Source of the DNA: Balneolaceae bacterium | GTDB lineage: Bacteria; Bacteroidota; Rhodothermia; Balneolales; Balneolaceae | Assembly (NCBI GenBank): GCA_017640665.1 | Contig: JAEPQE010000003.1 | Coordinates: 496,001-560,000, forward strand | Reading direction: 5' to 3' | Length of the DNA: 64,000 bases | Part shown: positions 1-64,000 of the stretch, piece by piece | Numbering within the stretch: the first letter of the stretch is position 1 | How the letters are laid out: every line of letters begins with the position of its first letter | The notes under the pieces: generated by a model | Databases searched by the model: none | The model's input: only the letters and a program-made list of their open reading frames with translations | What the model was told of the DNA's origin: nothing | Translations under genes and position numbers: made by a program

Positions 1-624
1 AAGTGGGTACTTTCTCATTATCTGATCAATGTCATAGACTTCTTTCCATTCGTTAAATACTCCGATACTATTTTTTTTGAAATTGTTGTCCCAGGCTGTT
101 TTCATTGAATCTGCAGCTGTTTGGGGCATTTGATCGAAAACTTCCTCATAGATATATTCATTTGTTGGGTCGATTAAGAACAAGCCTGCAATTTTGGAAG
201 GAAAAGACTGTTGATACTTTCTAACAATATGTCCTCCGAGAGAGTGTCCTACTAAAATTATAGGTCCTTCAATTTTATTTTGAGTGATTACATTGTCTAA
301 GTCTGTTACTAAATTTTCAAGAGTTCTTGGACTATCTGTGACTGGTGATTGTCCTATTCCTTTTCTATCGTAAGAAATCGTTTTGTAGTTGTCAGAAATT
401 TTTGATTGAATTTTATCCCAATTACTTAGAGGAGTTCCTAATCCAGATTCAAAAATGATAGTAGGGCTTCCAGTTCCTTTTACAAGGGTGTTAAATTTTA
501 TTGTTTCGTCCTTTTCTATTTTATCCTCTGTTGCTAAATAATCATTTTGTGCATTTTTATCGCTTGCATTCATACACGATATAAGCGGGATAAACAGTAG
601 AAGACTTAATTTAGATATTCTCAT
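1..624 (-). CDS. Alpha/beta-hydrolase lipoprotein, integron cassette gene, 3' end outside the window
   Basis: The reading frame starts with ATG at 624 on the minus strand and stays open to the window edge, so only about 208 residues are visible. It opens with a lipoprotein signal peptide (hydrophobic stretch ending in a lipobox LIPLISC, Cys17), so the protein is probably anchored in an envelope membrane. The fold is alpha/beta hydrolase: an oxyanion-region strand (IIFESGLG), a YDRKGIGQS segment and the nucleophile elbow GHSLGG with the catalytic Ser. The acid and His would lie further on or off the window. The start codon lies only a few bases after the GTT core of the preceding attC site, as expected for a gene cassette. 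Substrate is unknown; esterase or lipase is the broad expectation. Confidence 0.85.
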   Translation of the reverse strand, partial: MRISKLSLLLFIPLISCMNASDKNAQNDYLATEDKIEKDETIKFNTLVKGTGSPTIIFESGLGTPLSNWDKIQSKISDNYKTISYDRKGIGQSPVTDSPRTLENLVTDLDNVITQNKIEGPIILVGHSLGGHIVRKYQQSFPSKIAGLFLIDPTNEYIYEEVFDQMPQTAADSMKTAWDNNFKKNSIGVFNEWKEVYDIDQIMRKYPL

Positions 625-629
625 AATTT

Positions 630-695
630 TATAACGCTTAGTATATGAAGCGTAGCATCCCGCAGGGTGCTATGATTTCATATACATTGTTAGTT
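630..695 (-). repeat. Integron attC site between cassette 2 and cassette 3
   Basis: Read on the minus strand the site opens with CTAACAATG and closes with AAGCGTTATAA, the layout of classical 59-base elements. Between these ends are two arms that pair perfectly, GTATATGAA (677-685 side) with TTCATATAC (641-649 side), then an inner TAGCA/TGCTA pair and a CCC/GGG tip with a three-base loop, with small asymmetries. The length is about 65 bases. The TAA stop of the upstream cassette gene lies inside the first box, and the next gene's ATG follows the GTT core by a few bases. Confidence 0.85.
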
Positions 696-1280
696 ACTTT
701 TATATTTTTCCTTCAATTCAGTCAACATCAACAGAATCTGATTTTTATCAATTCCTTTCGTTTTAGTCACTTTCCATTCATCCTTTTCTTCAATACTGGC
801 ATACCAGCTTTGAATCTCGGAATTCTTGATTTGATATACCATTAAACTTCCCTGTCTATTTGTTTCTGAATTAGACGAAACCCAAATGCACAGTCCGTTA
901 TTAGTTCTTCTTGAAATCAGATTGTTTCTATTATCAGTACTCCATTGAAATTTGTGAAGCGCTTCTCCAAATAGAGCATTATTTGTTCCCTTTTTTCTAT
1001 GTCCTGATTCCGATAACACTCGATTTGGGTTAAACGCAGGAACTGTAATTTCTTTATTCCAATATGGTTCAAGAACAAAAGGAATAGAAGGATGAGTTTT
1101 AGTATCGTATTTCAAAATCTGCTTTCCAGTATAATTGAGCCACTTATGGTCAAACCAGTTCTTAATTCTGACGATTGAAATTTCATCTGGATTAAAAGTC
1201 TTAATTAGATTGCTGATGATAGTGTCAATAATCTCCTTGAATCCTTCTGGGTCTGTATTATCAAATTCTATCTCAACCAT
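690..1280 (-). CDS. Integron cassette protein of unknown function
   Basis: This 196-residue protein has no signal peptide or membrane segment and I do not recognise its family. It is mixed alpha/beta in appearance, with an N-terminal acidic helix region (residues 1-35), a central part rich in Trp, Asn and basic residues, and a lysine-rich C-terminal helix. The ATG lies eight bases after the GTTGCAC core of attC site 1289-1407, with no clear Shine-Dalgarno sequence, and the TAA overlaps the start of attC 630-695. The gene therefore fills the cassette almost exactly, the usual cassette geometry. Transcription presumably comes from upstream in the array. Confidence 0.75.
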   Translation of the reverse strand: MVEIEFDNTDPEGFKEIIDTIISNLIKTFNPDEISIVRIKNWFDHKWLNYTGKQILKYDTKTHPSIPFVLEPYWNKEITVPAFNPNRVLSESGHRKKGTNNALFGEALHKFQWSTDNRNNLISRRTNNGLCIWVSSNSETNRQGSLMVYQIKNSEIQSWYASIEEKDEWKVTKTKGIDKNQILLMLTELKEKYKSN

Positions 1281-1288
1281 TTTTTCAA

Positions 1289-1407
1289 GTGCAACGTCCA
1301 GATAAGCTCAGTGAGCATATTGTTTCAAATTGATTCTAAAGTTACTGTTTCGCACTGAAAATTGCTCATGGCTCTTTTTGCTCATTGAGCGTATCGCTTG
1401 TTAGCAG
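1289..1407 (-). repeat. Integron attC site between the TIR cassette and cassette 2
   Basis: On the minus strand the site starts with CTGCTAACAAGCG and ends with GGACGTTGCAC. Two 17-base arms, at 1379-1395 and 1301-1317, are inverted repeats with two mismatches. The spacer between them is long, giving about 119 bases in all, within the known attC size range. The first box (CTGCTAAC) is the exact complement of GTTAGCAG at 2130-2137, which is the other end of the same TIR cassette. That complementarity is expected if the cassette was once a free circle with one intact attC. Confidence 0.8.
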
Positions 1408-1412
1408 CTTTA

Positions 1413-2108
1413 TTATTCGTTTCTAAGAAAGGCTGGAGTTTCACCAATCTCTTTCGCAAATCTTCTCAATTCTTCCTTAGAAACAAATTTTGTTACTCCA
1501 TCAGGAAATCTAATTTCTTTGGTAATTTTTAGCTTACCAGATTCAATGGATTTATGTAGGAAATCCTTCGTAAACAGAATATGTGGAGTAAGAAGTCCCC
1601 AATGTTCAGGTATAGACGGAGGTTCCTTTCCGTGCCATAAAAATGCTAATTCATAAACCATAAACTCTTCTTTATCCTTAGTGCTTTGTGTTGCAATTGG
1701 AATATCAGTTTCTATTGCTTTAAGTATTTTATTAAGACCAGCATCCCATGATGGAAAAAGGTCAACCCAATGAAGTTCAGTAATTGCCCTAATCTCAGGT
1801 TTACATTCATGAAGTCTTACAGGTATTAGATATGTCTCAGATTCTGGAAATTCTTCTTGATTTAGTAAGGCATCCTTTATTTCCTTTTGAACAAAGCCTT
1901 TTTTCTTAATTGAGTTGTTTGAAATTAGAGCGATAAAATACCGACAATCCCTAATTGCATTATAGATTTCATTTTTCCAGTTCTGACCGGGAAGGAGTTT
2001 AACTTGATCCAGCCAAGCATCAAGTCCATAAGAATTTAGATCTTCAAAAAGCCTTAAAGCTGAATCGGAATCCTCTTTGGCATAATTAATAAAGACTTTT
2101 GTGGCCAT
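1413..2108 (-). CDS. TIR-domain protein, first integron cassette
   Basis: The 231-residue product starts with a TIR-type domain (residues about 1-135): KVFINYAKED at strand A, LDAWLDQ and LLPGQNW after helix A, and FIALISNNS further on, with a Glu-rich helix (QKEIKDALL) where TIR NADases carry the catalytic Glu. A linker leads to a C-terminal part (about 150-231) with a KFVSKEELRRFAKEIGETPAFL motif that resembles a small helical module seen at the C-termini of several uncharacterised mobile-gene proteins. Bacterial TIR proteins are often NAD-degrading effectors of anti-phage systems, and a defence role is inferred here from the domain and the mobile context. No partner sensor gene is adjacent. 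It is the cassette nearest the integrase remnant. Confidence 0.85.
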   Translation of the reverse strand: MATKVFINYAKEDSDSALRLFEDLNSYGLDAWLDQVKLLPGQNWKNEIYNAIRDCRYFIALISNNSIKKKGFVQKEIKDALLNQEEFPESETYLIPVRLHECKPEIRAITELHWVDLFPSWDAGLNKILKAIETDIPIATQSTKDKEEFMVYELAFLWHGKEPPSIPEHWGLLTPHILFTKDFLHKSIESGKLKITKEIRFPDGVTKFVSKEELRRFAKEIGETPAFLRNE

Positions 2109-2129
2109 TCCTATAAAATTTGTGATTTA

Positions 2130-2208
2130 CTGCTAACAAGTGCGTATAAGTAACTCTATTGCTTATAGCCTGTTTCATGTTTATGTTTTATAGCATATAC
2201 GCATAATA
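2130..2208 (-). other. attI-like recombination site beside the integrase remnant
   Basis: Between the integrase remnant and the first cassette lies CTTGTTAGCAG (minus strand, core at 2130-2137), matching the GTT-type core at which cassettes join. An 8-base perfect inverted repeat, TGCGTATA at 2141-2148 and TATACGCA at 2196-2203, brackets a long spacer. The far end reads ATAAT rather than AAC, so it is not a complete attC. Position and orientation fit attI, or an attI/attC relic. The boundaries given are approximate. Confidence 0.5.
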
Positions 2209-2222
2209 TATACTTCGTAAAT

Positions 2223-2456
2223 GTGACTAAATCTATCCTTATATCAAAATACAGAAAAGCACTTACGCTTCGGAATTACAGTACCAATACTATAAGTGCT
2301 TATTTGCGGGGGCTAGAGATTTTTTTGAGCTATTTGGCCGCTGAAAAAATCAAAAAAGTAAAGGGCGAAGATTTGGAGAATTTCTTTTTTTATGCCCATG
2401 TTTCATTCAGAAGCCTGAAAGAAGTAAAAAGTCCTATTGAGGATTTATCGATATAA
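2223..2456 (+). pseudogene. Truncated tyrosine recombinase (probable integron integrase remnant)
   Basis: A GTG-initiated frame of 77 residues matches the N-terminal SAM-like core-binding domain of tyrosine recombinases: YRKALTLRNYSTNTISAYLRGLE is the typical 'R-x-Y-S-x-x-T-I-x-A-Y' helix pair. The segment KEVKSPIEDLSI near the end resembles the end of the same domain in longer relatives, so an internal deletion seems to have removed the middle helices. The catalytic domain with the Arg-His-Arg-Tyr residues is absent, and a terminator follows directly. It is divergent from the cassettes and next to the attI-like site, the standard place for intI. A Xer-like recombinase remnant is the alternative. 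Confidence 0.7.
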
Positions 2457-2486
2457 AAAAGGCAGCCAATTTCTTAGCTGCCTTTT
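2455..2486. terminator. Bidirectional intrinsic terminator
   Basis: GGCAGC at 2461-2466 pairs with GCTGCC at 2477-2482 across a ten-base loop. A runs lie to the left and T runs to the right, so it can stop transcription on both strands: from the MFS gene on the minus strand and from the integrase remnant on the plus strand. Confidence 0.8.
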
Positions 2487-2508
2487 CTGAAGGGGGAGGT
2501 GTTCAAAC

Positions 2509-3843
2509 TTAGTGTGCAGCTTCTTCCGAACCCGATTTGCCTTTCATGTACACATATAAACCAGCAAAGAGTACAATAAGAATTGCGGGAAGAATGGTCA
2601 TAAAACCAAGCGTTGCCTGTGGACCTGCTGTATCAATAGACTCACCCATTATTGGCAGTATTAACGAAGTAGCTACCATTCCGGTGCCACCCATTATAGA
2701 TAAGCCCAAGGCACCACTTTCCGGAACATATTCTGCAACAAAACCAATCATTGTAGGCCAGAAGTAACAGATACCTAAGGCAAATACTACCGCAGAACCA
2801 AGCGTTGGTCCAACTCCGGAAACGGTACTTAGCAAGTACAAGCCAATGGTGGAAAGAACAGCAGAACCTAATAGTACTCCAGTTGGATTTAGGCGATGAA
2901 TAATTGGCCCGGCAAAGAATCTCCCTACGGCCATAATTCCTGTAATCATTACTAAAATAAGAATTGGGCTTACGCCTTTATCGGTTAGTAATGCATTAAT
3001 GAACTGGTTGGTACCTAACTCAGAGCTTGCCGTTAGAAACATACAGATGAAAATGAATGGGAAGAGTAAGCCGATTTTATTAACCACTCGACCTTCTATT
3101 ACAATAAGAGCAAGAAAACCAACTACCACGAAGTATGTGATATTAGAACCAAAATCGATGGAAAGGCTTGGAATAGAAGCGAATGCAATCATCACAGAAA
3201 CGATCAAAATGATGGTATAAGGCGCAGCGGTGTTCTTTAGCATGTCTTTGTAGGATACCCCGCTGGTCACGCGTTCTGTCTCAGGGATTTCTTGTCCCAA
3301 GAATAGAACTCCGTACCAAACAAGGGGAATAAACAGAGTACCGACTAAAACAATCCAACTTAATCCTAAGGTATCGACTAACAGATAAGCGAGTAATCCT
3401 CCAATTACAATACCACCGGGAAACCAGACATGGAATCTGTTCAGCATCTTTGTTTTAGCATTTGGATAGAGAGTGGCAACCAATGGGTTGAATGCAGCTT
3501 CCACAAACCCATTTCCCAAACCAACAAATACATTCGATACAAACAGCATAGTTTTATCGCGGGCAATTAACATTAAAACAAGTCCAATTAGCTGCATAAA
3601 GAACGCCATCCATATTACATTCTTTGTTTTTACTAAATCGATAATAAGTCCACCTGCAAACATCGCGATGGTGAATCCCCAAAAAGCAGGCCCAAATGCC
3701 CATCCGATTTCTTGTGCTGTTAATCCATAATCGGCTCCAAAAACTCCTTCAATTTGAGCGCGAACTGCGAATGTTAGAGAGGTAACGGTAAGGGCAAGGC
3801 AACTCCCGAGAAAAAGCCGGTCTCTGTTAATTGTTTGTTCCAT
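2509..3843 (-). CDS. MFS transporter, FucP-like sugar permease group
   Basis: The 444-residue protein has about twelve hydrophobic segments in two halves, the normal length and shape for the major facilitator superfamily. The N-terminal half carries GADYGLTAQEIGWAFGPAFWG and FVGLGNGFVEAAFNPLVATLYP, resembling the fucose/glucose-galactose permease branch. An acidic/basic loop after segment 2 (DLVKTKN) occupies the usual MFS loop position. It should import a sugar or related small solute across the inner membrane, but the substrate cannot be read from sequence. It is monocistronic, with the bidirectional terminator just downstream. Confidence 0.8.
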   Translation of the reverse strand: MEQTINRDRLFLGSCLALTVTSLTFAVRAQIEGVFGADYGLTAQEIGWAFGPAFWGFTIAMFAGGLIIDLVKTKNVIWMAFFMQLIGLVLMLIARDKTMLFVSNVFVGLGNGFVEAAFNPLVATLYPNAKTKMLNRFHVWFPGGIVIGGLLAYLLVDTLGLSWIVLVGTLFIPLVWYGVLFLGQEIPETERVTSGVSYKDMLKNTAAPYTIILIVSVMIAFASIPSLSIDFGSNITYFVVVGFLALIVIEGRVVNKIGLLFPFIFICMFLTASSELGTNQFINALLTDKGVSPILILVMITGIMAVGRFFAGPIIHRLNPTGVLLGSAVLSTIGLYLLSTVSGVGPTLGSAVVFALGICYFWPTMIGFVAEYVPESGALGLSIMGGTGMVATSLILPIMGESIDTAGPQATLGFMTILPAILIVLFAGLYVYMKGKSGSEEAAH

Positions 3844-3951
3844 GAATTAAATGGTTAGATAGTTAGTGTTAAACATTACTCAAAAGAATGGATTAACGTA
3901 CTGCGTTTCTATCAATAATTAAAGCGCTTTTTTAATTGACGGGATTCAGTT

Positions 3952-5469
3952 TTACTGCTTCCAAAAAGAAGGAGATAGGATAATAAGTACGGTGAAAATT
4001 TCGAGACGACCGATCATCATAAGCAGGATTAAAATCCATTTTGCCAAATAAGGGAGTTTAGCAAAGCTGTCGGTTGGACCAAATTCTCCCCAACCCGGTC
4101 CAATGTTTCCCAATGCAGCAATACTGGCTCCCAGGGATGAAATCAAATCATAACCAAACAAACTGATTGCGAAGCCTCCTAAGGCAAAGATGAAGATGTA
4201 AAGAATAAAAAAGCTAAGGACAGTACGTTGAATGTCACTGCTAATGGCTTGTTCTCCAATTCGTATCGGAAGTATAGCTTTGGGATGAATAATTTGTTTG
4301 ATCTCACGTCCGGTATTTCGAATAAGAATCATCCAGCGAACCATTTTGATCCCACCACCGGTTGAACCTGCACTTCCGCCGGTAAAGAATAGCAATAACA
4401 GAAAAAACGCCCCAAATGGATACCAGAGTTCATAGTCATCTGTTCCAAAACCTGTGGTAGTTACAATAGCCACAACCTGAAACGAACCGTAACGGAGAGC
4501 TTCCAGAATAGGCCGGCCATCAAAATGCCAGAGTGAAAAGGATATCCCTATAATTCCGATTAAAGTGATTAAGGTATAAAACCGAGTTTCCCGGTTATTG
4601 AAGAAGCTTTTGGTATCGCCTTTTAATAAGCGGAAGTGCATCGCAAAGTTAATACCAGCTAAAAACATAAATAAGGTAATAATTACATCAATATAGGCAG
4701 AATCGAATGCCGCTATACTTGCGTTCTTTGTGGAGAATCCACCTGTTGCAAGCGTTGCGAAAGCATGGTTCAGGGCTTCAAACCAATCCATAGCCGGGTG
4801 AATCCAGAGTAAAAGGAATTCGAGCCCGGTGAAAGCTACATATACAACCCAGAGTAACTTTGCTGTTTCCTGAACCCTTGGGGTGAGTTTATCGGTAGTA
4901 GGTCCGGGTGATTCAGCTTGAAATAACTGCATACCTCCAATCCCCAACAAAGGGAGAATAGCTAACGATAATACAATGATTCCCATGCCACCCAGCCAGT
5001 GAGCTAAAGACCTCCAGAAGAGAAAACTTTTTGGTAACTCTTCAATCTGTGGATTAAAAAAGCCATCACTTGTGGTTCCTCCCATAATCGTGGAACCGGT
5101 AGTGGTTAACCCACTCATGGTTTCAAAAACGGCATCGGTATAGCTGGGTAGTATCCCCGAAATAACAAAGGGGAGGGCTCCAACTAATGAAAGTAACAGC
5201 CAGGTAAGGCTCACTACCATAAAGCCTTCCCGAATTCTGGCTTCTTCTTTAGGTTTAAAGAAATACCAAAGCGCACCACCAACTCCAAATGCTATTCCAG
5301 CTGAAATCAACCAGGAATACCATGTATGTTCCTTGTAAATCAGGTCTATAATCAGAGGAAGGAGTAGCGCAAATCCAAGAAAAAATATAAACGAACCCAG
5401 TATTCCCGAAATAACTCTGAAATCAATTCGAGGACGGTTCAAAGAGCTTATTGTGCGGCGCTCTGCCAT
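3952..5469 (-). CDS. trkH: Trk-type potassium uptake channel subunit
   Basis: This is the membrane subunit of a Trk/Ktr potassium uptake system. The 505-residue length and four selectivity-filter loops are clear: GLTTTGSTI, ATGGFSTKN, VTTTGFGTD and LGNIGPGW, each followed by hydrophobic helices. It starts with ATG overlapping the TAA stop of trkA (TAATG), so the two are translationally coupled. The N-terminal region has basic residues before the first membrane segment, consistent with an inner-membrane protein. The 108 bases downstream to the MFS gene hold no convincing terminator beyond an AT-rich imperfect palindrome around 3918-3940. Confidence 0.93.
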   Translation of the reverse strand: MAERRTISSLNRPRIDFRVISGILGSFIFFLGFALLLPLIIDLIYKEHTWYSWLISAGIAFGVGGALWYFFKPKEEARIREGFMVVSLTWLLLSLVGALPFVISGILPSYTDAVFETMSGLTTTGSTIMGGTTSDGFFNPQIEELPKSFLFWRSLAHWLGGMGIIVLSLAILPLLGIGGMQLFQAESPGPTTDKLTPRVQETAKLLWVVYVAFTGLEFLLLWIHPAMDWFEALNHAFATLATGGFSTKNASIAAFDSAYIDVIITLFMFLAGINFAMHFRLLKGDTKSFFNNRETRFYTLITLIGIIGISFSLWHFDGRPILEALRYGSFQVVAIVTTTGFGTDDYELWYPFGAFFLLLLFFTGGSAGSTGGGIKMVRWMILIRNTGREIKQIIHPKAILPIRIGEQAISSDIQRTVLSFFILYIFIFALGGFAISLFGYDLISSLGASIAALGNIGPGWGEFGPTDSFAKLPYLAKWILILLMMIGRLEIFTVLIILSPSFWKQ

Positions 5470-6821
5470 TACCGAAAGATGTTGGTTATTTTGTCAATAG
5501 CTTCAGGGAGGCAAAAAACCATAACACGATCGTTAGCCTGAATCTCAGTAATCCCCGTAGCAATTTCTACAGAACCGTTACATAAAACGCCTCCAATAAC
5601 ACAACCATCCGGTAGTTTTAATTTTTGGATTTGCTTGCCTATCACTTTCGACTTTTTAGATGGCTGAAGCTCAATCACTTCAGCGTTAATACCTCGTAGT
5701 TCTGTAACAGAGATAACTCTGCCCTGACGTACATAGCGGTGAATTTCGTTTGATGCGGCTACCTTTTTATTGATGACGGCATCAAGGCCAATGGTTTGGC
5801 TAAGAGGGATAAAATCAGGCTTAGAAACTAATGCGACAGTCTTTTTTACGTCCAGATGTTTTGCCATCAGGCAAGAGATGATGTTAGATTCTTCATCATC
5901 AGTAACAGCAATAAAAGCATCCACATCGGTGATTCCCTCAGTAGCCAGAAGGTCAGGGTCGGTGGGATTCCCATGAAGAACCATTCCATTTTTAAGTTCA
6001 ATGGCAAGTTCTTCAGCCCGGTCATAATCAGGCTCTATAAGCTTTACATTCCAGCTTTTACTTGCATCATTACAAAGAAGGCGGGCAATCATTGCTCCCA
6101 TGCCGGAACCACCGGCAATCATAATCCGGTTGAGTTCTGTTTCTTTCTTGCCTGTAGTTTCTACAATCTTGGGGATGTCTTCTGTTTTGGCAAGAATAAA
6201 GATCTGATCAAAAGCCTGAAGTTTAACAGGACCTTTTGGGATGAGTGTAAGTCCGCGACGCCCGATTGCTACCACCCGGAAAGTGATTTCAGAATATTCT
6301 TTAGCATACTCAATTAATGACTTTCCAATAAGAGGAGAGTTTCGTTCAAGGCGGATTCCAATCAATTGCATTTGATCGTCAGCAAGATTTATCACATCAC
6401 TGGCGGCGGATCTTCGCAATAATTGAGCAATCTCCTGAGCAGCACTAAGCTCCGGATGGATCATTACGTCTATGCCGAGGTCGTTGGGTGTTAATGGCGC
6501 ATTTGATTCCGAAAATTCATCGCTCCGGACTCTCGCGATAACCATTTTAGCTCCCAGGCGTTTGCTCATCATCGCAGTAATCATATTCACTTCATCGATG
6601 CTTGTAACTGCAATAACAATATCGGCCTCTTTCACTCCGGCTTTAACCAGATCTTTACCCGAGGTAGCATTTCCTTCTACAGAAAGAACATCAAGAGATT
6701 CTGTTACACGAGACAGGCATTCTTTTTGGCGATCTATGACAGTAACATCATGTTTTTCTTTGGATAAGACACTGGCCAGATCATATCCTATTTCGCCGGC
6801 ACCGATGATAACGATCTTCAA
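5469..6821 (-). CDS. trkA: Trk potassium uptake regulatory subunit
   Basis: The 450-residue cytosolic protein has the duplicated TrkA layout: a Rossmann domain with GAGEIGYDLA at residues 7-16, a TrkA-C domain, a second Rossmann domain with AGGSGMGAMIA near residue 235, and a second TrkA-C domain ending in ANDRVMVF. These domains bind NAD(H) or other nucleotides and gate TrkH. The full double-domain length argues for a classical TrkA rather than a single-unit KtrA. It is the first gene of the trkA-trkH operon and overlaps trkH by one base. Confidence 0.93.
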   Translation of the reverse strand: MKIVIIGAGEIGYDLASVLSKEKHDVTVIDRQKECLSRVTESLDVLSVEGNATSGKDLVKAGVKEADIVIAVTSIDEVNMITAMMSKRLGAKMVIARVRSDEFSESNAPLTPNDLGIDVMIHPELSAAQEIAQLLRRSAASDVINLADDQMQLIGIRLERNSPLIGKSLIEYAKEYSEITFRVVAIGRRGLTLIPKGPVKLQAFDQIFILAKTEDIPKIVETTGKKETELNRIMIAGGSGMGAMIARLLCNDASKSWNVKLIEPDYDRAEELAIELKNGMVLHGNPTDPDLLATEGITDVDAFIAVTDDEESNIISCLMAKHLDVKKTVALVSKPDFIPLSQTIGLDAVINKKVAASNEIHRYVRQGRVISVTELRGINAEVIELQPSKKSKVIGKQIQKLKLPDGCVIGGVLCNGSVEIATGITEIQANDRVMVFCLPEAIDKITNIFR

Positions 6822-6906
6822 ATGAAATCGATTTGAGTGATTAGATAACCTGCAAAAACTACCACCTTTTTAAACGAAATGAAAGGAATGTATCCGTCAG
6901 AAATTA

Positions 6907-9900
6907 TTACTGAGTGGTTACAATCAGATCAATACTAACAGGTTTTGATTGTGCTACTTTAAGGTCGGTAACTTCAATTGTAAATCTATTTTGTCCTCGA
7001 ATAAGGCGCGGACTAATTTGTGAACCTCTTCCTATTTCCTGTCCGGATTGTTTCCATATAAACTGTACTTCCGAAGAAGGACGGTTTACAGCCGGAGCTT
7101 TCAATACTGCAGTAGGGTTTACCGGATTCCAATCTATAATAAGAGGGGTAGCTTGTTCAGTAAATTTCAAAGGGTCAACAACAGTAATAGGGAATGATTT
7201 ACGACTCAGTTCCATACCGAGCGGAGTCCATGCAAGATCAAAGGAGGTTTGGCCGGCAGTGGAAGCACGCCATGTAGTTTCGTAGAAGTTCTGATTAGCA
7301 AAGGTCCAGCTATCTGTGATATTCATATTTGGGATCGAAATCACACCTCCAAGAGCAATTACGCGAGGATATACAGGATTTACTTCAGGTACTTTAACCG
7401 GGTTGATTGCCAGAATAGTAGAGTCAACAGAATTAGGGAGTCCACGACCATCATTCTGAATTAATGTAACACGGTAAGTTCTGGCTTCAGATATTGTAAA
7501 CTGTGGGAAGGGGAGAACTTCGCCATCAAGCTTCCATGTGGTACTTAGTAAATCACCATCACGATCCTGAGACAATCCAGAGCGAAGTGTTACTTCCTGA
7601 TTTTGATAAACAATTTCAGGTCCTTGAATAGTTGGGCGGGGGGCACTATTTGCAAAGAAATATTTGTCCATAGTAACCAATCTGTTTGAAGCAGTTGAGT
7701 TATCTCTGATTTCAAGAGTTACTTTATGCCGTCCGGGAGTAACTGCTTTCACAAGTTGACTGGCGTTGTTACTTACAAAACCATCATCAATGTACCATTT
7801 AAACTGTTTGATAAATCCATCCGTATCGGTACTTGAAAAAGCATCCAGCTTCAAATCTTCCCCTGCGGAAACGTTTTCAGGGAGATTCCAGACAATAGTT
7901 GGGCTTGCATTCACTTTTATACTTTTAGTAAGACTAACCGTATTGCAATCGGTATCGGTATTGGTTTCAAGGTTTAGCGTTACGAAGTATTCTCCGGGTT
8001 CCGAAAAGGTATGCGTGGTAGTAAGACCATCCAATTCCTCGGAACCGTTTTCAGTATCAATGATCCATTTAGCTGATTTAAAACCTCCATCAGCAGAAGA
8101 GGAGGAGCCATCCAATATGATGGGTTCCCCGGGCGCAATCCATTCAGGTAGCTCGAAATCTGCAACCGGGCCTTCGACCACTGTAACTTTCGCTGTTGCC
8201 TGGCTTATGTTGCTGCACTGACCTGATCCGGATCCTTCAACAGTAAGGGTTACGGTGTACTCTCCGGGTTCCGTAAAAATATGACGGTATTTTGCTCCGG
8301 TAGCAGAATTTCCATCTCCCATATCCCAATTCATGGCAGGAATTGAACCAGATGGATCAGTGCTTTGAGAGCCATCAAAATCGAGCGCGGTATTTACACA
8401 AATAGTTGTCTCAGTAAGATTCATTTTTGCAACTGGAGAACCTTCAATAATAACCGGGATTTTAGCGATGGAAGGTTGACCTGAGAAGCCGTCGTTAAGA
8501 GTTAACTTGGCTTCGTAAACTCCGGGTGTTTCGTACACATGAGATGGATTAGCTTCATCAGAAGACTGGCCATTTCCAAATTCCCAGTTAGCCCGGAATG
8601 CATCTCCATCAGGGTCGAAACTTCGTGAACTATTAAACAATACAGTTTGGCCGGTACAAGAAGTAATAACAGAATCAACAACAGCCTGTACAGGGCGGTT
8701 GATCATTACTCTTACTGATTCGGTATTTATGCTGTTCCCTAATCCGAGTCCGTCTTTCACCGTAAGGCCGATAAAATGAATTCCGGGTTCCGGGGCTGTC
8801 CAACTAAAGGAAGATTCCTTTCGTTTTGTGCCGTCGGGGAGAGTCCATTCAAAAGAAAGCGCATCATTATCCAAGTCATAACTCTCAGATGCATCAAGCC
8901 GAACAGTGGTGGCATTAGAGCGAACAACGGGCTCGGTAATGATGTAAGGCTGATGGTTTACATTTACAACTCCTTCGATTTCTACCGTAGAATTTTCGAT
9001 ACGGTCATTATCAGTTACTGAGAGAGTAAATCGTTTTGGGCCCCCTTCATTAAAAATTCGCTGGATTTGCATTCCCTTTAACTCTGTACCGTCTTCAAAT
9101 GTCCAAAGGTAAGAGTCAATAGATCCATCGTTATCAAACGACCTGTCTGCCAAAAACTTAATTTCTGTATTTGGGATAAGTTCAACCGGGTCAGTTCTCC
9201 AGACAGGAACCGGGGCTTCATTCACCCTGATTTGTTGTGATTTAAATCCACGAGCCTGATCGAAGCCAGAATCATCATTTACAGAAAGTGAAATAGTGTG
9301 GAGTCCCGGATTATTTAACGTGATGGAGTTTGTTTGCCCAGAACCAGCAGGGGCACCGTTTGCTGACCAACTATAACTTGTGATTGCACCATCGGCATCA
9401 CTGCTCAAACTACCATCTACAGTAAAGGGTACTCCCGGCGCGACTACAGCGGGTGCCGTAAAGTCAGAAACGGGGTAACTATTTACTACAATTACGTGCT
9501 CGGAGGTTTGAACACTGTTTCTAAGGTTTGCGCCATCATCTACAGTAAGTTTTACTGTATAACTTCCGGTTTGCTGATAGGTATGGCTGACTCTTGGCCC
9601 AGAGGCTCTGTTTCCATCCCCGAAATCCCAATTGAAGGTTTGTAATTCTGACTCAGAATCTACACTGCGTGTGGCTTCAAAATTTACATTCGCATTTGAT
9701 GTGATTGGAACAGCAGTGATTACTGGTTCAGGAGGAGCATTGACATGGATAAGATTGGAAAGAGACTGCACTGAGTTGCTTACACCCCGATTATCATCCA
9801 CGATAAGTTTGATCTCATAATCTCCCGGCTCGCTTAACGAAAGTGTTGAAATATCGCCACGGGCTACTTCTTCATTATCTACCATCCAGATATATTCAAG

Positions 9901-11622
9901 TTCGTCCTGGTTAGGATCAGAAGATTCGATGGCATTAAGTGGGAACACATCGCCGGGAGCAACATTTGCAGGAACCGAAAATACAGGGATGGGAGCCGCA
10001 TTCACTTCATAAACTCTGTTAACCGAATAAATTGCATTCTGAGCTCCTGAACCATCATTTACAGTAAGGCGAACCGGATATACACCAGGTTGCTGGTGCT
10101 CTACAACGATGCTATCTGAAGTGGCTCCCTGTGGTACTCCAATTCCTGCCCAGGCATAACTTAAGTCATCGTTATCGGAATCAGTTTGATTTCTTACTTT
10201 AAGAACGATTGGCTCATCAGTACCGGAAACCGGAACTACATCTACTTCTGCATAGGGTTGAGTATTTACTCTAATCTGGATTTGTTCCTGAGCAATGCTA
10301 CATCTTTGAGAAGTTCCACCATCTGTAACCTGAATGGAAATAGTATAAAGACCTGAAATTGTATTGGAGAAATTGAATGTTGGTCCATTAGCTCTTCGGG
10401 TTCCATTTACAAACCAGGTAATGGTAACTTGCTGACCTTCCAGGTCATACGATTCAGCAGCAGAGAGGGTGACTACTTCAGAAGGGGATATGATTTCCTT
10501 TGGAGCAACCAATCTGGCAATAGGAGGAGTATTTACAAAAACGATTTTATTGTAAGCCCAGTATTCAGGGAAATAAGATCGGTCATTTGGAATCAGCACA
10601 TCAACAGGGATTTGACCACGATCTTCGAATGCAATGGTAGGTGAGGAGCCTGAGCCAATGCTGGCATCATTCTGTACCCATTTAGCATTCGCTAAATCCA
10701 TCTGAGTGAAAAAAGATCCTGTTAGTTCAAACCTTTTATCCGTACAACGGGCGGCTTCAGTTTCATTAATAGTAAGTGATGGTTTGTCAAGCTCAGAAAG
10801 GGCTACAGGTTCAAATTCCCACAGCACAGGCTGATTTACCCCAAATACAGTAAGTGTATTTATTCTGCTTTGAGAACCACTTAGTTGAAGGCCCCAGTTA
10901 TTTTCAATACCGAAGCGTGAATCAGAGATTTGTGAACTGGAAACAGGATAAAGATCTCCAAAAGCGTCAATCTTGTTTACTTGGGAATCTTCCTCACCAT
11001 TTATTACAAGGTCAGGTGTTCCTGAGGCAGGATTAGCTATGTATGGTTTTAACTGAAATTTAGTACTCGCAGTAGATCGGTAGACTCCAATCGAAAGATC
11101 AACAGCTATCATTTTCCAGGATGAGCCACTCAGAATTTGTCCATTTGCTCCAACTACTCGAAGGTTGAAGCTATTTACATCGTCGCCTTGATCGGTGTAC
11201 ACTCGAACTATGTAGCCACTCCCGGAAGCAGGAAGATCGGCTAACCGAACCCACCTGTTTCGGAATCGTTCTTCTGCCTTTGCAACGAGTTGGCTAGATG
11301 GAGTAGCGGAACCCGTTTTTTGGGAAACTGAATTTCCGTTCACCTCAAACACTTCATCAAATGGAAATAAATCAAAGGTAGTAATGGTGTTGGGATCTTC
11401 CTGAGTGATTAAATCCACGGCTCCACCAAGTCCGGCATCAAAAATCTGAAGCGTTCCCATTTGTGCTCCGGCTTCGGGCTTTATCCAAATATCATATTGA
11501 TGACGATTATCTCCACTAACAATAGAAGAAGTTTGTCCGGAAATAGAGAGATAGATTTCCTGACTGTACCCAGAAATACTTAATAAAAGAACTACGGCAA
11601 CGAGTGTAATTCGTTTGTACAT
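6907..11622 (-). CDS. Giant secreted PKD-repeat protein
   Basis: The 1571-residue protein has a signal peptide (residues 1-20, ending SGYSQ) and then a unique N-terminal region of about 280 residues. About twelve PKD-like Ig domains follow (to about residue 1400), each of roughly 85-95 residues and built on the pattern 'P-x-P...S-x-D-x-D-G...Y-x-W...G-x-Y-x-V-x-L-x-V-x-D'. WDFGDG and WEFGNG are the clearest. Some repeats carry paired Cys residues. A C-terminal region of about 150 residues shows no sorting domain I recognise. Such proteins are usually exported and act in adhesion or as elongated stalks. It is the last gene of a kinase-FecR-PKD operon, seven bases after the FecR gene. Confidence 0.8.
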   Translation of the reverse strand: MYKRITLVAVVLLLSISGYSQEIYLSISGQTSSIVSGDNRHQYDIWIKPEAGAQMGTLQIFDAGLGGAVDLITQEDPNTITTFDLFPFDEVFEVNGNSVSQKTGSATPSSQLVAKAEERFRNRWVRLADLPASGSGYIVRVYTDQGDDVNSFNLRVVGANGQILSGSSWKMIAVDLSIGVYRSTASTKFQLKPYIANPASGTPDLVINGEEDSQVNKIDAFGDLYPVSSSQISDSRFGIENNWGLQLSGSQSRINTLTVFGVNQPVLWEFEPVALSELDKPSLTINETEAARCTDKRFELTGSFFTQMDLANAKWVQNDASIGSGSSPTIAFEDRGQIPVDVLIPNDRSYFPEYWAYNKIVFVNTPPIARLVAPKEIISPSEVVTLSAAESYDLEGQQVTITWFVNGTRRANGPTFNFSNTISGLYTISIQVTDGGTSQRCSIAQEQIQIRVNTQPYAEVDVVPVSGTDEPIVLKVRNQTDSDNDDLSYAWAGIGVPQGATSDSIVVEHQQPGVYPVRLTVNDGSGAQNAIYSVNRVYEVNAAPIPVFSVPANVAPGDVFPLNAIESSDPNQDELEYIWMVDNEEVARGDISTLSLSEPGDYEIKLIVDDNRGVSNSVQSLSNLIHVNAPPEPVITAVPITSNANVNFEATRSVDSESELQTFNWDFGDGNRASGPRVSHTYQQTGSYTVKLTVDDGANLRNSVQTSEHVIVVNSYPVSDFTAPAVVAPGVPFTVDGSLSSDADGAITSYSWSANGAPAGSGQTNSITLNNPGLHTISLSVNDDSGFDQARGFKSQQIRVNEAPVPVWRTDPVELIPNTEIKFLADRSFDNDGSIDSYLWTFEDGTELKGMQIQRIFNEGGPKRFTLSVTDNDRIENSTVEIEGVVNVNHQPYIITEPVVRSNATTVRLDASESYDLDNDALSFEWTLPDGTKRKESSFSWTAPEPGIHFIGLTVKDGLGLGNSINTESVRVMINRPVQAVVDSVITSCTGQTVLFNSSRSFDPDGDAFRANWEFGNGQSSDEANPSHVYETPGVYEAKLTLNDGFSGQPSIAKIPVIIEGSPVAKMNLTETTICVNTALDFDGSQSTDPSGSIPAMNWDMGDGNSATGAKYRHIFTEPGEYTVTLTVEGSGSGQCSNISQATAKVTVVEGPVADFELPEWIAPGEPIILDGSSSSADGGFKSAKWIIDTENGSEELDGLTTTHTFSEPGEYFVTLNLETNTDTDCNTVSLTKSIKVNASPTIVWNLPENVSAGEDLKLDAFSSTDTDGFIKQFKWYIDDGFVSNNASQLVKAVTPGRHKVTLEIRDNSTASNRLVTMDKYFFANSAPRPTIQGPEIVYQNQEVTLRSGLSQDRDGDLLSTTWKLDGEVLPFPQFTISEARTYRVTLIQNDGRGLPNSVDSTILAINPVKVPEVNPVYPRVIALGGVISIPNMNITDSWTFANQNFYETTWRASTAGQTSFDLAWTPLGMELSRKSFPITVVDPLKFTEQATPLIIDWNPVNPTAVLKAPAVNRPSSEVQFIWKQSGQEIGRGSQISPRLIRGQNRFTIEVTDLKVAQSKPVSIDLIVTTQ

Positions 11623-11629
11623 GTATCCT

Positions 11630-13399
11630 CTAATTAGCTTGTACTGTAAATGATTTTGTTAAGTAATCCACGCCGGAGCGAACATCCCTAAATGTAACAG
11701 AAAGTTCGCCTTCTTGCATATTCATTGTTATTCCCCATCTTCCCTGAGAATCAGTCTGAACTCGACGAATGTTACCTTCATTATTAATAAGTACTTCAAG
11801 TCCCGGATATGCCGTTGCAGACAGGGTTACGGTAGGGCGGTTTACACGGATAATATTTCCTCCGGAAGCACCGCTCAGCGAGAATGAGAACAGATCAGTT
11901 TCAGTAAGTCGTACAATCCGGATTGGTTGTTCATTTGTATTACCTGAGCCATCGGTAGCTTTAGCAACCAGTGTTTGATCGGACTGTAGGTTTTGAATTT
12001 GGTAAATAAATTGCCCTGACAATTGAATAGGAACCCGGCGGTTGTCAATTTCCAATTTCGCATCAGGTTCTGTAACACCACTGAGCATGTAAGAGTTTTC
12101 AAGTGTAAAAATGATGTTATTTTCATAATCATTGATGAATACTGCCGGAGGCTGGTTGTCTACATTTCTTATAATTCGGGTAGGTTCGGTGTAAGGTCCC
12201 CTCAAACCAAGATTATCAACTGCCTGTACTCTTACATAAGTTCTGCCCAGGCTTAAGTCAGGAATATTTGCGGAAGTGGTGCTCAGGCTCAGTTCATTAA
12301 TATCTGTATCAAAAGAAGGGCTTGAGCTATATTGAACCCGATAAGAATCTGCTCCTGGAACAGAGTTGAATGCGAATACGATATTATCCCGATATACAAT
12401 AGTATCAGTGGTTGCCCAAGCTAATCCGGGAGCGGGTAATAACTGTATCGGATCTGCGGGCGGTTGTCCTTCCCTTACAATGGTTCCTTCATTCTTTCTT
12501 ATGGTGATGGTTACATCGTTGGCACTAATATCTGCTGCGCCATCATAGTTTGTTAATTTAACAGTTTCATTACCGTCAGATTCGGCGTAGAAATTCTGGG
12601 TTTTAAGTTCCGAGGTAGAGGCTCCCGCATTAAGGATGTACCTGCTTCGTTCTTTTCCAGCTGCCGAAAGTTTTGCAAGTAAACCACCTTGCACCAAGCT
12701 GATTTCTGTATCGGCACTTTCATCTAATTTGTCGATACGGGATTTCCTGATTACAGCTACTGAGTTAGGGTCAACAAGAACTGAGCTTCCATCTGTAAAT
12801 GCAAGGCTGGCATAGCTTTCTTCGAGTGTGCGAAGTCCATCAGATTCCTTAAAAAGATCGCCAACTATAGCATCATTCCAGCTTCCTAAAAGACCAAGTC
12901 GCTTATCAACATTTCCTTCTTTTTGCTCTAGTTGAGCCTGAACCTGTACTAATCGATTGCTGTTTAACGTGTTTTCTAATTCCGAAACCGCAGCCGGTAT
13001 GGCAGTACCCTTTTCAAGTGCCAGATCTAATTCCCCGGCCTGAATAGCATCTATGTATTCCTTCTGGAGTGTGTTCACAACATTGAGCTGTTCTTTAGCA
13101 AAAATGGTAGCCCCTGAAGAAATCAACTCCTCGACTTTTCCTTCATTTTCAAAAACCTGTGCAGAAACATCTGATAAGCTCCGGAGTTGAAGAATATCTC
13201 CGGAAGTTAGCGTGAATGTATTGCTTGGAATGTCGTGATCAGCCAGATTTACTATAACCGGCCAGTTCAATGTATTCCCGGAATAACGGAGCGCAATTTG
13301 TTGTAACTCAGAGGAAGGAAAAGTTACAGGGTTAGTCTGTGCGAATACTGTAGAAGCTATCAATAAAGTAAAAAAGCCACAATAAACGGTTTTAAGCAT
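11630..13399 (-). CDS. Secreted FecR-domain protein with Ig/FN3-like modules
   Basis: The 589-residue product has a cleavable signal peptide (residues 1-20, ASTVFAQ). An N-terminal Ser/Leu-rich region with helical, Gln/Glu-rich segments comes first. A FecR-like domain follows (about 190-320; YASLAFTDGSSVLVDPNSVAVI and later RYILNAGASTSELKTQNFYAES), then an FN3-like domain (about 330-415) and two Ig-like modules ending in a bacterial-adhesin-like fold. Unlike FecR anti-sigma regulators it has no N-terminal cytosolic tail or sigma-factor neighbour, so an extracytoplasmic structural or ligand-binding role is more likely. It lies five bases after the kinase gene and seven before the PKD gene. Confidence 0.75.
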   Translation of the reverse strand: MLKTVYCGFFTLLIASTVFAQTNPVTFPSSELQQIALRYSGNTLNWPVIVNLADHDIPSNTFTLTSGDILQLRSLSDVSAQVFENEGKVEELISSGATIFAKEQLNVVNTLQKEYIDAIQAGELDLALEKGTAIPAAVSELENTLNSNRLVQVQAQLEQKEGNVDKRLGLLGSWNDAIVGDLFKESDGLRTLEESYASLAFTDGSSVLVDPNSVAVIRKSRIDKLDESADTEISLVQGGLLAKLSAAGKERSRYILNAGASTSELKTQNFYAESDGNETVKLTNYDGAADISANDVTITIRKNEGTIVREGQPPADPIQLLPAPGLAWATTDTIVYRDNIVFAFNSVPGADSYRVQYSSSPSFDTDINELSLSTTSANIPDLSLGRTYVRVQAVDNLGLRGPYTEPTRIIRNVDNQPPAVFINDYENNIIFTLENSYMLSGVTEPDAKLEIDNRRVPIQLSGQFIYQIQNLQSDQTLVAKATDGSGNTNEQPIRIVRLTETDLFSFSLSGASGGNIIRVNRPTVTLSATAYPGLEVLINNEGNIRRVQTDSQGRWGITMNMQEGELSVTFRDVRSGVDYLTKSFTVQAN

Positions 13400-13404
13400 C
13401 CTGA

Positions 13405-15552
13405 TTATTCAGTTTCATTATTCGGAAAAATTAAGGTAAACCGGCTGCCAATTTCTTCGTTCGATTCAAGTTGAACATCTCCTTTATGGCGAAGCATAAT
13501 CTCTTTAACATACGCTAAGCCAAGCCCGGTACCTTTTTCTTTTGCAGATTTGATGTTAGAACGAACCCGGAAAAATTTATCGAATACCTTCTGTTGGTCT
13601 TCAATACTTATTCCGAATCCAAAATCAGTTACGCTTACTTCAATATGATCGATACTTTCTTCCAACTCTATTTCAATGGTACGATCAGCATCGCCGTATT
13701 TAATAGCATTACTAACCAGGTTTTGGATAGCATCAAACAACAAATCTTTGCTTCCTGAAACTATGAAACTTGTTCCTTTTGCGGAAATATTGATTTTGAG
13801 ATTTTTTTGGGAGAGAAGAGGGTTTGAAATACTCTTTACATCGTTGATCAGCTGAAACAAATCTACCGGGTTAAACTCAACAGGAATCCTGCCGTGTTCG
13901 AGGCGTTGAACATCCAGGAAGCGGTTCACAAGATCATTCATGCGCTCGCCGGATAAGTAAATTTCTTTAAGCAATTCCTGATTCTCAGCTACACTCATCT
14001 CAGAGTTATCAATCATAATCTTAGAAAGCCCAACAACACCTGTAATCGGGTTTTTAAGTTCATGAACTATGATATTGATCATATCTGTTCGCTTGATATC
14101 AAGCAGACGATCTTTCGTTTTATCATGCAACACAACCAGTGCCCCTTGTGAATTGCCTTGTTCATCTTCAAAAGCTACATGCTGGTAATCGTAGAAATAA
14201 GTGACTTCATCGTCTAGGAAATGAGCAAGCTCTGCCTGATTGATTTTAATGGTATAGGGATTCGGGTAATGAACCGCCTGACTGGACTTACTTAATTCGA
14301 GCTTCGAAGTATCTAAAAGCTCTTTAAATGTTACTTCTTTGGGATTTAACCCAAAGGATTCGATGAATTCTACAAAATGATTATTAGCAAAACGGAATTT
14401 TCCATTGTTATCCAGAATGCCGATGAAATCCTCAGAGTAGGTCATCATATAACGGTTTTTCCACTCTTCAAGAATAATCTTCTCTACATTTATTTTCTGA
14501 TAACGATGCAGAGTAATGCGAATATTCTCAAGCGTTTCCTGCATCACCCCAAATTCGGGTAACTCTACATTTCTAATTGGGCGATCGAATTCCAGATTAC
14601 TTATGTGATCTACATCACCTAGTATCTGTTCTATTGGCTTGTTGATTCTGAGACTTACATACCAGCTAAAGGATACCATCAACACCAAAATCCCCAGTCC
14701 GGCAAAAAGAGAAAAAAGAATAAGTTTATTAACCGGTTCCAGGATAAAATCATCATCCACCGCAATAAGATGCCAGAAAGGGATGGTCTCGAAGCGGGAA
14801 GACATTACAAACCAGGTATTATTATTGAATGAAATTTCTGTTTCCTCTGAATAGCTGGCGTCACCAAAAAGTTCAGATGGGAAGGTAAAATCATCAATGA
14901 CAATATGTTCCCCTAAATCACTTACAATATTAGCGCGGTACCTGCCATCGCCAAGTGGAATGTCAACTAACTCGTAGGTTAATCTTTTGGCATCAAAAAA
15001 CATGTTCAGAGTTACCAGAAGTTGATCGCCATTCGCCATATCAATCTGAATAACCCTTTGCGCAATAAAAATATCAATTACATAGGTTGTGTCCGGAAGC
15101 CAGGCTACATTTACACGTTGATCTAAGCGCGATTCATACCACTCGTTTACGGTTGTAGGGAATTCCAGTCCCTGATAGATAGTTCGTGTGAAGTCGGTTA
15201 TATCGTTCGAGCCTTCTTCAGAAAGAGTGATACGTACAAGCCCCGGGGTATAATTAATCGCTCCACGTACAATACTTTCTGCCTGCAAAGGATCATTGCT
15301 GATGTTCTCAGCTAAGATAGTAGTAGCGTTCAACCAGTTTCGAATGGTTTCATCTGTTCGCCGGAGAGAGTATTCCTGCAGCTGAGATACAATCGTAGTT
15401 CGCTCGTTTATGATCGCTTCTCTGTATTTTGGACGTACGAATAGTAGTACCAAAGCATATGCAAGAAGAATCAAGCATGAGGTAATCAGAAAAATTCGGT
15501 TTCGAAGAGTAAGTTTTCTGTACATGACAAATATTAATCTCCGAATTTCCAT
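13405..15552 (-). CDS. Membrane sensor histidine kinase with PAS domain
   Basis: The 715-residue protein has a first membrane segment (about 20-40), a 235-residue periplasmic sensor region, a second membrane segment (about 277-300), a HAMP-like linker, a PAS domain (about 365-480), HisKA with the phospho-acceptor His497 in IIVHELKNP, and HATPase_c with the N box (NLVSNAIKYG, 611-620), DFGFGI (643-648) and GTGLGLA (674-680). All kinase motifs are intact. No response regulator lies nearby, so its partner is encoded elsewhere. An alternative ATG ten codons in (MYRKLTLRN) follows a GGAGA and may be the true start. It heads the operon with the FecR and PKD genes, which suggests those envelope proteins feed into or depend on this sensor. 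Confidence 0.88.
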   Translation of the reverse strand: MEIRRLIFVMYRKLTLRNRIFLITSCLILLAYALVLLFVRPKYREAIINERTTIVSQLQEYSLRRTDETIRNWLNATTILAENISNDPLQAESIVRGAINYTPGLVRITLSEEGSNDITDFTRTIYQGLEFPTTVNEWYESRLDQRVNVAWLPDTTYVIDIFIAQRVIQIDMANGDQLLVTLNMFFDAKRLTYELVDIPLGDGRYRANIVSDLGEHIVIDDFTFPSELFGDASYSEETEISFNNNTWFVMSSRFETIPFWHLIAVDDDFILEPVNKLILFSLFAGLGILVLMVSFSWYVSLRINKPIEQILGDVDHISNLEFDRPIRNVELPEFGVMQETLENIRITLHRYQKINVEKIILEEWKNRYMMTYSEDFIGILDNNGKFRFANNHFVEFIESFGLNPKEVTFKELLDTSKLELSKSSQAVHYPNPYTIKINQAELAHFLDDEVTYFYDYQHVAFEDEQGNSQGALVVLHDKTKDRLLDIKRTDMINIIVHELKNPITGVVGLSKIMIDNSEMSVAENQELLKEIYLSGERMNDLVNRFLDVQRLEHGRIPVEFNPVDLFQLINDVKSISNPLLSQKNLKINISAKGTSFIVSGSKDLLFDAIQNLVSNAIKYGDADRTIEIELEESIDHIEVSVTDFGFGISIEDQQKVFDKFFRVRSNIKSAKEKGTGLGLAYVKEIMLRHKGDVQLESNEEIGSRFTLIFPNNETE

Positions 15553-15661
15553 CTATCCTGTATAAATTGCGATTAGAATCATCTTATGTTAATCGCTAAA
15601 AACAAATACTTATAAGCTGGTAATACAGAGAAGAAGAGCTTTCCCGAAAAAAGGGTTGAAC

Positions 15662-15687
15662 AAAAAAAGGCTCCTTTCGGAGCCTTT
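15662..15687 (-). terminator. Intrinsic terminator of the metalloprotease gene
   Basis: AAAGGCTCC and GGAGCCTTT form a perfect nine-base stem with a four-base loop. On the minus strand it is followed by a T run, placing it just past the stop of the gene at 15696. Confidence 0.85.
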
Positions 15688-15695
15688 AGATGCGA

Positions 15696-18152
15696 TTAGT
15701 CTTCGTTGAGTATTTCATTAATCCGGGCAGTCACATCATCAAGATGCGTTCTGCTTGCACGATCCCGAATATTTGACCGTGCACTTCGAATATCAGTTCT
15801 GAGCTGCATTAACTCGGCTCTTAGTGCGGGTCGGATATCAGAGTCTTTGATGTCTAAATCAGGAGCACCGAATCTTCCTTCCAATACATCGTCCTCAAAC
15901 ATAGTATGAATGTAACTGATGTATTCTCTTTGAAGTGATCTGCGGTATGTATCAATTGTCCGGTTATTGTAAACCTCACTCCAAAGACCTTGCCTGAGGT
16001 CACTAAGCATTTCTAAGAGGGAGTACGCGTCATCATCAAATGCTTCCTGCTCGGTGAGACGGGTCATTACCCCGGCATTCATAGTTGACCGAAGTATTCC
16101 AGCCTGAAGGTTTTTAATTCGTTCAACGGCTCCTGCATGCTCAATACGACGTAGGATATCCTGATCTAACAACCAAGTAGGAGTAGAAAAAGCATGTTCA
16201 TTCAAAAATTCCATTGCTTCAATCTGATAGTCTTTATCAACAGGTGTATATACCCAACCACTTTGATCGGATGTTTTTCGGGTTTGGTACACCCCACCAA
16301 CATTAGTGGCAACATGTCTCGCATAACGTGACCACTGACCTACTAACTCACGATAAATTTCCTGTAATTCAGTGTAATCTTCTCCAGGCTCTGAAGTCCA
16401 TTCAATCAGACTTGGAACCACTCGTTTCAAATTCATCAGCCCATAAGAACTTGCTCTAACAGGGTCGTTTGACAAGTCTTCAGTTTGAGCAGAAGGGTCA
16501 TATCCAGTTGATGAAGCAAATCGATACACAGGATCTCCTGCTTTTTCCTCAATCCATGAATCCAGAATTGGTTTTTCATCTTCCGGAGTTTCGGCACCAG
16601 GGATGACACGGTAACCCCAGTTCACGGAATACTTATCATAAGGACCAATCTGGCGAATGAATCGGATATTCTCATCGCCAGGTTGAGCAATATAGTTCTG
16701 GCGTGCATACTCCATAATTGTGGTAGCAATTCCCCATTCCTGAGTGAATTTTCCTGAACGAAGTGAGTCGACCGGATACGCGGAACTGGCCTGCATATTG
16801 TGTGGAAGTCCGATCGCGTGACCAATTTCATGGGAAATTACTCTTCTCATCGTTTCACCGATTAACTCATCTGGGAGTTGAAGGGATCTGGCTGCAGGGT
16901 TAGCAGCTCCGGTTTCAATCATCAGGCGATTACGGTATGAACGCATGTGGTTGTGATACCAAACAATATCACTTTCAATGATTTCTCCTGAACGAGGATC
17001 AGAAACACTTGGCCCAACCGCATTTCTTACTGTGCTTGCTACCCAACGAATCGTAGAATAGCGAATATCCTCCGGGCTCCAATCAGGATCTTCTTCTGGA
17101 GTAGGAGGGAGTTTAGGTTGAACTGCATTTTTAAATCCTGCTGCTTCAAAAGCTTCATTCCAATCTAAAACACCTTGAATAATATAAGAACGATATTTTT
17201 CAGGGGTAGCAGGATCTAGGTAGTAAACAATTGGCTTAACAGGTTCTACCAATTCTCCCCGTGCGTAAGCCTCAGGGTCCTTAGGTTCCAATCTCCAGCG
17301 ACGGATATATTGCTTGGCTTCCGCTTTTGGTGCATCGGAACTATAGTCAATCTGTCGAATAGAAAAGTAACCAACTCTGTAATCCGCAAAACGCTTCATC
17401 ATAGGTTCTTCTGGTAGCAGCACCATAGACTGGCTGGTTAGCATAGTAAGTGTCTGTGCATCTGTTCCTGATGGGGGATTCGCAGAGACATAGGTCATGA
17501 GTTGGCGAACCTCGATATTCTCGGGAAAGCTTTTGATAGATTCAACCATACTTCGGTCTGAATCTAATCGGCGCACCTGATATTGTCTTCTTTGCCAGGT
17601 AGAAAGGCCACTAATAGCTTCCACATCATCATTAAAGAAATCGGTTACATTAATAACCACTCCGGAGGAATCTTCACTCAACGCCTGAACATCAAACGAA
17701 GCTAAGACTGGCTCGAAATTATTCGCAAGTACAGAACTTGATACCGGATCGCCTTCATCAGCTACTGCGTTATAAGATTTTTTTCGGATCAGAATCCGAT
17801 CTTTATTTCTGGTAAAAGAAATGACCTGTTCTTCAGATTTAGAGCCTGCAGAGTTAAATCCTGAGAATCCAGGAGGCACACCCGCAACACGACTAACGAG
17901 CAACATTTCACGACCGAGTAATTCGTTCGGAATTTCAAAAAAGATATCTTCTTCCTGTTGATACACATTAAAGAGCCCTTCGTCTTTTTCAGCCGATGAT
18001 TTAATCACATCAGAAAAAGGTTTAATTCCGTCACTTGGTGAAGATTTTGCCTGGCGTGGAGTTGAAGAAGAAGAGGAAGCAGTGCTTTTTGCTCCTGTGC
18101 ATCCCAAAACCAGAAGCGAAAGAATAATGAGTGAATACTTTGTAAATCCCAT
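15696..18152 (-). CDS. Lipoprotein zinc metalloprotease, DUF4953/DUF5117-like
   Basis: The 818-residue protein starts with a lipoprotein signal (LVLGC, Cys18) and a Ser-rich linker, so it should be tethered in the envelope. A DUF5117-like domain (about 95-290) precedes the metzincin-type zinc site HEIGHAIGLPH (441-451), whose three His are ligands and Glu442 the general base. A long C-terminal helical part follows, rich in Asp and Arg. The length and domain order match the large family of uncharacterised zinc-dependent metalloproteases in Bacteroidota and related phyla. The substrate is unknown. It is monocistronic, with its own terminator. Confidence 0.88.
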   Translation of the reverse strand: MGFTKYSLIILSLLVLGCTGAKSTASSSSSTPRQAKSSPSDGIKPFSDVIKSSAEKDEGLFNVYQQEEDIFFEIPNELLGREMLLVSRVAGVPPGFSGFNSAGSKSEEQVISFTRNKDRILIRKKSYNAVADEGDPVSSSVLANNFEPVLASFDVQALSEDSSGVVINVTDFFNDDVEAISGLSTWQRRQYQVRRLDSDRSMVESIKSFPENIEVRQLMTYVSANPPSGTDAQTLTMLTSQSMVLLPEEPMMKRFADYRVGYFSIRQIDYSSDAPKAEAKQYIRRWRLEPKDPEAYARGELVEPVKPIVYYLDPATPEKYRSYIIQGVLDWNEAFEAAGFKNAVQPKLPPTPEEDPDWSPEDIRYSTIRWVASTVRNAVGPSVSDPRSGEIIESDIVWYHNHMRSYRNRLMIETGAANPAARSLQLPDELIGETMRRVISHEIGHAIGLPHNMQASSAYPVDSLRSGKFTQEWGIATTIMEYARQNYIAQPGDENIRFIRQIGPYDKYSVNWGYRVIPGAETPEDEKPILDSWIEEKAGDPVYRFASSTGYDPSAQTEDLSNDPVRASSYGLMNLKRVVPSLIEWTSEPGEDYTELQEIYRELVGQWSRYARHVATNVGGVYQTRKTSDQSGWVYTPVDKDYQIEAMEFLNEHAFSTPTWLLDQDILRRIEHAGAVERIKNLQAGILRSTMNAGVMTRLTEQEAFDDDAYSLLEMLSDLRQGLWSEVYNNRTIDTYRRSLQREYISYIHTMFEDDVLEGRFGAPDLDIKDSDIRPALRAELMQLRTDIRSARSNIRDRASRTHLDDVTARINEILNED

Positions 18153-18270
18153 AGTGTATGTTTAGATAAAATTGATGGAGATAGATAAAAACAACTTTTA
18201 CTATCCAAAAGCGGTTTAACAATTAATAACAAAGAAAGGAAAATTACATAGGGTTTTGGAAATTTTTTTC

Positions 18271-18301
18271 AGCGCTATATATCAAAAAAGCGCTACCTTA
18301 G
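18271..18301 (+). promoter_or_regulatory. Putative ald promoter with paired AGCGCT elements
   Basis: Two AGCGCT palindromes (18271-18276 and 18289-18294) are 18 bases apart and directly precede TACCTTAG (18294-18301), a near match to the Bacteroidota -7 motif TAnnTTTG. A regulator binding the pair would overlap the promoter about 40 bases before the ald start. The -33 element is not clear. Confidence 0.3.
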
Positions 18302-18338
18302 GAATCTGAAATCATAAACGAAATAAAATTATCAGAAC

Positions 18339-19454
18339 ATGATTATTGGCGTTCCAAAAGAAATCAAAACCCACGAGAACAGAGTAGCCCTTCAACCCGG
18401 TGGCGCACTCCAAATGAAGAGAAATGGGCATCAGGTATTTATACAGAAGAATGCTGGTGTTGGAAGTGGATTTACGGATGAAATGTATGAGGACGCCGGT
18501 GCTACCATTTTAGAGGATGTAGAAGAGCTTTGGGCTAAATCCGAAATGATTATGAAAGTGAAGGAGCCTATTGCAGAAGAATACCCTCGAATGAGAGAAG
18601 GTCAGCTATTATTCACCTATTTCCACTTTGCTGCTGATGAAGCTCTTACAAAAGCGGTAATAGACTCAAAATGCATTGCTATTGCTTACGAAACGGTAGA
18701 AAAAGCCGATGGTTCACTTCCGTTGTTGATTCCAATGAGTGAAGTAGCGGGACGTATGGCTGCTCAGGAAGGTGCCGTTTACCTTGAAAAGCCAAAAGGT
18801 GGCCGCGGTATGTTAATGGGAGGGATTCCCGGAGTACAGCCCGCTAAGGTATTAGTTCTTGGCGGTGGAATTGTAGGGGTAAACGCTGCTAAAATTGCAG
18901 CAGGAATGGGAGCCGATACAACCATCATGGATATTAACATGAGCAGGCTTCGATACCTTGATGATGTAATGCCAAAAAATGTACACACCTTTTTCTCTTC
19001 TGAAGCGAACATCAGAGCTTTGCTTCCAAACATCGATTTGATTATTGGAGCGGTTCTGAAACCAGGTGCAAAGGCACCACATCTTATTACCAGAGAAATG
19101 TTGAAAGAAATGCGACCCGGAACCGTATTGGTTGATGTAGCAATCGATCAGGGCGGGTGCTTCGAAACTTCGAAGCCAACTACCCACAAAGATCCTGTGT
19201 ACTTTGTCGAAGATGTGGTGCATTACTGTGTGGCCAACATGCCCGGCGCAGTACCTTACACATCAACACTTGGATTAACTAATGTAACCCTTCCTTATGC
19301 AACTGCTCTGGCCAATAAAGGCTGGAAAAAAGCACTCAATGATGACCCTGAATTAAAAATGGGACTCAATGTGGCTAATGGCACTATTGTATACGAAGAT
19401 GTAGCCAAAGCTTTTGGAATGGATTGGGAGCCTGTAGATACGGTGTTGAACTAA
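18339..19454 (+). CDS. ald: Alanine dehydrogenase
   Basis: The enzyme interconverts L-alanine and pyruvate plus ammonia with NAD. The 371-residue length is standard. The N-terminal catalytic domain starts MIIGVPKEIKTHENRVAL with the substrate-binding VKEP segment. The central Rossmann domain carries VLGGGIVGVNAAKIAAGMGA, and the C-terminal part has VDVAIDQGGCFETS and NMPGAVPYTST, all hallmark ald segments. It is a single gene with two hairpins downstream, cytosolic, and probably serves alanine catabolism or nitrogen assimilation. Confidence 0.96.
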   Translation: MIIGVPKEIKTHENRVALQPGGALQMKRNGHQVFIQKNAGVGSGFTDEMYEDAGATILEDVEELWAKSEMIMKVKEPIAEEYPRMREGQLLFTYFHFAADEALTKAVIDSKCIAIAYETVEKADGSLPLLIPMSEVAGRMAAQEGAVYLEKPKGGRGMLMGGIPGVQPAKVLVLGGGIVGVNAAKIAAGMGADTTIMDINMSRLRYLDDVMPKNVHTFFSSEANIRALLPNIDLIIGAVLKPGAKAPHLITREMLKEMRPGTVLVDVAIDQGGCFETSKPTTHKDPVYFVEDVVHYCVANMPGAVPYTSTLGLTNVTLPYATALANKGWKKALNDDPELKMGLNVANGTIVYEDVAKAFGMDWEPVDTVLN

Positions 19455-19466
19455 CATACTATCATC

Positions 19467-19537
19467 CTCGGTTTAACCCGAGATCTTGATTTTTTAAAAT
19501 CCTAAGCCAGACTGCCATGCAGCTTGGCTTTTTTTAT
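19467..19537 (+). terminator. Two tandem hairpins after ald, the second a strong terminator
   Basis: CTCGG/CCGAG (19467-19482) is followed by a T run from 19490. A second, longer hairpin at 19504-19530 pairs AAGCCAG with TTGGCTT and CTGC with GCAG around a three-base loop and is followed by seven T. Together they should end the ald transcript. Confidence 0.75.
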
Positions 19538-19776
19538 ATAAGTTACAAAACCACATAGCTATGTGGTGGCTGATTGTACGCGTTTAACTATCCTACTTGA
19601 AGAAATCAACCACCTTGGTGCAACACCTAATATCAAAGGGTGTTACCAAAACATTCTTATAAATATTCGATTTGCAATTTAGGTGGTAATAATTTTAATT
19701 CGAAAAGGCTAAAAGACATTAGGGATGTACGGGGACGTCTGCCGGGCTTTTTTTAAAATTTCAAGAATTAGAAATT
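19538..19776. other. Intergenic edge of the AT-rich island with an 18-base palindrome
   Basis: This gap holds a perfect 18-base palindrome centred on CACATAGCTATGTG (19550-19567), a CACC-TT-GGTG mini-palindrome (19611-19620) and an AACACC/GGTGTT hairpin (19622-19644). I see no reading frame or RNA gene. It marks the shift from host-like to strongly AT-rich sequence. Confidence 0.5.
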
Positions 19777-20649
19777 ATGGATGACAAGGAGAAAATTGTA
19801 GCTAATAAAGCTTTATTTGATTTTGAAGAAGATTATAATTCTAAAGAACTTAAAAGAAATAAAAATTTGGATTGTTTTGAACCTTCAAGTAGTGCTTATT
19901 TTCCTAAAATTGAGAGCAAGAAATTTAATGAGGAAGAAACTGTAGTTTATGAAGTAAATACTGATTGCGATATACCAGATGCATATATAATTGATAATAC
20001 AAGAGATAATCCGTTTAAAATGATATGCAAAATAGTAACTGGGATTGAAGGGTTATTAAGTAAAGTAGGGACAGGCTTTTTCATTTCTCCTAGATGTATT
20101 ATAACTGCAGGCCATAATTTACATTGGAATACAGTATATGGGGATAAATGGGTAGAAGTAGCAAAAATAATACCTGGAAGTAGAGATAGAACTCTTACGG
20201 ATAACGACGAAGAACCATTTGGGGTTGCATATAGTGAAGTTTTTCGTAGTGTTAGTGGTTTTGTAAATTTTGGTATTGACTCATATGATTATGGTGCAAT
20301 TATTTTACATGATTGTTCTCTATTTAACAGAATCAATAAACAATTTGATTATGGTCTAATAAAGAGAGAAAAACGAATATATCATTGTGGGTATAGAAAC
20401 GCTGGAAGGTATTCAGGAAATATGTCATTAAATGAAGGGGATTTGCTTCAAAACAATAAGTTCACAATAGACTATAATTTTGATGTTTCTAATGGGAATA
20501 GTGGGGGACCTACTTTTATTGAAAGAAAGAAAGAGACATTTAAGGTTATAGGAGTACATACTCAAAAAAAAGAGCGTTGTACCCAAGAAAGCATAAAAAT
20601 TAGAAAAAAAGTGATTGAAAAATTTAACATATGGACAAATATAAGGTGA
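19777..20649 (+). CDS. Trypsin-like serine protease without signal peptide
   Basis: The 290-residue protein has a charged N-terminal region of about 95 residues and then a chymotrypsin/V8-type protease domain: VGTGFFISPRCIITAGH with His113, SYDYGAI with Asp171, and GNSGGPTF with Ser242, so the triad looks complete. No signal peptide or membrane segment precedes it, unusual for this fold, so it may act in the cytosol or leave by another route. The gene is very AT-rich: 14 of 60 bases are G/C in 19981-20040. It is followed at once by a lipoprotein gene and a sensor kinase, and it was probably acquired horizontally. Confidence 0.8.
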   Translation: MDDKEKIVANKALFDFEEDYNSKELKRNKNLDCFEPSSSAYFPKIESKKFNEEETVVYEVNTDCDIPDAYIIDNTRDNPFKMICKIVTGIEGLLSKVGTGFFISPRCIITAGHNLHWNTVYGDKWVEVAKIIPGSRDRTLTDNDEEPFGVAYSEVFRSVSGFVNFGIDSYDYGAIILHDCSLFNRINKQFDYGLIKREKRIYHCGYRNAGRYSGNMSLNEGDLLQNNKFTIDYNFDVSNGNSGGPTFIERKKETFKVIGVHTQKKERCTQESIKIRKKVIEKFNIWTNIR

Positions 20650-20654
20650 TTATT

Positions 20655-21221
20655 ATGGAAATACGATATTACAAATATTGCTTATTGCTTCTCTTTCAAA
20701 TGTTGTTTTTCAATGGTTGTATTGCTTTGAAAGTTGATCCATTGACTGTAGAACCTATTACTTTAAAAGGTGAAAATTTAACAAGCGATCATCATGGTAG
20801 CTTACAGCTTTTTGATAAAATTGAAATTGAACTTGAAAATGGATTTGACTTTCCCATAGAGATATTTATCGAAAAGAAAATTGATGCAAAAATCTTTAAA
20901 AAAAGAGGCGCATTCTATAATTATAATACCCAAAGATTTGAATCCAGCCTCAACAAAAAAAGGAAAATCGACTTTTTCAGTCCAAATGATAGGATTATTG
21001 TAAAAATAGAAAGAGGGAAAATTAGCGATGAAATGTTAAAGAATGGGATTCTTATTCAATTTAAAACATATGCACTTACCAGCTATTACCTATATTCTCA
21101 AGATGAAAATTACCATATATTTACAAATGTTCTACATGGTAGTCTAAATCTTGGAGATGATGATGATCAAAACCATGTTATTGGTCATGTTTGTAGTCCC
21201 CTAGACAAGCAATGCAATTGA
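20655..21221 (+). CDS. Hypothetical lipoprotein in the AT-rich island
   Basis: The frame could start at 20631, inside the protease gene, but ATG at 20655 follows AAGGTGA with good spacing and lies after the protease stop, so it is preferred (188 residues). A hydrophobic signal (YCLLLLFQMLFF) ends in NGC, a lipobox. The rest is a lysine-rich, beta-looking soluble domain with no family I recognise and two Cys near the C-terminus (VCSPLDKQC). It overlaps the start of the kinase gene by ten bases, which suggests coupled expression with it. Confidence 0.65.
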   Translation: MEIRYYKYCLLLLFQMLFFNGCIALKVDPLTVEPITLKGENLTSDHHGSLQLFDKIEIELENGFDFPIEIFIEKKIDAKIFKKRGAFYNYNTQRFESSLNKKRKIDFFSPNDRIIVKIERGKISDEMLKNGILIQFKTYALTSYYLYSQDENYHIFTNVLHGSLNLGDDDDQNHVIGHVCSPLDKQCN

Positions 21222-24094
21222 TAAAAGCTTTTTTACTTCTACTTTTTTTAGTTCCCCTTCCCATTTATGGGCAGGGGTTTTTCTTTTCGGAGTTCTATTC
21301 AGATAAGGAACATGATTTCCATCATCAAATTTGGGATTTGGAACAGGATTCAAATCAGTTTATCCATTTTGGTACTGGTGGAGGAGCACTCAGGTTTAAT
21401 GGACTTAACTTTAAAGAGCAACACATTGGGGAATCAGGTAGAGGTACATCACTTTTAGTTTCAAGTAGCGGTAAATTGTATGCAAGTGGACAGTATGACT
21501 TTGGGATCGTAAAAAGTGACTCCATTAATGGTTTATATTATAGTTCAATTTCAAATAATTATTATTCTGTTGATGACCTTGTAAATGTTCATTTCAAGAC
21601 TATAGAGTCTGATAGTAAAATCTATTTTATTGGGTGGGATGGCATTGAAATTTTCGAAAATGATTCTTTAAAAAAATATCCTCAGGATAACATTTCTTTC
21701 CCTAACGCTTTTTTATTCAATGAAAGAATTTTTGTAAGTAATCGAATAGGGCTGCACGAATTTAGGAATGAGTCTTATCATTTAATTACAGAAAGCAAAC
21801 AATTTGAAGAATCGAGAAATGTATTCGCATTAGAAAGTCCGGGTGAAGAAATGTTACTGGGTTATATGGAAAAAGGACTTTTTTATTTTGATGGGTATTC
21901 ATTTTCGAAATTCAATACTGAGGCGGATTCATACCTTATTGAAAACCAAATGTATGATGCTACTTTTATAAATGATTCTACACTGGCAATTGGTACCCTT
22001 AGTGGGGGCTTAGTTTTTATTGGGTTAGATGGAAATATAAAATACATCTATAATTCAAATACCGGTTTTGATGAGCAAGGAGTATTAGCTACTTATGTTG
22101 ATCATGAAAGAACATTATGGCTTGGACTTTGGGGAGGGATCGAGAAAATTCAAACAAATATTCCAATTTTCAAATATTCAGAAAATGAGGGAATAGACTT
22201 CGAAATTTCGGATTTTTTCTTTGTTGGAGGTGAAATTTACTTACGTAGTATCAATCAATTAAAAAAAAGTGGGTTATTAAGTCCGGAGAAGTCATTAATA
22301 TTTCAAGAAATTTTCCAAGAACTTTCAATTATAGCTTCTACCGATATAACCACTTCGAATGGACAAATCTTTATTAGTGGTGTAGAAGGGGTTTCAACAA
22401 TAAATGAAGAAGGAGAAGAAGAGTGGGTATACAAAGGAGAGGTTCTCGAATTAGTTGAAAACGAGGATACCCCTTACACCCTTACTTTTCTTACAAAAAA
22501 GGGTTTGGTTTTCAGGGAAAAGGATGAGTTTATTATAAAGCCTTTTGTGATTCCAAGTTCAAGGATTAGAAAAGGTATATATAAAGATAAGAGTCTTTTC
22601 TTTATAGCAGACCAAGAGAGTGTATACAAGTTAAAGGAAGATTCACTTTCAAAAATAAAGATACAGAACAACACTGGATTAAAAACTGTTTTTAATGATC
22701 TTAGTGCTATTGGAAACCACATTTTTGTTGGGGCAGAGGGAGCAGAAGAAAATGGAGGATTATATCTCTACAACGAGAAGGAGAATAAATTTGTAAAGGC
22801 TCCAGAGTTTGGGTCTGATCATGAAGCCTTACTTACTAAACAAGTTTTGGCTTTTGATCAGTGTGGTAATGGAAATATTTGGATGTATAATGACAAACAG
22901 ATTAAGAGGATCAAAAAAGTTGAGGAAGAGTGGACCGTCCAGACATCGCCTTATCAACTAATTGGTGAAGGCGACGGAATATTTTCGATTAAGTGTAAAG
23001 AAGATGGGGTCTGGTTCGGAGGAGTAAATGGTCTATATCATCTCACTGACCCCGACTGGGAATATAAAACTGACTTCAAAACTAACATCACAGATATCTT
23101 CGTAAACAGAGATTCACTTATTTACGGGGGATTCGGAGAACCAGTAAAACCAATAGTGCTTCCGTATAAAGACAACGAAGTCCGGTTTAATTATGCGGCA
23201 GCCAGTTATATCGATGAAACCAGAAATACCTACTCGTACAAGCTGGAAGGATTTGATAACGAATGGAGTGAATGGTCTTTAGAGACTCAAAAAGATTACA
23301 CCAACATCCCGGAAGGGGACTACATTTTTAAAGTCCGCAGCCGGAATGTATTTGAAGTGGATGGAAGGCCCGATCAAATTGCGTTTACTGTTTTACCCCC
23401 TTGGTACCGAACCTGGTGGGCGTATATGTTGTATCTCATCAGTTTTTCAGGACTACTCTATACAGGATATAAAATCAGGATAAACCAGTTACTTAAAGTT
23501 GAGCGGATGCGTACTAAGATTGCCAGCGACTTACATGATGAAGTAAGTGCTACGCTGACCGGAATCAGTTATTTTGCAGAGGCCATCAAAAGAGATAAAA
23601 ATCAATCTAAAGCAGCGCACTTTGTTTCACTAATCAGCGAAAGCGCGGGAGATGCTAAGGAGAAAATCACCGACATTGTTTGGTCCATCAACCCGGAAAA
23701 TGATAGCTGGGAATTGTTTTTATCGAAATGCAGGCGCTTTACATCTGATCTGCTGGAAAGTAAAGAACTAGAATACAGTTTAAATATCACAGAGCATGTT
23801 CCGGGTAAACTCAACATGGAAGTACGACAGCACTTGTGGATGATCTTCAAAGAAATGATTACCAATGCGGTGAGACACTCAGCCGCAACCCGCCTGGACG
23901 TGATTATGGATATCGAAAATGGGAAGTTAAAACTGATCGTACAGGATAATGGGAAAGGTTTCGATCTGGATGAGACTGTGGATGGAAATGGAATCAGAAA
24001 CATTCGCAAAAGATCAGCTAAAATTGGGGCAGTGATTACCATTCATTCTGAAGAAGACTTTGGAACCCGTTGGAGAATGGAACTGCCATTGTAA
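21212..24094 (+). CDS. Propeller-type sensor histidine kinase of the HisKA_3 class
   Basis: The 960-residue protein starts with a signal peptide (ends PIYGQ). A long periplasmic seven-bladed two-component-regulator propeller region (about 25-650) and a Y_Y_Y domain (about 665-725, YSYKLEGFDNEWSEW) follow. After a membrane segment (about 735-755) comes the dimerisation domain with His775 in ASDLHDEVSATL and an HATPase_c domain (EMITNAVRHS, DNGKGFDL, GNGIRNI). It phosphorylates a NarL/LuxR-type regulator, very likely the one encoded next. Base composition changes inside the gene: the first 1.7 kb is AT-rich (18 of 60 G/C in 21601-21660) and the last 1.1 kb is host-like (26 of 60 in 23821-23880). 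Confidence 0.9.
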   Translation: MQLIKAFLLLLFLVPLPIYGQGFFFSEFYSDKEHDFHHQIWDLEQDSNQFIHFGTGGGALRFNGLNFKEQHIGESGRGTSLLVSSSGKLYASGQYDFGIVKSDSINGLYYSSISNNYYSVDDLVNVHFKTIESDSKIYFIGWDGIEIFENDSLKKYPQDNISFPNAFLFNERIFVSNRIGLHEFRNESYHLITESKQFEESRNVFALESPGEEMLLGYMEKGLFYFDGYSFSKFNTEADSYLIENQMYDATFINDSTLAIGTLSGGLVFIGLDGNIKYIYNSNTGFDEQGVLATYVDHERTLWLGLWGGIEKIQTNIPIFKYSENEGIDFEISDFFFVGGEIYLRSINQLKKSGLLSPEKSLIFQEIFQELSIIASTDITTSNGQIFISGVEGVSTINEEGEEEWVYKGEVLELVENEDTPYTLTFLTKKGLVFREKDEFIIKPFVIPSSRIRKGIYKDKSLFFIADQESVYKLKEDSLSKIKIQNNTGLKTVFNDLSAIGNHIFVGAEGAEENGGLYLYNEKENKFVKAPEFGSDHEALLTKQVLAFDQCGNGNIWMYNDKQIKRIKKVEEEWTVQTSPYQLIGEGDGIFSIKCKEDGVWFGGVNGLYHLTDPDWEYKTDFKTNITDIFVNRDSLIYGGFGEPVKPIVLPYKDNEVRFNYAAASYIDETRNTYSYKLEGFDNEWSEWSLETQKDYTNIPEGDYIFKVRSRNVFEVDGRPDQIAFTVLPPWYRTWWAYMLYLISFSGLLYTGYKIRINQLLKVERMRTKIASDLHDEVSATLTGISYFAEAIKRDKNQSKAAHFVSLISESAGDAKEKITDIVWSINPENDSWELFLSKCRRFTSDLLESKELEYSLNITEHVPGKLNMEVRQHLWMIFKEMITNAVRHSAATRLDVIMDIENGKLKLIVQDNGKGFDLDETVDGNGIRNIRKRSAKIGAVITIHSEEDFGTRWRMELPL

Positions 24095-24185
24095 CTACCA
24101 CATGGTTATGCAGACTTTAATTGAAGGATTTCAGGTATTCTATGTTTGTCCTTCTAGTTAATAATCTATACTACATAGAGACCTG

Positions 24186-24209
24186 TTCAGTTCTTTGACC
24201 GGAACTGAA
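24186..24209. promoter_or_regulatory. Inverted repeat before the response regulator gene
   Basis: TTCAGTTC (24186-24193) and GAACTGAA (24202-24209) form perfect eight-base arms around an eight-base spacer, 20 bases before the regulator's ATG. No T run follows, so an operator or a leader hairpin is more likely than a terminator. Confidence 0.4.
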
Positions 24210-24228
24210 TTATTTAAACCCAACAATT

Positions 24229-24933
24229 ATGCTATTTACTTATACTGACGGTTATACAGCCATAGATGAAGCAGCAATACGGAGTAAATCATTGATAAAA
24301 GTAGTTATTATTGAAGACAACAAGTACATGAGAGAAGGCTGGGAAACTTTTATCGATTATGATCCCGGTTTATGCGTGTTAGGTAGTTATGGAAGTTGTG
24401 AAGAGGCTTTTGCATCCTCAGAATTTAAAAAGGCGGAAGTGGTAATTATGGATATCGGGCTGCCGGGGATGTCTGGAATCGAAGGAGTTCAACTTGTTCG
24501 AAAGCAATTCCCAGCAATGCATATAATTATGGCCACCGTATTTGATGATGATGAAAACGTGTTCAATGCAATCAAAGCCGGAGCTGTGGGATATCTGATG
24601 AAAAAAGTGACACCAGATGAAATGGTAGCAGCGGTTAAGGATGCTTTTTCAGGAGGTTCCCCCATCACACCAAACATTGCCCGAAAAATTCTCAAAACAC
24701 TACACGCTCCAACAATTCGAGAAGAGGAACAGCTGAGTGAGCGGGAACTTCAGATTCTGAAAGAACTTGCTACTGGTAAATCGTATGCAGCTATTGGTAA
24801 GACCATTTTCCTTTCTGTGGATGGAGTACGGCATCACATCAGAAATATCTACCAAAAACTGGAAGTACATAGTAGAACAGAAGCCGTTTCGAAGGGGATT
24901 GCCCGCAAGCTTATCGACCCCGAAGATAGCTGA
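24229..24933 (+). CDS. NarL/LuxR-family response regulator
   Basis: The 234-residue protein has an N-terminal extension of 22 residues, a receiver domain (about 23-140) with acidic pocket IIEDN, phospho-acceptor Asp75 in VVIMDIGLPG, Thr103 and Lys125 or Lys126, and a LuxR-type helix-turn-helix (about 168-225, LSERELQILKELATGKSYAAIGKTIF). It should be phosphorylated by the propeller kinase just upstream, 134 bases away. Composition is host-like, as for the kinase's C-terminal half. Targets are unknown; the preceding inverted repeat could be an autoregulatory site. Confidence 0.92.
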   Translation: MLFTYTDGYTAIDEAAIRSKSLIKVVIIEDNKYMREGWETFIDYDPGLCVLGSYGSCEEAFASSEFKKAEVVIMDIGLPGMSGIEGVQLVRKQFPAMHIIMATVFDDDENVFNAIKAGAVGYLMKKVTPDEMVAAVKDAFSGGSPITPNIARKILKTLHAPTIREEEQLSERELQILKELATGKSYAAIGKTIFLSVDGVRHHIRNIYQKLEVHSRTEAVSKGIARKLIDPEDS

Positions 24934-24941
24934 TGAGTTTT

Positions 24942-26168
24942 TTATCTCCCATACGAAATCACTTTTAATGGATCGGTCTTCGCAGCAATTCTGGCAGGTA
25001 ACCAGGACGCTAAGGCACATAAAACGATCGTGACAATAGATGTGATCACAAAATCAAGGAGATGAGGTTCAACAGGTGCATAGCTCATATAGTAATTCTC
25101 TTCTGAAAGTGGGATGATCTGGTAATTGATCTGGAGCCAGGCAAAAAGGAGTGAAATCGCTATTCCAATAATCAAACCAATGGATGCAACCATCAATCCT
25201 TCTAAAAGAAATACTTTTCGGATAATGGATGATTTACTCCCTATGGTTTTCAGGATGCCGATATCTTTGGTGCGTTCCAAAACCATCATTAAAATAGTGC
25301 CAATAAGATTAAATGCGGCTACGATAATCATCACACTGATGACAAGCGGGATCATCTGCTCCTGAAGTTCAACCCATGCAAAAATATTCCCATAACGAGA
25401 CTGTATGGTTTGCTTGTAGTATGGGAAGGGTAAGGCGTCTTCGAGCTTTTTGTCGAATGCAAGAATTTTGCTGGAATCTTTAAGCTTGATTTCAACACCC
25501 TGACCCTGACTTGGTTCGATTCCGAATAATTTATCAGTGTATTCTTTTGCAGTAACGGCATAAATACCGTCAAAGAAATCGATCCCGGTCCGAAAAATAC
25601 CGGTAAGTTCGAACTGCTGAATTTCCGGTGAATTAGCCAGGCTTGGTGTTCCTGAGATAGTGTATACGGTGATTATACTGCCCAATTCGGCCCGAATGGT
25701 CTGTGCAAGTTTTGAGCCAACTACGATGCCGGGGTAACCATTCTCTTTTTTGCTGAGATTATAACTTCCTTCCACTACATACTCGGTAAGGTTTGAAACA
25801 TCCGAATTTTGGTCAACACCTCTTAACTCAGTACCGGTGACCCCGTCTTTCGTCTGAATCATCACCTGCCCCTGATTTATGATTTGCTTAGTCTCAATTT
25901 CTTCGAATCGATCCAGGTAAGTCATCAATGTATCAGCTCTATAGAGAGGAGCATCTGTGTAATTGGTAATTAACACATGAGGAGCAAACCCAAGCACTTT
26001 ATCGTTTATGGTGGATTTGAAGCCGTGCACGATAGACAGAGCGATCAACAATCCAGCGGAACCGATAGCTACTCCGGTGATACTCATCGCTTTAATGAAC
26101 GACAAAAAACGAGCTCCTTTTCGGGTGCCTTTGAAGTAACGGAAAGCTAAATAGGTTTCAAATTTCAT
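24942..26168 (-). CDS. LolC/LolE-type ABC transporter permease
   Basis: The product is an inner-membrane FtsX/MacB-type permease of the lipoprotein-release (LolCDE) class: an N-terminal amphipathic start and first membrane segment (SITGVAIGSAGLLIALSIVHGFKSTI), a periplasmic domain of about 200 residues, then three C-terminal segments (LVISVMIIVAAFNLIGTILMMVLERTKDIGILKTIGS is the diagnostic coupling region). ATG at 26168 (MKFETYLAFRYF) is the normal family start, and the frame extending to 26204 is unlikely. No ATPase gene (lolD) is adjacent, so it is encoded elsewhere. Confidence 0.88.
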   Translation of the reverse strand: MKFETYLAFRYFKGTRKGARFLSFIKAMSITGVAIGSAGLLIALSIVHGFKSTINDKVLGFAPHVLITNYTDAPLYRADTLMTYLDRFEEIETKQIINQGQVMIQTKDGVTGTELRGVDQNSDVSNLTEYVVEGSYNLSKKENGYPGIVVGSKLAQTIRAELGSIITVYTISGTPSLANSPEIQQFELTGIFRTGIDFFDGIYAVTAKEYTDKLFGIEPSQGQGVEIKLKDSSKILAFDKKLEDALPFPYYKQTIQSRYGNIFAWVELQEQMIPLVISVMIIVAAFNLIGTILMMVLERTKDIGILKTIGSKSSIIRKVFLLEGLMVASIGLIIGIAISLLFAWLQINYQIIPLSEENYYMSYAPVEPHLLDFVITSIVTIVLCALASWLPARIAAKTDPLKVISYGR

Positions 26169-26257
26169 AGAATTAAATTCCAAATAACAAACTTCAAATC
26201 CCAAACAAACTTCGAACTCGGTTTAATCTTGAGTTCTGTATTTGAGAATTAGAATTT

Positions 26258-26277
26258 AAGGCGAATCTATTCGCCTT
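26258..26277 (-). terminator. Hairpin spanning the lysS stop codon
   Basis: AAGGCGAA and TTCGCCTT form a perfect eight-base stem with a four-base loop that includes the lysS TAG. The T run is stronger on the plus strand than on the minus strand, so termination of lysS here is only probable. Confidence 0.45.
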
Positions 26278-27805
26278 TTTCCGGTTTCATTTGCGGGAAA
26301 AAGAGTACATCTCTGATTGACTCAGAATCAGTCATAATCATACTCAGGCGATCGATTCCTATTCCAATTCCTGCAGTAGGAGGCATACCATATTCCAATG
26401 CACGGATGAAGTCTTCGTCAATGGTCATGGCTTCATCATCGCCGCCAGCCCGTAATTTCGATTGGTCTTCCAAGCGCTCACGTTGATCGATAGGATCATT
26501 CAACTCGCTATAAGCGTTTGCAATTTCCTTTCCGTTACAGATACACTCAAAACGTTCAACTAACCCTTCTTTAGACCGATGTTTCTTTGTCAACGGACTC
26601 ATTTCAACAGGATAATCCGTGATGAAAGTAGGCTGAATCAATCTTGGCTCTACAAATTCTCCGAAAATTTCATCAATAATTTTACCGGAGCCAAAAGACT
26701 CATCAATCTGGATATGAAGCTCTTTTGCTACTGCTTTCAGTTCTTCGAGATTCTTTCCGTATAAATCATGTCCGGTTTCTTTTTCGATTGCTTCAAACAT
26801 AGGAACTCTTGGCCAGGGAGCTTTGAATTCTATTTCATGCTCGCCAACTTGAACTTTGGTGGAACCATGCAAGTCCAGAGCTACTTTCTCAATCATTCTC
26901 TCAGTGAATTCCATCATCCAGTTGTAGTCTTTAAAAGCAACATATAACTCAACCTGAGTAAATTCCGGGTTGTGAAAACGGGACAATCCTTCGTTTCTGA
27001 AATCTTTAGAGAACTCGTACACTCCATCAAATCCACCCACTATTAACCGCTTGAGGTACAACTCATTGGCTACCCTCAGATACAAATCCATGTCAAGTGT
27101 GTTATGGTGAGTCATAAATGGACGTGCAGTCGCTCCACCATAGATAGGTTGAAGAATTGGAGTCTCCACCTCAAGGTAGCCACGATCGTTCATAAAGTTA
27201 CGCATGGTCTGTACCATTTTGGTTCTTTTTACGAACGTATCTTTCACATCAGGATTAACAATCAAATCCACATATCGTTGACGGTAGCGAAGTTCTTTAT
27301 CCGCGAACGCATCAAAAATTACTTTTTCACCATCTTCATTTTCTACTTCTTTAGGGATGGGTATAGGACGAATGGTTTTGGTAAGAAGTTCAAAATGTTC
27401 AGCATGTACAGTGGTCTCACCGGTTCTTGTTTTGAAAACAAAACCTTTAATTCCTACGATGTCTCCAATATCGACCAGTTTCTTAAATACTGTGTTGTAC
27501 TCTTCAACCCCAACATCATCCCGACGAATATACACCTGGATCGTTCCTTCAGAATCCTGAAGATTAAAGAAAGCCGCTTTACCCATAATGCGTCGAGTCA
27601 TTACTCGTCCGGCAATAGAAACAGCCTCTGTCTCAGGATTTGATTCTTCATCCCTGATTAATTCAGACTCGTTTTTTATGGTTTTACTGGTGTGGGTAAC
27701 TTCAAAAGAATAGGGGTACGGATTTACTCCAAGTTCATTAAGTTGTGTTAGTTTCTCTCGTCTGATTTCTTCCTGTTCGGAGAGCGAAGTTTCCTGGTTC
27801 GACAT
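26267..27805 (-). CDS. lysS: Lysyl-tRNA synthetase, class II
   Basis: This cytosolic enzyme charges tRNA-Lys. An N-terminal OB-fold anticodon-binding domain (about 60-160; [21 protein letters not shown]) is followed by the class II catalytic core with motif 1 ([23 protein letters not shown]), motif 2 ([18 protein letters not shown]) and motif 3 ([15 protein letters not shown]). I place the start at ATG 27805 ([11 protein letters not shown]), as in the family; a frame six codons longer exists to 27823. It is divergent from the phosphopantetheinyl transferase gene. Confidence 0.96.
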
Positions 27806-27905
27806 AGGTAAATTTGGTTTCAAGTTTTAGCGCGAATCAAAGGTTGCAAAAATACCGAATTGTGCAGAAAATTGTGGCATTAACATAAACCTTTATTCTA
27901 AGAGC

Positions 27906-28529
27906 TTGAACCGATTTGATACTTCGCAAATTCCGAACTTCCCCAAAGAAATTGTTTTGGGTTGGAGTGAAGTTGATTTCGAACTTGACCGAAGTATTCT
28001 TTCTGATGAGGAGACTAAAACTCTGGCTAACTTTACCAATGAGCAGCGTAAAGGAGAGTTTTTAACAGCAAGACACCTTTTCTGGAAATTAATTAATGAT
28101 TTGGGATGGGATTCAGAATCCATCAAACTGAGAAAAGAAGAAACAGGTAAACCTTACATTGAGACTGCAGAGCGAAGAAAGTTTGTGAGTTTCTCACATT
28201 CTCAGGATTTGGTTTTGTGCGCAGTTTCTGAGTCATTGGATGTAGGCTTAGATGCAGAAACGCTTGATCGCAAGGTAAATCCATCCATCGTAAAACGGAT
28301 TTTAAGTGAAAATGAATGGGAAGTTTATGGAGAGGATGACCCGATTTCTCTTTGGACGATGAAAGAATCTGCTGTGAAAAGCCTTGGCACAGGTTTGAGA
28401 ACGAATCTTAAAGACCTTGAGTTGTCCAAATCTGAGGATGGTTTTTTTACTATCACCATCAACCAAAAGGAAGAACTACAAGGGATTTGTTTTATTGCCT
28501 TGAACCATTGTATTTCAATAGCTTTTTAA
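27906..28529 (+). CDS. 4'-phosphopantetheinyl transferase, Sfp-like
   Basis: The enzyme moves phosphopantetheine from coenzyme A to a carrier-protein Ser. At 207 residues it has the Sfp/HetI-family motifs: LTARHLFWKL, GKPYI, FSHSQD, VGLDAET (Mg-binding Asp) and the signature WTMKESAVKSLGTGL with the WxxKEAxxK pattern. The start codon is TTG at 27906. The two-domain length is somewhat short for Sfp but complete in motifs. It is followed five bases later by the DUF2520-like gene. Whether its target is the fatty-acid carrier protein or a peptide/polyketide synthase cannot be told. Confidence 0.87.
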   Translation: MNRFDTSQIPNFPKEIVLGWSEVDFELDRSILSDEETKTLANFTNEQRKGEFLTARHLFWKLINDLGWDSESIKLRKEETGKPYIETAERRKFVSFSHSQDLVLCAVSESLDVGLDAETLDRKVNPSIVKRILSENEWEVYGEDDPISLWTMKESAVKSLGTGLRTNLKDLELSKSEDGFFTITINQKEELQGICFIALNHCISIAF

Positions 28530-28533
28530 ATGT

Positions 28534-29331
28534 ATGAGATTCCCAACTGTTTCAATTATTGGTCCAGGCAGGCTTGGAAGCGCACTTAAATCAGCGTTTT
28601 TAAAGGCAGGATATGATGTTAATCATGTTTACGAAAGAGGCGATACTTTCTCAGGCTTTGCCGATCTGATCTTAGTCACCACTCCAGATTCTGAAGTTCG
28701 AAAAGTAAGCTCGAAAATTGCTTCATCGGGGCAGGAGTTGAATGGCAAAGTGTTTATCCATTGTTCGGGGGCTTTTGCTTCATCAATATTACAGGAATTG
28801 AAGGACAGAGGAGCAAGAACCGCTTGTTTTCATCCATTGATGTCGGTTTCTCCGGAAACGGTTTCCTTTAAGAACATTTATTTTGATATCGAAGGGGATG
28901 AATCTGTACTGCCTTTGTTGGAGGAAATGGCGAAGAATATCGGGGCTAAATCAATCCGGGTTTCTCCAAAGGAAAAAGAATTGCTCCATGTTTCGGCGGT
29001 GATGGCTTCCAACTACATGGTTACTTTGGCAGATCTTTCGTTGAGAATCTCGGTTTCAGCTAATATCCCTGAGCGTACATTGATGGATGCTTTTCTGCCT
29101 TTGATGCGTTCTTCTCTTGAGAATCTGGAGAGACTTAATCCGACCGAAGCACTCACCGGTCCTATTGCAAGAGGGGATATACAGACTATACAAAAACATG
29201 TTAAATTGTTGCAAAACAATCCTGAGATGCTGGAAATGTACAAGAAACTTGGGTTACTTACGCTCGAACTGATCAGCAGTGATTTAAAAGACAGTACCAT
29301 AAAATTCAGACTTTATGATTTGTTGAAATGA
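28534..29331 (+). CDS. Rossmann-fold DUF2520-type oxidoreductase-like protein
   Basis: The 265-residue protein has an N-terminal NAD(P)-binding motif IIGPGRLGSALKSAF, a VTTPDSEV strand, a conserved CFHPLMSVSP segment and a C-terminal helical DUF2520 domain (HVSAVMASNYMVTLADLS, LTGPIARGD). Relatives resemble 6-phosphogluconate dehydrogenase-like and F420-dependent reductases, but the reaction is unassigned. It overlaps the next gene by four bases (ATGA) and belongs to a run of five co-directional genes from 27906 to 30773. Confidence 0.85.
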   Translation: MRFPTVSIIGPGRLGSALKSAFLKAGYDVNHVYERGDTFSGFADLILVTTPDSEVRKVSSKIASSGQELNGKVFIHCSGAFASSILQELKDRGARTACFHPLMSVSPETVSFKNIYFDIEGDESVLPLLEEMAKNIGAKSIRVSPKEKELLHVSAVMASNYMVTLADLSLRISVSANIPERTLMDAFLPLMRSSLENLERLNPTEALTGPIARGDIQTIQKHVKLLQNNPEMLEMYKKLGLLTLELISSDLKDSTIKFRLYDLLK

Positions 29332-29675
29332 ACAAAAAGAAGCCCAACGATTTTTACCAACGAGTGTATGAAGTGGTCGCACAAATTCCGAATGGAAAAG
29401 TGACCAGTTATGGAGCGATATCTAAATACCTTGGGGTTGAGTCGGGTGCGCGAATGGTTGGATATGCAATGAACAACTATGTAAGTACTGAATTAGGTTT
29501 TGAAATCCCAGCTCACAGGGTACTTAACAGGCTAGGGCAATTAACGGGTCGCGCTCATTTTGAAGGCGATACCATGCGGGAGCGTTTAGAACAGGAAGGG
29601 GTTGAATTTAAAGAAGAATACACGGTTAATATGGATAAACATTTTTGGAATCCTTTTGAATTGGAGTTGTTATGA
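29328..29675 (+). CDS. Alkyltransferase-like DNA-binding protein (no active-site Cys)
   Basis: The 115-residue protein matches the C-terminal domain of O6-alkylguanine-DNA alkyltransferase: VYEVVAQIPNGKVTSYGAISKYLG, the Arg-finger region GARMVGYAMNNY, and PAHRVLNRLGQL where true enzymes have PCHRV. Cys is replaced by Ala, so it cannot remove the alkyl group. Known alkyltransferase-like proteins flag such lesions for nucleotide excision repair. It overlaps both neighbours by four bases. Confidence 0.88.
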   Translation: MNKKKPNDFYQRVYEVVAQIPNGKVTSYGAISKYLGVESGARMVGYAMNNYVSTELGFEIPAHRVLNRLGQLTGRAHFEGDTMRERLEQEGVEFKEEYTVNMDKHFWNPFELELL

Positions 29676-30157
29676 GGCTTTTTATTGTAGTGGCACTACT
29701 TTTATTAAGCTGTAATAATCAGAAGTCTGGAGAAATTATGGTTGATGCAACAGCTTCTGAAATAGTTCAAAAAGTTGCTTCTTTTGAAGGAGAGAAGCCT
29801 GTTTTGGTTAATTTTTGGGCTACTTGGTGCATTCCTTGTGTGGAAGAATTCCCTTACATCATGGAATTAAAGGAAAAGTATGATGATGAGTTTGAACTTA
29901 TTTTTGTATCAGGGGACTTTACCGATGCAAAAGAAGAAGCAAAGCAATTTCTAAAAACCCAGGAGGTCGACTTTACCACCTATTATAAAATCGGGAACGA
30001 TAATGAATTTATCACCACAATTTCAGATACTTGGTCAGGTGCATTACCTTACACGGTGATTTATGGCAAAGATGGAACGGTATCTGCTGAATGGGAAGGC
30101 AAACAGGAATTTGACGTTTTTGAAGAGGAACTTTTAAGAGCAATAAATGAAGGTTGA
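29672..30157 (+). CDS. TlpA-like thiol-disulfide oxidoreductase lipoprotein
   Basis: The 161-residue protein has a lipoprotein signal (VVALLLLSC) and a thioredoxin fold with the redox site WATWCIPC, then VEEFPYIMELKEKY and a cis-Pro region (GALPYTVIYGKDG). It is expected to sit on the periplasmic face of a membrane and to reduce or exchange disulfides in exported proteins. It overlaps the alkyltransferase-like gene by four bases and precedes another thioredoxin-fold gene, so the two may act in the same redox relay. Confidence 0.87.
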   Translation: MRLFIVVALLLLSCNNQKSGEIMVDATASEIVQKVASFEGEKPVLVNFWATWCIPCVEEFPYIMELKEKYDDEFELIFVSGDFTDAKEEAKQFLKTQEVDFTTYYKIGNDNEFITTISDTWSGALPYTVIYGKDGTVSAEWEGKQEFDVFEEELLRAINEG

Positions 30158-30161
30158 GATC

Positions 30162-30773
30162 ATGAAAATAATACGAATTACTCTAGCAATAGTGCTTTCT
30201 TTGTTGGTTATGGATGCATCAGCATTTCAAATAAAAGAAATGGCCATTGGGTCAAAAGCTCCAATGGTTGATCATAAGATGCAGGATGTTTCAGGAAGAA
30301 GCATTAGTCTGGGCGAAGTTGCCCAGGAGAATGGTTTACTTGTTATTTTTTCCTGTAATACCTGTCCTTGGGTGATGCGTTGGGAAGACCGATATGGAGA
30401 CGTCTCCCAAATGGCAAGAGCAAATAATATTGGGATGATCGCGCTCAATCCTAATGAAGATTATAGAAACCGCGGAGATGGAATGGATGATATGATCAAA
30501 CACGCGCGAAAAGCTGATTATGATTTCCCTTATGTTCTCGATAAAGATCATTTGGTTGCAGATGCTTTTGGAGCCTCAAGAACTCCGCACGTATACCTTT
30601 TCAATGGAGATATGGAACTAGTATATGTTGGTGCGATTGATGATAACGCGAATGACGCCTCATCAGTTAAAGATTACTACATTAAAGATGCGATGGATCA
30701 GTTAATTTCGGGACAGAAACTTAGTCGTCCGAATACTAAATCATTGGGTTGCACTATTAAACGAGTTAGTTAA
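30162..30773 (+). CDS. Exported redoxin-family protein with CNTCPW site
   Basis: The product of about 203 residues has a signal peptide (ITLAIVLSLLVMDASAF) and a peroxiredoxin/thioredoxin-like fold: GSKAPMVDHKMQDVSG, then LLVIFSCNTCPWVMRWEDRY with a Cys-x-x-Cys pair, and a cis-Pro segment ASRTPHVYLF. It resembles the 'thioredoxin family/redoxin' proteins with CxxCPW common in Bacteroidota. The start at 30162 follows the end of the previous gene; a frame starting at 30147 would overlap it. A strong terminator follows. Confidence 0.82.
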   Translation: MKIIRITLAIVLSLLVMDASAFQIKEMAIGSKAPMVDHKMQDVSGRSISLGEVAQENGLLVIFSCNTCPWVMRWEDRYGDVSQMARANNIGMIALNPNEDYRNRGDGMDDMIKHARKADYDFPYVLDKDHLVADAFGASRTPHVYLFNGDMELVYVGAIDDNANDASSVKDYYIKDAMDQLISGQKLSRPNTKSLGCTIKRVS

Positions 30774-30802
30774 TTTTTGATAAAAAAAGCCGTATTTTTA
30801 AG

Positions 30803-30837
30803 TCCTCACTCGTTTTTGACGAGTGGGGATTTTTTTT
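30803..30837 (+). terminator. Intrinsic terminator after the thioredoxin-fold pair
   Basis: TCCTCACTCG and CGAGTGGGGA pair over ten positions (one G-T wobble) with a seven-base loop, followed by eight T. Confidence 0.9.
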
Positions 30838-30859
30838 GAATGCGAATGAATAAAATTTA

Positions 30860-31249
30860 ATGCCAACCTGGACCTTACATACAGAATTTAAATTTGACGC
30901 GGCTCATTTCATCGAAGGGTACGATGGGAAATGTGGAAGAATGCACGGGCATTCCTACAAAGTGAAAATGACCGCTAAATCTAACAAACTAAATCCATCT
31001 GCCTATTTAGATACAGATGATATGGTATGTGATTTCAAGGAATTGAAATGGGCGGCCAAGGATTCAGAAAAAGGTGGATTTGATCACGGAAATTTGAACG
31101 AGTTGATGTCCGTAAATACTACCGCCGAACGAATCGCCGAATACATTCACCAGGAAACGAAAAGAAGAATTCCTGATGGTATTGAACTAACCGTAACGGT
31201 TTGGGAGACAGATACCTGTTGGGTAGAATACACCGATAAAAATGTATAA
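30860..31249 (+). CDS. queD: 6-carboxy-5,6,7,8-tetrahydropterin synthase
   Basis: QueD converts 7,8-dihydroneopterin triphosphate to 6-carboxytetrahydropterin in queuosine synthesis. The 129-residue protein keeps the zinc ligands His16, His29 and His31 (FDAAHF, MHGHSY), the catalytic Cys25 and the late Glu (TVWETDTCWVEY). It overlaps queE by eight bases, and the pair covers two successive steps of preQ0 formation. It lies 23 bases after the terminator of the previous operon, so its promoter must overlap that region. Confidence 0.94.
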   Translation: MPTWTLHTEFKFDAAHFIEGYDGKCGRMHGHSYKVKMTAKSNKLNPSAYLDTDDMVCDFKELKWAAKDSEKGGFDHGNLNELMSVNTTAERIAEYIHQETKRRIPDGIELTVTVWETDTCWVEYTDKNV

Positions 31250-31898
31250 TTCTTTTGAACATATTGACTCAGAAGTATTAACAGACCCGAAAGAATATCC
31301 CGATGTAGAATATCCGATAATGGAGCATTTTTATACGATTCAAGGGGAAGGAGCGCATACCGGTAGAGCCGCTTATTTCATCAGAACAGGTGGCTGCGAT
31401 GTGCAATGTTGGTGGTGCGACGTAAAAGACAGTTGGGATGAAGAGAAACACCCCCGAATGAAAGTGAAAGAATTGGTTGAAAAGGTAAAAGGGAGTAAAG
31501 CGCCGATCGCAGTAATTACTGGTGGAGAACCTCTGCTGCACGACCTTGATGCACTCACCAATTCCATCAAAGAAATTGGGGTTAAAACTCATATTGAAAC
31601 CAGTGGTTCATCTCCGCTCTCTGGTAATTTTGATTGGATCACGCTCTCGCCAAAACGATTTAAAAAACCATTGGATGAAGTGTTTCCGTATGTGGATGAG
31701 CTCAAAGTGGTTGTACTTACAAAAAAGGATTTAGCATGGGCAGAAAAAAATGCAGCCAAATGCCACGACTCAACCCAGCTTTTGTTACAACCGGAATGGG
31801 ATACTCCGGCATCCATGCCCCTGATTGTAGAATATGTGAAAGAGCATCCGGAATGGGGGATCAGTCTTCAAACTCATAAATATCTACAGGTGCCTTAA
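31242..31898 (+). CDS. queE: 7-carboxy-7-deazaguanine synthase
   Basis: QueE is the radical-SAM enzyme that rearranges carboxytetrahydropterin to 7-carboxy-7-deazaguanine. The 218-residue protein carries the cluster-binding Cys52, Cys56 and Cys59 (GGCDVQCWWCD, CxxxCxxC), FYTIQGEGAHTGR before it and VITGGEPLLH (SAM-binding GGEP) after it. It overlaps queD, and the SDR gene begins on its last base. queC and queF are not in the window. Confidence 0.95.
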   Translation: MYNSFEHIDSEVLTDPKEYPDVEYPIMEHFYTIQGEGAHTGRAAYFIRTGGCDVQCWWCDVKDSWDEEKHPRMKVKELVEKVKGSKAPIAVITGGEPLLHDLDALTNSIKEIGVKTHIETSGSSPLSGNFDWITLSPKRFKKPLDEVFPYVDELKVVVLTKKDLAWAEKNAAKCHDSTQLLLQPEWDTPASMPLIVEYVKEHPEWGISLQTHKYLQVP

Positions 31899-32611
31899 TG
31901 AGCTTTCAGGATTCATCAGTACTTATAACAGGAGGGAGCAAAGGAATTGGGCTTTCAATTGCCAAGGTTTTTGCCCGGAGAACGAATCGTCCGATCGTGT
32001 TGCTTGCTCGAAATGAAGAAGAACTCAAACAGGCAAAAGAGATATGCGAGGCTGAAGGGGCTCAAAAAGTTGATTTCATTGTAGCAGATTTACTGGATGA
32101 AGAAAAGTTATCAAAAACTGATTTTGAAGCTTTAAATCCTGGAATTTTAGTCAACAATGCAGGTTCATTTTTGTTCAAACAGTTAAAGGATACATCTTCT
32201 GAGGAGTTTGAACAACAATTCCGGGTTAATGCTTTGGGAGCATTCAATATCACTAATAAAGTATTGCCTGAACTGCACAAGAAGGAGAGAGGGTTAATCG
32301 TAAATATTTGTTCTGAGGCATCGCTGAAAGGATATGGACAAAGTGGGGCTTATGCAGCCAGCAAACATGCTACATTAGGTTATTCGCGCTCGCTTCGTAA
32401 AGAACTAATGAAAACAAAAATAGCAGTTACCGCTATCAATCTTGGGCAAACCTATTCTACTTCCTGGGAAGAAGTGAATGTAGATCCCAATGACTTGATT
32501 GACCCGGAAGATGTGGGCAGATTGATTGTTTCTCTTTCAGAGTTAAGCCCCAGAAGTGTAGCGGATGAGATTCTTCTTACCGCACAGGGTGGGGATGTGA
32601 ATCCGGTTTAG
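31898..32611 (+). CDS. Short-chain dehydrogenase/reductase
   Basis: The 237-residue protein is a classical SDR: cofactor motif TGGSKGIGLSIA (residues 11-22), NNAG, catalytic Ser in ICSEAS and YAASKHATLGY with the Tyr-x-x-x-Lys pair. It resembles 3-oxoacyl-ACP reductases and sepiapterin-reductase-like enzymes, and the substrate cannot be set. It starts on the last base of queE (TAATG-type overlap), so it is co-translated with the queuosine genes; a pteridine substrate is a possible but unproven reading. Confidence 0.88.
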   Translation: MSFQDSSVLITGGSKGIGLSIAKVFARRTNRPIVLLARNEEELKQAKEICEAEGAQKVDFIVADLLDEEKLSKTDFEALNPGILVNNAGSFLFKQLKDTSSEEFEQQFRVNALGAFNITNKVLPELHKKERGLIVNICSEASLKGYGQSGAYAASKHATLGYSRSLRKELMKTKIAVTAINLGQTYSTSWEEVNVDPNDLIDPEDVGRLIVSLSELSPRSVADEILLTAQGGDVNPV

Positions 32612-32613
32612 AT

Positions 32614-33108
32614 TTAAAATTCTACATAATCTGATTCAGGCCAAAATTTCAAATTATTTTTAAATCTGATTCTTTTTTGTTTATCAGGAAAAACCATCTC
32701 TTTCTTAATTAAACCAATGTAACTACAGGAGTAGTCTTTATTCAGAGCCACAAAAGCAAGAATATCAAATTTATTCTTATCTAAGCCGAATAATTGAGGA
32801 GTTCCCTTTTGGAATTTTCTTGTTTTCACCCCAATCTGGACTTCTTTTGGTAAGGAGTATTTAGTTCTAAAGTCATCTTTTAAAATACCAGTAAAATCAG
32901 ATTTATCATTTGAGGTTTTTGATTGATATAAGGTCTCAAAAATTTTGTTCTCAATATTTGATTTGAAATAATATTCACCTAAATCACCTACAAATTTACT
33001 AGAACTAAAACGTATTCCTTTCTTTCTTAAAAGTTTTTGAATTTCATCTTCAATTCTCATCCTTTGAGTAAGTAGTTCAGTTATTTCATTGTCGCTCTTA
33101 AAAATCAT
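32614..33108 (-). CDS. Hypothetical protein, possible PD-(D/E)xK-type nuclease fold
   Basis: ATG at 33108 gives 164 residues and clears the cupin gene, which ends at 33116; a longer frame to 33195 would run through it and is rejected. After a helical start (EITELLTQRMRIEDEIQKLL) come SSKFVGDLGEYYF, then DKSDFTGIL, then EVQIGVKTRKF, a spacing like the E...D...(D/E)xK site of restriction-endonuclease folds. Glycine, however, holds the usual acidic position before VK. The gene is AT-rich and lysine-rich compared with its neighbours. Function is not assigned. Confidence 0.55.
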   Translation of the reverse strand: MIFKSDNEITELLTQRMRIEDEIQKLLRKKGIRFSSSKFVGDLGEYYFKSNIENKIFETLYQSKTSNDKSDFTGILKDDFRTKYSLPKEVQIGVKTRKFQKGTPQLFGLDKNKFDILAFVALNKDYSCSYIGLIKKEMVFPDKQKRIRFKNNLKFWPESDYVEF

Positions 33109-33115
33109 AGTGATT

Positions 33116-33481
33116 TTAAATCCAATCCTGTTTCTTTTCCTCAACCGTCCCTTCAAAATAAACTTCTCCGGTATGTTTCGTCCCTTTAGGTTCAATGAGC
33201 ATTACCCAACATTCCTCTTCTGCAATTGGGAGATGATCTTCACCTTTTGGAACCACATATAAATCTCCTTCCCTTAACTGTACCTCACGATCTTTGAACT
33301 TTAAAAGAAGTTCTCCTTTAACTATGTAGAAAAGCTCGTCCTCATTGGCATGATTATGCCACACAAATTCACCTTTAAGCTTGGCAAGTTTTACCAACTG
33401 ACCATTCGTTTCAGAAATGATTTTCGGAGTCCAAAGCTCATTAAACAATTCAAGCTTCTTTTTTAGGTTAATCACTGACAT
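33116..33481 (-). CDS. Cupin-domain protein
   Basis: The 121-residue single-domain cupin has the two conserved motifs: FVWHNHANEDELFYIVKGE (metal-binding His, His, Glu) and YVVPKGEDHLPIA (third His). It is cytosolic, and similar small cupins bind metals and sometimes act as isomerases or sensors, so no function is given. It reads into the nuclease-like gene seven bases later and may be co-transcribed with it. Confidence 0.85.
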   Translation of the reverse strand: MSVINLKKKLELFNELWTPKIISETNGQLVKLAKLKGEFVWHNHANEDELFYIVKGELLLKFKDREVQLREGDLYVVPKGEDHLPIAEEECWVMLIEPKGTKHTGEVYFEGTVEEKKQDWI

Positions 33482-33566
33482 ATTTGATAGGTTTTATTTC
33501 CAAAGCATAGTTTAATAAATCTTTATTTTTTCTCGGGGTGAAGGTATATCTCAGAATTGAGTTCTA

Positions 33567-35000
33567 TTATAGAGATGCTTTTTTTGAAAAAGTAAAACAG
33601 CAAATTACATTAATAATAAAACCTATAAGCCCGATCTGAATTCCTGCGATAGTTTTTATATCTAAAAAGAAAGCACATATCGCGAAAATAGAACCAACGC
33701 ATAATCCAGCAAATACTCCCTTCGAGGTTACTTTAGTTGAGTGTACTCCCAGAATAAATAGCGGTGCTATTTGAATTAATATCTGCATTTTAAGTTCAAT
33801 AAGCCCCCAGAGAGTAATTCTAGGCTGAAGTGCGAATATAATTAGTATGCCCATTATTACCCAGGAAGTAGTCTTGCCATATTTAGTAATTTTTTCTTCT
33901 GGAGCTGATTTAAGAATAGTTTTACCTAGTACATCTTTTGAGATGATTGATGATAAGGTGAGTAAAACCGAATCAGCGGTAGACATAATTGCGGCCAGTA
34001 AGCTTACCACTATCATTACCATAAGTACGAAACTCAACTGAGAATGACTTCCCCAATGTTCAAGCATTATAGGTAATACTGAATCTGTTGAAATACTTTC
34101 TGATTCAACAAAATGAGGGATACTTATTACTCCCAAAAAGAAAAGTACTAACACAGTAATAAATGGCATAAAAACCATTGCCCCAATCGACTTTTTAAGG
34201 ATAGAAAGAGTTTTGGCTGCATAAATTCTTTGAATGGCCTGAGGATATACCGCTGCCCCTATACCAATCATTAAAACAGTACTACCCCAGTAAAGAGCCA
34301 GATTGGCATCTGGTAAATTTATTTTTTCTGGCTCATTTTCAATTAGCCACTTACTTATATTATTCAGCTGTTCAACGTCGGGGAAGAAAATTAAAAACAT
34401 TCCGATTAGTCCAGCTATTAGCATTATTCCTTGCAAAACGTCGGTCCAGGCTACAGCACGCATCCCCCCAAGTGTTTCGTAGAGAATTACAATTAGAGCC
34501 AGAAAAACAACACCTGCCCAATACGGAATTTTTCCTTCGGTAAATCCACTTGCAATATGTCCCATTGCGATAAGTTGAGACAGTAAAAAATTCACAGATA
34601 CAATAATCAAAATTGTATTGGAAAAGAGGGTTAGTTTTGGAAGTTTAAACCGAAAATCGAACCAATCTCCAGGGGTAATAAAGTCGGCTTTTCTGGAAAT
34701 TTTGTATAGTTGTGGTGCAAATGTAAGATAGAATATGACAACAGAGGTCATATAACCCAAAATCAGTATCATACTGAAGCCTTTATTTACTACTTCAGCG
34801 GGGGTAACTAAAAGTGTATTTGCGCTGTATTGGGTTGCATAAAGAGTGAGTAATAGCACAAATGCCCCAAGGTTTCCTCCTGCTAAGTAATGATCTTTCA
34901 AAGAACCGGAAGACTTATTTCTACGTGATAAAATCCCAATAGTAATTAACAACAAAAGGTAAAGCCCGATACAAATGATGATGATTTCAGTAGTAGGCAT
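33567..35000 (-). CDS. Sodium:solute symporter family protein
   Basis: The 477-residue protein has about 13 hydrophobic segments and SSS-family features: DHYLAGGNLGAFVLLLTLYATQYSANTLL in segment 1-2, GGMRAVAWTDVLQG in the middle and MSTADSVLLTLSSIISKDV, the sodium-site helix. Substrate is unknown; the family carries sugars, amino acids, pantothenate and carboxylates. It directly follows, by five bases, a gene for a two-helix membrane peptide typical of SSS companions. Confidence 0.9.
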   Translation of the reverse strand: MPTTEIIIICIGLYLLLLITIGILSRRNKSSGSLKDHYLAGGNLGAFVLLLTLYATQYSANTLLVTPAEVVNKGFSMILILGYMTSVVIFYLTFAPQLYKISRKADFITPGDWFDFRFKLPKLTLFSNTILIIVSVNFLLSQLIAMGHIASGFTEGKIPYWAGVVFLALIVILYETLGGMRAVAWTDVLQGIMLIAGLIGMFLIFFPDVEQLNNISKWLIENEPEKINLPDANLALYWGSTVLMIGIGAAVYPQAIQRIYAAKTLSILKKSIGAMVFMPFITVLVLFFLGVISIPHFVESESISTDSVLPIMLEHWGSHSQLSFVLMVMIVVSLLAAIMSTADSVLLTLSSIISKDVLGKTILKSAPEEKITKYGKTTSWVIMGILIIFALQPRITLWGLIELKMQILIQIAPLFILGVHSTKVTSKGVFAGLCVGSIFAICAFFLDIKTIAGIQIGLIGFIINVICCFTFSKKASL

Positions 35001-35005
35001 TTCTA

Positions 35006-35209
35006 TTACTCCGACCAGTATTTATAGATAATCCACCAAGTAAATATGGCCATCAGAAAAACGAAAAAAATAGATGAGTGGAGCCAAACTGGTAACCCAA
35101 AAATAAGCTTCATTCCTAAATTCTGAGAGAAATACCATGGTATAGAAATCAAAAAGAGAAATAAATAAACTATCCAGACCCAGACGGGGAAAACACGTTT
35201 ATTCTCCAT
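35006..35209 (-). CDS. Small two-helix membrane protein, DUF3311-like symporter companion
   Basis: The 67-residue protein has two membrane segments (VWVWIVYLFLFLISIPWYF and VWLHSSIFFVFLMAIFTWWIIYK). Short two-helix proteins of this kind, often DUF3311-like, commonly sit next to sodium:solute symporters and may assist them. It lies just upstream of the symporter gene and overlaps the RDD gene by eleven bases. Confidence 0.7.
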   Translation of the reverse strand: MENKRVFPVWVWIVYLFLFLISIPWYFSQNLGMKLIFGLPVWLHSSIFFVFLMAIFTWWIIYKYWSE

Positions 35210-36320
35210 GATTGTCCAATAGATTTTCGTCGTTCAGAATTTCTTTACGAAGTTCATCATATTTTTGAATGGTTTTCTTTCTGGTATCAAGCACTACGGT
35301 TGCTGCAATCTTATCATGTATCGCCTGACGGTTTGCGTCCCAATAAATCTGTGCAAATCCTAGTAAACCTGTCGCAATCCCAGCTGCATATCCCCCGAAA
35401 CGTTCGAAAGAGTAGAGGAGGCCTATTGGTTTATTATTGAGGCGAACAACCCTGAGATTAAGCAATCGCTTCCCAAGTGTTTGTCCCCTAAAGAAAGCAG
35501 TACAAAGGACGAAATAGACCCCAATCCATCCAACACTCAAGCCAAAGTCTTCGGCTGTTGCTTTCAGGCTCCTTAAAAAGCTTGGGTTTTCAACCTGTTC
35601 GGTTAATTCCTCGTTGTCCTCTTCAAGTTTATCCACCCGGTCATCAAGTCTGTCTATTCTGGAATCTTTTTCTGCAAGCTCGATGGATGCCAGAATCGGT
35701 GCCATCTGATCACGCAGGCTATCTATTGCAATTGTATCGTTCCTGCTTATTGCAAATCCAAGGCTTCTAAGGTTGAGTATAAATCCATCCTCAAAAAGTT
35801 CTGAGGGCAGAGCATCAGGGGCATCAGAAATTTCTTTTAGCTGATTTTCAAGATTCAATGCTATTCCTTCTAATTGATCTTCAATAGTTAATGAATCATT
35901 TTTGCTAAGCTGGCCTACTTGTTTCGCAAACGAACTCCAATCAACATTATCAGTGGATCCTTCTACTACTTCTCCATCGAGAGTATTAAACGTTACTAGT
36001 CCGGGATCGAAATCGTCTCCATCCTTCGTAACATTGAGTGTAAGAGCAAAAACGAGTATAGAAACAAATGCAGCAGCGCCATAGCGGAAGAGATTCTTCC
36101 ACCAAATAGTGCCACGGGTACGGATGGCAAGCCAGAAAAAGAGAATACTTGCCGCCATTGCAAGGAAAAAAGCTCCGAGAGCAGTAAGAATAGATGCAAT
36201 CAGTAAGTCCAGAAGCAGGGCGAATAATCTTCTCCTAGGAGTTGCCAACGGTAAGCCCAACAGATCTGGATGAACTTCGAACGCGAAAGGGGTTACAATT
36301 TGTTTGGGGTCATTGATCAT
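35199..36320 (-). CDS. RDD-family membrane protein with a coiled-coil insert
   Basis: From ATG 36320 (MINDPKQIVTPFAFEVHPD) the protein has 373 residues. An upstream extension to 36395 would cover a terminator and is rejected. RDD-type membrane segments (PRRRLFALLLDLLIASIL, then a second hydrophobic pair) are interrupted by about 160 soluble, acidic residues with a predicted coiled coil (IDRLDDRVDKLEEDNEELTEQ), then GWIGVYFVLCTAFFRGQTLGKRLLNLRVV and the RDD end (HDKIAATVVLD). RDD proteins are membrane proteins of mixed or unknown role; the large insert is unusual. Confidence 0.8.
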   Translation of the reverse strand: MINDPKQIVTPFAFEVHPDLLGLPLATPRRRLFALLLDLLIASILTALGAFFLAMAASILFFWLAIRTRGTIWWKNLFRYGAAAFVSILVFALTLNVTKDGDDFDPGLVTFNTLDGEVVEGSTDNVDWSSFAKQVGQLSKNDSLTIEDQLEGIALNLENQLKEISDAPDALPSELFEDGFILNLRSLGFAISRNDTIAIDSLRDQMAPILASIELAEKDSRIDRLDDRVDKLEEDNEELTEQVENPSFLRSLKATAEDFGLSVGWIGVYFVLCTAFFRGQTLGKRLLNLRVVRLNNKPIGLLYSFERFGGYAAGIATGLLGFAQIYWDANRQAIHDKIAATVVLDTRKKTIQKYDELRKEILNDENLLDNHGE

Positions 36321-36355
36321 CCCAAAGTTTAGCAAACAATTTACTTTCGTGAAAT

Positions 36356-36388
36356 AAAAAAAGCCGCAATAAATATCGAGGCTTTTTT
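36356..36388. terminator. Bidirectional terminator between the lipoprotein and RDD genes
   Basis: AAAAAAAGCC and GGCTTTTTT (with the matching A run before) form a stem around a 14-base loop. On the minus strand it ends the lipoprotein gene at 36408, and it lies upstream of the RDD start at 36320. Confidence 0.8.
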
Positions 36389-36407
36389 GGATCATCTATG
36401 AGTAAAA

Positions 36408-36914
36408 CTAGTCCTCAAAACTGAGATTATAGGCTTTAACAACGGTTTCATAATTAGAGTAATCGAGACCTTTCCCTTTTGCCAACAAAGTAGGAGGGAT
36501 GGCAACAATTCTGAGAACATCTCCATCAAACAAGTTCTCATTCGCTTCATTGTTATCTGGAACTTCGCCTTCTACTATCAAATCAAAATTGTCAATATCA
36601 AAAGAGTAGCGTAATACAACGATATCATTATCAAAGGGTGTAGTTAAAGGGAGGGCATGCCAGTTGGTAGTGTTCTGAAAACGTAAATATCCAAGAACAA
36701 GACCATAATCTACTGTTTCCTCGTCAAGAATGTTCCAACCATAAGAAGCGATGGATACGAATTCATCGTCAATTCCAAAATCTACATCTGAGTCGATTTC
36801 TATGGTAGCTGAATACACTTCACTGCCGGCAGGGCCACGCGGTCCGGTTGGTCCAACGCATGAAGCGGTTAAAATTCCTATAAATAGCGCGATGAACATT
36901 TTTGAAGTTTTCAT
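36408..36914 (-). CDS. Hypothetical lipoprotein with short collagen-like repeat
   Basis: The 168-residue protein has a lipoprotein signal (ALFIGILTASC) and then three Gly-x-y triplets (GPTGPRGPAG), followed by an acidic beta-rich domain (EIDSDVDFGIDDEF, YSFDIDNFDLIVEG). Many Bacteroidota lipoproteins have short G-P-x-G-P-x-G-P tails of this type after the lipid Cys. I do not recognise the C-terminal domain. It is monocistronic and ends in the bidirectional terminator. Confidence 0.75.
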   Translation of the reverse strand: MKTSKMFIALFIGILTASCVGPTGPRGPAGSEVYSATIEIDSDVDFGIDDEFVSIASYGWNILDEETVDYGLVLGYLRFQNTTNWHALPLTTPFDNDIVVLRYSFDIDNFDLIVEGEVPDNNEANENLFDGDVLRIVAIPPTLLAKGKGLDYSNYETVVKAYNLSFED

Positions 36915-37133
36915 GTCTGCCTCGTTAGTTTTTGATTAAAGTCTGTGCTTATGTTACTACTCAGAGTGCAGTGCAAATATAACATGTTTGGGTTAGGCAA
37001 TTAATGCGATGTCAACTCACACAGTGAATTTTAAAAAAGAAAGAACTGGAAGTATTCGTCGTCTGTTCAGGTTTAAGACTTGAATAAATTTCACTACATT
37101 TAAACAAACTATTAAAGCAAATCAGGAACTGGA

Positions 37134-37709
37134 TTGAGCAAGATATTAATGGAAATTTTGGGACTCTCAACGAGTCCAAGCAGTGGCGGCGCTTACGCAT
37201 TAATTTTATCTGAGGCTAAAGGCTCCAGAAGGCTCCCGATAATAATAGGTTCTTCTGAGGCTCAGGCTATTGCATTGGAATTGGAGAATATTAAACCGCC
37301 TCGTCCAATGACTCACGACTTACTCAAAAATGTGATACTGAATTTCGAATCCAATATCAGAGAAGTAATAATAAGTGACCTTGCTGAAGGCACCTTTTAT
37401 GCACGTATTATTTTTGAACGTGGAGATCAACTTCACGAAGTTGATGCCAGACCCAGTGATGCCATAGCACTTGCTGTTCGGTTCGGATGTTCAATTTATA
37501 CCAGTGAACAAGTTTTAAGTGAAGCAGGAATTGTTGCGGATACTGAGTCAACTACAACTGTAAAATCTTCAAAATCAACAGATTCTACGGGTAATACGGA
37601 GTTATCTAAACTGGAGAAGCTTGAGCAGGAATTACATACCGCTGTAGAAACTGAAAATTATGAAAAAGCGGCTAAACTCCGCGACCAAATCCAAAAAATG
37701 AAGGGCTAA
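37134..37709 (+). CDS. Bifunctional nuclease-family (DUF151) protein with UVR motif
   Basis: The 191-residue protein has an N-terminal DUF151 domain (about 1-130; EILGLSTSPSSGGAYALILSEAKGSRRLPIIIG and DARPSDAIALAVRFG) and a C-terminal UVR motif (about 150-190; KLEKLEQELHTAVETENYEKAAKLRDQIQKM) as in UvrB/UvrC. The start is TTG at 37134, six bases after AGGA; an ATG five codons later is a weaker choice. Homologues are described as DNase/RNase-like or as partners in stress response. bshC follows after three bases. Confidence 0.88.
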   Translation: MSKILMEILGLSTSPSSGGAYALILSEAKGSRRLPIIIGSSEAQAIALELENIKPPRPMTHDLLKNVILNFESNIREVIISDLAEGTFYARIIFERGDQLHEVDARPSDAIALAVRFGCSIYTSEQVLSEAGIVADTESTTTVKSSKSTDSTGNTELSKLEKLEQELHTAVETENYEKAAKLRDQIQKMKG

Positions 37710-37712
37710 CCT

Positions 37713-39323
37713 GTGAGTGAAGATCATTGTTCTTTTCAACAACTCCCGTTTTCAAATTTATTTAATACCTACATCTCTGACTATTTTAAACTAAAGGATT
37801 TTTACTCAGGCAATCCTTTTGATGAAAATCAGGTAAAGGAAAGGGCAGGGAATATTGTTCAACCTGAATCAAAAGAACGGATTGCAAAGGCGCTTAAAGA
37901 ATACCATCAGTTTTTAGGGATTTCTGATTCTCAACAGTCACAATTGAATAAGTTTTCAAAAGAAGAATCTCTGGTTTTTGTAACCGGACAGCAGCTGGGC
38001 GTTTATGGAGGTCCGTTGTTTACCGTATATAAAACTATTACTACGATTCTGCTTGCTCGTAAGTGGGAAAAGATTCTTGATAAACCGGTTGTCCCCATTT
38101 TTTGGCTGGCAGATGAAGATCACGATTTCGAAGAGATAGCATCAGTTGGAATACCAGACTATGATGAGTTTAAGAAAATTGGGTTAATAGATGAAGGGAA
38201 TGGACAACCGGTTTCTGTTCAGGAAATCAAAGAAACGATAAAGGAGTTTGAGGCTTCACTACGAAGCGAATTGCAGGAAACTGATTTTACTGAGAAACTT
38301 TTTTCATCGTTAAACAAGTTCTATACACCTGGAAAAACTCATGTTCAGGCTTTTGCTCAACTGATGAATTCCTGGTTTGCTGAGGAAGGACTTTTAATTG
38401 TGGGTAGTAATTTTGGTTCCATCAAGGAGCTTAGTAAGGAAGTTTTCAAGACTTCGGTTACTGCTGCGGAAGATATCTTTGACGCTCTTGAGAATAAGAG
38501 TGTTGAACTTGAGAAAAATTTTCATCGTCAGGTGGTTATTGGGGAATCCAATCTCTTTTTTATCGATGCAAAAGGGGGTAGATTGAAACTTGAACGTTCG
38601 AATGGAGACTGGATCGCCGGAGATCTAAAGGTGAGCGAGGAAAAATTGCTTTCCATGATTGAAGAAAACCCTCAAAACTTTTCTCCTAATGTTTTTTTAC
38701 GACCGGTGTTGCAGGATGTGTTGTTGCCAACTATAGGCTATGTTGCAGGACCTGGTGAGCTTGCATATTATGGCCAAATGAAGAGTTTGTATCCATTTTT
38801 TGATCTTCAAATGCCGATTATTTTTCCAAGGCTTAGCATTTCACTTATCGAAAGTGGTATTGAACGAATTATGGAGAAGCTTCCATTTGCAATGTGCAGC
38901 TACAATCAGCGTATAGAAGATTTAGAAGCCGCTTATGTGGATCAGACTAATTCAAAAGATATTGAGGGAGTCTTCGCAGACTGGAAACAATCTATTAACG
39001 AGATTTCCGAAAAACCGATCGTATTTATCAAAGGTATCGACCCAACGCTGGAGGGAACAGCAGGTAAAGTAGTGACAGGGTTCTCTAATGAAATTGATAA
39101 ACTGAAAGGAAAAGTATATAGAGCTATCAAGCAGCAGGAACAAACCCAACTTAATCGCATTTCGAAGATCAAATCTCAGTTATTCCCTGACGGATTGCAG
39201 GAGCGCTCGGTAAGTCCCGTTTATTTTATGAATAAATATGGACTTGATATCTGGCAGAATCTTCTTAATGATTTTGAAGAAGAAGATCTTGACCTTACCA
39301 TTCATCACATAGTTGGTTTATAA
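37713..39323 (+). CDS. bshC: Bacillithiol biosynthesis cysteine-adding enzyme
   Basis: BshC adds cysteine to glucosamine-malate in bacillithiol synthesis. The 536-residue length and motifs fit: VTGQQLGVYGGPLFTVYKTI, FWLADEDHDFEEIA, VFLRPVLQDVLLPTIGYVAGPGELAYYGQ and the C-terminal coiled coil. The start is GTG at 37713. bshA and bshB are not in the window. The thiol is known from Bacillota and several Bacteroidota-related groups. It is cytosolic and overlaps the next gene by one base. Confidence 0.95.
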   Translation: MSEDHCSFQQLPFSNLFNTYISDYFKLKDFYSGNPFDENQVKERAGNIVQPESKERIAKALKEYHQFLGISDSQQSQLNKFSKEESLVFVTGQQLGVYGGPLFTVYKTITTILLARKWEKILDKPVVPIFWLADEDHDFEEIASVGIPDYDEFKKIGLIDEGNGQPVSVQEIKETIKEFEASLRSELQETDFTEKLFSSLNKFYTPGKTHVQAFAQLMNSWFAEEGLLIVGSNFGSIKELSKEVFKTSVTAAEDIFDALENKSVELEKNFHRQVVIGESNLFFIDAKGGRLKLERSNGDWIAGDLKVSEEKLLSMIEENPQNFSPNVFLRPVLQDVLLPTIGYVAGPGELAYYGQMKSLYPFFDLQMPIIFPRLSISLIESGIERIMEKLPFAMCSYNQRIEDLEAAYVDQTNSKDIEGVFADWKQSINEISEKPIVFIKGIDPTLEGTAGKVVTGFSNEIDKLKGKVYRAIKQQEQTQLNRISKIKSQLFPDGLQERSVSPVYFMNKYGLDIWQNLLNDFEEEDLDLTIHHIVGL

Positions 39324-39898
39324 TGGCATCTATTTCTGAACAAAAGTCCTTGATCAGAAAAGAGGTGACAGCTAAAAGGCAATTACTTACTGTAGACGAA
39401 TGGGCGAGTAAGAGTCGATTGATTAAAGAAGTGATTTTATTGAGTCCGGAATATGAAAATTCAGATACAATTCACTGCTTTATCTCAATGAACGAACGCT
39501 TTGAGGTTGATACACAAAGTTTAATAAAAGATATACTAGATCAGGGTAAAACACTGGTTGTACCTATAACAAATTTCAAAAAAGGAATACTATCTCATTC
39601 AAAACTGAGCTCATTTGAGGCGCTTAAACCAAACAAATGGGGTGTATTAGAACCTCAGGAATTCAAACCTGTAAATAATGATGAAATTGATCTTGTATTA
39701 GCTCCCTTATTAGCAGCTGATCGAACAGGAAACAGGTTAGGTTATGGAAAAGGATTCTACGATCGGTTTTTATCGACTATTTCAGCGCCTGCATTTGGAT
39801 TATTATTTGAGGAGTTTATTCTTGAAAATATTCCGACTGATTCTTTCGATCAAAAACTAAAAGGGTTAATTTCAGAAAAAGGGTTTTACTACTCGTAA
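39323..39898 (+). CDS. 5-formyltetrahydrofolate cyclo-ligase
   Basis: The enzyme converts 5-formyltetrahydrofolate to methenyltetrahydrofolate with ATP. The 191-residue protein has the family features SLIRKEVTAKRQLL near the start and the phosphate-binding signature TGNRLGYGKGFYDRFL. It starts on the last base of bshC (TAATG overlap). Cytosolic, one-carbon metabolism. Confidence 0.92.
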   Translation: MASISEQKSLIRKEVTAKRQLLTVDEWASKSRLIKEVILLSPEYENSDTIHCFISMNERFEVDTQSLIKDILDQGKTLVVPITNFKKGILSHSKLSSFEALKPNKWGVLEPQEFKPVNNDEIDLVLAPLLAADRTGNRLGYGKGFYDRFLSTISAPAFGLLFEEFILENIPTDSFDQKLKGLISEKGFYYS

Positions 39899-39943
39899 CA
39901 ATCAATTAATACCTTCGTAGCAGCATTGCGGAGGAAATAAAAA

Positions 39944-40684
39944 ATGGCTGAAAATATTAGACGAAAAACTGCATCCAAAACCGGTACCGCTTCTCTGGAG
40001 TTTGATGATTTTGAACTTCAAAATACAATGCAGAACTTTTTAAAAGAGGAACCTAAAGAAGAAGGAAAGGGCATTTGGAACTTTGCAACTATATCAGGGA
40101 TGGTAATGCTTTTTCTCGGTGTTTCATTTTTATTGCAATGGATAGGACTTTCTTTCGGTGAAGGCCTGGATGCTTTTTTAGAAGGAGCCATTTCTTCGAT
40201 GCCTCTTATTGGCGGTGCATTAGTAACATTAATTGGGTTTGGTTTTTTTGTTGGCGACAGGAAAAGAGAAAAAAGAGCTTCAAGACAAGAAAAAAAGAGA
40301 AGAAGAGCTAAAGCTTCATCTGCCAAGAAGAGAATGGATGACGTGCATGGCTCAGAATTTACAGGATCTAAAACCAGAAGCAGTTTGAGAAACGATCTTG
40401 ATTCGGACTTTACTTCGAGTTCCAGCTCTGCAAACTTCGAAGATTTTGCGATGGGTTCCTATGGATATCGCTCAAAACGTCTTATGAAATCCCGTTCGGA
40501 TAAGAAATGGGCAGGAGTTTGCGGAGGATTAGCCAAATATTTCGGAATCAGCTCTACCGTAGTCCGATTTATATTTGTAGCCGCTTTCTTTATGGGATAT
40601 GGAGCAAGTTTATTAATCTATTTTGGATTATCACTTGCAATGCCGAAAGAGCCTGTCGAACTTATGGATGACTTTGATTTTTAA
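39944..40684 (+). CDS. PspC-domain membrane protein
   Basis: The 246-residue protein has an acidic start, two membrane segments (about 45-65 and 85-105; ATISGMVMLFLGVSFLLQW, PLIGGALVTLIGFGFFVG), a very basic stretch (KREKRASRQEKKRRRAKASSAKKR) and a C-terminal PspC domain (about 185-238; KKWAGVCGGLAKYFGISSTVVRFIFV). PspC proteins act in envelope stress as membrane regulators or toxins' antidotes, but no psp operon is present. It lies between folate cyclo-ligase and tmk, all in one direction. Confidence 0.85.
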   Translation: MAENIRRKTASKTGTASLEFDDFELQNTMQNFLKEEPKEEGKGIWNFATISGMVMLFLGVSFLLQWIGLSFGEGLDAFLEGAISSMPLIGGALVTLIGFGFFVGDRKREKRASRQEKKRRRAKASSAKKRMDDVHGSEFTGSKTRSSLRNDLDSDFTSSSSSANFEDFAMGSYGYRSKRLMKSRSDKKWAGVCGGLAKYFGISSTVVRFIFVAAFFMGYGASLLIYFGLSLAMPKEPVELMDDFDF

Positions 40685-40698
40685 TTCATCCGGCATAC

Positions 40699-41304
40699 AT
40701 GCTAATTACATTTGAGGGGATCGACGGCAGCGGAAAGTCTACCCAAATCTCTTTATTAAAGGATAAACTAACTTCTGTGGGGAAAACGGTTCGGGTATTT
40801 CGCGAACCAGGCGGAACGCAAATCTCAGAAGAAATTAGGGAGCTTCTGCTTAATACTGAATTTCATATTGATTCGGTTACAGAGCTTTTGTTGTTTTCAT
40901 CGGCCCGTTCACAATTAATGTCAGAAGAAGTACTCCCTGCCTTAGAAAAGGGAGAAGTTGTGATTCTGGATCGATTTTACGATTCAACTACCGCTTATCA
41001 GGGCTATGGAAGAAAAAGTCTTCCTCTGAACCAAATTCAGCAGATTAATAGTATAGCATCGCACGGCAGAACTCCGGATTTTACTTTCTACTTAAGGCTT
41101 TCTTTAGACGAATCGAATCACCGCAGGGCACACTTAAGTAAAGACAGGATGGAAAGGGCAGGCGATGAATTTTTTGCTAATGTTATAAAAGGCTTTGATG
41201 ATCTTGCAGAACAGGAAGAACGATTTATAGTAATTGAAGCATCTCAATCAATTGAAGTTATACATGAAAGTATTGTAAAAAGGCTTTCTTCAAAACTTCT
41301 GTAG
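40699..41304 (+). CDS. tmk: Thymidylate kinase
   Basis: The enzyme phosphorylates dTMP to dTDP. The 201-residue protein has the P-loop EGIDGSGKST (residues 6-15), the DR(Y/F) motif in ILDRFYDSTTAYQG and the LID region NHRRAHLSKDRME. The length is standard. It ends in a hairpin and T tract about ten bases downstream. Confidence 0.96.
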   Translation: MLITFEGIDGSGKSTQISLLKDKLTSVGKTVRVFREPGGTQISEEIRELLLNTEFHIDSVTELLLFSSARSQLMSEEVLPALEKGEVVILDRFYDSTTAYQGYGRKSLPLNQIQQINSIASHGRTPDFTFYLRLSLDESNHRRAHLSKDRMERAGDEFFANVIKGFDDLAEQEERFIVIEASQSIEVIHESIVKRLSSKLL

Positions 41305-41312
41305 ATTTTTTC

Positions 41313-41342
41313 TCTGGTGGTCCAGAAAGTTTTTCTTTTTTT
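41313..41342 (+). terminator. Weak intrinsic terminator after tmk
   Basis: TCTGG and CCAGA pair around a four-base loop and are followed within three bases by a T-rich tract of about twelve bases. The stem is short. Confidence 0.5.
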
Positions 41343-41473
41343 ATCTGCTATGGTCATTGAGGCTTAATCATATTATCCGTATTTTAGAACAATATGGATG
41401 AATCCTTCCTGTTTCCAAGAAAACTGGTTCATCACAGTTAAATTCCAACGATTATAACATCCTAAATTCTATT

Positions 41474-41941
41474 ATGGCGCACGAAAGAATCGAGATTGAT
41501 TTGCCTCTAGCTAAAGTTTACGAGCTACTTAGTAACCCAGTTGACTTCCCAAAGTTTTTAGAGCGTATCGACTCAGTAGAAAGAATTAACTCTCAAACCT
41601 TTGAGTATAAAACTACTATTGGAAATGAGGAGTTTGTTTGGACTACCAATTTAATCGATAACCTTCGAAACACTCGTTTTGCATGGATCACAATCAATGG
41701 TAACCTAAACCAAACCGGAACTATCCGTTTTACTCCACTTGATAACGGTACTCGAACAAGAGTTGAGTTTTCTTTAGATTACAGAACGTTTTTCGGAGAT
41801 CCTACTGAAGAGCTTGGTACTTTTATCGAAGAATCACCTGCTCAATTAGTGAAAGATCTTGAGAAATTTAAAGATCTTGCGGAGTCTGGTACTTTCAAAG
41901 AAGAGCAAAATGAAGTCTCTGAAGAAGAAGTAACAGCATAA
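41474..41941 (+). CDS. START-like (SRPBCC) domain protein
   Basis: The 155-residue protein is a single helix-grip domain of the polyketide cyclase/START type: IDLPLAKVYELLSNPVDFPKFL at the start, TLIDNLRNTRFAW in the middle and FSLDYRTFFGDPTEELGTFIEESP near the end, with an acidic Glu-rich tail. Such domains bind hydrophobic ligands; no enzyme residues stand out. It is cytosolic and monocistronic, with a strong terminator. Confidence 0.8.
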   Translation: MAHERIEIDLPLAKVYELLSNPVDFPKFLERIDSVERINSQTFEYKTTIGNEEFVWTTNLIDNLRNTRFAWITINGNLNQTGTIRFTPLDNGTRTRVEFSLDYRTFFGDPTEELGTFIEESPAQLVKDLEKFKDLAESGTFKEEQNEVSEEEVTA

Positions 41942-41969
41942 GCTTTACACTATTTATTTACTTATTGTT

Positions 41970-41999
41970 AATGCGCATCATTTGATGCGCATTTTTTTT
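41970..41999 (+). terminator. Strong intrinsic terminator
   Basis: AATGCGCATCA and TGATGCGCATT form a perfect eleven-base stem, followed by eight T. Confidence 0.92.
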
Positions 42000-42013
42000 G
42001 TTCAGTAATTACT

Positions 42014-42865
42014 ATGACGTTTACCAAATTCAAACTTTCTGAAAAAAGTGAATCTCCACATTACCTGTTAATTGGAAATCCGGTTAGCCACAGCGTGTCA
42101 CCTTTAATGCATAATAGTGCGTTAACACAGCATGGAATAAATGCTGAATATCATGCAGTAGCTGTTTCAATGAGCGAAATTCCAGCTCTTGTTGCTCATT
42201 TCAATAACTCAAACTTTCTTGGAGCTAATATTACTATCCCCCATAAAGAAAACTTTACGGAAGTTATGGATGAACTTACGCCTGAAGCTAGAGAAATTGG
42301 TGCTATTAATACGGTTATAAAGCAAGAGAATAAGCTTATCGGCCATAATACAGATGCGTATGGATTTCAGGTACCACTCGAAGAATTTTCAGATGCCATA
42401 GAACGGGATAGGGCTATCATTTTTGGTTCGGGTGGTGCTACCAAAGCCATAGTGTATGCATTACATGATCTTGGTTTTGAGGAGGTGATCATGGTTTCCA
42501 GAAGACCAGAGAGATATTCAGACTTTGATGATATGATTACCTGTAGTTACGATGCCTGGACCGAATACGCTGATGATGCTAACCTGATTATAAATGCTAC
42601 TCCATTGGGGATGATACCAAATACCGATGCTTCCCCAATAAAAGAGTCTGAAAGAGAATTATTGGAAGGAAAGCTTTGTTACGACATCGTATATAATCCT
42701 AAAGAGACTAAATTTTTAAAACAAGCAATAAGCGCAGGCGGAATAGCAATTGGTGGAATAGATATGTTGATTCACCAAGGTGCTAAATCTTTTCAACTTT
42801 GGACAGGAAAAGAGTTTCCAATAGGGCTTATTAAAATGAAACTGGATGACATCTTCCCACATTGA
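42014..42865 (+). CDS. aroE: Shikimate dehydrogenase
   Basis: The enzyme reduces 3-dehydroshikimate with NADPH in the shikimate pathway. The 283-residue protein has the shikimate-binding NPVSHSVSPLMHN and NITIPHKE (catalytic Lys), NTDAYGF with the second catalytic residue (Asp), and the Rossmann motif GSGGATKAIVYAL. pgeF overlaps its end by 20 bases. Its product feeds chorismate, the precursor used by the trp operon 16 kb away. Confidence 0.94.
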   Translation: MTFTKFKLSEKSESPHYLLIGNPVSHSVSPLMHNSALTQHGINAEYHAVAVSMSEIPALVAHFNNSNFLGANITIPHKENFTEVMDELTPEAREIGAINTVIKQENKLIGHNTDAYGFQVPLEEFSDAIERDRAIIFGSGGATKAIVYALHDLGFEEVIMVSRRPERYSDFDDMITCSYDAWTEYADDANLIINATPLGMIPNTDASPIKESERELLEGKLCYDIVYNPKETKFLKQAISAGGIAIGGIDMLIHQGAKSFQLWTGKEFPIGLIKMKLDDIFPH

Positions 42866-43607
42866 CTTCATCAGGCCGGAAAAACTAAATGACGCCAGAA
42901 TATTCTCCTGGTTCAGCTTGAAGAATTCTCATCTGAAAGAAAAAAACCAACAAATTCCCGGATTAAATGTTGGATTTAATTCCAACGAGAGACAAGATAT
43001 ATTACTCCACAACTTAAGTCTGCTTTCATCTGAATTAAGAATGAAACCTTCAAATTTGGCATTAGCAGAACAGGTTCACAAAACGAATATAAAAGTGATT
43101 ACCAAAGGGGGCATTTACCCTGAAACGGATGCTTTTGTGTCTAAGACACCAGGTACAGCATTAGGAATACAGGTAGCAGATTGCGGAGCTATTCTGTTTG
43201 GAGATGCAACAAATAAAGTTGTTGGCGCAGCTCACGCCGGATGGAGAGGGGCAGTGGACGGAATTGTACTAAAGACCATTGGAAAGATGCTGGAATTGGG
43301 AGCAGAACTTAATCATATAAAAGTATTCGTTAGTCCTTGCATTGCTAAGCATAATTTTGAAGTTGGTGACGAAGTTGCAGAAAAATTTGCAGATCATCTT
43401 GTTGATAGAGAGCATTACACAAAACCACATGTCGATTTAAAGGGACTGGTTAAAGAGCAACTATTGGAATCCGGTATTGATGAAAATCATATCGAAATAG
43501 ATGAACGGTGTACTATTGATCACGAAGAGCTTTTCTATTCTTATCGCCGTGAAAAGGAGAAGAGTGGCCGTATGGTAGGTATTATTAAGCTCAATAAGTT
43601 GAAGTGA
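42846..43607 (+). CDS. pgeF: Peptidoglycan editing factor (laccase-domain protein)
   Basis: The 253-residue protein has the copper/zinc-site segments LAEQVHKTNI (His), TDAFVSKTPGTALGIQVADCGAILF (Cys) and AAHAGWRGAVDGI (His), the signature of the multi-copper-like PgeF/YfiH family. YfiH-type proteins edit cell-wall precursors; purine nucleoside phosphorylase activity has also been reported for relatives. The start at 42846 lies inside aroE, so translation may be coupled. Its stop codon overlaps the GTG of the next, frameshifted gene. Confidence 0.9.
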   Translation: MTSSHIDFIRPEKLNDARIFSWFSLKNSHLKEKNQQIPGLNVGFNSNERQDILLHNLSLLSSELRMKPSNLALAEQVHKTNIKVITKGGIYPETDAFVSKTPGTALGIQVADCGAILFGDATNKVVGAAHAGWRGAVDGIVLKTIGKMLELGAELNHIKVFVSPCIAKHNFEVGDEVAEKFADHLVDREHYTKPHVDLKGLVKEQLLESGIDENHIEIDERCTIDHEELFYSYRREKEKSGRMVGIIKLNKLK

Positions 43608-44502
43608 GAGTTAGTTACTGCCCCGAGTATTACGCGGCCATTCCTGATGAGCATATATTTCCAATGAAGAAATTCCGGGGTTTATATGACTACCTGACTG
43701 ATCAATATCCTAAATAAAGATTCATGTAATTGCTCCACCCATGGTGGAGATTTCAAATCTCATCACTGCTCATTCGTACAGATATTCTTCTGCTGTATGG
43801 GAAGGGAAACTCAACAAAAAAGAAGTAAGAAGAATGGGATTGCCATGGAGTAAAAGTCTTGCTATTAGATCAAGGCATGCTGTTCAGGGGACAATAAACG
43901 CTGCATTAATGGCTCTTCAGGATGGTATTTCCGGTAATTTAGCAGGGGGGACACATCATGCAATGTCGGATCATGGGGAAGGATTTTGTGTTTTCAATGA
44001 TGTTGCTGTGGCAATCAAAGTTCTGCAACGGGCAAAATGGCTGAACAAGGTTTTGGTAATTGACTGTGATGTACATCAAGGAAATGGAACAGCGTATATT
44101 TTTAGAGATGATCCGAGTGTATTTACCTTTTCCATACATGGAGAAAAGAACTATCCATTTATAAAACCGCCTTCTGATTTAGATATTGGTTTGCCCGATA
44201 AAACCGGTGATTCTGAGTATCATAAGATATTGATCTCAGCATTAGATCAAATTTTTACTTCCTTTAAGCCTGATCTCGTTTTCTATTTAGGCGGAATAGA
44301 CCCATTAGAAACTGATCACTTTGGGAGATTATCTCTCACACTAAAAGGATTGAGAGAAAGAGATCGGATTGTAGTTGAGACAGTCACACAAAAAGATATT
44401 CCACTTACACTTTTATTGTCCGGAGGATATGCTCCCACAGTAGAAGAAACAGTAATTGCTCATGCACAAATGTTTGGAGTAGCTAAAGAGATGGGGTTCT
44501 AA
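43604..44502 (+). pseudogene. Histone-deacetylase-family gene with a single-base frameshift
   Basis: The first part runs from GTG 43604 (SYCPEYYAAIPDEHIFPMKKF), the normal N-terminus of the HDAC family in bacteria, and stops at TAA 43715-43717. The rest continues one frame earlier (IHVIAPPMVEISNLITAHS, RRMGLPWSKSL, then GGTHHAMSDHGEGFCVFNDVA, DCDVHQGNGTA, LSGGYAP), with the metal-binding Asp and His residues intact to 44502. Adding one A to the AAA at 43712-43714 joins the two frames. The gene is thus a pseudogene, a sequencing error or, less likely, a frameshifted gene. The family deacetylates acetyl-lysine or small amides. Confidence 0.85.
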
Positions 44503-44934
44503 ATGAAAATTGGAGGGCATAAAAAAATACCCGGAACTCATTTCTTCAGATTTTTCGATTTGAAAAGATTCTGAACAACCAGACTTCGGGATTTGTCAGC
44601 CTGATCAACAATTTTGCCGTAGCATCCTTGTTGATTGTGTTCACTAGTTAATTAGCATAATCCACGAAGCTTAGTCAACAAAAAAAAGCATTACTTTCCC
44701 ACAACTTTTCCACTAGGTTATCCACATCAAATTTTAAAATATACGTTTTTGATCTGGAAATAGGGGTTTTGAGTTATTTTGTCTGAATCACTCAATACAG
44801 GGCTGAGCGAGAAATTTTTTTATAAGAAAAATTGCCGATAGGATTGGAATGGGATAAATGAAATTATTCTTAGAAAGAATGAATTAAGATGTGAGAAGTT
44901 CTAACTTAAGCATTCAATAAAAAAAGAACAGATT
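44503..44934. other. Long intergenic gap with a cluster of DnaA-box-like 9-mers
   Basis: The gap has no credible gene. On the plus strand it holds TTATCCACA (44718-44726), the exact DnaA-box consensus, preceded by TTTTCCACT (44706-44714), TTTCCCACA (44695-44703) and a weaker TAATCCACG (44658-44666). The first three start 11 and 12 bases apart in the same orientation. AT-rich sequence follows (44727-44755). The arrangement fits a DnaA-binding region, possibly an origin or a DnaA-titration site. Confidence 0.5.
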
Positions 44935-46083
44935 TTGACGAAACAAAGACTGGCTATTCTTGGATCAACGGGGTCGATTGGAACTCAGGCATTGGAAATC
45001 GTACGTCAACATCCTGAAATTTTTGAAGTTGTAGCTCTTTCAGCGAATAGAAATGTTGATTTACTTATAGAACAAATCAATGAGTTTAAACCAGAGTTTG
45101 GGCTTATTTGTAAAGAGAGTTTATTCGGAACCCTGAAAAACGGAGTTCAAACGAACACTCAATTATTTGCAGGAGTTAATGAGCTAATAAGCTTGGTTTT
45201 TCTACCAAATGTGGATACGGTGATGAATTGTTTGGTAGGTTTTGCCGGATTTTTGCCTACACTGGAAGCTATCAAACAAGGGAAGAAAATTGCGCTGGCT
45301 AACAAAGAATCTTTAGTAGTTGGTGGCGAGATCATTTTCGAGGCACTAAAAAACTCACCTTCAGAGTTGATTCCTATCGATTCTGAGCACAGTGCCATGC
45401 TTCAATGTCTTGTCGGTGAACCTAAAGATACTATCGAGAAGATTGTTATTACCGCCAGTGGCGGTCCTTTCAGAGATTTTTCTCCTGAACAAATGAAGAG
45501 TGTCACTAAAGCACAGGCTTTAAATCATCCTAACTGGGAAATGGGGGCTAAGATCACGATCGATTCTTCTACTATGATGAACAAAGGTCTGGAGATTATT
45601 GAGGCCCACTGGTTATTCGATATACCAGTGGAAAAAATCGAACCTGTAATTCATCCTCAAAGTATTATTCATTCAATCGTAACTTTTACTGATGGCTCCA
45701 GCAAAGCACAACTTGGACCACCGGATATGAAAGTCCCGATTATCTATGCGTTGACTTATCCCAACAGATTGCCTCTTAAAACACCAAGGATGGACTGGTC
45801 GAAAGCTCACGAACTCACCTTTGAGCCCGTTGATTACGAGCGATTTCCATGTGTGAAACTTGCAATGGATTCTATCGAATCAGGAGGGGTTGCGCCGGCA
45901 GTGTTAAATGCTGCAAATGAAGTCGCTGTTCAGCGCTTTTTGAATGAAGAAATTGGTTATATTGACATCCCGAAAATAGTTGAAAAAAGTTTAGACAAAA
46001 TATCTTCTCAACACACCTTAAATGTTGAGTTATTAAAAGAAATAGATAAAGAAACGAGAGCCTTTGCCTCCGGAATAAAATAA
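44935..46083 (+). CDS. dxr: 1-deoxy-D-xylulose 5-phosphate reductoisomerase
   Basis: Dxr makes 2-C-methyl-D-erythritol 4-phosphate in the non-mevalonate isoprenoid pathway. The 382-residue protein has the NADPH motif GSTGSIGTQAL, the ALANKESLVVGGE segment, SEHSAM with the metal-binding Glu, GPFRDF and the MNKGLEIIEAHWLF signature. The start is TTG at 44935. rseP follows after one base. Confidence 0.96.
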   Translation: MTKQRLAILGSTGSIGTQALEIVRQHPEIFEVVALSANRNVDLLIEQINEFKPEFGLICKESLFGTLKNGVQTNTQLFAGVNELISLVFLPNVDTVMNCLVGFAGFLPTLEAIKQGKKIALANKESLVVGGEIIFEALKNSPSELIPIDSEHSAMLQCLVGEPKDTIEKIVITASGGPFRDFSPEQMKSVTKAQALNHPNWEMGAKITIDSSTMMNKGLEIIEAHWLFDIPVEKIEPVIHPQSIIHSIVTFTDGSSKAQLGPPDMKVPIIYALTYPNRLPLKTPRMDWSKAHELTFEPVDYERFPCVKLAMDSIESGGVAPAVLNAANEVAVQRFLNEEIGYIDIPKIVEKSLDKISSQHTLNVELLKEIDKETRAFASGIK

Positions 46084-46084
46084 T

Positions 46085-47419
46085 ATGGAAATAGTAGACA
46101 TTTTAAAGACCATTGGAATTTTCATGGGAGCACTTATGATTTTAGTGTTCATTCATGAGCTGGGGCATTTCCTGGCAGCCAAACTTTTCGGAATGAGGGT
46201 TGAGCGCTTCTCCGTTGGATTCCCGCCCCGAATCTGGGGCTTCCAGAAAGGAGATACTGATTATTGTATTGGTGCCACTCCTCTTGGCGGATATGTAAAA
46301 ATATCTGGAATGGTAGACGAAAGCATGGACACCGAATTTTTAGAAAAAGAACCGGAGCCATGGGAGTACCGAAGTAAACCGGTTTGGCAAAGAATGATTG
46401 TAATAACGGCCGGAGTGATCTTTAATATGATTCTGGCTTTTTTCATTTTTACCGGGATGACAATTTCCAATGGTAAACTAACTCTTCCTTTAGAAAACGT
46501 AGAAGGATTATATATTCCAGAAGGTAGCCTTTTAGAAGAGCTGGGTTTTCGGATGGACGATAAAATTATCGGTGTTAATGGAGAAAGTGTGGTGGCTTTT
46601 GAGGATTTAGTAGCCCCATCTCAAATCACTGCAAGTGACCTTTCTTACCAAGTATTAAGAAATGGTCAGGAGATTGACATTAGTGTGCCGTCAAGTATTT
46701 TGGATAGCCTGCAAACCAGAGGATTTATTAGTGCAGCCTATGCCTGGCCTAGTCAAATATCCAGTGTTTCTCCGGGAACACCAGCCGATGAGGCAGGACT
46801 TAAAGCCGGAGATGAAATTATTGAAATTGACAGTGTTAAAGTAAATTACTGGATACAACTTACCAATATAATCACATCAGCGGAAGGCAAAGAAATGGAT
46901 TTTACTATCCGAAGAGGTGATTCAATTTTCACTGCTTCTATAGCTCCAGATTCAGAGTCTAACCAACTTGGGGTAGGTGCTCCTACACTTGATATGGCTG
47001 GAGGAGAACATATTAGTCTGGGATTAATTGCTTCGATTGGGGAAGGATGGAATCAAACCTGGGAACAGACAACAGGAATAATCGGTGGCTTTGCCAGGAT
47101 GATTTCCGGAGATATTTCTGTTCGTCAGAATTTAGGAGGTCCAATTGCAATTGCAAGCATAACCCGGCAGGCAACAGATCAGCAGGGATGGAATGGATTC
47201 TGGCAGATAACAGCACTGCTTAGTATAACTTTAGCAATAATGAATATTCTCCCAATTCCCGCACTAGATGGTGGTCATCTGGTATTTCTGATCTATGAAG
47301 GAATTGTACGAAAAGAGCCATCCGAAAAAGTAAAGATTGTGGCTCAGAATATCGGGTTCATTGTTCTGCTAACACTTATGGTTTTTGTGATTTTTAATGA
47401 TGTATTGAAGTACTTTTAA
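46085..47419 (+). CDS. rseP: Site-2 intramembrane protease RseP
   Basis: RseP-type proteases cleave membrane proteins such as anti-sigma factors. The 444-residue protein has the zinc motif HELGH (His24, Glu25, His28) in the first membrane segment, two PDZ domains (about 125-300) and the C-terminal motif NILPIPALDGGH with the third ligand Asp. It sits in the conserved dxr-rseP pair seen in many bacteria, and overlaps nothing. Confidence 0.94.
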   Translation: MEIVDILKTIGIFMGALMILVFIHELGHFLAAKLFGMRVERFSVGFPPRIWGFQKGDTDYCIGATPLGGYVKISGMVDESMDTEFLEKEPEPWEYRSKPVWQRMIVITAGVIFNMILAFFIFTGMTISNGKLTLPLENVEGLYIPEGSLLEELGFRMDDKIIGVNGESVVAFEDLVAPSQITASDLSYQVLRNGQEIDISVPSSILDSLQTRGFISAAYAWPSQISSVSPGTPADEAGLKAGDEIIEIDSVKVNYWIQLTNIITSAEGKEMDFTIRRGDSIFTASIAPDSESNQLGVGAPTLDMAGGEHISLGLIASIGEGWNQTWEQTTGIIGGFARMISGDISVRQNLGGPIAIASITRQATDQQGWNGFWQITALLSITLAIMNILPIPALDGGHLVFLIYEGIVRKEPSEKVKIVAQNIGFIVLLTLMVFVIFNDVLKYF

Positions 47420-47420
47420 T

Positions 47421-48071
47421 ATGTTTGCACGAGAAGGGTACCCAACCATGACGTTGGCCACGATTGTATTGATTGGGGTCGTATATCTAACATTTAATTT
47501 CCTTCCTGAATGGTTAGCCTATATACTTTCAGCTAGCGTTGCCGTTCTATGGGGAATCGTAATTTACTTCTTTCGTGATCCTGAGCGTGAAACTCCTCAG
47601 GGCGAAAATCTCATTATATCCCCGGCAGATGGGAAAGTGGTTCTCATTAAGGAAATAGAAGAAGATGTGTACCTGAAAACCAAAGCGACTCAGATCAGTA
47701 TTTTTCTATCACCGTTGAATGTGCATGTGAACAGGAACCCAATTTCAGGAAAGCTGGAATACCTTAAATATCATCCCGGGAAATACCTGATGGCCTGGGA
47801 TGAAAATGCTTCGATTGAAAATGAACGGGCGGACTTTGGAGTATTACATGGTTCCGGAACTAAACTATTCTTTAAGCAAATTACCGGCTTCCTGGCAAGG
47901 AGAATTGTGTATCATATTAAAGAAGGAGATGATCTGGTTGCAGGAGACCGTTTTGGGATGATGAAGTTTGGTAGCCGAATGGACGTGATTATCCCGGGTA
48001 ATGTTGATATTCAGGTGAAAGAAGGAGACCGAACATGGGCAGGACAGTCAATTTTGGGACAGATAAACTAA
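47421..48071 (+). CDS. psd: Phosphatidylserine decarboxylase, short (archaeal-type) family
   Basis: The enzyme converts phosphatidylserine to phosphatidylethanolamine. The 216-residue protein has two N-terminal membrane segments, ISPADGKVV, NVHVNRNPISGKLEYL and the self-cleavage motif FGSRMDV, where Gly-Ser cleavage gives the pyruvoyl group. It precedes pssA, so the two steps of phosphatidylethanolamine synthesis are paired. Confidence 0.94.
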   Translation: MFAREGYPTMTLATIVLIGVVYLTFNFLPEWLAYILSASVAVLWGIVIYFFRDPERETPQGENLIISPADGKVVLIKEIEEDVYLKTKATQISIFLSPLNVHVNRNPISGKLEYLKYHPGKYLMAWDENASIENERADFGVLHGSGTKLFFKQITGFLARRIVYHIKEGDDLVAGDRFGMMKFGSRMDVIIPGNVDIQVKEGDRTWAGQSILGQIN

Positions 48072-48072
48072 T

Positions 48073-48900
48073 ATGAAATATCCCATCCAGAAGAAATACA
48101 ATAGCTTTAAACAAAAGAGAGAGAGGATTAAGGAAAGCAAGCCTCCGGTAAATAAGCGGATTGCAGTACCAAGTTTCTTTACTCTGATGAATCTCTTTTC
48201 CGGTTTTTTGGCGATTATTTCTATTTCTGAAGGGGATTTATTCCGTGGAGCCTGGCTGATTATGGCGGCAGGGATGTTCGATGTATTCGATGGACTAATG
48301 GCTCGGTTAGCGAATGCCGACAGCGACTTTGGAATTGAACTGGATTCGCTGAGCGATATGGTGTCTTTTGGGGTTGCTCCCGGTTTTTTAATTTATACAT
48401 TTACCCTCCATGAATATGGCTTGTTGGGAGTATTGGTAAGTGCTGTCCCTCCGCTTTGCGGAGCAGTTCGTTTAGCTCGTTTTAATGTAAATGCAAGGCT
48501 TCAACCTTCAGCCGGTTATTTCACCGGACTTCCGATTCCCTCGGTAGCAATTATACTGGTCGCTTTTTTCCTGACTTTCAGAGACGATTTATATCTCTTC
48601 GATTTCTTCAAGAATGGTGTGAATAGCATACTGATACCAGTTGTTGTGATTGTTTCTTTTCTGATGGTTAGCACCATTCAGTTTGAAAAAATTCCTCGTT
48701 TTGATAAGGAATCGATTAAGAATAAAAAGTGGTCATTCTTACTCTTTGTTATCTATCTGATTTTGATAGTTACGTTCCAGGAGTATGGTTTGATGGCTGT
48801 AATCCTGATTTACATATCGAGAGCAGTAGTAACTGCAGCATTCAAGTTTTTCAGTTCGGAGTACACCGGTGAAGATGAACCCTTTCAGGACTACAGCTAA
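48073..48900 (+). CDS. pssA: CDP-diacylglycerol-serine O-phosphatidyltransferase
   Basis: The enzyme makes phosphatidylserine from CDP-diacylglycerol and serine. The 275-residue membrane protein carries the CDP-alcohol phosphotransferase motif, DGLMAR...G...DSLSD (residues about 76-98), with eight or so membrane segments and a basic N-terminus. It starts one base after psd and meets the convergent glycosyltransferase gene at 48897 with a four-base overlap of the ends. Confidence 0.93.
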   Translation: MKYPIQKKYNSFKQKRERIKESKPPVNKRIAVPSFFTLMNLFSGFLAIISISEGDLFRGAWLIMAAGMFDVFDGLMARLANADSDFGIELDSLSDMVSFGVAPGFLIYTFTLHEYGLLGVLVSAVPPLCGAVRLARFNVNARLQPSAGYFTGLPIPSVAIILVAFFLTFRDDLYLFDFFKNGVNSILIPVVVIVSFLMVSTIQFEKIPRFDKESIKNKKWSFLLFVIYLILIVTFQEYGLMAVILIYISRAVVTAAFKFFSSEYTGEDEPFQDYS

Positions 48901-49916
48901 AGCTTATTGTAGGCATCCAAGGTTCTTCTGCCAATCTCACCCCAGCTGTAATGATTAAGGATATGATTCTTTAAGTCCTGGCTTTTCTTTTTCCTCAGAG
49001 ACAAGTTTACAGCCTTTACAATAGAATCGTTTGATTGAGGATTCAGGTATTCCACCCAATCTTTAAAATAATCTCTGGTTCCACCTTTTTCTGTGATTGC
49101 AATGTTAGCCCCGGCAAGCGCAGCTTCCATGGCAGCAATTCCGGGTGTTTCGTATTTGGAGGGAAGAACGAACGTATGGCAGGCGGCATAAGCCGAAGAT
49201 AATAGCTCAGAGTCGTGATCTATCGTATCAATAAAAGTTATGTTTCCAGCTGTATTAGCTAGTTTTTTACATTGTTGACCATATTCATCGTCATATAAAG
49301 AGCCAATAATTACTATTGGAGCTTTTATCTTAGGAGCAACTTCAAGAAGTTTTATAACGTTTTTTCTTGGAGCTCCGGCCTGACCTACAAAAAGAACAAA
49401 ATCTTTAAACCCATATTTTTTAATGAAAGAATCAGTGGTTGAGTTTTTAAAACGTGTTTCTACTCCGTTTGGAACTACCAGAATTTTCGAAGAATTGATT
49501 TCGAATCCTTTTTCGATTAGTTCAGCTTCGGCTGGAGTATTTGGAAGAACCAGATCGGCAATTTGGCAGGCTTCTGCTTTGATTCCAAAATCAGAGCGAA
49601 TTCCTGACCCTACTTTCGAAAGCATTTTCTCAGCTTTCAAGCTGGAAGCGATGGTTGTGGCAGACCGGTTCGAAAAGAAAACAGGGGAGAGCACAGTTTT
49701 TATTCCCAATTCAGAACAGCGTCTTAAAATCCCAAGAGTATCAGGCCCGGCAACGAATACATGAGTGATATCAACTTCTATTCCTTCCTGCCATGGAGAC
49801 ACGAAATCAACCTCAACATTTAGCTTTCCAAGTGCTTCTGCGGTTTGAAGAGCTTGTGTCCGAACTCCGCCATTTACGGCGGCTATTCCTAATGGTGCTA
49901 CAAATCCAACTTTCAT
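48897..49916 (-). CDS. Glycosyltransferase, GT4 type
   Basis: ATG at 49916 overlaps the previous stop (ATGA), which supports this start over a longer frame to 49937. The product of about 339 residues has an N-terminal Rossmann half (KVGFVAPLGIAAVNGGVRTQALQTAEAL) and a C-terminal GT-B half with LFVGQAGAPRKNVIKLLEVAPKIK and the nucleotide-sugar binding E-x7-E region (PSKYETPGIAAMEAALAGANIA). It should transfer a sugar in the cytosol for a surface polymer. It is the last gene of the eight-gene operon. Confidence 0.87.
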   Translation of the reverse strand: MKVGFVAPLGIAAVNGGVRTQALQTAEALGKLNVEVDFVSPWQEGIEVDITHVFVAGPDTLGILRRCSELGIKTVLSPVFFSNRSATTIASSLKAEKMLSKVGSGIRSDFGIKAEACQIADLVLPNTPAEAELIEKGFEINSSKILVVPNGVETRFKNSTTDSFIKKYGFKDFVLFVGQAGAPRKNVIKLLEVAPKIKAPIVIIGSLYDDEYGQQCKKLANTAGNITFIDTIDHDSELLSSAYAACHTFVLPSKYETPGIAAMEAALAGANIAITEKGGTRDYFKDWVEYLNPQSNDSIVKAVNLSLRKKKSQDLKNHILNHYSWGEIGRRTLDAYNKL

Positions 49917-51457
49917 AATTTTATTCTGTTCTTCCAATCCAGCAAGGATGTTTTAATGAGTTGAAACTTATCACCTTTAAGCTCTTCAATTTCTGATTCA
50001 GACAACTTCTTAGTTTGGGTATGATACTTAAATTCACCTGAACTTTTAACCTCATTATCTCCATTTGCTTGTACCAACTCGAAAGAGGTATGGGAACTTG
50101 AAACCTGAAGGAGAAGATTCCCCAACTCACCCGAAAAACTTAAGGCGTTATTTTCGGTATCTATAGACACTGAGTATTGAGTGTATAGCCTCTTTTTCCA
50201 AAATGAAGCATATTCATTTAAACTAAGTTTGGTCAATTTCAGGTCGTTAACTTTAGAAAAAATATCATTCCAGATCTCAGTGCCTGGTTGTAGCGGATGA
50301 TGATAAAATACTACATTTTCGTACCGGTTTAGTTTTCCCTCTAAAACTTTTGCAAAGTACTCTTTCATTTCCTGAAACGAAGCATTCTTTCGGTTCAGAC
50401 TTCCAGTACAAATTGGGTGAATCGGTATCTGAAGAGTATTCGACCCTGCATTATTATGAATAGGATAAAAGGGTATTCCATCATAGCCAACAGTAAACTC
50501 AGAGCTGTATTTAAAGTTAAACTTCTGGAGAACCTCGGCCAGAGTTTTATTCCAGATTCCATATGGAACGCAGAATCCTTCGGGAGAAAAGCCAACGTCT
50601 TTAAGTAGCTGAAGTCCTTTTTCGATGTTATTGAAAACCTGCTCATAGGAGGTAGAAGTTCCATGTTCGTATCCATGAAGCGCAATTTCCTGTCCTTCAA
50701 ATTCATGAAATAAGTTAAGCCAGTCTTCATGAGCCTGAACGTGTAGAAACCAGGTCATCGGAACTTGATTGGTTTTACCGATTTTGTGCAGACTCTTAAC
50801 GGATTCCTTATCCCCAAAATCACTATCGATCCGAAAAGCAAATACAGGATGTTCTTTTGGTGAAGTCCATTTATTCACAAAAGGAAGTCCTTGTTGAAAG
50901 TGAAGCTCTTTAAGCAAGGAAGTAATTAAATCGACTAACTCTTTTTTTGATACTCTACTTACTAACTCATCCGGGTGTTTTTTCTTTTTGAAGAAGAACC
51001 GTTTTCGGTTGTATTCATTATTAGCAATCAGCTCATCCGGATTGATCCCAAAATTACAAACAATGCCATCTTCGATCTTTTCAAAATCAATGAGTCCATC
51101 AAAATTAGTTTGTCCGTTGTACAAATGTGCTTCGGAATAAACATCCAGGAATGAAATGTGATCCAGAAAGGGAATATTCCCATTATTTATTAAGCTTTTA
51201 ATCTTTTTGGTAACTGTAAATCGGGCGTGAGAGAACGTATCGCCACTTGGAGTTTCAAAAATGGATCCTCCTGCATCATTAAATTCATGTAACTGATGTT
51301 CAACTTCTTCTGAAACAGGTTTATTAATAATGATTACAGAATAGGAAGTGAATAAATCACCAAATGATTCTACTTCCTCATACCAAACCCCAATTTGATC
51401 GAGAATAGATTTCCAACCCGGAGTAAGTTCAAGTATTCCGATACAAAGATGCCTCAT
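49913..51457 (-). CDS. Polysaccharide-deacetylase-like protein with N-terminal extension
   Basis: The 514-residue protein has an N-terminal part of about 210 residues with no family I recognise and a central NodB-like deacetylase segment (about 220-400): FAFRIDSDFGDKESV (catalytic base/metal Asp), ALHGYEHGTSTSYEQ (metal His pair), SPEGFCVPYGIWNKTL and YHHPLQPG. A C-terminal beta region follows. It has no signal peptide, so it probably acts on a cytosolic lipid-linked intermediate. It overlaps the flippase and the GT by four bases each. Confidence 0.78.
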   Translation of the reverse strand: MRHLCIGILELTPGWKSILDQIGVWYEEVESFGDLFTSYSVIIINKPVSEEVEHQLHEFNDAGGSIFETPSGDTFSHARFTVTKKIKSLINNGNIPFLDHISFLDVYSEAHLYNGQTNFDGLIDFEKIEDGIVCNFGINPDELIANNEYNRKRFFFKKKKHPDELVSRVSKKELVDLITSLLKELHFQQGLPFVNKWTSPKEHPVFAFRIDSDFGDKESVKSLHKIGKTNQVPMTWFLHVQAHEDWLNLFHEFEGQEIALHGYEHGTSTSYEQVFNNIEKGLQLLKDVGFSPEGFCVPYGIWNKTLAEVLQKFNFKYSSEFTVGYDGIPFYPIHNNAGSNTLQIPIHPICTGSLNRKNASFQEMKEYFAKVLEGKLNRYENVVFYHHPLQPGTEIWNDIFSKVNDLKLTKLSLNEYASFWKKRLYTQYSVSIDTENNALSFSGELGNLLLQVSSSHTSFELVQANGDNEVKSSGEFKYHTQTKKLSESEIEELKGDKFQLIKTSLLDWKNRIKL

Positions 51458-52857
51458 GATTTCAGTTTTTCTATTAACCAGGAAAGGTCGTTGTTGTTGA
51501 TGACTCGAAATATGAGAAGCAGAGGAACTAGTATGATAGAAAAACCAAAGGCTTCTAATATGGGATAGAATTCTAAATTTGTTGATAAATAATAAAGTCC
51601 TGCTGCAATCAAAATAGTTGTAGTTGTCTTCCCGAGAATGTTAAGTGATACGTGTTTTCTGAACCAGAATAAAGCAAAACCGGTAAATACTAGTTCAGAA
51701 ACAGCTACTGAAACTGCTACCAAATAAAGGTCTCCAGTTGTTGAAGCCAAAACCATTATTGCTGCAGAAATAATGCCGGCAAATAATGATGAATTAAAAT
51801 ATTCCCGGTCTTTACCGATGGCCAAAAGTCCGGTAGAGAATAAGCTGTTCAGGAAGGTGAAAAATAAGAAGACGGTTAGAATCGAAAGAACAGGAGCACT
51901 GAGGACATACTCGTTCCCGTAAATCCACTGAATGAGAAGAGGAGAAGAAATGGCGATGCCTAATGCTAGTATACTTCCAATTAAAAGTAATAGGCGGGAG
52001 ACTATTTGAACATTTGATTTGGCCATAGAAACATTTTCAATCCACTGAGAAGCTAAATTTGGTAGCAACAGATGTACAAATATTCGGTCAATCAGCATGG
52101 CAATAAAAATTATCCGAATGGCAGCACCATAAATTCCCGCGTCTTTTGCAGAAAGTAAAAAGCCGATCAACAATGGGGGAAGCAGCTGAAGCATTCGCTT
52201 GAAAAACTCTCCGCTCCCTAATGTTAATGCGGATTGAAATAGATCCTTAATTACTGCCCAACCACGGGCAGGAAGCTCAAAAGGGTTTTCTTTAAATGAA
52301 TAAATCCCCAGTACAAATGCAGAAAAACTGATTCCTATGGCATAGGCCACAGGAATCATGGAAAGGTCTTCTTTGGAATGAACAAAAAATAAAACCAGAA
52401 CTAAATAAAGGCTGCTGTGAGCAATTTTCGAAAAGGCTACTTTGCCAAAATATTGTTTTCCGTTGTAATACCATTCCATCAAAAGGGCATAAGGGATCAA
52501 TGAATACATAAATCCCTGGATAATTTCTTTTTGTTCTATAGGGATTTCAAAAGTTGGAACAATTAAAAAACTGAGACCGAATACGAAAATCCCCAGTATA
52601 ATTTTAAGAAGGAAAATCTCTTTAGCTCTGAAAATTCTTTTTAAAGGTTCTTTAGCAATTTCCCGAGCTCCGATATTTAACAACCCGAGATCAGAAACCC
52701 ATATCGCATATCCCAGAAAGGAGAGTCCAATTGTTAACATACCAAAGGCTTCACTCCCTAAGGTTCGGGCAAGATAGATGGTTGTAATAAATCCAATCCC
52801 ACGCCCGAAAATATCTCCAAAAGCAATTCTGGCTATTTTTTGTGTGAGCTTACCCAT
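51454..52857 (-). CDS. Oligosaccharide flippase (Wzx-like)
   Basis: The 467-residue protein has 12-14 membrane segments and the start of polysaccharide flippases (KIARIAFGDIFGRGIGFITTIYLARTLGSEAFG). It should move a lipid-linked oligosaccharide across the inner membrane. It lies between a glycosyltransferase and a deacetylase, in keeping with that role. It overlaps both by a few bases. Confidence 0.88.
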   Translation of the reverse strand: MGKLTQKIARIAFGDIFGRGIGFITTIYLARTLGSEAFGMLTIGLSFLGYAIWVSDLGLLNIGAREIAKEPLKRIFRAKEIFLLKIILGIFVFGLSFLIVPTFEIPIEQKEIIQGFMYSLIPYALLMEWYYNGKQYFGKVAFSKIAHSSLYLVLVLFFVHSKEDLSMIPVAYAIGISFSAFVLGIYSFKENPFELPARGWAVIKDLFQSALTLGSGEFFKRMLQLLPPLLIGFLLSAKDAGIYGAAIRIIFIAMLIDRIFVHLLLPNLASQWIENVSMAKSNVQIVSRLLLLIGSILALGIAISSPLLIQWIYGNEYVLSAPVLSILTVFLFFTFLNSLFSTGLLAIGKDREYFNSSLFAGIISAAIMVLASTTGDLYLVAVSVAVSELVFTGFALFWFRKHVSLNILGKTTTTILIAAGLYYLSTNLEFYPILEAFGFSIILVPLLLIFRVINNNDLSWLIEKLKS

Positions 52858-53869
52858 TAACTTTTCGTTCCAATTCCAGTTTTATAAAGTTCAGCATTTC
52901 ATTTCTGGTTTCAAAAAGAGAGACATTAGTATGGTTTTTGAGCTCCATGAGATCACCCTTATTTGGAGCGATAATTCTTTTTTGATAAGAAAGAGCCATC
53001 TGAGCTGCACCCGATGACAGAATCTCATTATAGTTGAATATGCATATATCCACAGAATTTAAAAGCAGCGAATAGTGTTCTTCGGGAATAAAAGAGGGTA
53101 TATAAAGCACTCTCGAATCATCAATGGTTTTTTGCACAATGAATCTGTGAAGGGATTCCTGCCCTTTTTTTACATACCCGGCGATTATCAAAGTGAAATC
53201 ATTGCTCTGAGATAGGAATATTTCGATAACTTCCCTGATGCCTTTGTACTCACTAAGCCCTCCGAATACAAGGAAAACAGGTGGGGTGAGGTCTGTTCTT
53301 CCATCTCCATAAAACGATAGGAACTCTACACGTTCAGCCTTCTGAGGCTTTATATCAGCTGGAAACTCCGGATGCTTAAAAACAAATATTTTATTGGGCG
53401 CTACATCATAAAATTTGCTAACCAGGTGAACGGAATTTTCTGAATGAACATGAATCAGGGAAGACCTTTTTGCCATCCATTTATGAATTTTCAGATGCAG
53501 GTTAGGAAGTTTTTGATTATGGGGCTTAAGATTGTGCACAGTCCAAACAACGGACCCTCCAAATAAACTATAAAGCACGATACAAAGAAGTTTGTAGGGC
53601 ATTCCAAGAAGCGATTTGATGTCCTGAAATTCAAGCCAGTGATAATGGAGTATTGTATTTTTCGAAAAGAGTGATTTTAATACAAACTGAAAGTGAGCAA
53701 ATACACTGATGCTTTCTATGGTGATATCGGGATCATCAATGATATCCTTGTAAAGGAGAAAAAGGTAATCGGTTTTTGGAAAAGAATATCTTATTAAAGG
53801 GACTACAAACACAGTTTCAACGTGTTCGCTTACCTTCGAATAAAGCTCCTTAAGAGATGAAACCTCCAT
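52850..53869 (-). CDS. Glycosyltransferase, GT4-like
   Basis: The 339-residue protein has a GT-B shape: an N-terminal half with VWTVHNLKPHNQK and IHVHSENS, and a C-terminal half with FLVFGGLSEYKGIREVIEIF, the nucleotide-binding strand, and ICIFNYNEILSSGAAQMALSYQ in place of the E-x7-E segment. The acceptor and sugar are unknown. It overlaps the flippase by eight bases and lies 15 bases after the PorQ-like gene. Confidence 0.82.
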   Translation of the reverse strand: MEVSSLKELYSKVSEHVETVFVVPLIRYSFPKTDYLFLLYKDIIDDPDITIESISVFAHFQFVLKSLFSKNTILHYHWLEFQDIKSLLGMPYKLLCIVLYSLFGGSVVWTVHNLKPHNQKLPNLHLKIHKWMAKRSSLIHVHSENSVHLVSKFYDVAPNKIFVFKHPEFPADIKPQKAERVEFLSFYGDGRTDLTPPVFLVFGGLSEYKGIREVIEIFLSQSNDFTLIIAGYVKKGQESLHRFIVQKTIDDSRVLYIPSFIPEEHYSLLLNSVDICIFNYNEILSSGAAQMALSYQKRIIAPNKGDLMELKNHTNVSLFETRNEMLNFIKLELERKVNG

Positions 53870-53884
53870 AAAAAGATGTGTTCC

Positions 53885-54826
53885 CTACAATTGATATTGA
53901 ATACCAATTGAATGTACAGTTCCAAAACCTGTATTAAAAGGAATAAGTGCGTAGTTAAACGTTACTTTTTCGGTAATAAAGCCAGCACCAAAAGAAACCG
54001 GACGTGTATTATCTCCGGTTTTATATCCGCTGTTAACTTGTACCACATCAGCTATGATCAAAGAAACGCCGAGGTTCATATAGTTTTCATCAGGATTGTA
54101 ATCTGTGTAGGAGTTGGATTCAGAGTTATCAACAGGAATTACATAATCAGCCATGAGTGTAACCAAGATTGGTAGGTCGGGGCTCTTAAAATGAACGAGT
54201 TCCATAACATCGGCAGCGATTCCAATATTGAAACTCGCAGGTAATTCAGTGGGAACCTGATTAAGTTTTTCCATTTCTCCAAGATTAAGCAGAGAAGTCC
54301 CCAAACGGACCCGGTTGTTAAAAAAAGAGCTTGCCAGGCCTAAACTAAGTGCATACCCATTTGCTCGGTACGGAAATATCTCCTCATTTAAATAATGACC
54401 AGAGATACCTGCTGAGAAGTAACTAAAGTCATAAGCGTAAGCTCCAGATAAAGACACATACTGAATAGAAAAATCTCCGTTTGATTCCCCGGGTGCGTCG
54501 CGTTGTTCTAACCCGGAAACCCCACTGGTGTAAATTGAGAAAGCTAAGGCGCGATTATTCTTTCTGAGGTTAATACCTCCGAAAAGATTATTTGAATCCG
54601 AAATCCAGTTTGTATAGCCAAGGCTTATGCTCGAATTCGTACTCATTGCTAATAAAGCAGGGTTTGAATACAGAGAAGGCGCACCATTAGGCGTTGCTAC
54701 CGAAGTTTCAGATCGCGCTAGCTCAGAGGCTGTAGCACCAATTTCTAAAAGCTTTAATCCACTTTGCTGTGCACAAAGTAAGCCGGGGGAAATCAAGGTG
54801 AAAAGAAAAAAGATAGTTTTTTTCAT
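53885..54826 (-). CDS. PorV/PorQ-family outer-membrane protein (first of pair)
   Basis: The 313-residue protein has a signal peptide (ends LLCAQ) and beta-barrel-like alternation through the rest, ending in a C-terminal aromatic strand (GTVHSIGIQYQL). The start LKLLEIGATASELARSETSVATPNGAPSLYSNPALLA is typical of the PorV/PorQ family. These proteins are outer-membrane parts of the type IX secretion system or related assembly. It follows a second family member with a four-base overlap. Confidence 0.82.
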   Translation of the reverse strand: MKKTIFFLFTLISPGLLCAQQSGLKLLEIGATASELARSETSVATPNGAPSLYSNPALLAMSTNSSISLGYTNWISDSNNLFGGINLRKNNRALAFSIYTSGVSGLEQRDAPGESNGDFSIQYVSLSGAYAYDFSYFSAGISGHYLNEEIFPYRANGYALSLGLASSFFNNRVRLGTSLLNLGEMEKLNQVPTELPASFNIGIAADVMELVHFKSPDLPILVTLMADYVIPVDNSESNSYTDYNPDENYMNLGVSLIIADVVQVNSGYKTGDNTRPVSFGAGFITEKVTFNYALIPFNTGFGTVHSIGIQYQL

Positions 54827-55869
54827 AGATGTAAACGTAGTGCAAAAACGTGCATGTTTGCAACATTATATGGCTCGATCACAAACGCATAATCGATGGA
54901 GGGAGACAGAGCATCGAAGGGGAGGTTTACTGAAAAACCAGTACTAAATGAATCACTTTCACCATTTGTAGTATCTGTGATTTTATACCCTCCACGCAAA
55001 GTGAATCGTTCGTGTGCTTTCCAGGAGCCTCCAATCCTAAATATACCGGAGCTTGTAGAAATTTCATCAATCGACTCAAATACCTGTGTGTTAGATCCTG
55101 TATCAACGAAGATATCGTTTGATATTACTTCAGAAATATAGGACTGAAGCTCGAACTCTGTCGCTATGGTGAACTTGCTTCTTTCATACGCAAACGCCCA
55201 CTTAAACCTGGTTGGGAAAGTATTAACAACATTCCTGCTTTGTTCCAATCCATATAATTCATTCGAATTCCAGGTATAGTTTGCAAACATATCCTGTATA
55301 ACAAATGCGAAATTTAAATCCCGGTTAACTTTATATAGGAACCCTAAATCAACCCCAATAGCATTAGCCGGAGTGAGGTCTTCGTGGTAGTCAGCACGAT
55401 TTAGTTTAAATGAGATTCCCGCATTAAACTTTGGGCTAAATTTAATGCCAAATGCAGCAAAAAGCTGATACTCTGAAATATCAAATTCTCCTAGAGGGTA
55501 GCCACTGAAGGAACGTTCATCAATGTCTGTCACTCCTGTTCTGATAATTCCTACAGAAATACCGGCATTGGGAGGTAGTTTGAAATTAGCCCCTACGGTT
55601 TGAAAGATCCGGTCAAATGACATGGATGAAGCTGCCAGATCAAGCTGTTTAAAACCGATCTCTTCAGCTGAAAATGCTGGGTTATAATAAGGGTAGATGC
55701 CCTCTGAAGTAGTAGCGGTATATGCATTGGCCATTGATATTGCTCGTGGACCAAAGCCAATCCGGGTTGAAGCTCCGGCAAAGCCTCCGTTTTGAGCAAC
55801 AGCTAATTCATTAAAGCTTACCAACAAAATCAACACTAAAAGCCAGTATTTAATAAGTCTGATCATCAA
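54823..55869 (-). CDS. PorV/PorQ-family outer-membrane protein (second of pair)
   Basis: The 348-residue protein has a signal peptide and the family start RIGFGPRAISMANAYTATTSEG-x-YPYYNPAF, with many alternating strands and a C-terminal Leu-terminated barrel end (MHVFALRLHL). It overlaps both neighbours by four bases. Two such proteins in a row in one operon are unusual; the sequence identity between them is visibly low beyond the N-terminal motif. Confidence 0.82.
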   Translation of the reverse strand: MMIRLIKYWLLVLILLVSFNELAVAQNGGFAGASTRIGFGPRAISMANAYTATTSEGIYPYYNPAFSAEEIGFKQLDLAASSMSFDRIFQTVGANFKLPPNAGISVGIIRTGVTDIDERSFSGYPLGEFDISEYQLFAAFGIKFSPKFNAGISFKLNRADYHEDLTPANAIGVDLGFLYKVNRDLNFAFVIQDMFANYTWNSNELYGLEQSRNVVNTFPTRFKWAFAYERSKFTIATEFELQSYISEVISNDIFVDTGSNTQVFESIDEISTSSGIFRIGGSWKAHERFTLRGGYKITDTTNGESDSFSTGFSVNLPFDALSPSIDYAFVIEPYNVANMHVFALRLHL

Positions 55870-57494
55870 TCCACCAAAAGTATTTTGCCATTAACTGAAC
55901 TTCCAGCTCCTTCAATCATATAGAAATAAGGACCGTTTGCCACATTTCTTCCTTTTCCATCCACACCATCCCAAACCGCCTCGTGAGCTCCGGTCGAATT
56001 TGCTGAGTAAGAACCTAAATCCCGAACAAGATTCATCCCAAAATCAAAAATTCGAATAGTCACTTCTCCCGGATTTTCAACTTCAAATCGAATGCGTACC
56101 AACTCATGCTGAGTAGGAGAGTACGGGTTCGGGTACGCATACGCTTTAACTGATTTAGCTTCAGGGTCGTATTGATTTCCACCGGAAAGCGGGAAGTTTA
56201 CGCGAGTTATTTCCCAGGTATCACCTAAATCATCACTTGAAATGATACCATCTGTGGTGCCAATCCATACCCGGTCATTGGTGGCAGTCACAGACTGAAA
56301 CTCCGCCGTTTCTTTAATAAAGGTATTGGGACTTTTGATTTGTGGCGATTTGCGCCAGCTGTTTCCATCATCAGAAGAAATAAATAACCCATTTTCTCCA
56401 GCCACGAATATGAAGCCGTCTTTGAAACCAATTCCTAATATTTTTTCACCAATAAGATGCCGTTCGAAAGTTTGTCCTCCATCATTAGTAGCCACAACTC
56501 CAAAACGATCTAATCCATCTGCGATCCAGTTTGTCATCCAAATTTTCCCGGTGGTAGTATCTTCTTTAATTTCGATAATCCATTTTCCCAGTATTCCATC
56601 AGAAGATCCGTTTGTTCTGTAATTTCGCCAGATTATGCTGTCCAAAGGAGCTGTAAGTGCATTTTCTGAAACATTAATACCCCCAGCACTGCCAAACCAA
56701 ACTCGATTCTGAGAGTCGATATGGACTGCAAATCCTAATAAATTATTATCTCCTCTTGGATCGAATCGGTTTATTACTCCGCTTCCTCCATTAAAACTAA
56801 ATTGTGATGTCCACGAGTAGGTTTGGTCAGGAGAAAGAAGATCAACATTTGTTGGAGGGAGAATGACCCTACCCCAGGTTTCGCCAAAATCAGTACTCCT
56901 CAATAAACCAGATGCCCAGGAAGCAGAAAACATAATATTTCCTTTTCTAGCTACATTATATGGTGGAGATTGCTCAGGTACTGTAATTCGAACTCTTGTA
57001 TAAGTTTCGCCACCGTAGGTAAACTGCAGATCGCAAACAGGATTATAGTCCTCCAAACTATTTGGGTTATAATACTCAGATGAATTTGGGTCGCAAATCT
57101 CCTGGGGTTGATCATCTAAAGGGAAATCAATAAACCTCCAGGCTTCTGCTCCATCCGTTGAAATATAATAGCCATATCCAGCGGGTTGATTTCCGGCTAA
57201 CGTCTCAGAGGTAAAGCCAAGTCCTGCAAATACGGTGTCTTTGTTAACGGCTATGGAAAATGCTCTGCCCACTCCGCTGTCAATGCTATCCAGACCTGAA
57301 GGGGCAATCCAGTCGAGACTGTTCCCGATATTCATGGTGAGCGAAGGTCCTGTCCAAACGGTATCTCCATTGGCTACAATTGTAGATACTCCATTTTGTC
57401 GGATACTAAAGAAAGGGGATTCACTGGGTCCAACTATTTGTGCCTGTGCTATGGGTAACGAAAAAAGAAAAAAGATGAATAAGGCTCTCTTCAT
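55866..57494 (-). CDS. Secreted BNR/propeller protein with C-terminal FlgD-like sorting region
   Basis: The 542-residue protein has a signal peptide (ends IAQAQ), repeated beta-propeller 'S-x-D-x-G-x-x-W' motifs (STDGAEAWRF, STDFGETWGRV, SSDDGNSWRK, SSDDLGDTWEI) and a C-terminal region of about 90 residues with YPNPYSPTQHE and the FlgD-like Ig ending (YFYMIEGAGSSVNGKILLVD). This C-terminus resembles the type IX secretion sorting domain. It probably is exported to the cell surface. It is the second gene of the operon, three bases after the lipoprotein gene. Confidence 0.82.
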   Translation of the reverse strand: MKRALFIFFLFSLPIAQAQIVGPSESPFFSIRQNGVSTIVANGDTVWTGPSLTMNIGNSLDWIAPSGLDSIDSGVGRAFSIAVNKDTVFAGLGFTSETLAGNQPAGYGYYISTDGAEAWRFIDFPLDDQPQEICDPNSSEYYNPNSLEDYNPVCDLQFTYGGETYTRVRITVPEQSPPYNVARKGNIMFSASWASGLLRSTDFGETWGRVILPPTNVDLLSPDQTYSWTSQFSFNGGSGVINRFDPRGDNNLLGFAVHIDSQNRVWFGSAGGINVSENALTAPLDSIIWRNYRTNGSSDGILGKWIIEIKEDTTTGKIWMTNWIADGLDRFGVVATNDGGQTFERHLIGEKILGIGFKDGFIFVAGENGLFISSDDGNSWRKSPQIKSPNTFIKETAEFQSVTATNDRVWIGTTDGIISSDDLGDTWEITRVNFPLSGGNQYDPEAKSVKAYAYPNPYSPTQHELVRIRFEVENPGEVTIRIFDFGMNLVRDLGSYSANSTGAHEAVWDGVDGKGRNVANGPYFYMIEGAGSSVNGKILLVD

Positions 57495-57497
57495 GGA

Positions 57498-58298
57498 TTA
57501 TTCTCTAATGCTAAATGTAGTTCTTACTGTATCACTCATTAAACCACCTAAATCAATCGCAAAGTATTCGATGTCAAAATCTCTATTGGGATTATCTTCA
57601 GTAGCTGTAACTGGTAAAGCCCAGGTAAAAGTTGAGTCGTTTGCCGTTATATCACCAGAAGTCCCATTATCTACCATTTGAAAAGGGGATCCCGAAACTT
57701 CCCCTGATGCTTTATTAATAACCCTGATCAGTACTTGATCTATTGAACTCTGTCCATCTAAATCTCTTACTTTTGAGGTGAATCTGGCAATTATTTCTCC
57801 TGATTCAGGTCTTATTAGAGTATCAGGGTTATTAGCTTCTAAAATCTCAGGAGGGTTATTTGAGAATCCGGAGATAGATATGGCAGCTTGGAAAAAATTT
57901 CCGTTTCCATTGGGGTTATAGGCATACACTTCTGTGATTAGTTCTTCAAAGGATGTGGTAGTGGTTTCAAGAGAAAGATCAATACCGTAAACATCAGTCT
58001 CGCTTGCAGCGGCTAACTCGCCTTCTGATATTAATAACTGCGTGTTTTTATCGCGAAGTACATACCCTAAAGTTGTTGCTTCTGTTACATTTTCAATAGT
58101 TGATAAAACAGAAATAGTTAGCGTAGTATCTTTAAATCCATCCGCCGGTACAAAGTTCACATCACTGGGAGTAATGGTTAATTCAGTCACTTCAGGACCA
58201 TCTGTAAATGAATTAGACGGATTCGTAGTTGAGTCACAATTAAGTAGAAAAAGTCCGGTTAGAACGGAAACAGATGAGTAGAGTAAAAGCTTCTTCAA
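57498..58298 (-). CDS. Hypothetical lipoprotein heading the surface operon
   Basis: The 266-residue protein has a lipoprotein signal (SVLTGLFLLNC) and a Ser/Thr-rich linker, then two beta-rich, Ig-like regions (about 35-130 and 145-265). I do not recognise a specific family. It is the first gene of the eight-gene run down to 48897, so it could be an outer-membrane partner of the propeller protein. Confidence 0.7.
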   Translation of the reverse strand: MKKLLLYSSVSVLTGLFLLNCDSTTNPSNSFTDGPEVTELTITPSDVNFVPADGFKDTTLTISVLSTIENVTEATTLGYVLRDKNTQLLISEGELAAASETDVYGIDLSLETTTTSFEELITEVYAYNPNGNGNFFQAAISISGFSNNPPEILEANNPDTLIRPESGEIIARFTSKVRDLDGQSSIDQVLIRVINKASGEVSGSPFQMVDNGTSGDITANDSTFTWALPVTATEDNPNRDFDIEYFAIDLGGLMSDTVRTTFSIRE

Positions 58299-58368
58299 GT
58301 CAGATTTATGTAGATGTTTCTTGAACGTTCAATGTTAAGGATAATGAGCTGTCAAGTCCACTACGAGA

Positions 58369-58396
58369 TTGAATGAATTAAATTGTTCTACTTTTG
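58369..58396 (+). promoter_or_regulatory. trp operon promoter, Bacteroidota type
   Basis: TACTTTTG (58389-58396) matches the TAnnTTTG -7 motif of Bacteroidota promoters. TTG (58369-58371) lies 17 bases before it as a -33 element. A transcript would start near 58403, upstream of the leader ORF, with no ATG before the leader's TTG. Confidence 0.6.
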
Positions 58397-58436
58397 CGTT
58401 GCTTTTAGAAATACACCCCGCTATATTCGTTTCGTT

Positions 58437-58511
58437 TTGAAAAACAGATTCGCACATATCAACAATTGGTGGTGGCCTACAGCTAAACATAGCAGTGGGT
58501 ATTTTGTGTAA
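58437..58511 (+). CDS. trpL: trp operon leader peptide with three consecutive Trp codons
   Basis: TTG at 58437 opens a 24-codon frame ending TAA 58509-58511. Residues 11-13 are Trp-Trp-Trp, encoded by TGG at 58467, 58470 and 58473, followed by Pro. The last codons (Ser-Gly-Tyr-Phe-Val) overlap the antiterminator arm AGTGGGTA. Three tandem Trp codons before trpE are the hallmark of ribosome-mediated attenuation. No ATG and no strong Shine-Dalgarno precede it, so the exact start is uncertain, but the frame and the Trp run are clear. Confidence 0.85.
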   Translation: MKNRFAHINNWWWPTAKHSSGYFV

Positions 58512-58574
58512 CTGAATGACATAACAAGAAATTTTACATACCCACTGTTCCTATGGAAGAGTGGGTTTTTTTTT
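58494..58574 (+). promoter_or_regulatory. trp attenuator: antiterminator and intrinsic terminator
   Basis: The antiterminator pairs AGTGGGTA (58494-58501) with TACCCACT (58539-58546), strengthened by TGTAA/TTACA (58507-58511 with 58534-58538). The competing terminator pairs ACCCACT (58540-58546) and TTCC with GGAA and AGTGGGT (58560-58566), followed by a run of nine T. The two folds share the 58539-58546 strand and cannot form together. A ribosome stalled on the Trp codons leaves 58494 onward free and favours the antiterminator; one that reaches the stop codon covers it and allows termination. Confidence 0.85.
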
Positions 58575-58585
58575 GAATTACTAAT

Positions 58586-58666
58586 GCCACTAAAGCACGA
58601 AAACACTAAATGAAGATTGATGTACACAGACTTGTAAAATATTTAGTGCTTTAGAGTTTATGTGGC
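58586..58666. repeat. Imperfect inverted repeat in the trpE leader (GCCAC...GTGGC type)
   Basis: Arms at 58586-58611 and 58641-58666 pair at 20 of 26 positions, starting GCCAC and ending GTGGC, with inner CACTAAAT/ATTTAGTG. An overlapping alternative pair (CTAAAGCAC with GTGCTTTAG) is also possible. The 'GCCAC-TAAA-GCAC...' arms resemble a widespread intergenic hairpin repeat in Bacteroidota and other groups. It lies between the attenuator and the trpE start. Confidence 0.65.
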
Positions 58667-58675
58667 GAATAAAAA

Positions 58676-60136
58676 ATGGATAAACAACAATTTTTAGAGC
58701 TTAGTAAGAAATATACAGCCGTTCCGGTGTACCGAAGGTTACTGGCGGATGTACTTACACCAGTCTCTCTCTTTTTGAATATCAGAGAAGGAGCTGAGTA
58801 TCCCTTTTTACTGGAGTCGGTGGAAGGAGGAGAGCAGCTTGCTCGATATTCTTTTATTGGAAGGAATCCCTACCAAAGATTCATGTTCGATGGGTTAAAT
58901 ACGTTCCTTGAAAAAGGAGGTGTAAGGGAGGAAGTACATATTCCTTATTTCGAAGAGTTAAAGAAACTTACAACGGCTTATAGCGAGCCGTTTCTACCTG
59001 AGCTACCAAGACTAACGGGTGGTGCAGTAGGTTTTTCCGCCTATGATACCTTTCGCCTTGTTGAGCATCTGCCCGATGTACCCAATGATGATCTCAACCT
59101 GCCGGAAGCTAATTGGGCGTTTTATGATGAGATATTTGCTTTCGATCATGTGAAGCATCAGGTTGTTTTGATTAAGACTGTTTTTATTGAGGAAGTAGAG
59201 GATATTGAAAAAGCGTACGAAAATGCCCAGGCTTCTCTAGATGAAATGGAAGCTGCGGCAATGCATACTGATTATTCAAGACGTGAATTTCAGATTCATC
59301 CTGAGTCACTGAAAAGTAATATGAATCAGAAGTACTTTGAATCCATTGTAGAAAAAGGGAAGGAGTACATTTACGAAGGAGATATTTTCCAGGTAGTGTT
59401 GTCACAAAGATTCGAGGCTGATATGGAAGGAGACCCTTTTATGTTGTACAGGGCACTTCGAATGGTTAATCCATCTCCATACCTTTTTTATCTGGATTTT
59501 GATGGGTTTACACTTGTTGGTTCGTCTCCGGAAGTACTTGTGAGTGTTCAGAATAAAGAAGTCAGAGTATTGCCAATTGCAGGGACCCGACCGAGAGGGA
59601 AAACTCATGAAGAAGACCTTGAACTTGAAGAGGATTTGAAAGCCGATCCTAAAGAAGTAGCCGAGCATATTATGCTGGTTGATTTGGGCAGAAATGATCT
59701 TTCCAGAGTTTGTAAAGCTGGTACAGTAAAGATGGAAAGAAACCAGGTAATTGAACGGTACTCTCATGTAATGCACATTGTGAGTGATGTGGTTGGGCAG
59801 ATTCAGGATAATCAAACATCGGTTGATGCTTTGATGCAGTGTTTTCCGGCAGGAACAGTAAGCGGAGCACCAAAAATCAGAGCTATGGAAATCATTGATG
59901 AACTAGAACCGACCAAGCGTGGTATATATGCCGGAGCGGTTGGTTACTTCGATTTCTCCGGAAATATGGATACCTGTATCGCAATCAGAACCATGGTTGT
60001 AACGGGCAATAAGGTGTATATTCAGGCTGGGGCAGGAATCGTGGCAGATAGTGATTCTGAAAAGGAATTTGAAGAAACTCAAAACAAAGCCGGAGCGTTA
60101 GTTCAGGCATTAAGTATAGCACTAGATATTCAATGA
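58676..60136 (+). CDS. trpE: Anthranilate synthase component I
   Basis: TrpE makes anthranilate from chorismate with ammonia supplied by TrpG. The 486-residue protein has the N-terminal tryptophan-binding segment LLES-x10-S (residues about 41-55), which confers feedback inhibition, and the chorismate-binding core [47 protein letters not shown] and [10 protein letters not shown]. It is the first structural gene behind the attenuator. trpS overlaps its end by four bases. Confidence 0.97.
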
Positions 60137-61119
60137 CAAAGAAAAAAACCATTTTATCAGGTATTCAGCCCTCCGGGAAACTCCATATTGGCAATTATTT
60201 TGGTGCGATTCGGCAGCACATTGCTATGCAGGATAAAGGCGATACTTTTTACTTTATTGCTAATTATCACTCGTTGACTTCTTTAAACGATGGTAAAACT
60301 CTTTATCAAAACACCATTGATGTAACACTGGATTATCTGGCTCTGGGCTTAGACCCACAAAAGGCGACCTTTTTCGCACAGTCAGATGTGCCTCAGGTTC
60401 CTGAATTAGCCTGGATTCTTGGAACTCTCACACCCGTAAGTCTGATGGAAAAGGGAGTGTCCTATAAAGACAAAATTGCCGCCGGGCTTAAACCGAACAT
60501 CGGTTTATTTACCTATCCAATACTTCAGGCTGCTGATATTTTGATCTACCACTCTGATGTAGTTCCAGTGGGAGAAGATCAAAAACAGAATATCGAAATT
60601 TGCAGGGATCTGGCGGGAAAGTTTAACAGAGCCTACGATGGAGAATATCTGATCATACCGGAAGACCATATCGTGAAATCGGTAGCTGTAGTGCCGGGAA
60701 CAGATGGTCGAAAGATGAGCAAGAGCTACAATAATACCATCCAAATATTTGAAGAAGGTAAACCGCTCAAAAAGGTTTTGATGTCTATAGAAACAGATTC
60801 TAAAGGACTCGAAGAGGCTAAAGATCCTGATTCTGATAATGTTTTTGCACTGATTAAACTCTTTGCTGATGAAAGTAAGCAAGCTGAAATCGCTGAGAAG
60901 TATCGGGCAGGGGGCTATGGTTATGGTCACGCCAAACTGGAATTACTCGAATTAGTAGAGGAGTATTTTGCAGAAGCTCGTGAGAAGCGTAAAGAATTGG
61001 AGGGGGATCTCGATTTCGTGAAAGATGTATTAACCGAAGGCGGCAAAAAAGCCAGAGCGCGAGCTGAATCAGTAATGGAACCAATAAGAGAAGTAACGGG
61101 TATCGTGAGGAATTTCTGA
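60133..61119 (+). CDS. trpS: Tryptophanyl-tRNA synthetase
   Basis: TrpS charges tRNA-Trp. The 328-residue class I enzyme has the HIGN motif (residues 18-21) after SGIQPSGKL and the KMSKS motif (from residue 194) in GRKMSKSYNN. It overlaps trpE by four bases and trpG by one base, so it is translated within the trp operon. That position is unusual: trpS normally stands alone. Under the attenuator its expression would rise when charged tRNA-Trp falls. Confidence 0.97.
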   Translation: MTKKKTILSGIQPSGKLHIGNYFGAIRQHIAMQDKGDTFYFIANYHSLTSLNDGKTLYQNTIDVTLDYLALGLDPQKATFFAQSDVPQVPELAWILGTLTPVSLMEKGVSYKDKIAAGLKPNIGLFTYPILQAADILIYHSDVVPVGEDQKQNIEICRDLAGKFNRAYDGEYLIIPEDHIVKSVAVVPGTDGRKMSKSYNNTIQIFEEGKPLKKVLMSIETDSKGLEEAKDPDSDNVFALIKLFADESKQAEIAEKYRAGGYGYGHAKLELLELVEEYFAEAREKRKELEGDLDFVKDVLTEGGKKARARAESVMEPIREVTGIVRNF

Positions 61120-61679
61120 TGATTCTTATTATAGATAACTACGATTCATTTACTTACAACTTGGTTCATATTGTTGCCTCTGAAACGGATGACTATAAAG
61201 TGATCCGGAATGATGCGATGACCTTAGGAGAAATTAAGGAACTCAACCCTTCTAAAATACTGATTTCTCCGGGACCGGGTCGTCCACATGAAGCCGGTAT
61301 TACTGAAGAAATCATTAGGGAACTCGGTGCATCTATTCCAATTCTTGGGGTTTGCCTTGGTTACCAAGCCATTGGGGAAGTCTTTGGTGCAGAAGTGGTT
61401 TACGCACCTACCTTAATGCATGGTAAAGTGTCGAATGTGCAGCATGATGGTAAATCAATTTTCGAAGGAGTTGAAGAAAATTTTGTTGCAACCCGATATC
61501 ATTCTTTAGTATTAGATCCTGAAAGCATACCTGATGAATTGGAAATTACTGCAAGGACTGGTGAGATTGTGATGGGTGTTAGACACAAGAAATATCCAAT
61601 TGAAGGGATTCAATTCCACCCTGAAAGTATTCTTACTACAGAAGGACCAAAAATGGTTAAAAACTGGTTAAGGAAATAA
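61119..61679 (+). CDS. trpG: Anthranilate synthase component II (glutamine amidotransferase)
   Basis: The 186-residue class I amidotransferase has the nucleophile Cys79 in GVCLGYQAIGE, the PGPG segment (51-54) and the His/Glu pair in QFHPES. It supplies ammonia to TrpE. Its start overlaps the trpS stop, and trpD follows at the next base. It may also serve folate synthesis (PabA), as single TrpG/PabA enzymes do. Confidence 0.95.
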   Translation: MILIIDNYDSFTYNLVHIVASETDDYKVIRNDAMTLGEIKELNPSKILISPGPGRPHEAGITEEIIRELGASIPILGVCLGYQAIGEVFGAEVVYAPTLMHGKVSNVQHDGKSIFEGVEENFVATRYHSLVLDPESIPDELEITARTGEIVMGVRHKKYPIEGIQFHPESILTTEGPKMVKNWLRK

Positions 61680-62708
61680 ATGACGATTAAAGAAATACTA
61701 AATAAGCTGTCATTTTCAGAAGATCTGTCTCAGGTTGAAGCCGAAATTGCTATGAACCTGATTATGACCGGGGAAGTCAACTCTGAGCAGGTTGCTGCTT
61801 TTCTTACAGCAATGCGCCTGAAAGGGGAAACCATTGACGAACTAACGGCTTTTGTTCGTGTGATGAGGGAGCAGTCAATAAAAGTTAACGTAAATGTTGA
61901 TGGAGCCGTTGACTTGGTTGGAACAGGCGGAGACAAGTCAGGAACGTTTAATATCTCAACCATATCATCAATTATAGTGGCAGGAGCTGGAGTTCCGGTG
62001 ATCAAACATGGTAACCGAAGCGCTTCAAGTAAATGCGGTAGCGCGGATGTATTAGCTAAACTGGGAGCTAAGATAGAACTCGATAACAAGGCGGTTGAAA
62101 GAGTATTCAATGAAGTTGGCATGGCTTTTATGTTTGCCCCAATGTTTCACCCAGCCATGAAGTATGTAATGCCTGCTCGTCGTGCTCTTGGGTTTCGAAC
62201 CTTCTTCAATATACTCGGACCTATGAGTAATCCGGCTGGGGTGAAGCGATATGTAATCGGAGCTTTCAGTAAAGAAGTGGCTTCCAAAATGGTTAGTATT
62301 CTGGCTAACCTGGATACTGAATTTGCCTATACGTTTAATTCTCATGATGGCCTTGATGAGCTGAGTACAACCGCTCATGCAGAGGTATTTGAACTTAAAG
62401 ATAGCGTAGTGTCAAGAGCTATCACATTTGATGCTCAATCCATTGGCTTTCAAAAAGTTGGTATGGATGAGTTAATGGGGGGAGAGCCCGATGTAAATGC
62501 TGAAATATTCAATAACATCCTTGATAACAAAGCCACACGAGCTCAGAAAGAAATCATTCTATTGAACGCTACCTTTGCAATTCAGGCATCAGGGAAAGTG
62601 GAGTCATTAGTTGAGGCAAAGGAATTGGCCACTGATTGTCTCGAATCTAGCAAAGCCCGAAAACTATTCGATCAGTTTGTGGAAGCAACAAACAGTGTAG
62701 GAGCCTGA
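61680..62708 (+). CDS. trpD: Anthranilate phosphoribosyltransferase
   Basis: TrpD joins anthranilate to PRPP. The 342-residue protein has the conserved GTGGDKSGTFNIST (PRPP-binding), KHGNRSASSKCGSADVLAKLG and the LGPMSNPAG segment. It follows trpG without a gap and precedes trpC by one base. Confidence 0.97.
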   Translation: MTIKEILNKLSFSEDLSQVEAEIAMNLIMTGEVNSEQVAAFLTAMRLKGETIDELTAFVRVMREQSIKVNVNVDGAVDLVGTGGDKSGTFNISTISSIIVAGAGVPVIKHGNRSASSKCGSADVLAKLGAKIELDNKAVERVFNEVGMAFMFAPMFHPAMKYVMPARRALGFRTFFNILGPMSNPAGVKRYVIGAFSKEVASKMVSILANLDTEFAYTFNSHDGLDELSTTAHAEVFELKDSVVSRAITFDAQSIGFQKVGMDELMGGEPDVNAEIFNNILDNKATRAQKEIILLNATFAIQASGKVESLVEAKELATDCLESSKARKLFDQFVEATNSVGA

Positions 62709-62709
62709 A

Positions 62710-63525
62710 ATGGCAAATGTGCTAGAACGTATCGTTGAACAAACTACCTCAGATCTTGTCAAAAGGAAGAAAGAGATTTCATTTAATGACCTGCATTCAC
62801 TGGAAGGTTTCGAAAAAGAGCGAATCGATTTCAAAGAGGCTCTTCAGGCAGAGCGAGTATCGGTTATAGCCGAAGTGAAGAAAGCGAGTCCTTCTAAAGG
62901 AATTATCCGCGAAGATTTTAACCCTATAGATATCGCACTCAGATATGAAGACGGAGGCGCTTCAGCTATCTCTGTTTTGACAGATAAACCTTTCTTTAAA
63001 GGTGATCTGGAATACTTATCTGCTATTTCTAAACGCGTTCGACTTCCGCTGCTTCGTAAAGATTTTATTATAGATCCCTTTCAGATTAAAGAAGCTCGTG
63101 CTTTTGGAGCTGATGCCGTACTTATAATTGTAGCAATTACAGAAGGAAGCCAGTTGAACGAGTTAATAGCAGCAGCTAAGGAATTCGGTCTTTCTGCTTT
63201 GGTGGAATGTTACGATCAGGACGATTTTGATCGCCTTGATTTCTCCGAAGTAGATATTCTGGGAGTGAATAACCGCGATCTAAAGCATTTCAAAGTGGAT
63301 GTGCACCGCGGTATCTCTATTTTAAAGCAAGCTCCGGAAGGAACCGTTTTAGTTTCAGAAAGTGGAATATCCAATGGAGAAGACATCGCATTATTAAAAC
63401 GGGAAGGAATTCATTCAGCGTTGATCGGGGAACATTTTATGAGACAAACTGATCCTGGTAAAGCAGTTTCAGAATTGTTGGAACAGGGTGAAGAAGTTTA
63501 TGAAAGGAGTTTTCAGGATGGGTGA
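62710..63525 (+). CDS. trpC: Indole-3-glycerol-phosphate synthase
   Basis: TrpC closes the indole ring. The 271-residue TIM barrel has IAEVKKASPSKG near strand 1, SVLTDKPFFKGDLEYL, LLRKDFIIDPFQI, LGVNNRDLK and VSESGI in the usual order, with catalytic Lys and Glu residues in place. The zinc-ribbon gene starts within its last codons (eight-base overlap). Confidence 0.97.
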   Translation: MANVLERIVEQTTSDLVKRKKEISFNDLHSLEGFEKERIDFKEALQAERVSVIAEVKKASPSKGIIREDFNPIDIALRYEDGGASAISVLTDKPFFKGDLEYLSAISKRVRLPLLRKDFIIDPFQIKEARAFGADAVLIIVAITEGSQLNELIAAAKEFGLSALVECYDQDDFDRLDFSEVDILGVNNRDLKHFKVDVHRGISILKQAPEGTVLVSESGISNGEDIALLKREGIHSALIGEHFMRQTDPGKAVSELLEQGEEVYERSFQDG

Positions 63526-63736
63526 GTTAAAAGAGTCTGAATTTTGTTGCTCAATGATGTACGAAAATGTTTTATCAAGCTTTGATGAGAATGGAGAAAT
63601 ATTGTACGATGAAGTAGATGTAATTATGAATAAATGGGATGATGGAACCTTTGGAATTCCAATTCATGATGGAGGCACGTCTGTAATTAAGATTAATTAT
63701 TGTCCCTGGTGTGGAACAAAATTGACCAATGAATAA
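63518..63736 (+). CDS. Small zinc-ribbon-like protein (DUF6980-like) inside the trp operon
   Basis: ATG at 63518 lies ten bases after an AGGAG and gives 72 residues; a longer frame starts at 63488 inside trpC and is less likely. The protein has an N-terminal CCSMMYENV and a C-terminal CPWCGTKL, four Cys that could bind zinc, with a YDEVDVIMNKWDDG and IPIHDGGTSVIKINYCPWCG segment that resembles DUF6980. It overlaps trpC by eight bases and trpF by eight bases. Its role is unknown, and it has no known place in tryptophan synthesis. Confidence 0.7.
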   Translation: MGELKESEFCCSMMYENVLSSFDENGEILYDEVDVIMNKWDDGTFGIPIHDGGTSVIKINYCPWCGTKLTNE

Positions 63737-64000
63737 AACAAAAGTCAAAATATGTGGAATTACGAATCTGGGTGATGCCCGTTTTGCTGCCGGAGCTATG
63801 GCCGATTACCTCGGATTCATTTTCTATGAAAAAAGTCCGCGCTACATCGAACCCGGTGAAGCAGGAGCTATTATCAACTGGATTGAAGGTCCTGAGAAGG
63901 TGGGAGTGTTTGTAAATCAGCCACTGGATGATGTAAACAGAATAGCTAAAGAATCAGGCCTGGACCTTGTTCAGCTTCACGGAGATGAAACGCTGGAATA
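63729..64000 (+). CDS. trpF: Phosphoribosylanthranilate isomerase, 3' end outside the window
   Basis: The visible 90 residues start MNKTKVKICGITN with the KICGIT signature and continue with DYLGFIFYEKSPRYI and LVQLHGDE, all diagnostic for TrpF. The ATG lies inside the zinc-ribbon gene. trpB and trpA would be expected just downstream, beyond the window. Confidence 0.95.
   Translation, partial: MNKTKVKICGITNLGDARFAAGAMADYLGFIFYEKSPRYIEPGEAGAIINWIEGPEKVGVFVNQPLDDVNRIAKESGLDLVQLHGDETLE

Follow-up and report, generated by a model that had tools for sequence, protein, structure and literature searches.

The leader region and the trp operon

The window, as we call the whole 64-kb stretch of DNA that was analysed, comes from the 3.8-Mb genome of a Balneolaceae bacterium belonging to the Balneolota, a group that GTDB files under Bacteroidota. 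The nearest named relatives of its trpE are those of 'Balneolaceae bacterium isolate ih13' (92% identity) and Gracilimonas amylolytica (83% identity). The genes trpE-trpS-trpG-trpD-trpC-trpF follow one another in this order, with a small ORF between trpC and the start of trpF, and a putative attenuator lies upstream of them (Table 1). In relatives, trpS stands immediately 3' of trpE in 53 of the 53 trpE loci checked, and because it lies inside the operon the enzyme that charges the sensed tRNA would be governed by the same switch.

Table 1. Leader elements, neighbouring repeat and trp genes, with positions counted from the first nucleotide of the window
Feature	Position	Strand	Basis or remark
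-33 element TTGC, Bacteroidota-type sigma-A promoter	58399-58402	+	19-nt spacer to the -7 box
-7 element TATATTCG, TAnnTTTG type	58422-58429	+	box position relative to the leader start codon
Predicted transcript start, about +/-2 nt; 5' UTR about 3 nt	58434	+	inferred from box position
trp leader ORF, TTG start, 24 codons plus TAA (58509-58511): MKNRFAHINNWWWPTAKHSSGYFV	58437-58511	+	homologous leaders in relatives
Three tandem Trp codons (TGGTGGTGG), predicted sensor, residues 11-13	58467-58475	+	conserved Trp runs
Protector (pause) hairpin 1:2, 58475-58485 with 58490-58500	58475-58500	+	free fold; z -3.5
Strand 2, antiterminator 5' arm	58493-58502	+	10 perfect pairs with 58538-58547; 2:3 duplex z -5.3
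Strand 3, common to antiterminator and terminator	58538-58547	+	folds and duplex tests
Intrinsic terminator 3:4, stem 58540-58566, nine T at 58566-58574	58540-58574	+	fold and covariation
Imperfect palindrome, 81 nt, 26-nt arms, 77% complementary, between terminator and trpE, outside the switch	58586-58666	+	absent from L004
trpE, anthranilate synthase component I	58676-60136	+	TIGR00564 above cut-off
trpS, tryptophanyl-tRNA synthetase, overlaps the end of trpE	60133-61119	+	TIGR00233 above cut-off
trpG	61119-61679	+	TIGR00566 above cut-off
trpD	61680-62708	+	TIGR01245 above cut-off
trpC	62710-63525	+	NF001377 above cut-off
trpF start, continues past the window edge	63729-64000	+	MNKTKVKICGITNLGDARFAAG..., read from sequence alone

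A first-pass annotation of this DNA had described a 24-codon leader with WWW at residues 11-13, and the ORF is found as described (58437-58511), its start being TTG where relatives have ATG. The annotation made its reading depend on conservation of the Trp codons and of the alternative pairing in relatives, and as far as sequence can tell the comparisons show such conservation. Among 59 distinct Balneolales trpE upstream regions, the window's included, 55 have a Trp-run leader with at least two Trp codons. Three or four consecutive Trp codons are present in 50 of these 55 aligned leaders, again counting the window, and two in the rest, so the run is not a product of chance; the variants are WW (L010, L111, L115 and L132), WRW (L095) and WWWW (L128 and L131). 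The four regions with no Trp leader comprise three from a single genus with small genomes, g5 (L097, L099 and L101), which have kept a promoter-like stretch and a terminator and lost the Trp leader, and L118, which has kept the terminator and carries a possible short ORF without Trp, MDKSYYPLTEATN, where the leader would stand.

A covariance model (R1), built on an alignment (A1) of 34 Balneolaceae leaders, recovers the element from 97 of 117 Balneolales genomes; when only genomes with a completeness of 90% or more and a contamination of 5% or less are counted, the figure is 77 of 84. The model found no element in any of the five g5 genomes or in either 1.5-Mb g21 genome. Taken together, these sequence comparisons strongly support the mechanism of a complete and widely conserved trp attenuator.

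As secondary matches, the same model returned leader peptides with runs of Cys and Met codons in other Balneolaceae genomes (L204-L209, L213, L214 and L217), for example MNTQHFNSAICYMMHTCCAMMCCMCMPKGSGAKCSIKF and MNTQNQIHNFSMIPTTMCVMCMCCCMCMPRGSGTDMSK. Each is followed by an intrinsic terminator and precedes a sulfurtransferase-like gene, and at the loci with enough sequence a sulfite-reductase-like gene comes next, both genes being named from their translations. They resemble transcription attenuators that would sense cysteine (or methionine) and govern sulfur assimilation.

The palindrome between the terminator and trpE is missing from the closest relative (L004, 92% identical). Five more 24-nt copies resembling its arms, with 2-3 mismatches, occur elsewhere in the genome against none in the control, from which we conclude that it is probably a small dispersed repeat.

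Alternative pairings in the leader RNA

Folded alone, the terminator with its nine T has a free energy of -17.1 kcal/mol (z -4.5), and its stem is supported by covariation: in alignment A1 (34 sequences) 95.2% of cells are paired and 52 are double-change cells, a result reached by 0 of 500 shuffles, and sliding the arms destroys the signal. The antiterminator that had been drawn between 58494-58501 and 58539-58546 turns out to be the inner 8 of 10 perfect pairs joining 58493-58502 with 58538-58547. Strand 3 takes part in both structures, so the antiterminator and terminator states are mutually exclusive, in agreement with the earlier claim that a shared strand forces the choice. The promoter, leader, antiterminator and terminator had together been called a full set; all four are present, but that set left out the 1:2 protector hairpin (58475-58485 with 58490-58500). 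An unconstrained fold of the whole leader forms this hairpin together with the terminator, and the combination of 1:2 with 3:4 is the state expected when the leader is not translated. Across the 55 leaders the protector hairpin has a mean z of -2.0, with z < -1 in 42; its register is not the same in all species, and some give a weak z.

Pairing of strands 2 and 3 called for a different comparison. Within the Balneolaceae, 2:3 covariation was not above that of shuffles (69 of 500), the core being almost invariant there, with one pair that varies among UA, UG and CG. For this reason we compared instead the two architectures that occur in the order, in which strand 2 either reads CAGTGGG and lies upstream of the stop codon or reads CTGAAAGCGG and lies at the stop codon. 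The mean 2:3 duplex energy is -14.9 kcal/mol for A2xA3 and -11.6 kcal/mol for B2xB3, whereas the crossed combinations A2xB3 and B2xA3 reach -10.9 and -8.0 kcal/mol. Judged by these energies, strands 2 and 3 change in concert between the architectures. Measured against shuffled strand-2 regions, the 2:3 duplex has z < -2 in 44 of 55 species.

The spacing of these strands relative to the reading frame also fits ribosome-mediated control. The front edge of a stalled ribosome lies about 12-13 nt past the start of the A-site codon. Counted from the first nucleotide of the codon, the strand 2 core in the window begins 26 nt from the first Trp codon and 20 nt from the third, and the distance from the first Trp codon to strand 2 is 20-29 nt in most Balneolaceae. 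This geometry fits a ribosome stalled on the Trp codons that would leave strand 2 beyond its front edge and hold strand 1 inside its footprint, much as the first-pass annotation had placed the antiterminator's 5' arm just beyond the stalled ribosome. It likewise fits a ribosome with the stop codon (58509-58511) in its A site whose footprint would cover strand 2. In the second architecture the stop codon stands at the start of strand 2, and the consequence for ribosome masking is identical.

Promoter position and spread of the element

A generic sigma-70 and terminator scan detected neither the Bacteroidota promoter nor the 11-pair terminator, and a purpose-made Bacteroidota promoter score was used in place of the sigma-70 scan. 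By this score the promoter that the first-pass annotation had recognized as of Bacteroidota type (TTGC at 58399-58402, 19 nt, TATATTCG at 58422-58429) is the top-scoring site of its type on the + strand of the 64-kb window. In 53 of the 55 aligned leaders 19 nt separate the -33 element TTG(C/A) from the -7 box, and the -7 box ends 3-8 nt upstream of the leader start codon in 52; L095 and L111 also fit this distance with a more upstream in-frame ATG, which gives 54 of 55. For comparison, of 369 ATGs taken at random from the window, 8 show a similar promoter score and spacing, and only 2 of its 52 long ORFs have an abutting promoter at a candidate start.

Transcript starts were predicted by applying the position of the -7 box in Flavobacterium psychrophilum, -12 to -5 (PMC9723704). 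In the window this places the start 3 nt ahead of the start codon, and in the others from about 1 base inside it to 4 nt before it, so that promoter position predicts a start at or within a few nucleotides of the start codon in 54 of 55 Balneolales leaders. A start downstream of the leader, which would have told against the earlier reading, is not what the promoter suggests, as the only strong promoter in the region predicts a start at the leader start codon. Given a -7 box 3-8 nt from the start codon and a constant 19-nt spacer, the leader mRNA should be leaderless, with a 5' UTR of about 0-4 nt, in nearly every Balneolales species. A -7 box this near the start codon leaves almost no space for a Shine-Dalgarno site, and no Shine-Dalgarno-like site was found in 53 of the 55 aligned leaders.

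Strict promoter-plus-ATG patterns gave two matches in the 3.8-Mb genome, about the level of the reversed-pattern control, and this exact type of abutting promoter is thus no general habit of the genome. Both matches lie away from real gene starts, one of them preceding a ClpC-like gene.

Further loci were drawn from class and phylum samples, and the labels Rhodothermales and Flavobacteriia-like that we use for these genomes are inferences from kinship and sequence. Most of the trpE upstream regions of the sampled Rhodothermales and other Bacteroidota also have a Trp-run leader, and an intrinsic terminator is present in 33 of the 33 such leader regions examined. A strong -7 box ends 3-9 nt before the leader start in 19 of the 33 and a weaker box in 8 more, against a background of 23 strong boxes at 854 ATGs; at three Flavobacteriaceae-like loci the box stands 18-20 nt before the leader ATG. 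The 2:3 pairing is clear in many Rhodothermales and is unsupported by a simple duplex test in the Flavobacteriia-like loci and the f23 group, for which we therefore claim only a Trp leader, a terminator and, mostly, an abutting promoter, and not the four-strand model.

A set of loci in the wider sample (L155-L161 and L175-L185) has Trp-run leaders and terminators before trpE, many of them without a clear 2:3 pairing in the simple duplex test, and the switching mechanism there may be different.

Proposed mechanism and relation to known systems

We consider it very probable that the element is a trp operon attenuator of the classical kind, in which a translating ribosome controls transcription, and that the mRNA of its leader peptide is leaderless. 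From the arrangement described above we infer where the transcript starts, that translation is leaderless, that ribosomes stall and that the operon responds to tryptophan. With RNA polymerase starting at about 58434, the nascent RNA would have hardly any sequence ahead of the leader start codon, and a ribosome would load at the RNA 5' end without a Shine-Dalgarno site. With charged tRNA-Trp plentiful, this ribosome would pass WWW, reach the stop codon and cover strand 2, whereupon strand 3 would pair with strand 4 and transcription would end at the T tract. With charged tRNA-Trp scarce, it would stall on WWW and cover strand 1, leaving 2:3 to pair, the terminator blocked and trpE-trpS-trpG-trpD-trpC-trpF transcribed. 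In an untranslated leader, 1:2 and 3:4 would form and transcription would stop.

A rival to the leaderless part of this scheme is that the attenuator is real and its transcript starts further upstream, the TAnnTTCG near the start codon being coincidental or a secondary promoter. The box 18-20 nt before the ATG at the three Flavobacteriaceae-like loci shows that the spacing is no fixed requirement, and in several species the reading frame is open upstream of the leader start. We nevertheless regard an upstream start as improbable, since the 19-nt spacer and the short distance from box to start codon hold in 53 and 52 of the 55 leaders, Shine-Dalgarno-like sites are wanting in 53, and no other site of this kind on the window's + strand scores as high. 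Far less probable is an ordinary or constitutive premature terminator, or one controlled by a protein or small RNA, with the Trp codons incidental. The genus g5, in which terminator and promoter-like stretch persist without a Trp leader, indicates that the terminator can stand alone. In almost all other genera, however, Trp runs, the four-Trp variants included, occur at a constant distance from the start codon and always before trpE, and the stop codon and strand 2 hold a fixed relation to them. Control of trp genes in Firmicutes usually relies on a T-box or a TRAP-like RNA-binding protein, which is the one argument for a terminator governed here by a tRNA-sensing T-box or such a protein. We give this practically no credence: Rfam families, trp leader and T-box among them, gave no match at gathering score in the window, a search of the region with E up to 10 returned only chance-level matches (best E 1.3), and by eye the leader has no apparent tandem GAG/UAG triplets.

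A separate question concerns the strength of the switch in this particular strain. Leaderless initiation depends strongly on AUG, which is the usual though not absolute start of a leaderless mRNA and is absent in the window, where the leader begins with TTG (58437-58439). Of the 55 aligned leaders 53 start with ATG and one with GTG, and in both same-genus genomes (L004/G002 and L086/G001) the start is ATG. A TTG start is expected to be weak for a leaderless mRNA; it may be a base error, or the window strain may translate its leader less and terminate more often by default. It is conceivable, if rather unlikely, that the switch is decaying or weakened in this strain, the change from ATG to TTG lowering leader translation and shifting the operon towards default termination. 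Against such decay, WWW and all the pairing elements are intact in the window and identical or nearly identical to those of L004. The predicted leaderless start, the TTG codon and the spread of the element across the order and the wider phylum had all been missing from the first-pass annotation.

Beyond the Balneolales, we see about even chances for a broader reading of the leaderless attenuator, in which it is old and widely kept in the Bacteroidota in the wide (GTDB) sense and its leader was selected to be leaderless with an abutting promoter. Shine-Dalgarno sites are little used in this phylum, and the ribosome would then engage the nascent RNA at its very first bases, keeping pace with RNA polymerase; in the Balneolales trpS would be controlled along with the pathway, the trpE-trpS arrangement putting the sensor's own charging enzyme under the switch. 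Leaderless mRNAs make up 5.5% in F. psychrophilum (PMC9723704), and about 3.7% of mRNAs in Bacteroides thetaiotaomicron have a 5' UTR below 10 nt (PMC7366714). They are thus rare in these two species of the phylum (about 3.7-5.5%), yet the trp leader is predicted to be leaderless across nearly the whole order and in many distant Bacteroidota, and it is therefore well suited for asking whether leaderless initiation helps to couple the first ribosome to RNA polymerase. The element is now delimited in full and aligned across the order, its predicted transcript start can be tested, and the mutants to make are clear.

Most of what is understood about leader-peptide attenuation comes from Proteobacteria and Actinobacteria, and the literature found for Bacteroidota in the wide sense holds only hints. 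In a 2010 survey such systems were known, before its own Firmicutes case, only in Proteobacteria and Actinobacteria (PMC2965389). A transcriptome study of Flavobacterium speaks of 'strong clues' that amino-acid operons are preceded by attenuators of the leader-peptide type (PMC9723704). In the open-access literature on Bacteroidota we found only this short statement on F. psychrophilum, and subscription journals may hold earlier predictions. The first-pass remark that the mechanism is little described in this group is fair by these two papers.

Among the closest known systems is the trpL-trpEDCBA operon of Escherichia coli, which likewise has Trp codons in a short leader, a 1:2 protector, a 2:3 antiterminator and a 3:4 terminator, and a stop codon so placed that the terminating ribosome masks strand 2. 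The Balneolaceae element differs from it in having three tandem Trp codons in place of two, a promoter of Bacteroidota type, a 5' UTR predicted to measure about 3 nt and trpS within the operon, and in lacking a Shine-Dalgarno site and any Rfam family match at Rfam thresholds.

Leaderless Trp leaders have precedents elsewhere. Streptomyces lividans trpL1 (MFAHSTRNWWWTAHPAAH) is a leaderless WWW leader before trpE with an intrinsic terminator (PMC8079986); in this actinobacterial case trpE stands alone and trpS has a Trp leader of its own, whereas here trpS lies within the trpE operon. In the trpL-trpE(G) system of Sinorhizobium meliloti the transcript starts at the trpL ATG, leaderless as predicted here, and trpE is controlled by transcription attenuation (PMC7298713); the leader there has 14 amino acids, and both the RNA that is released and the peptide have further roles in trans. 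The structured 5' regions of amino-acid operons in F. psychrophilum come from the same wider phylum (PMC9723704), attenuation being given there as a brief statement whereas the present element is delimited strand by strand with its conservation. With Streptomyces and Sinorhizobium already furnishing leaderless Trp leaders, the Balneolales case joins a known kind in a poorly described lineage, and its most informative new point is the promoter that abuts the leader start across the order.
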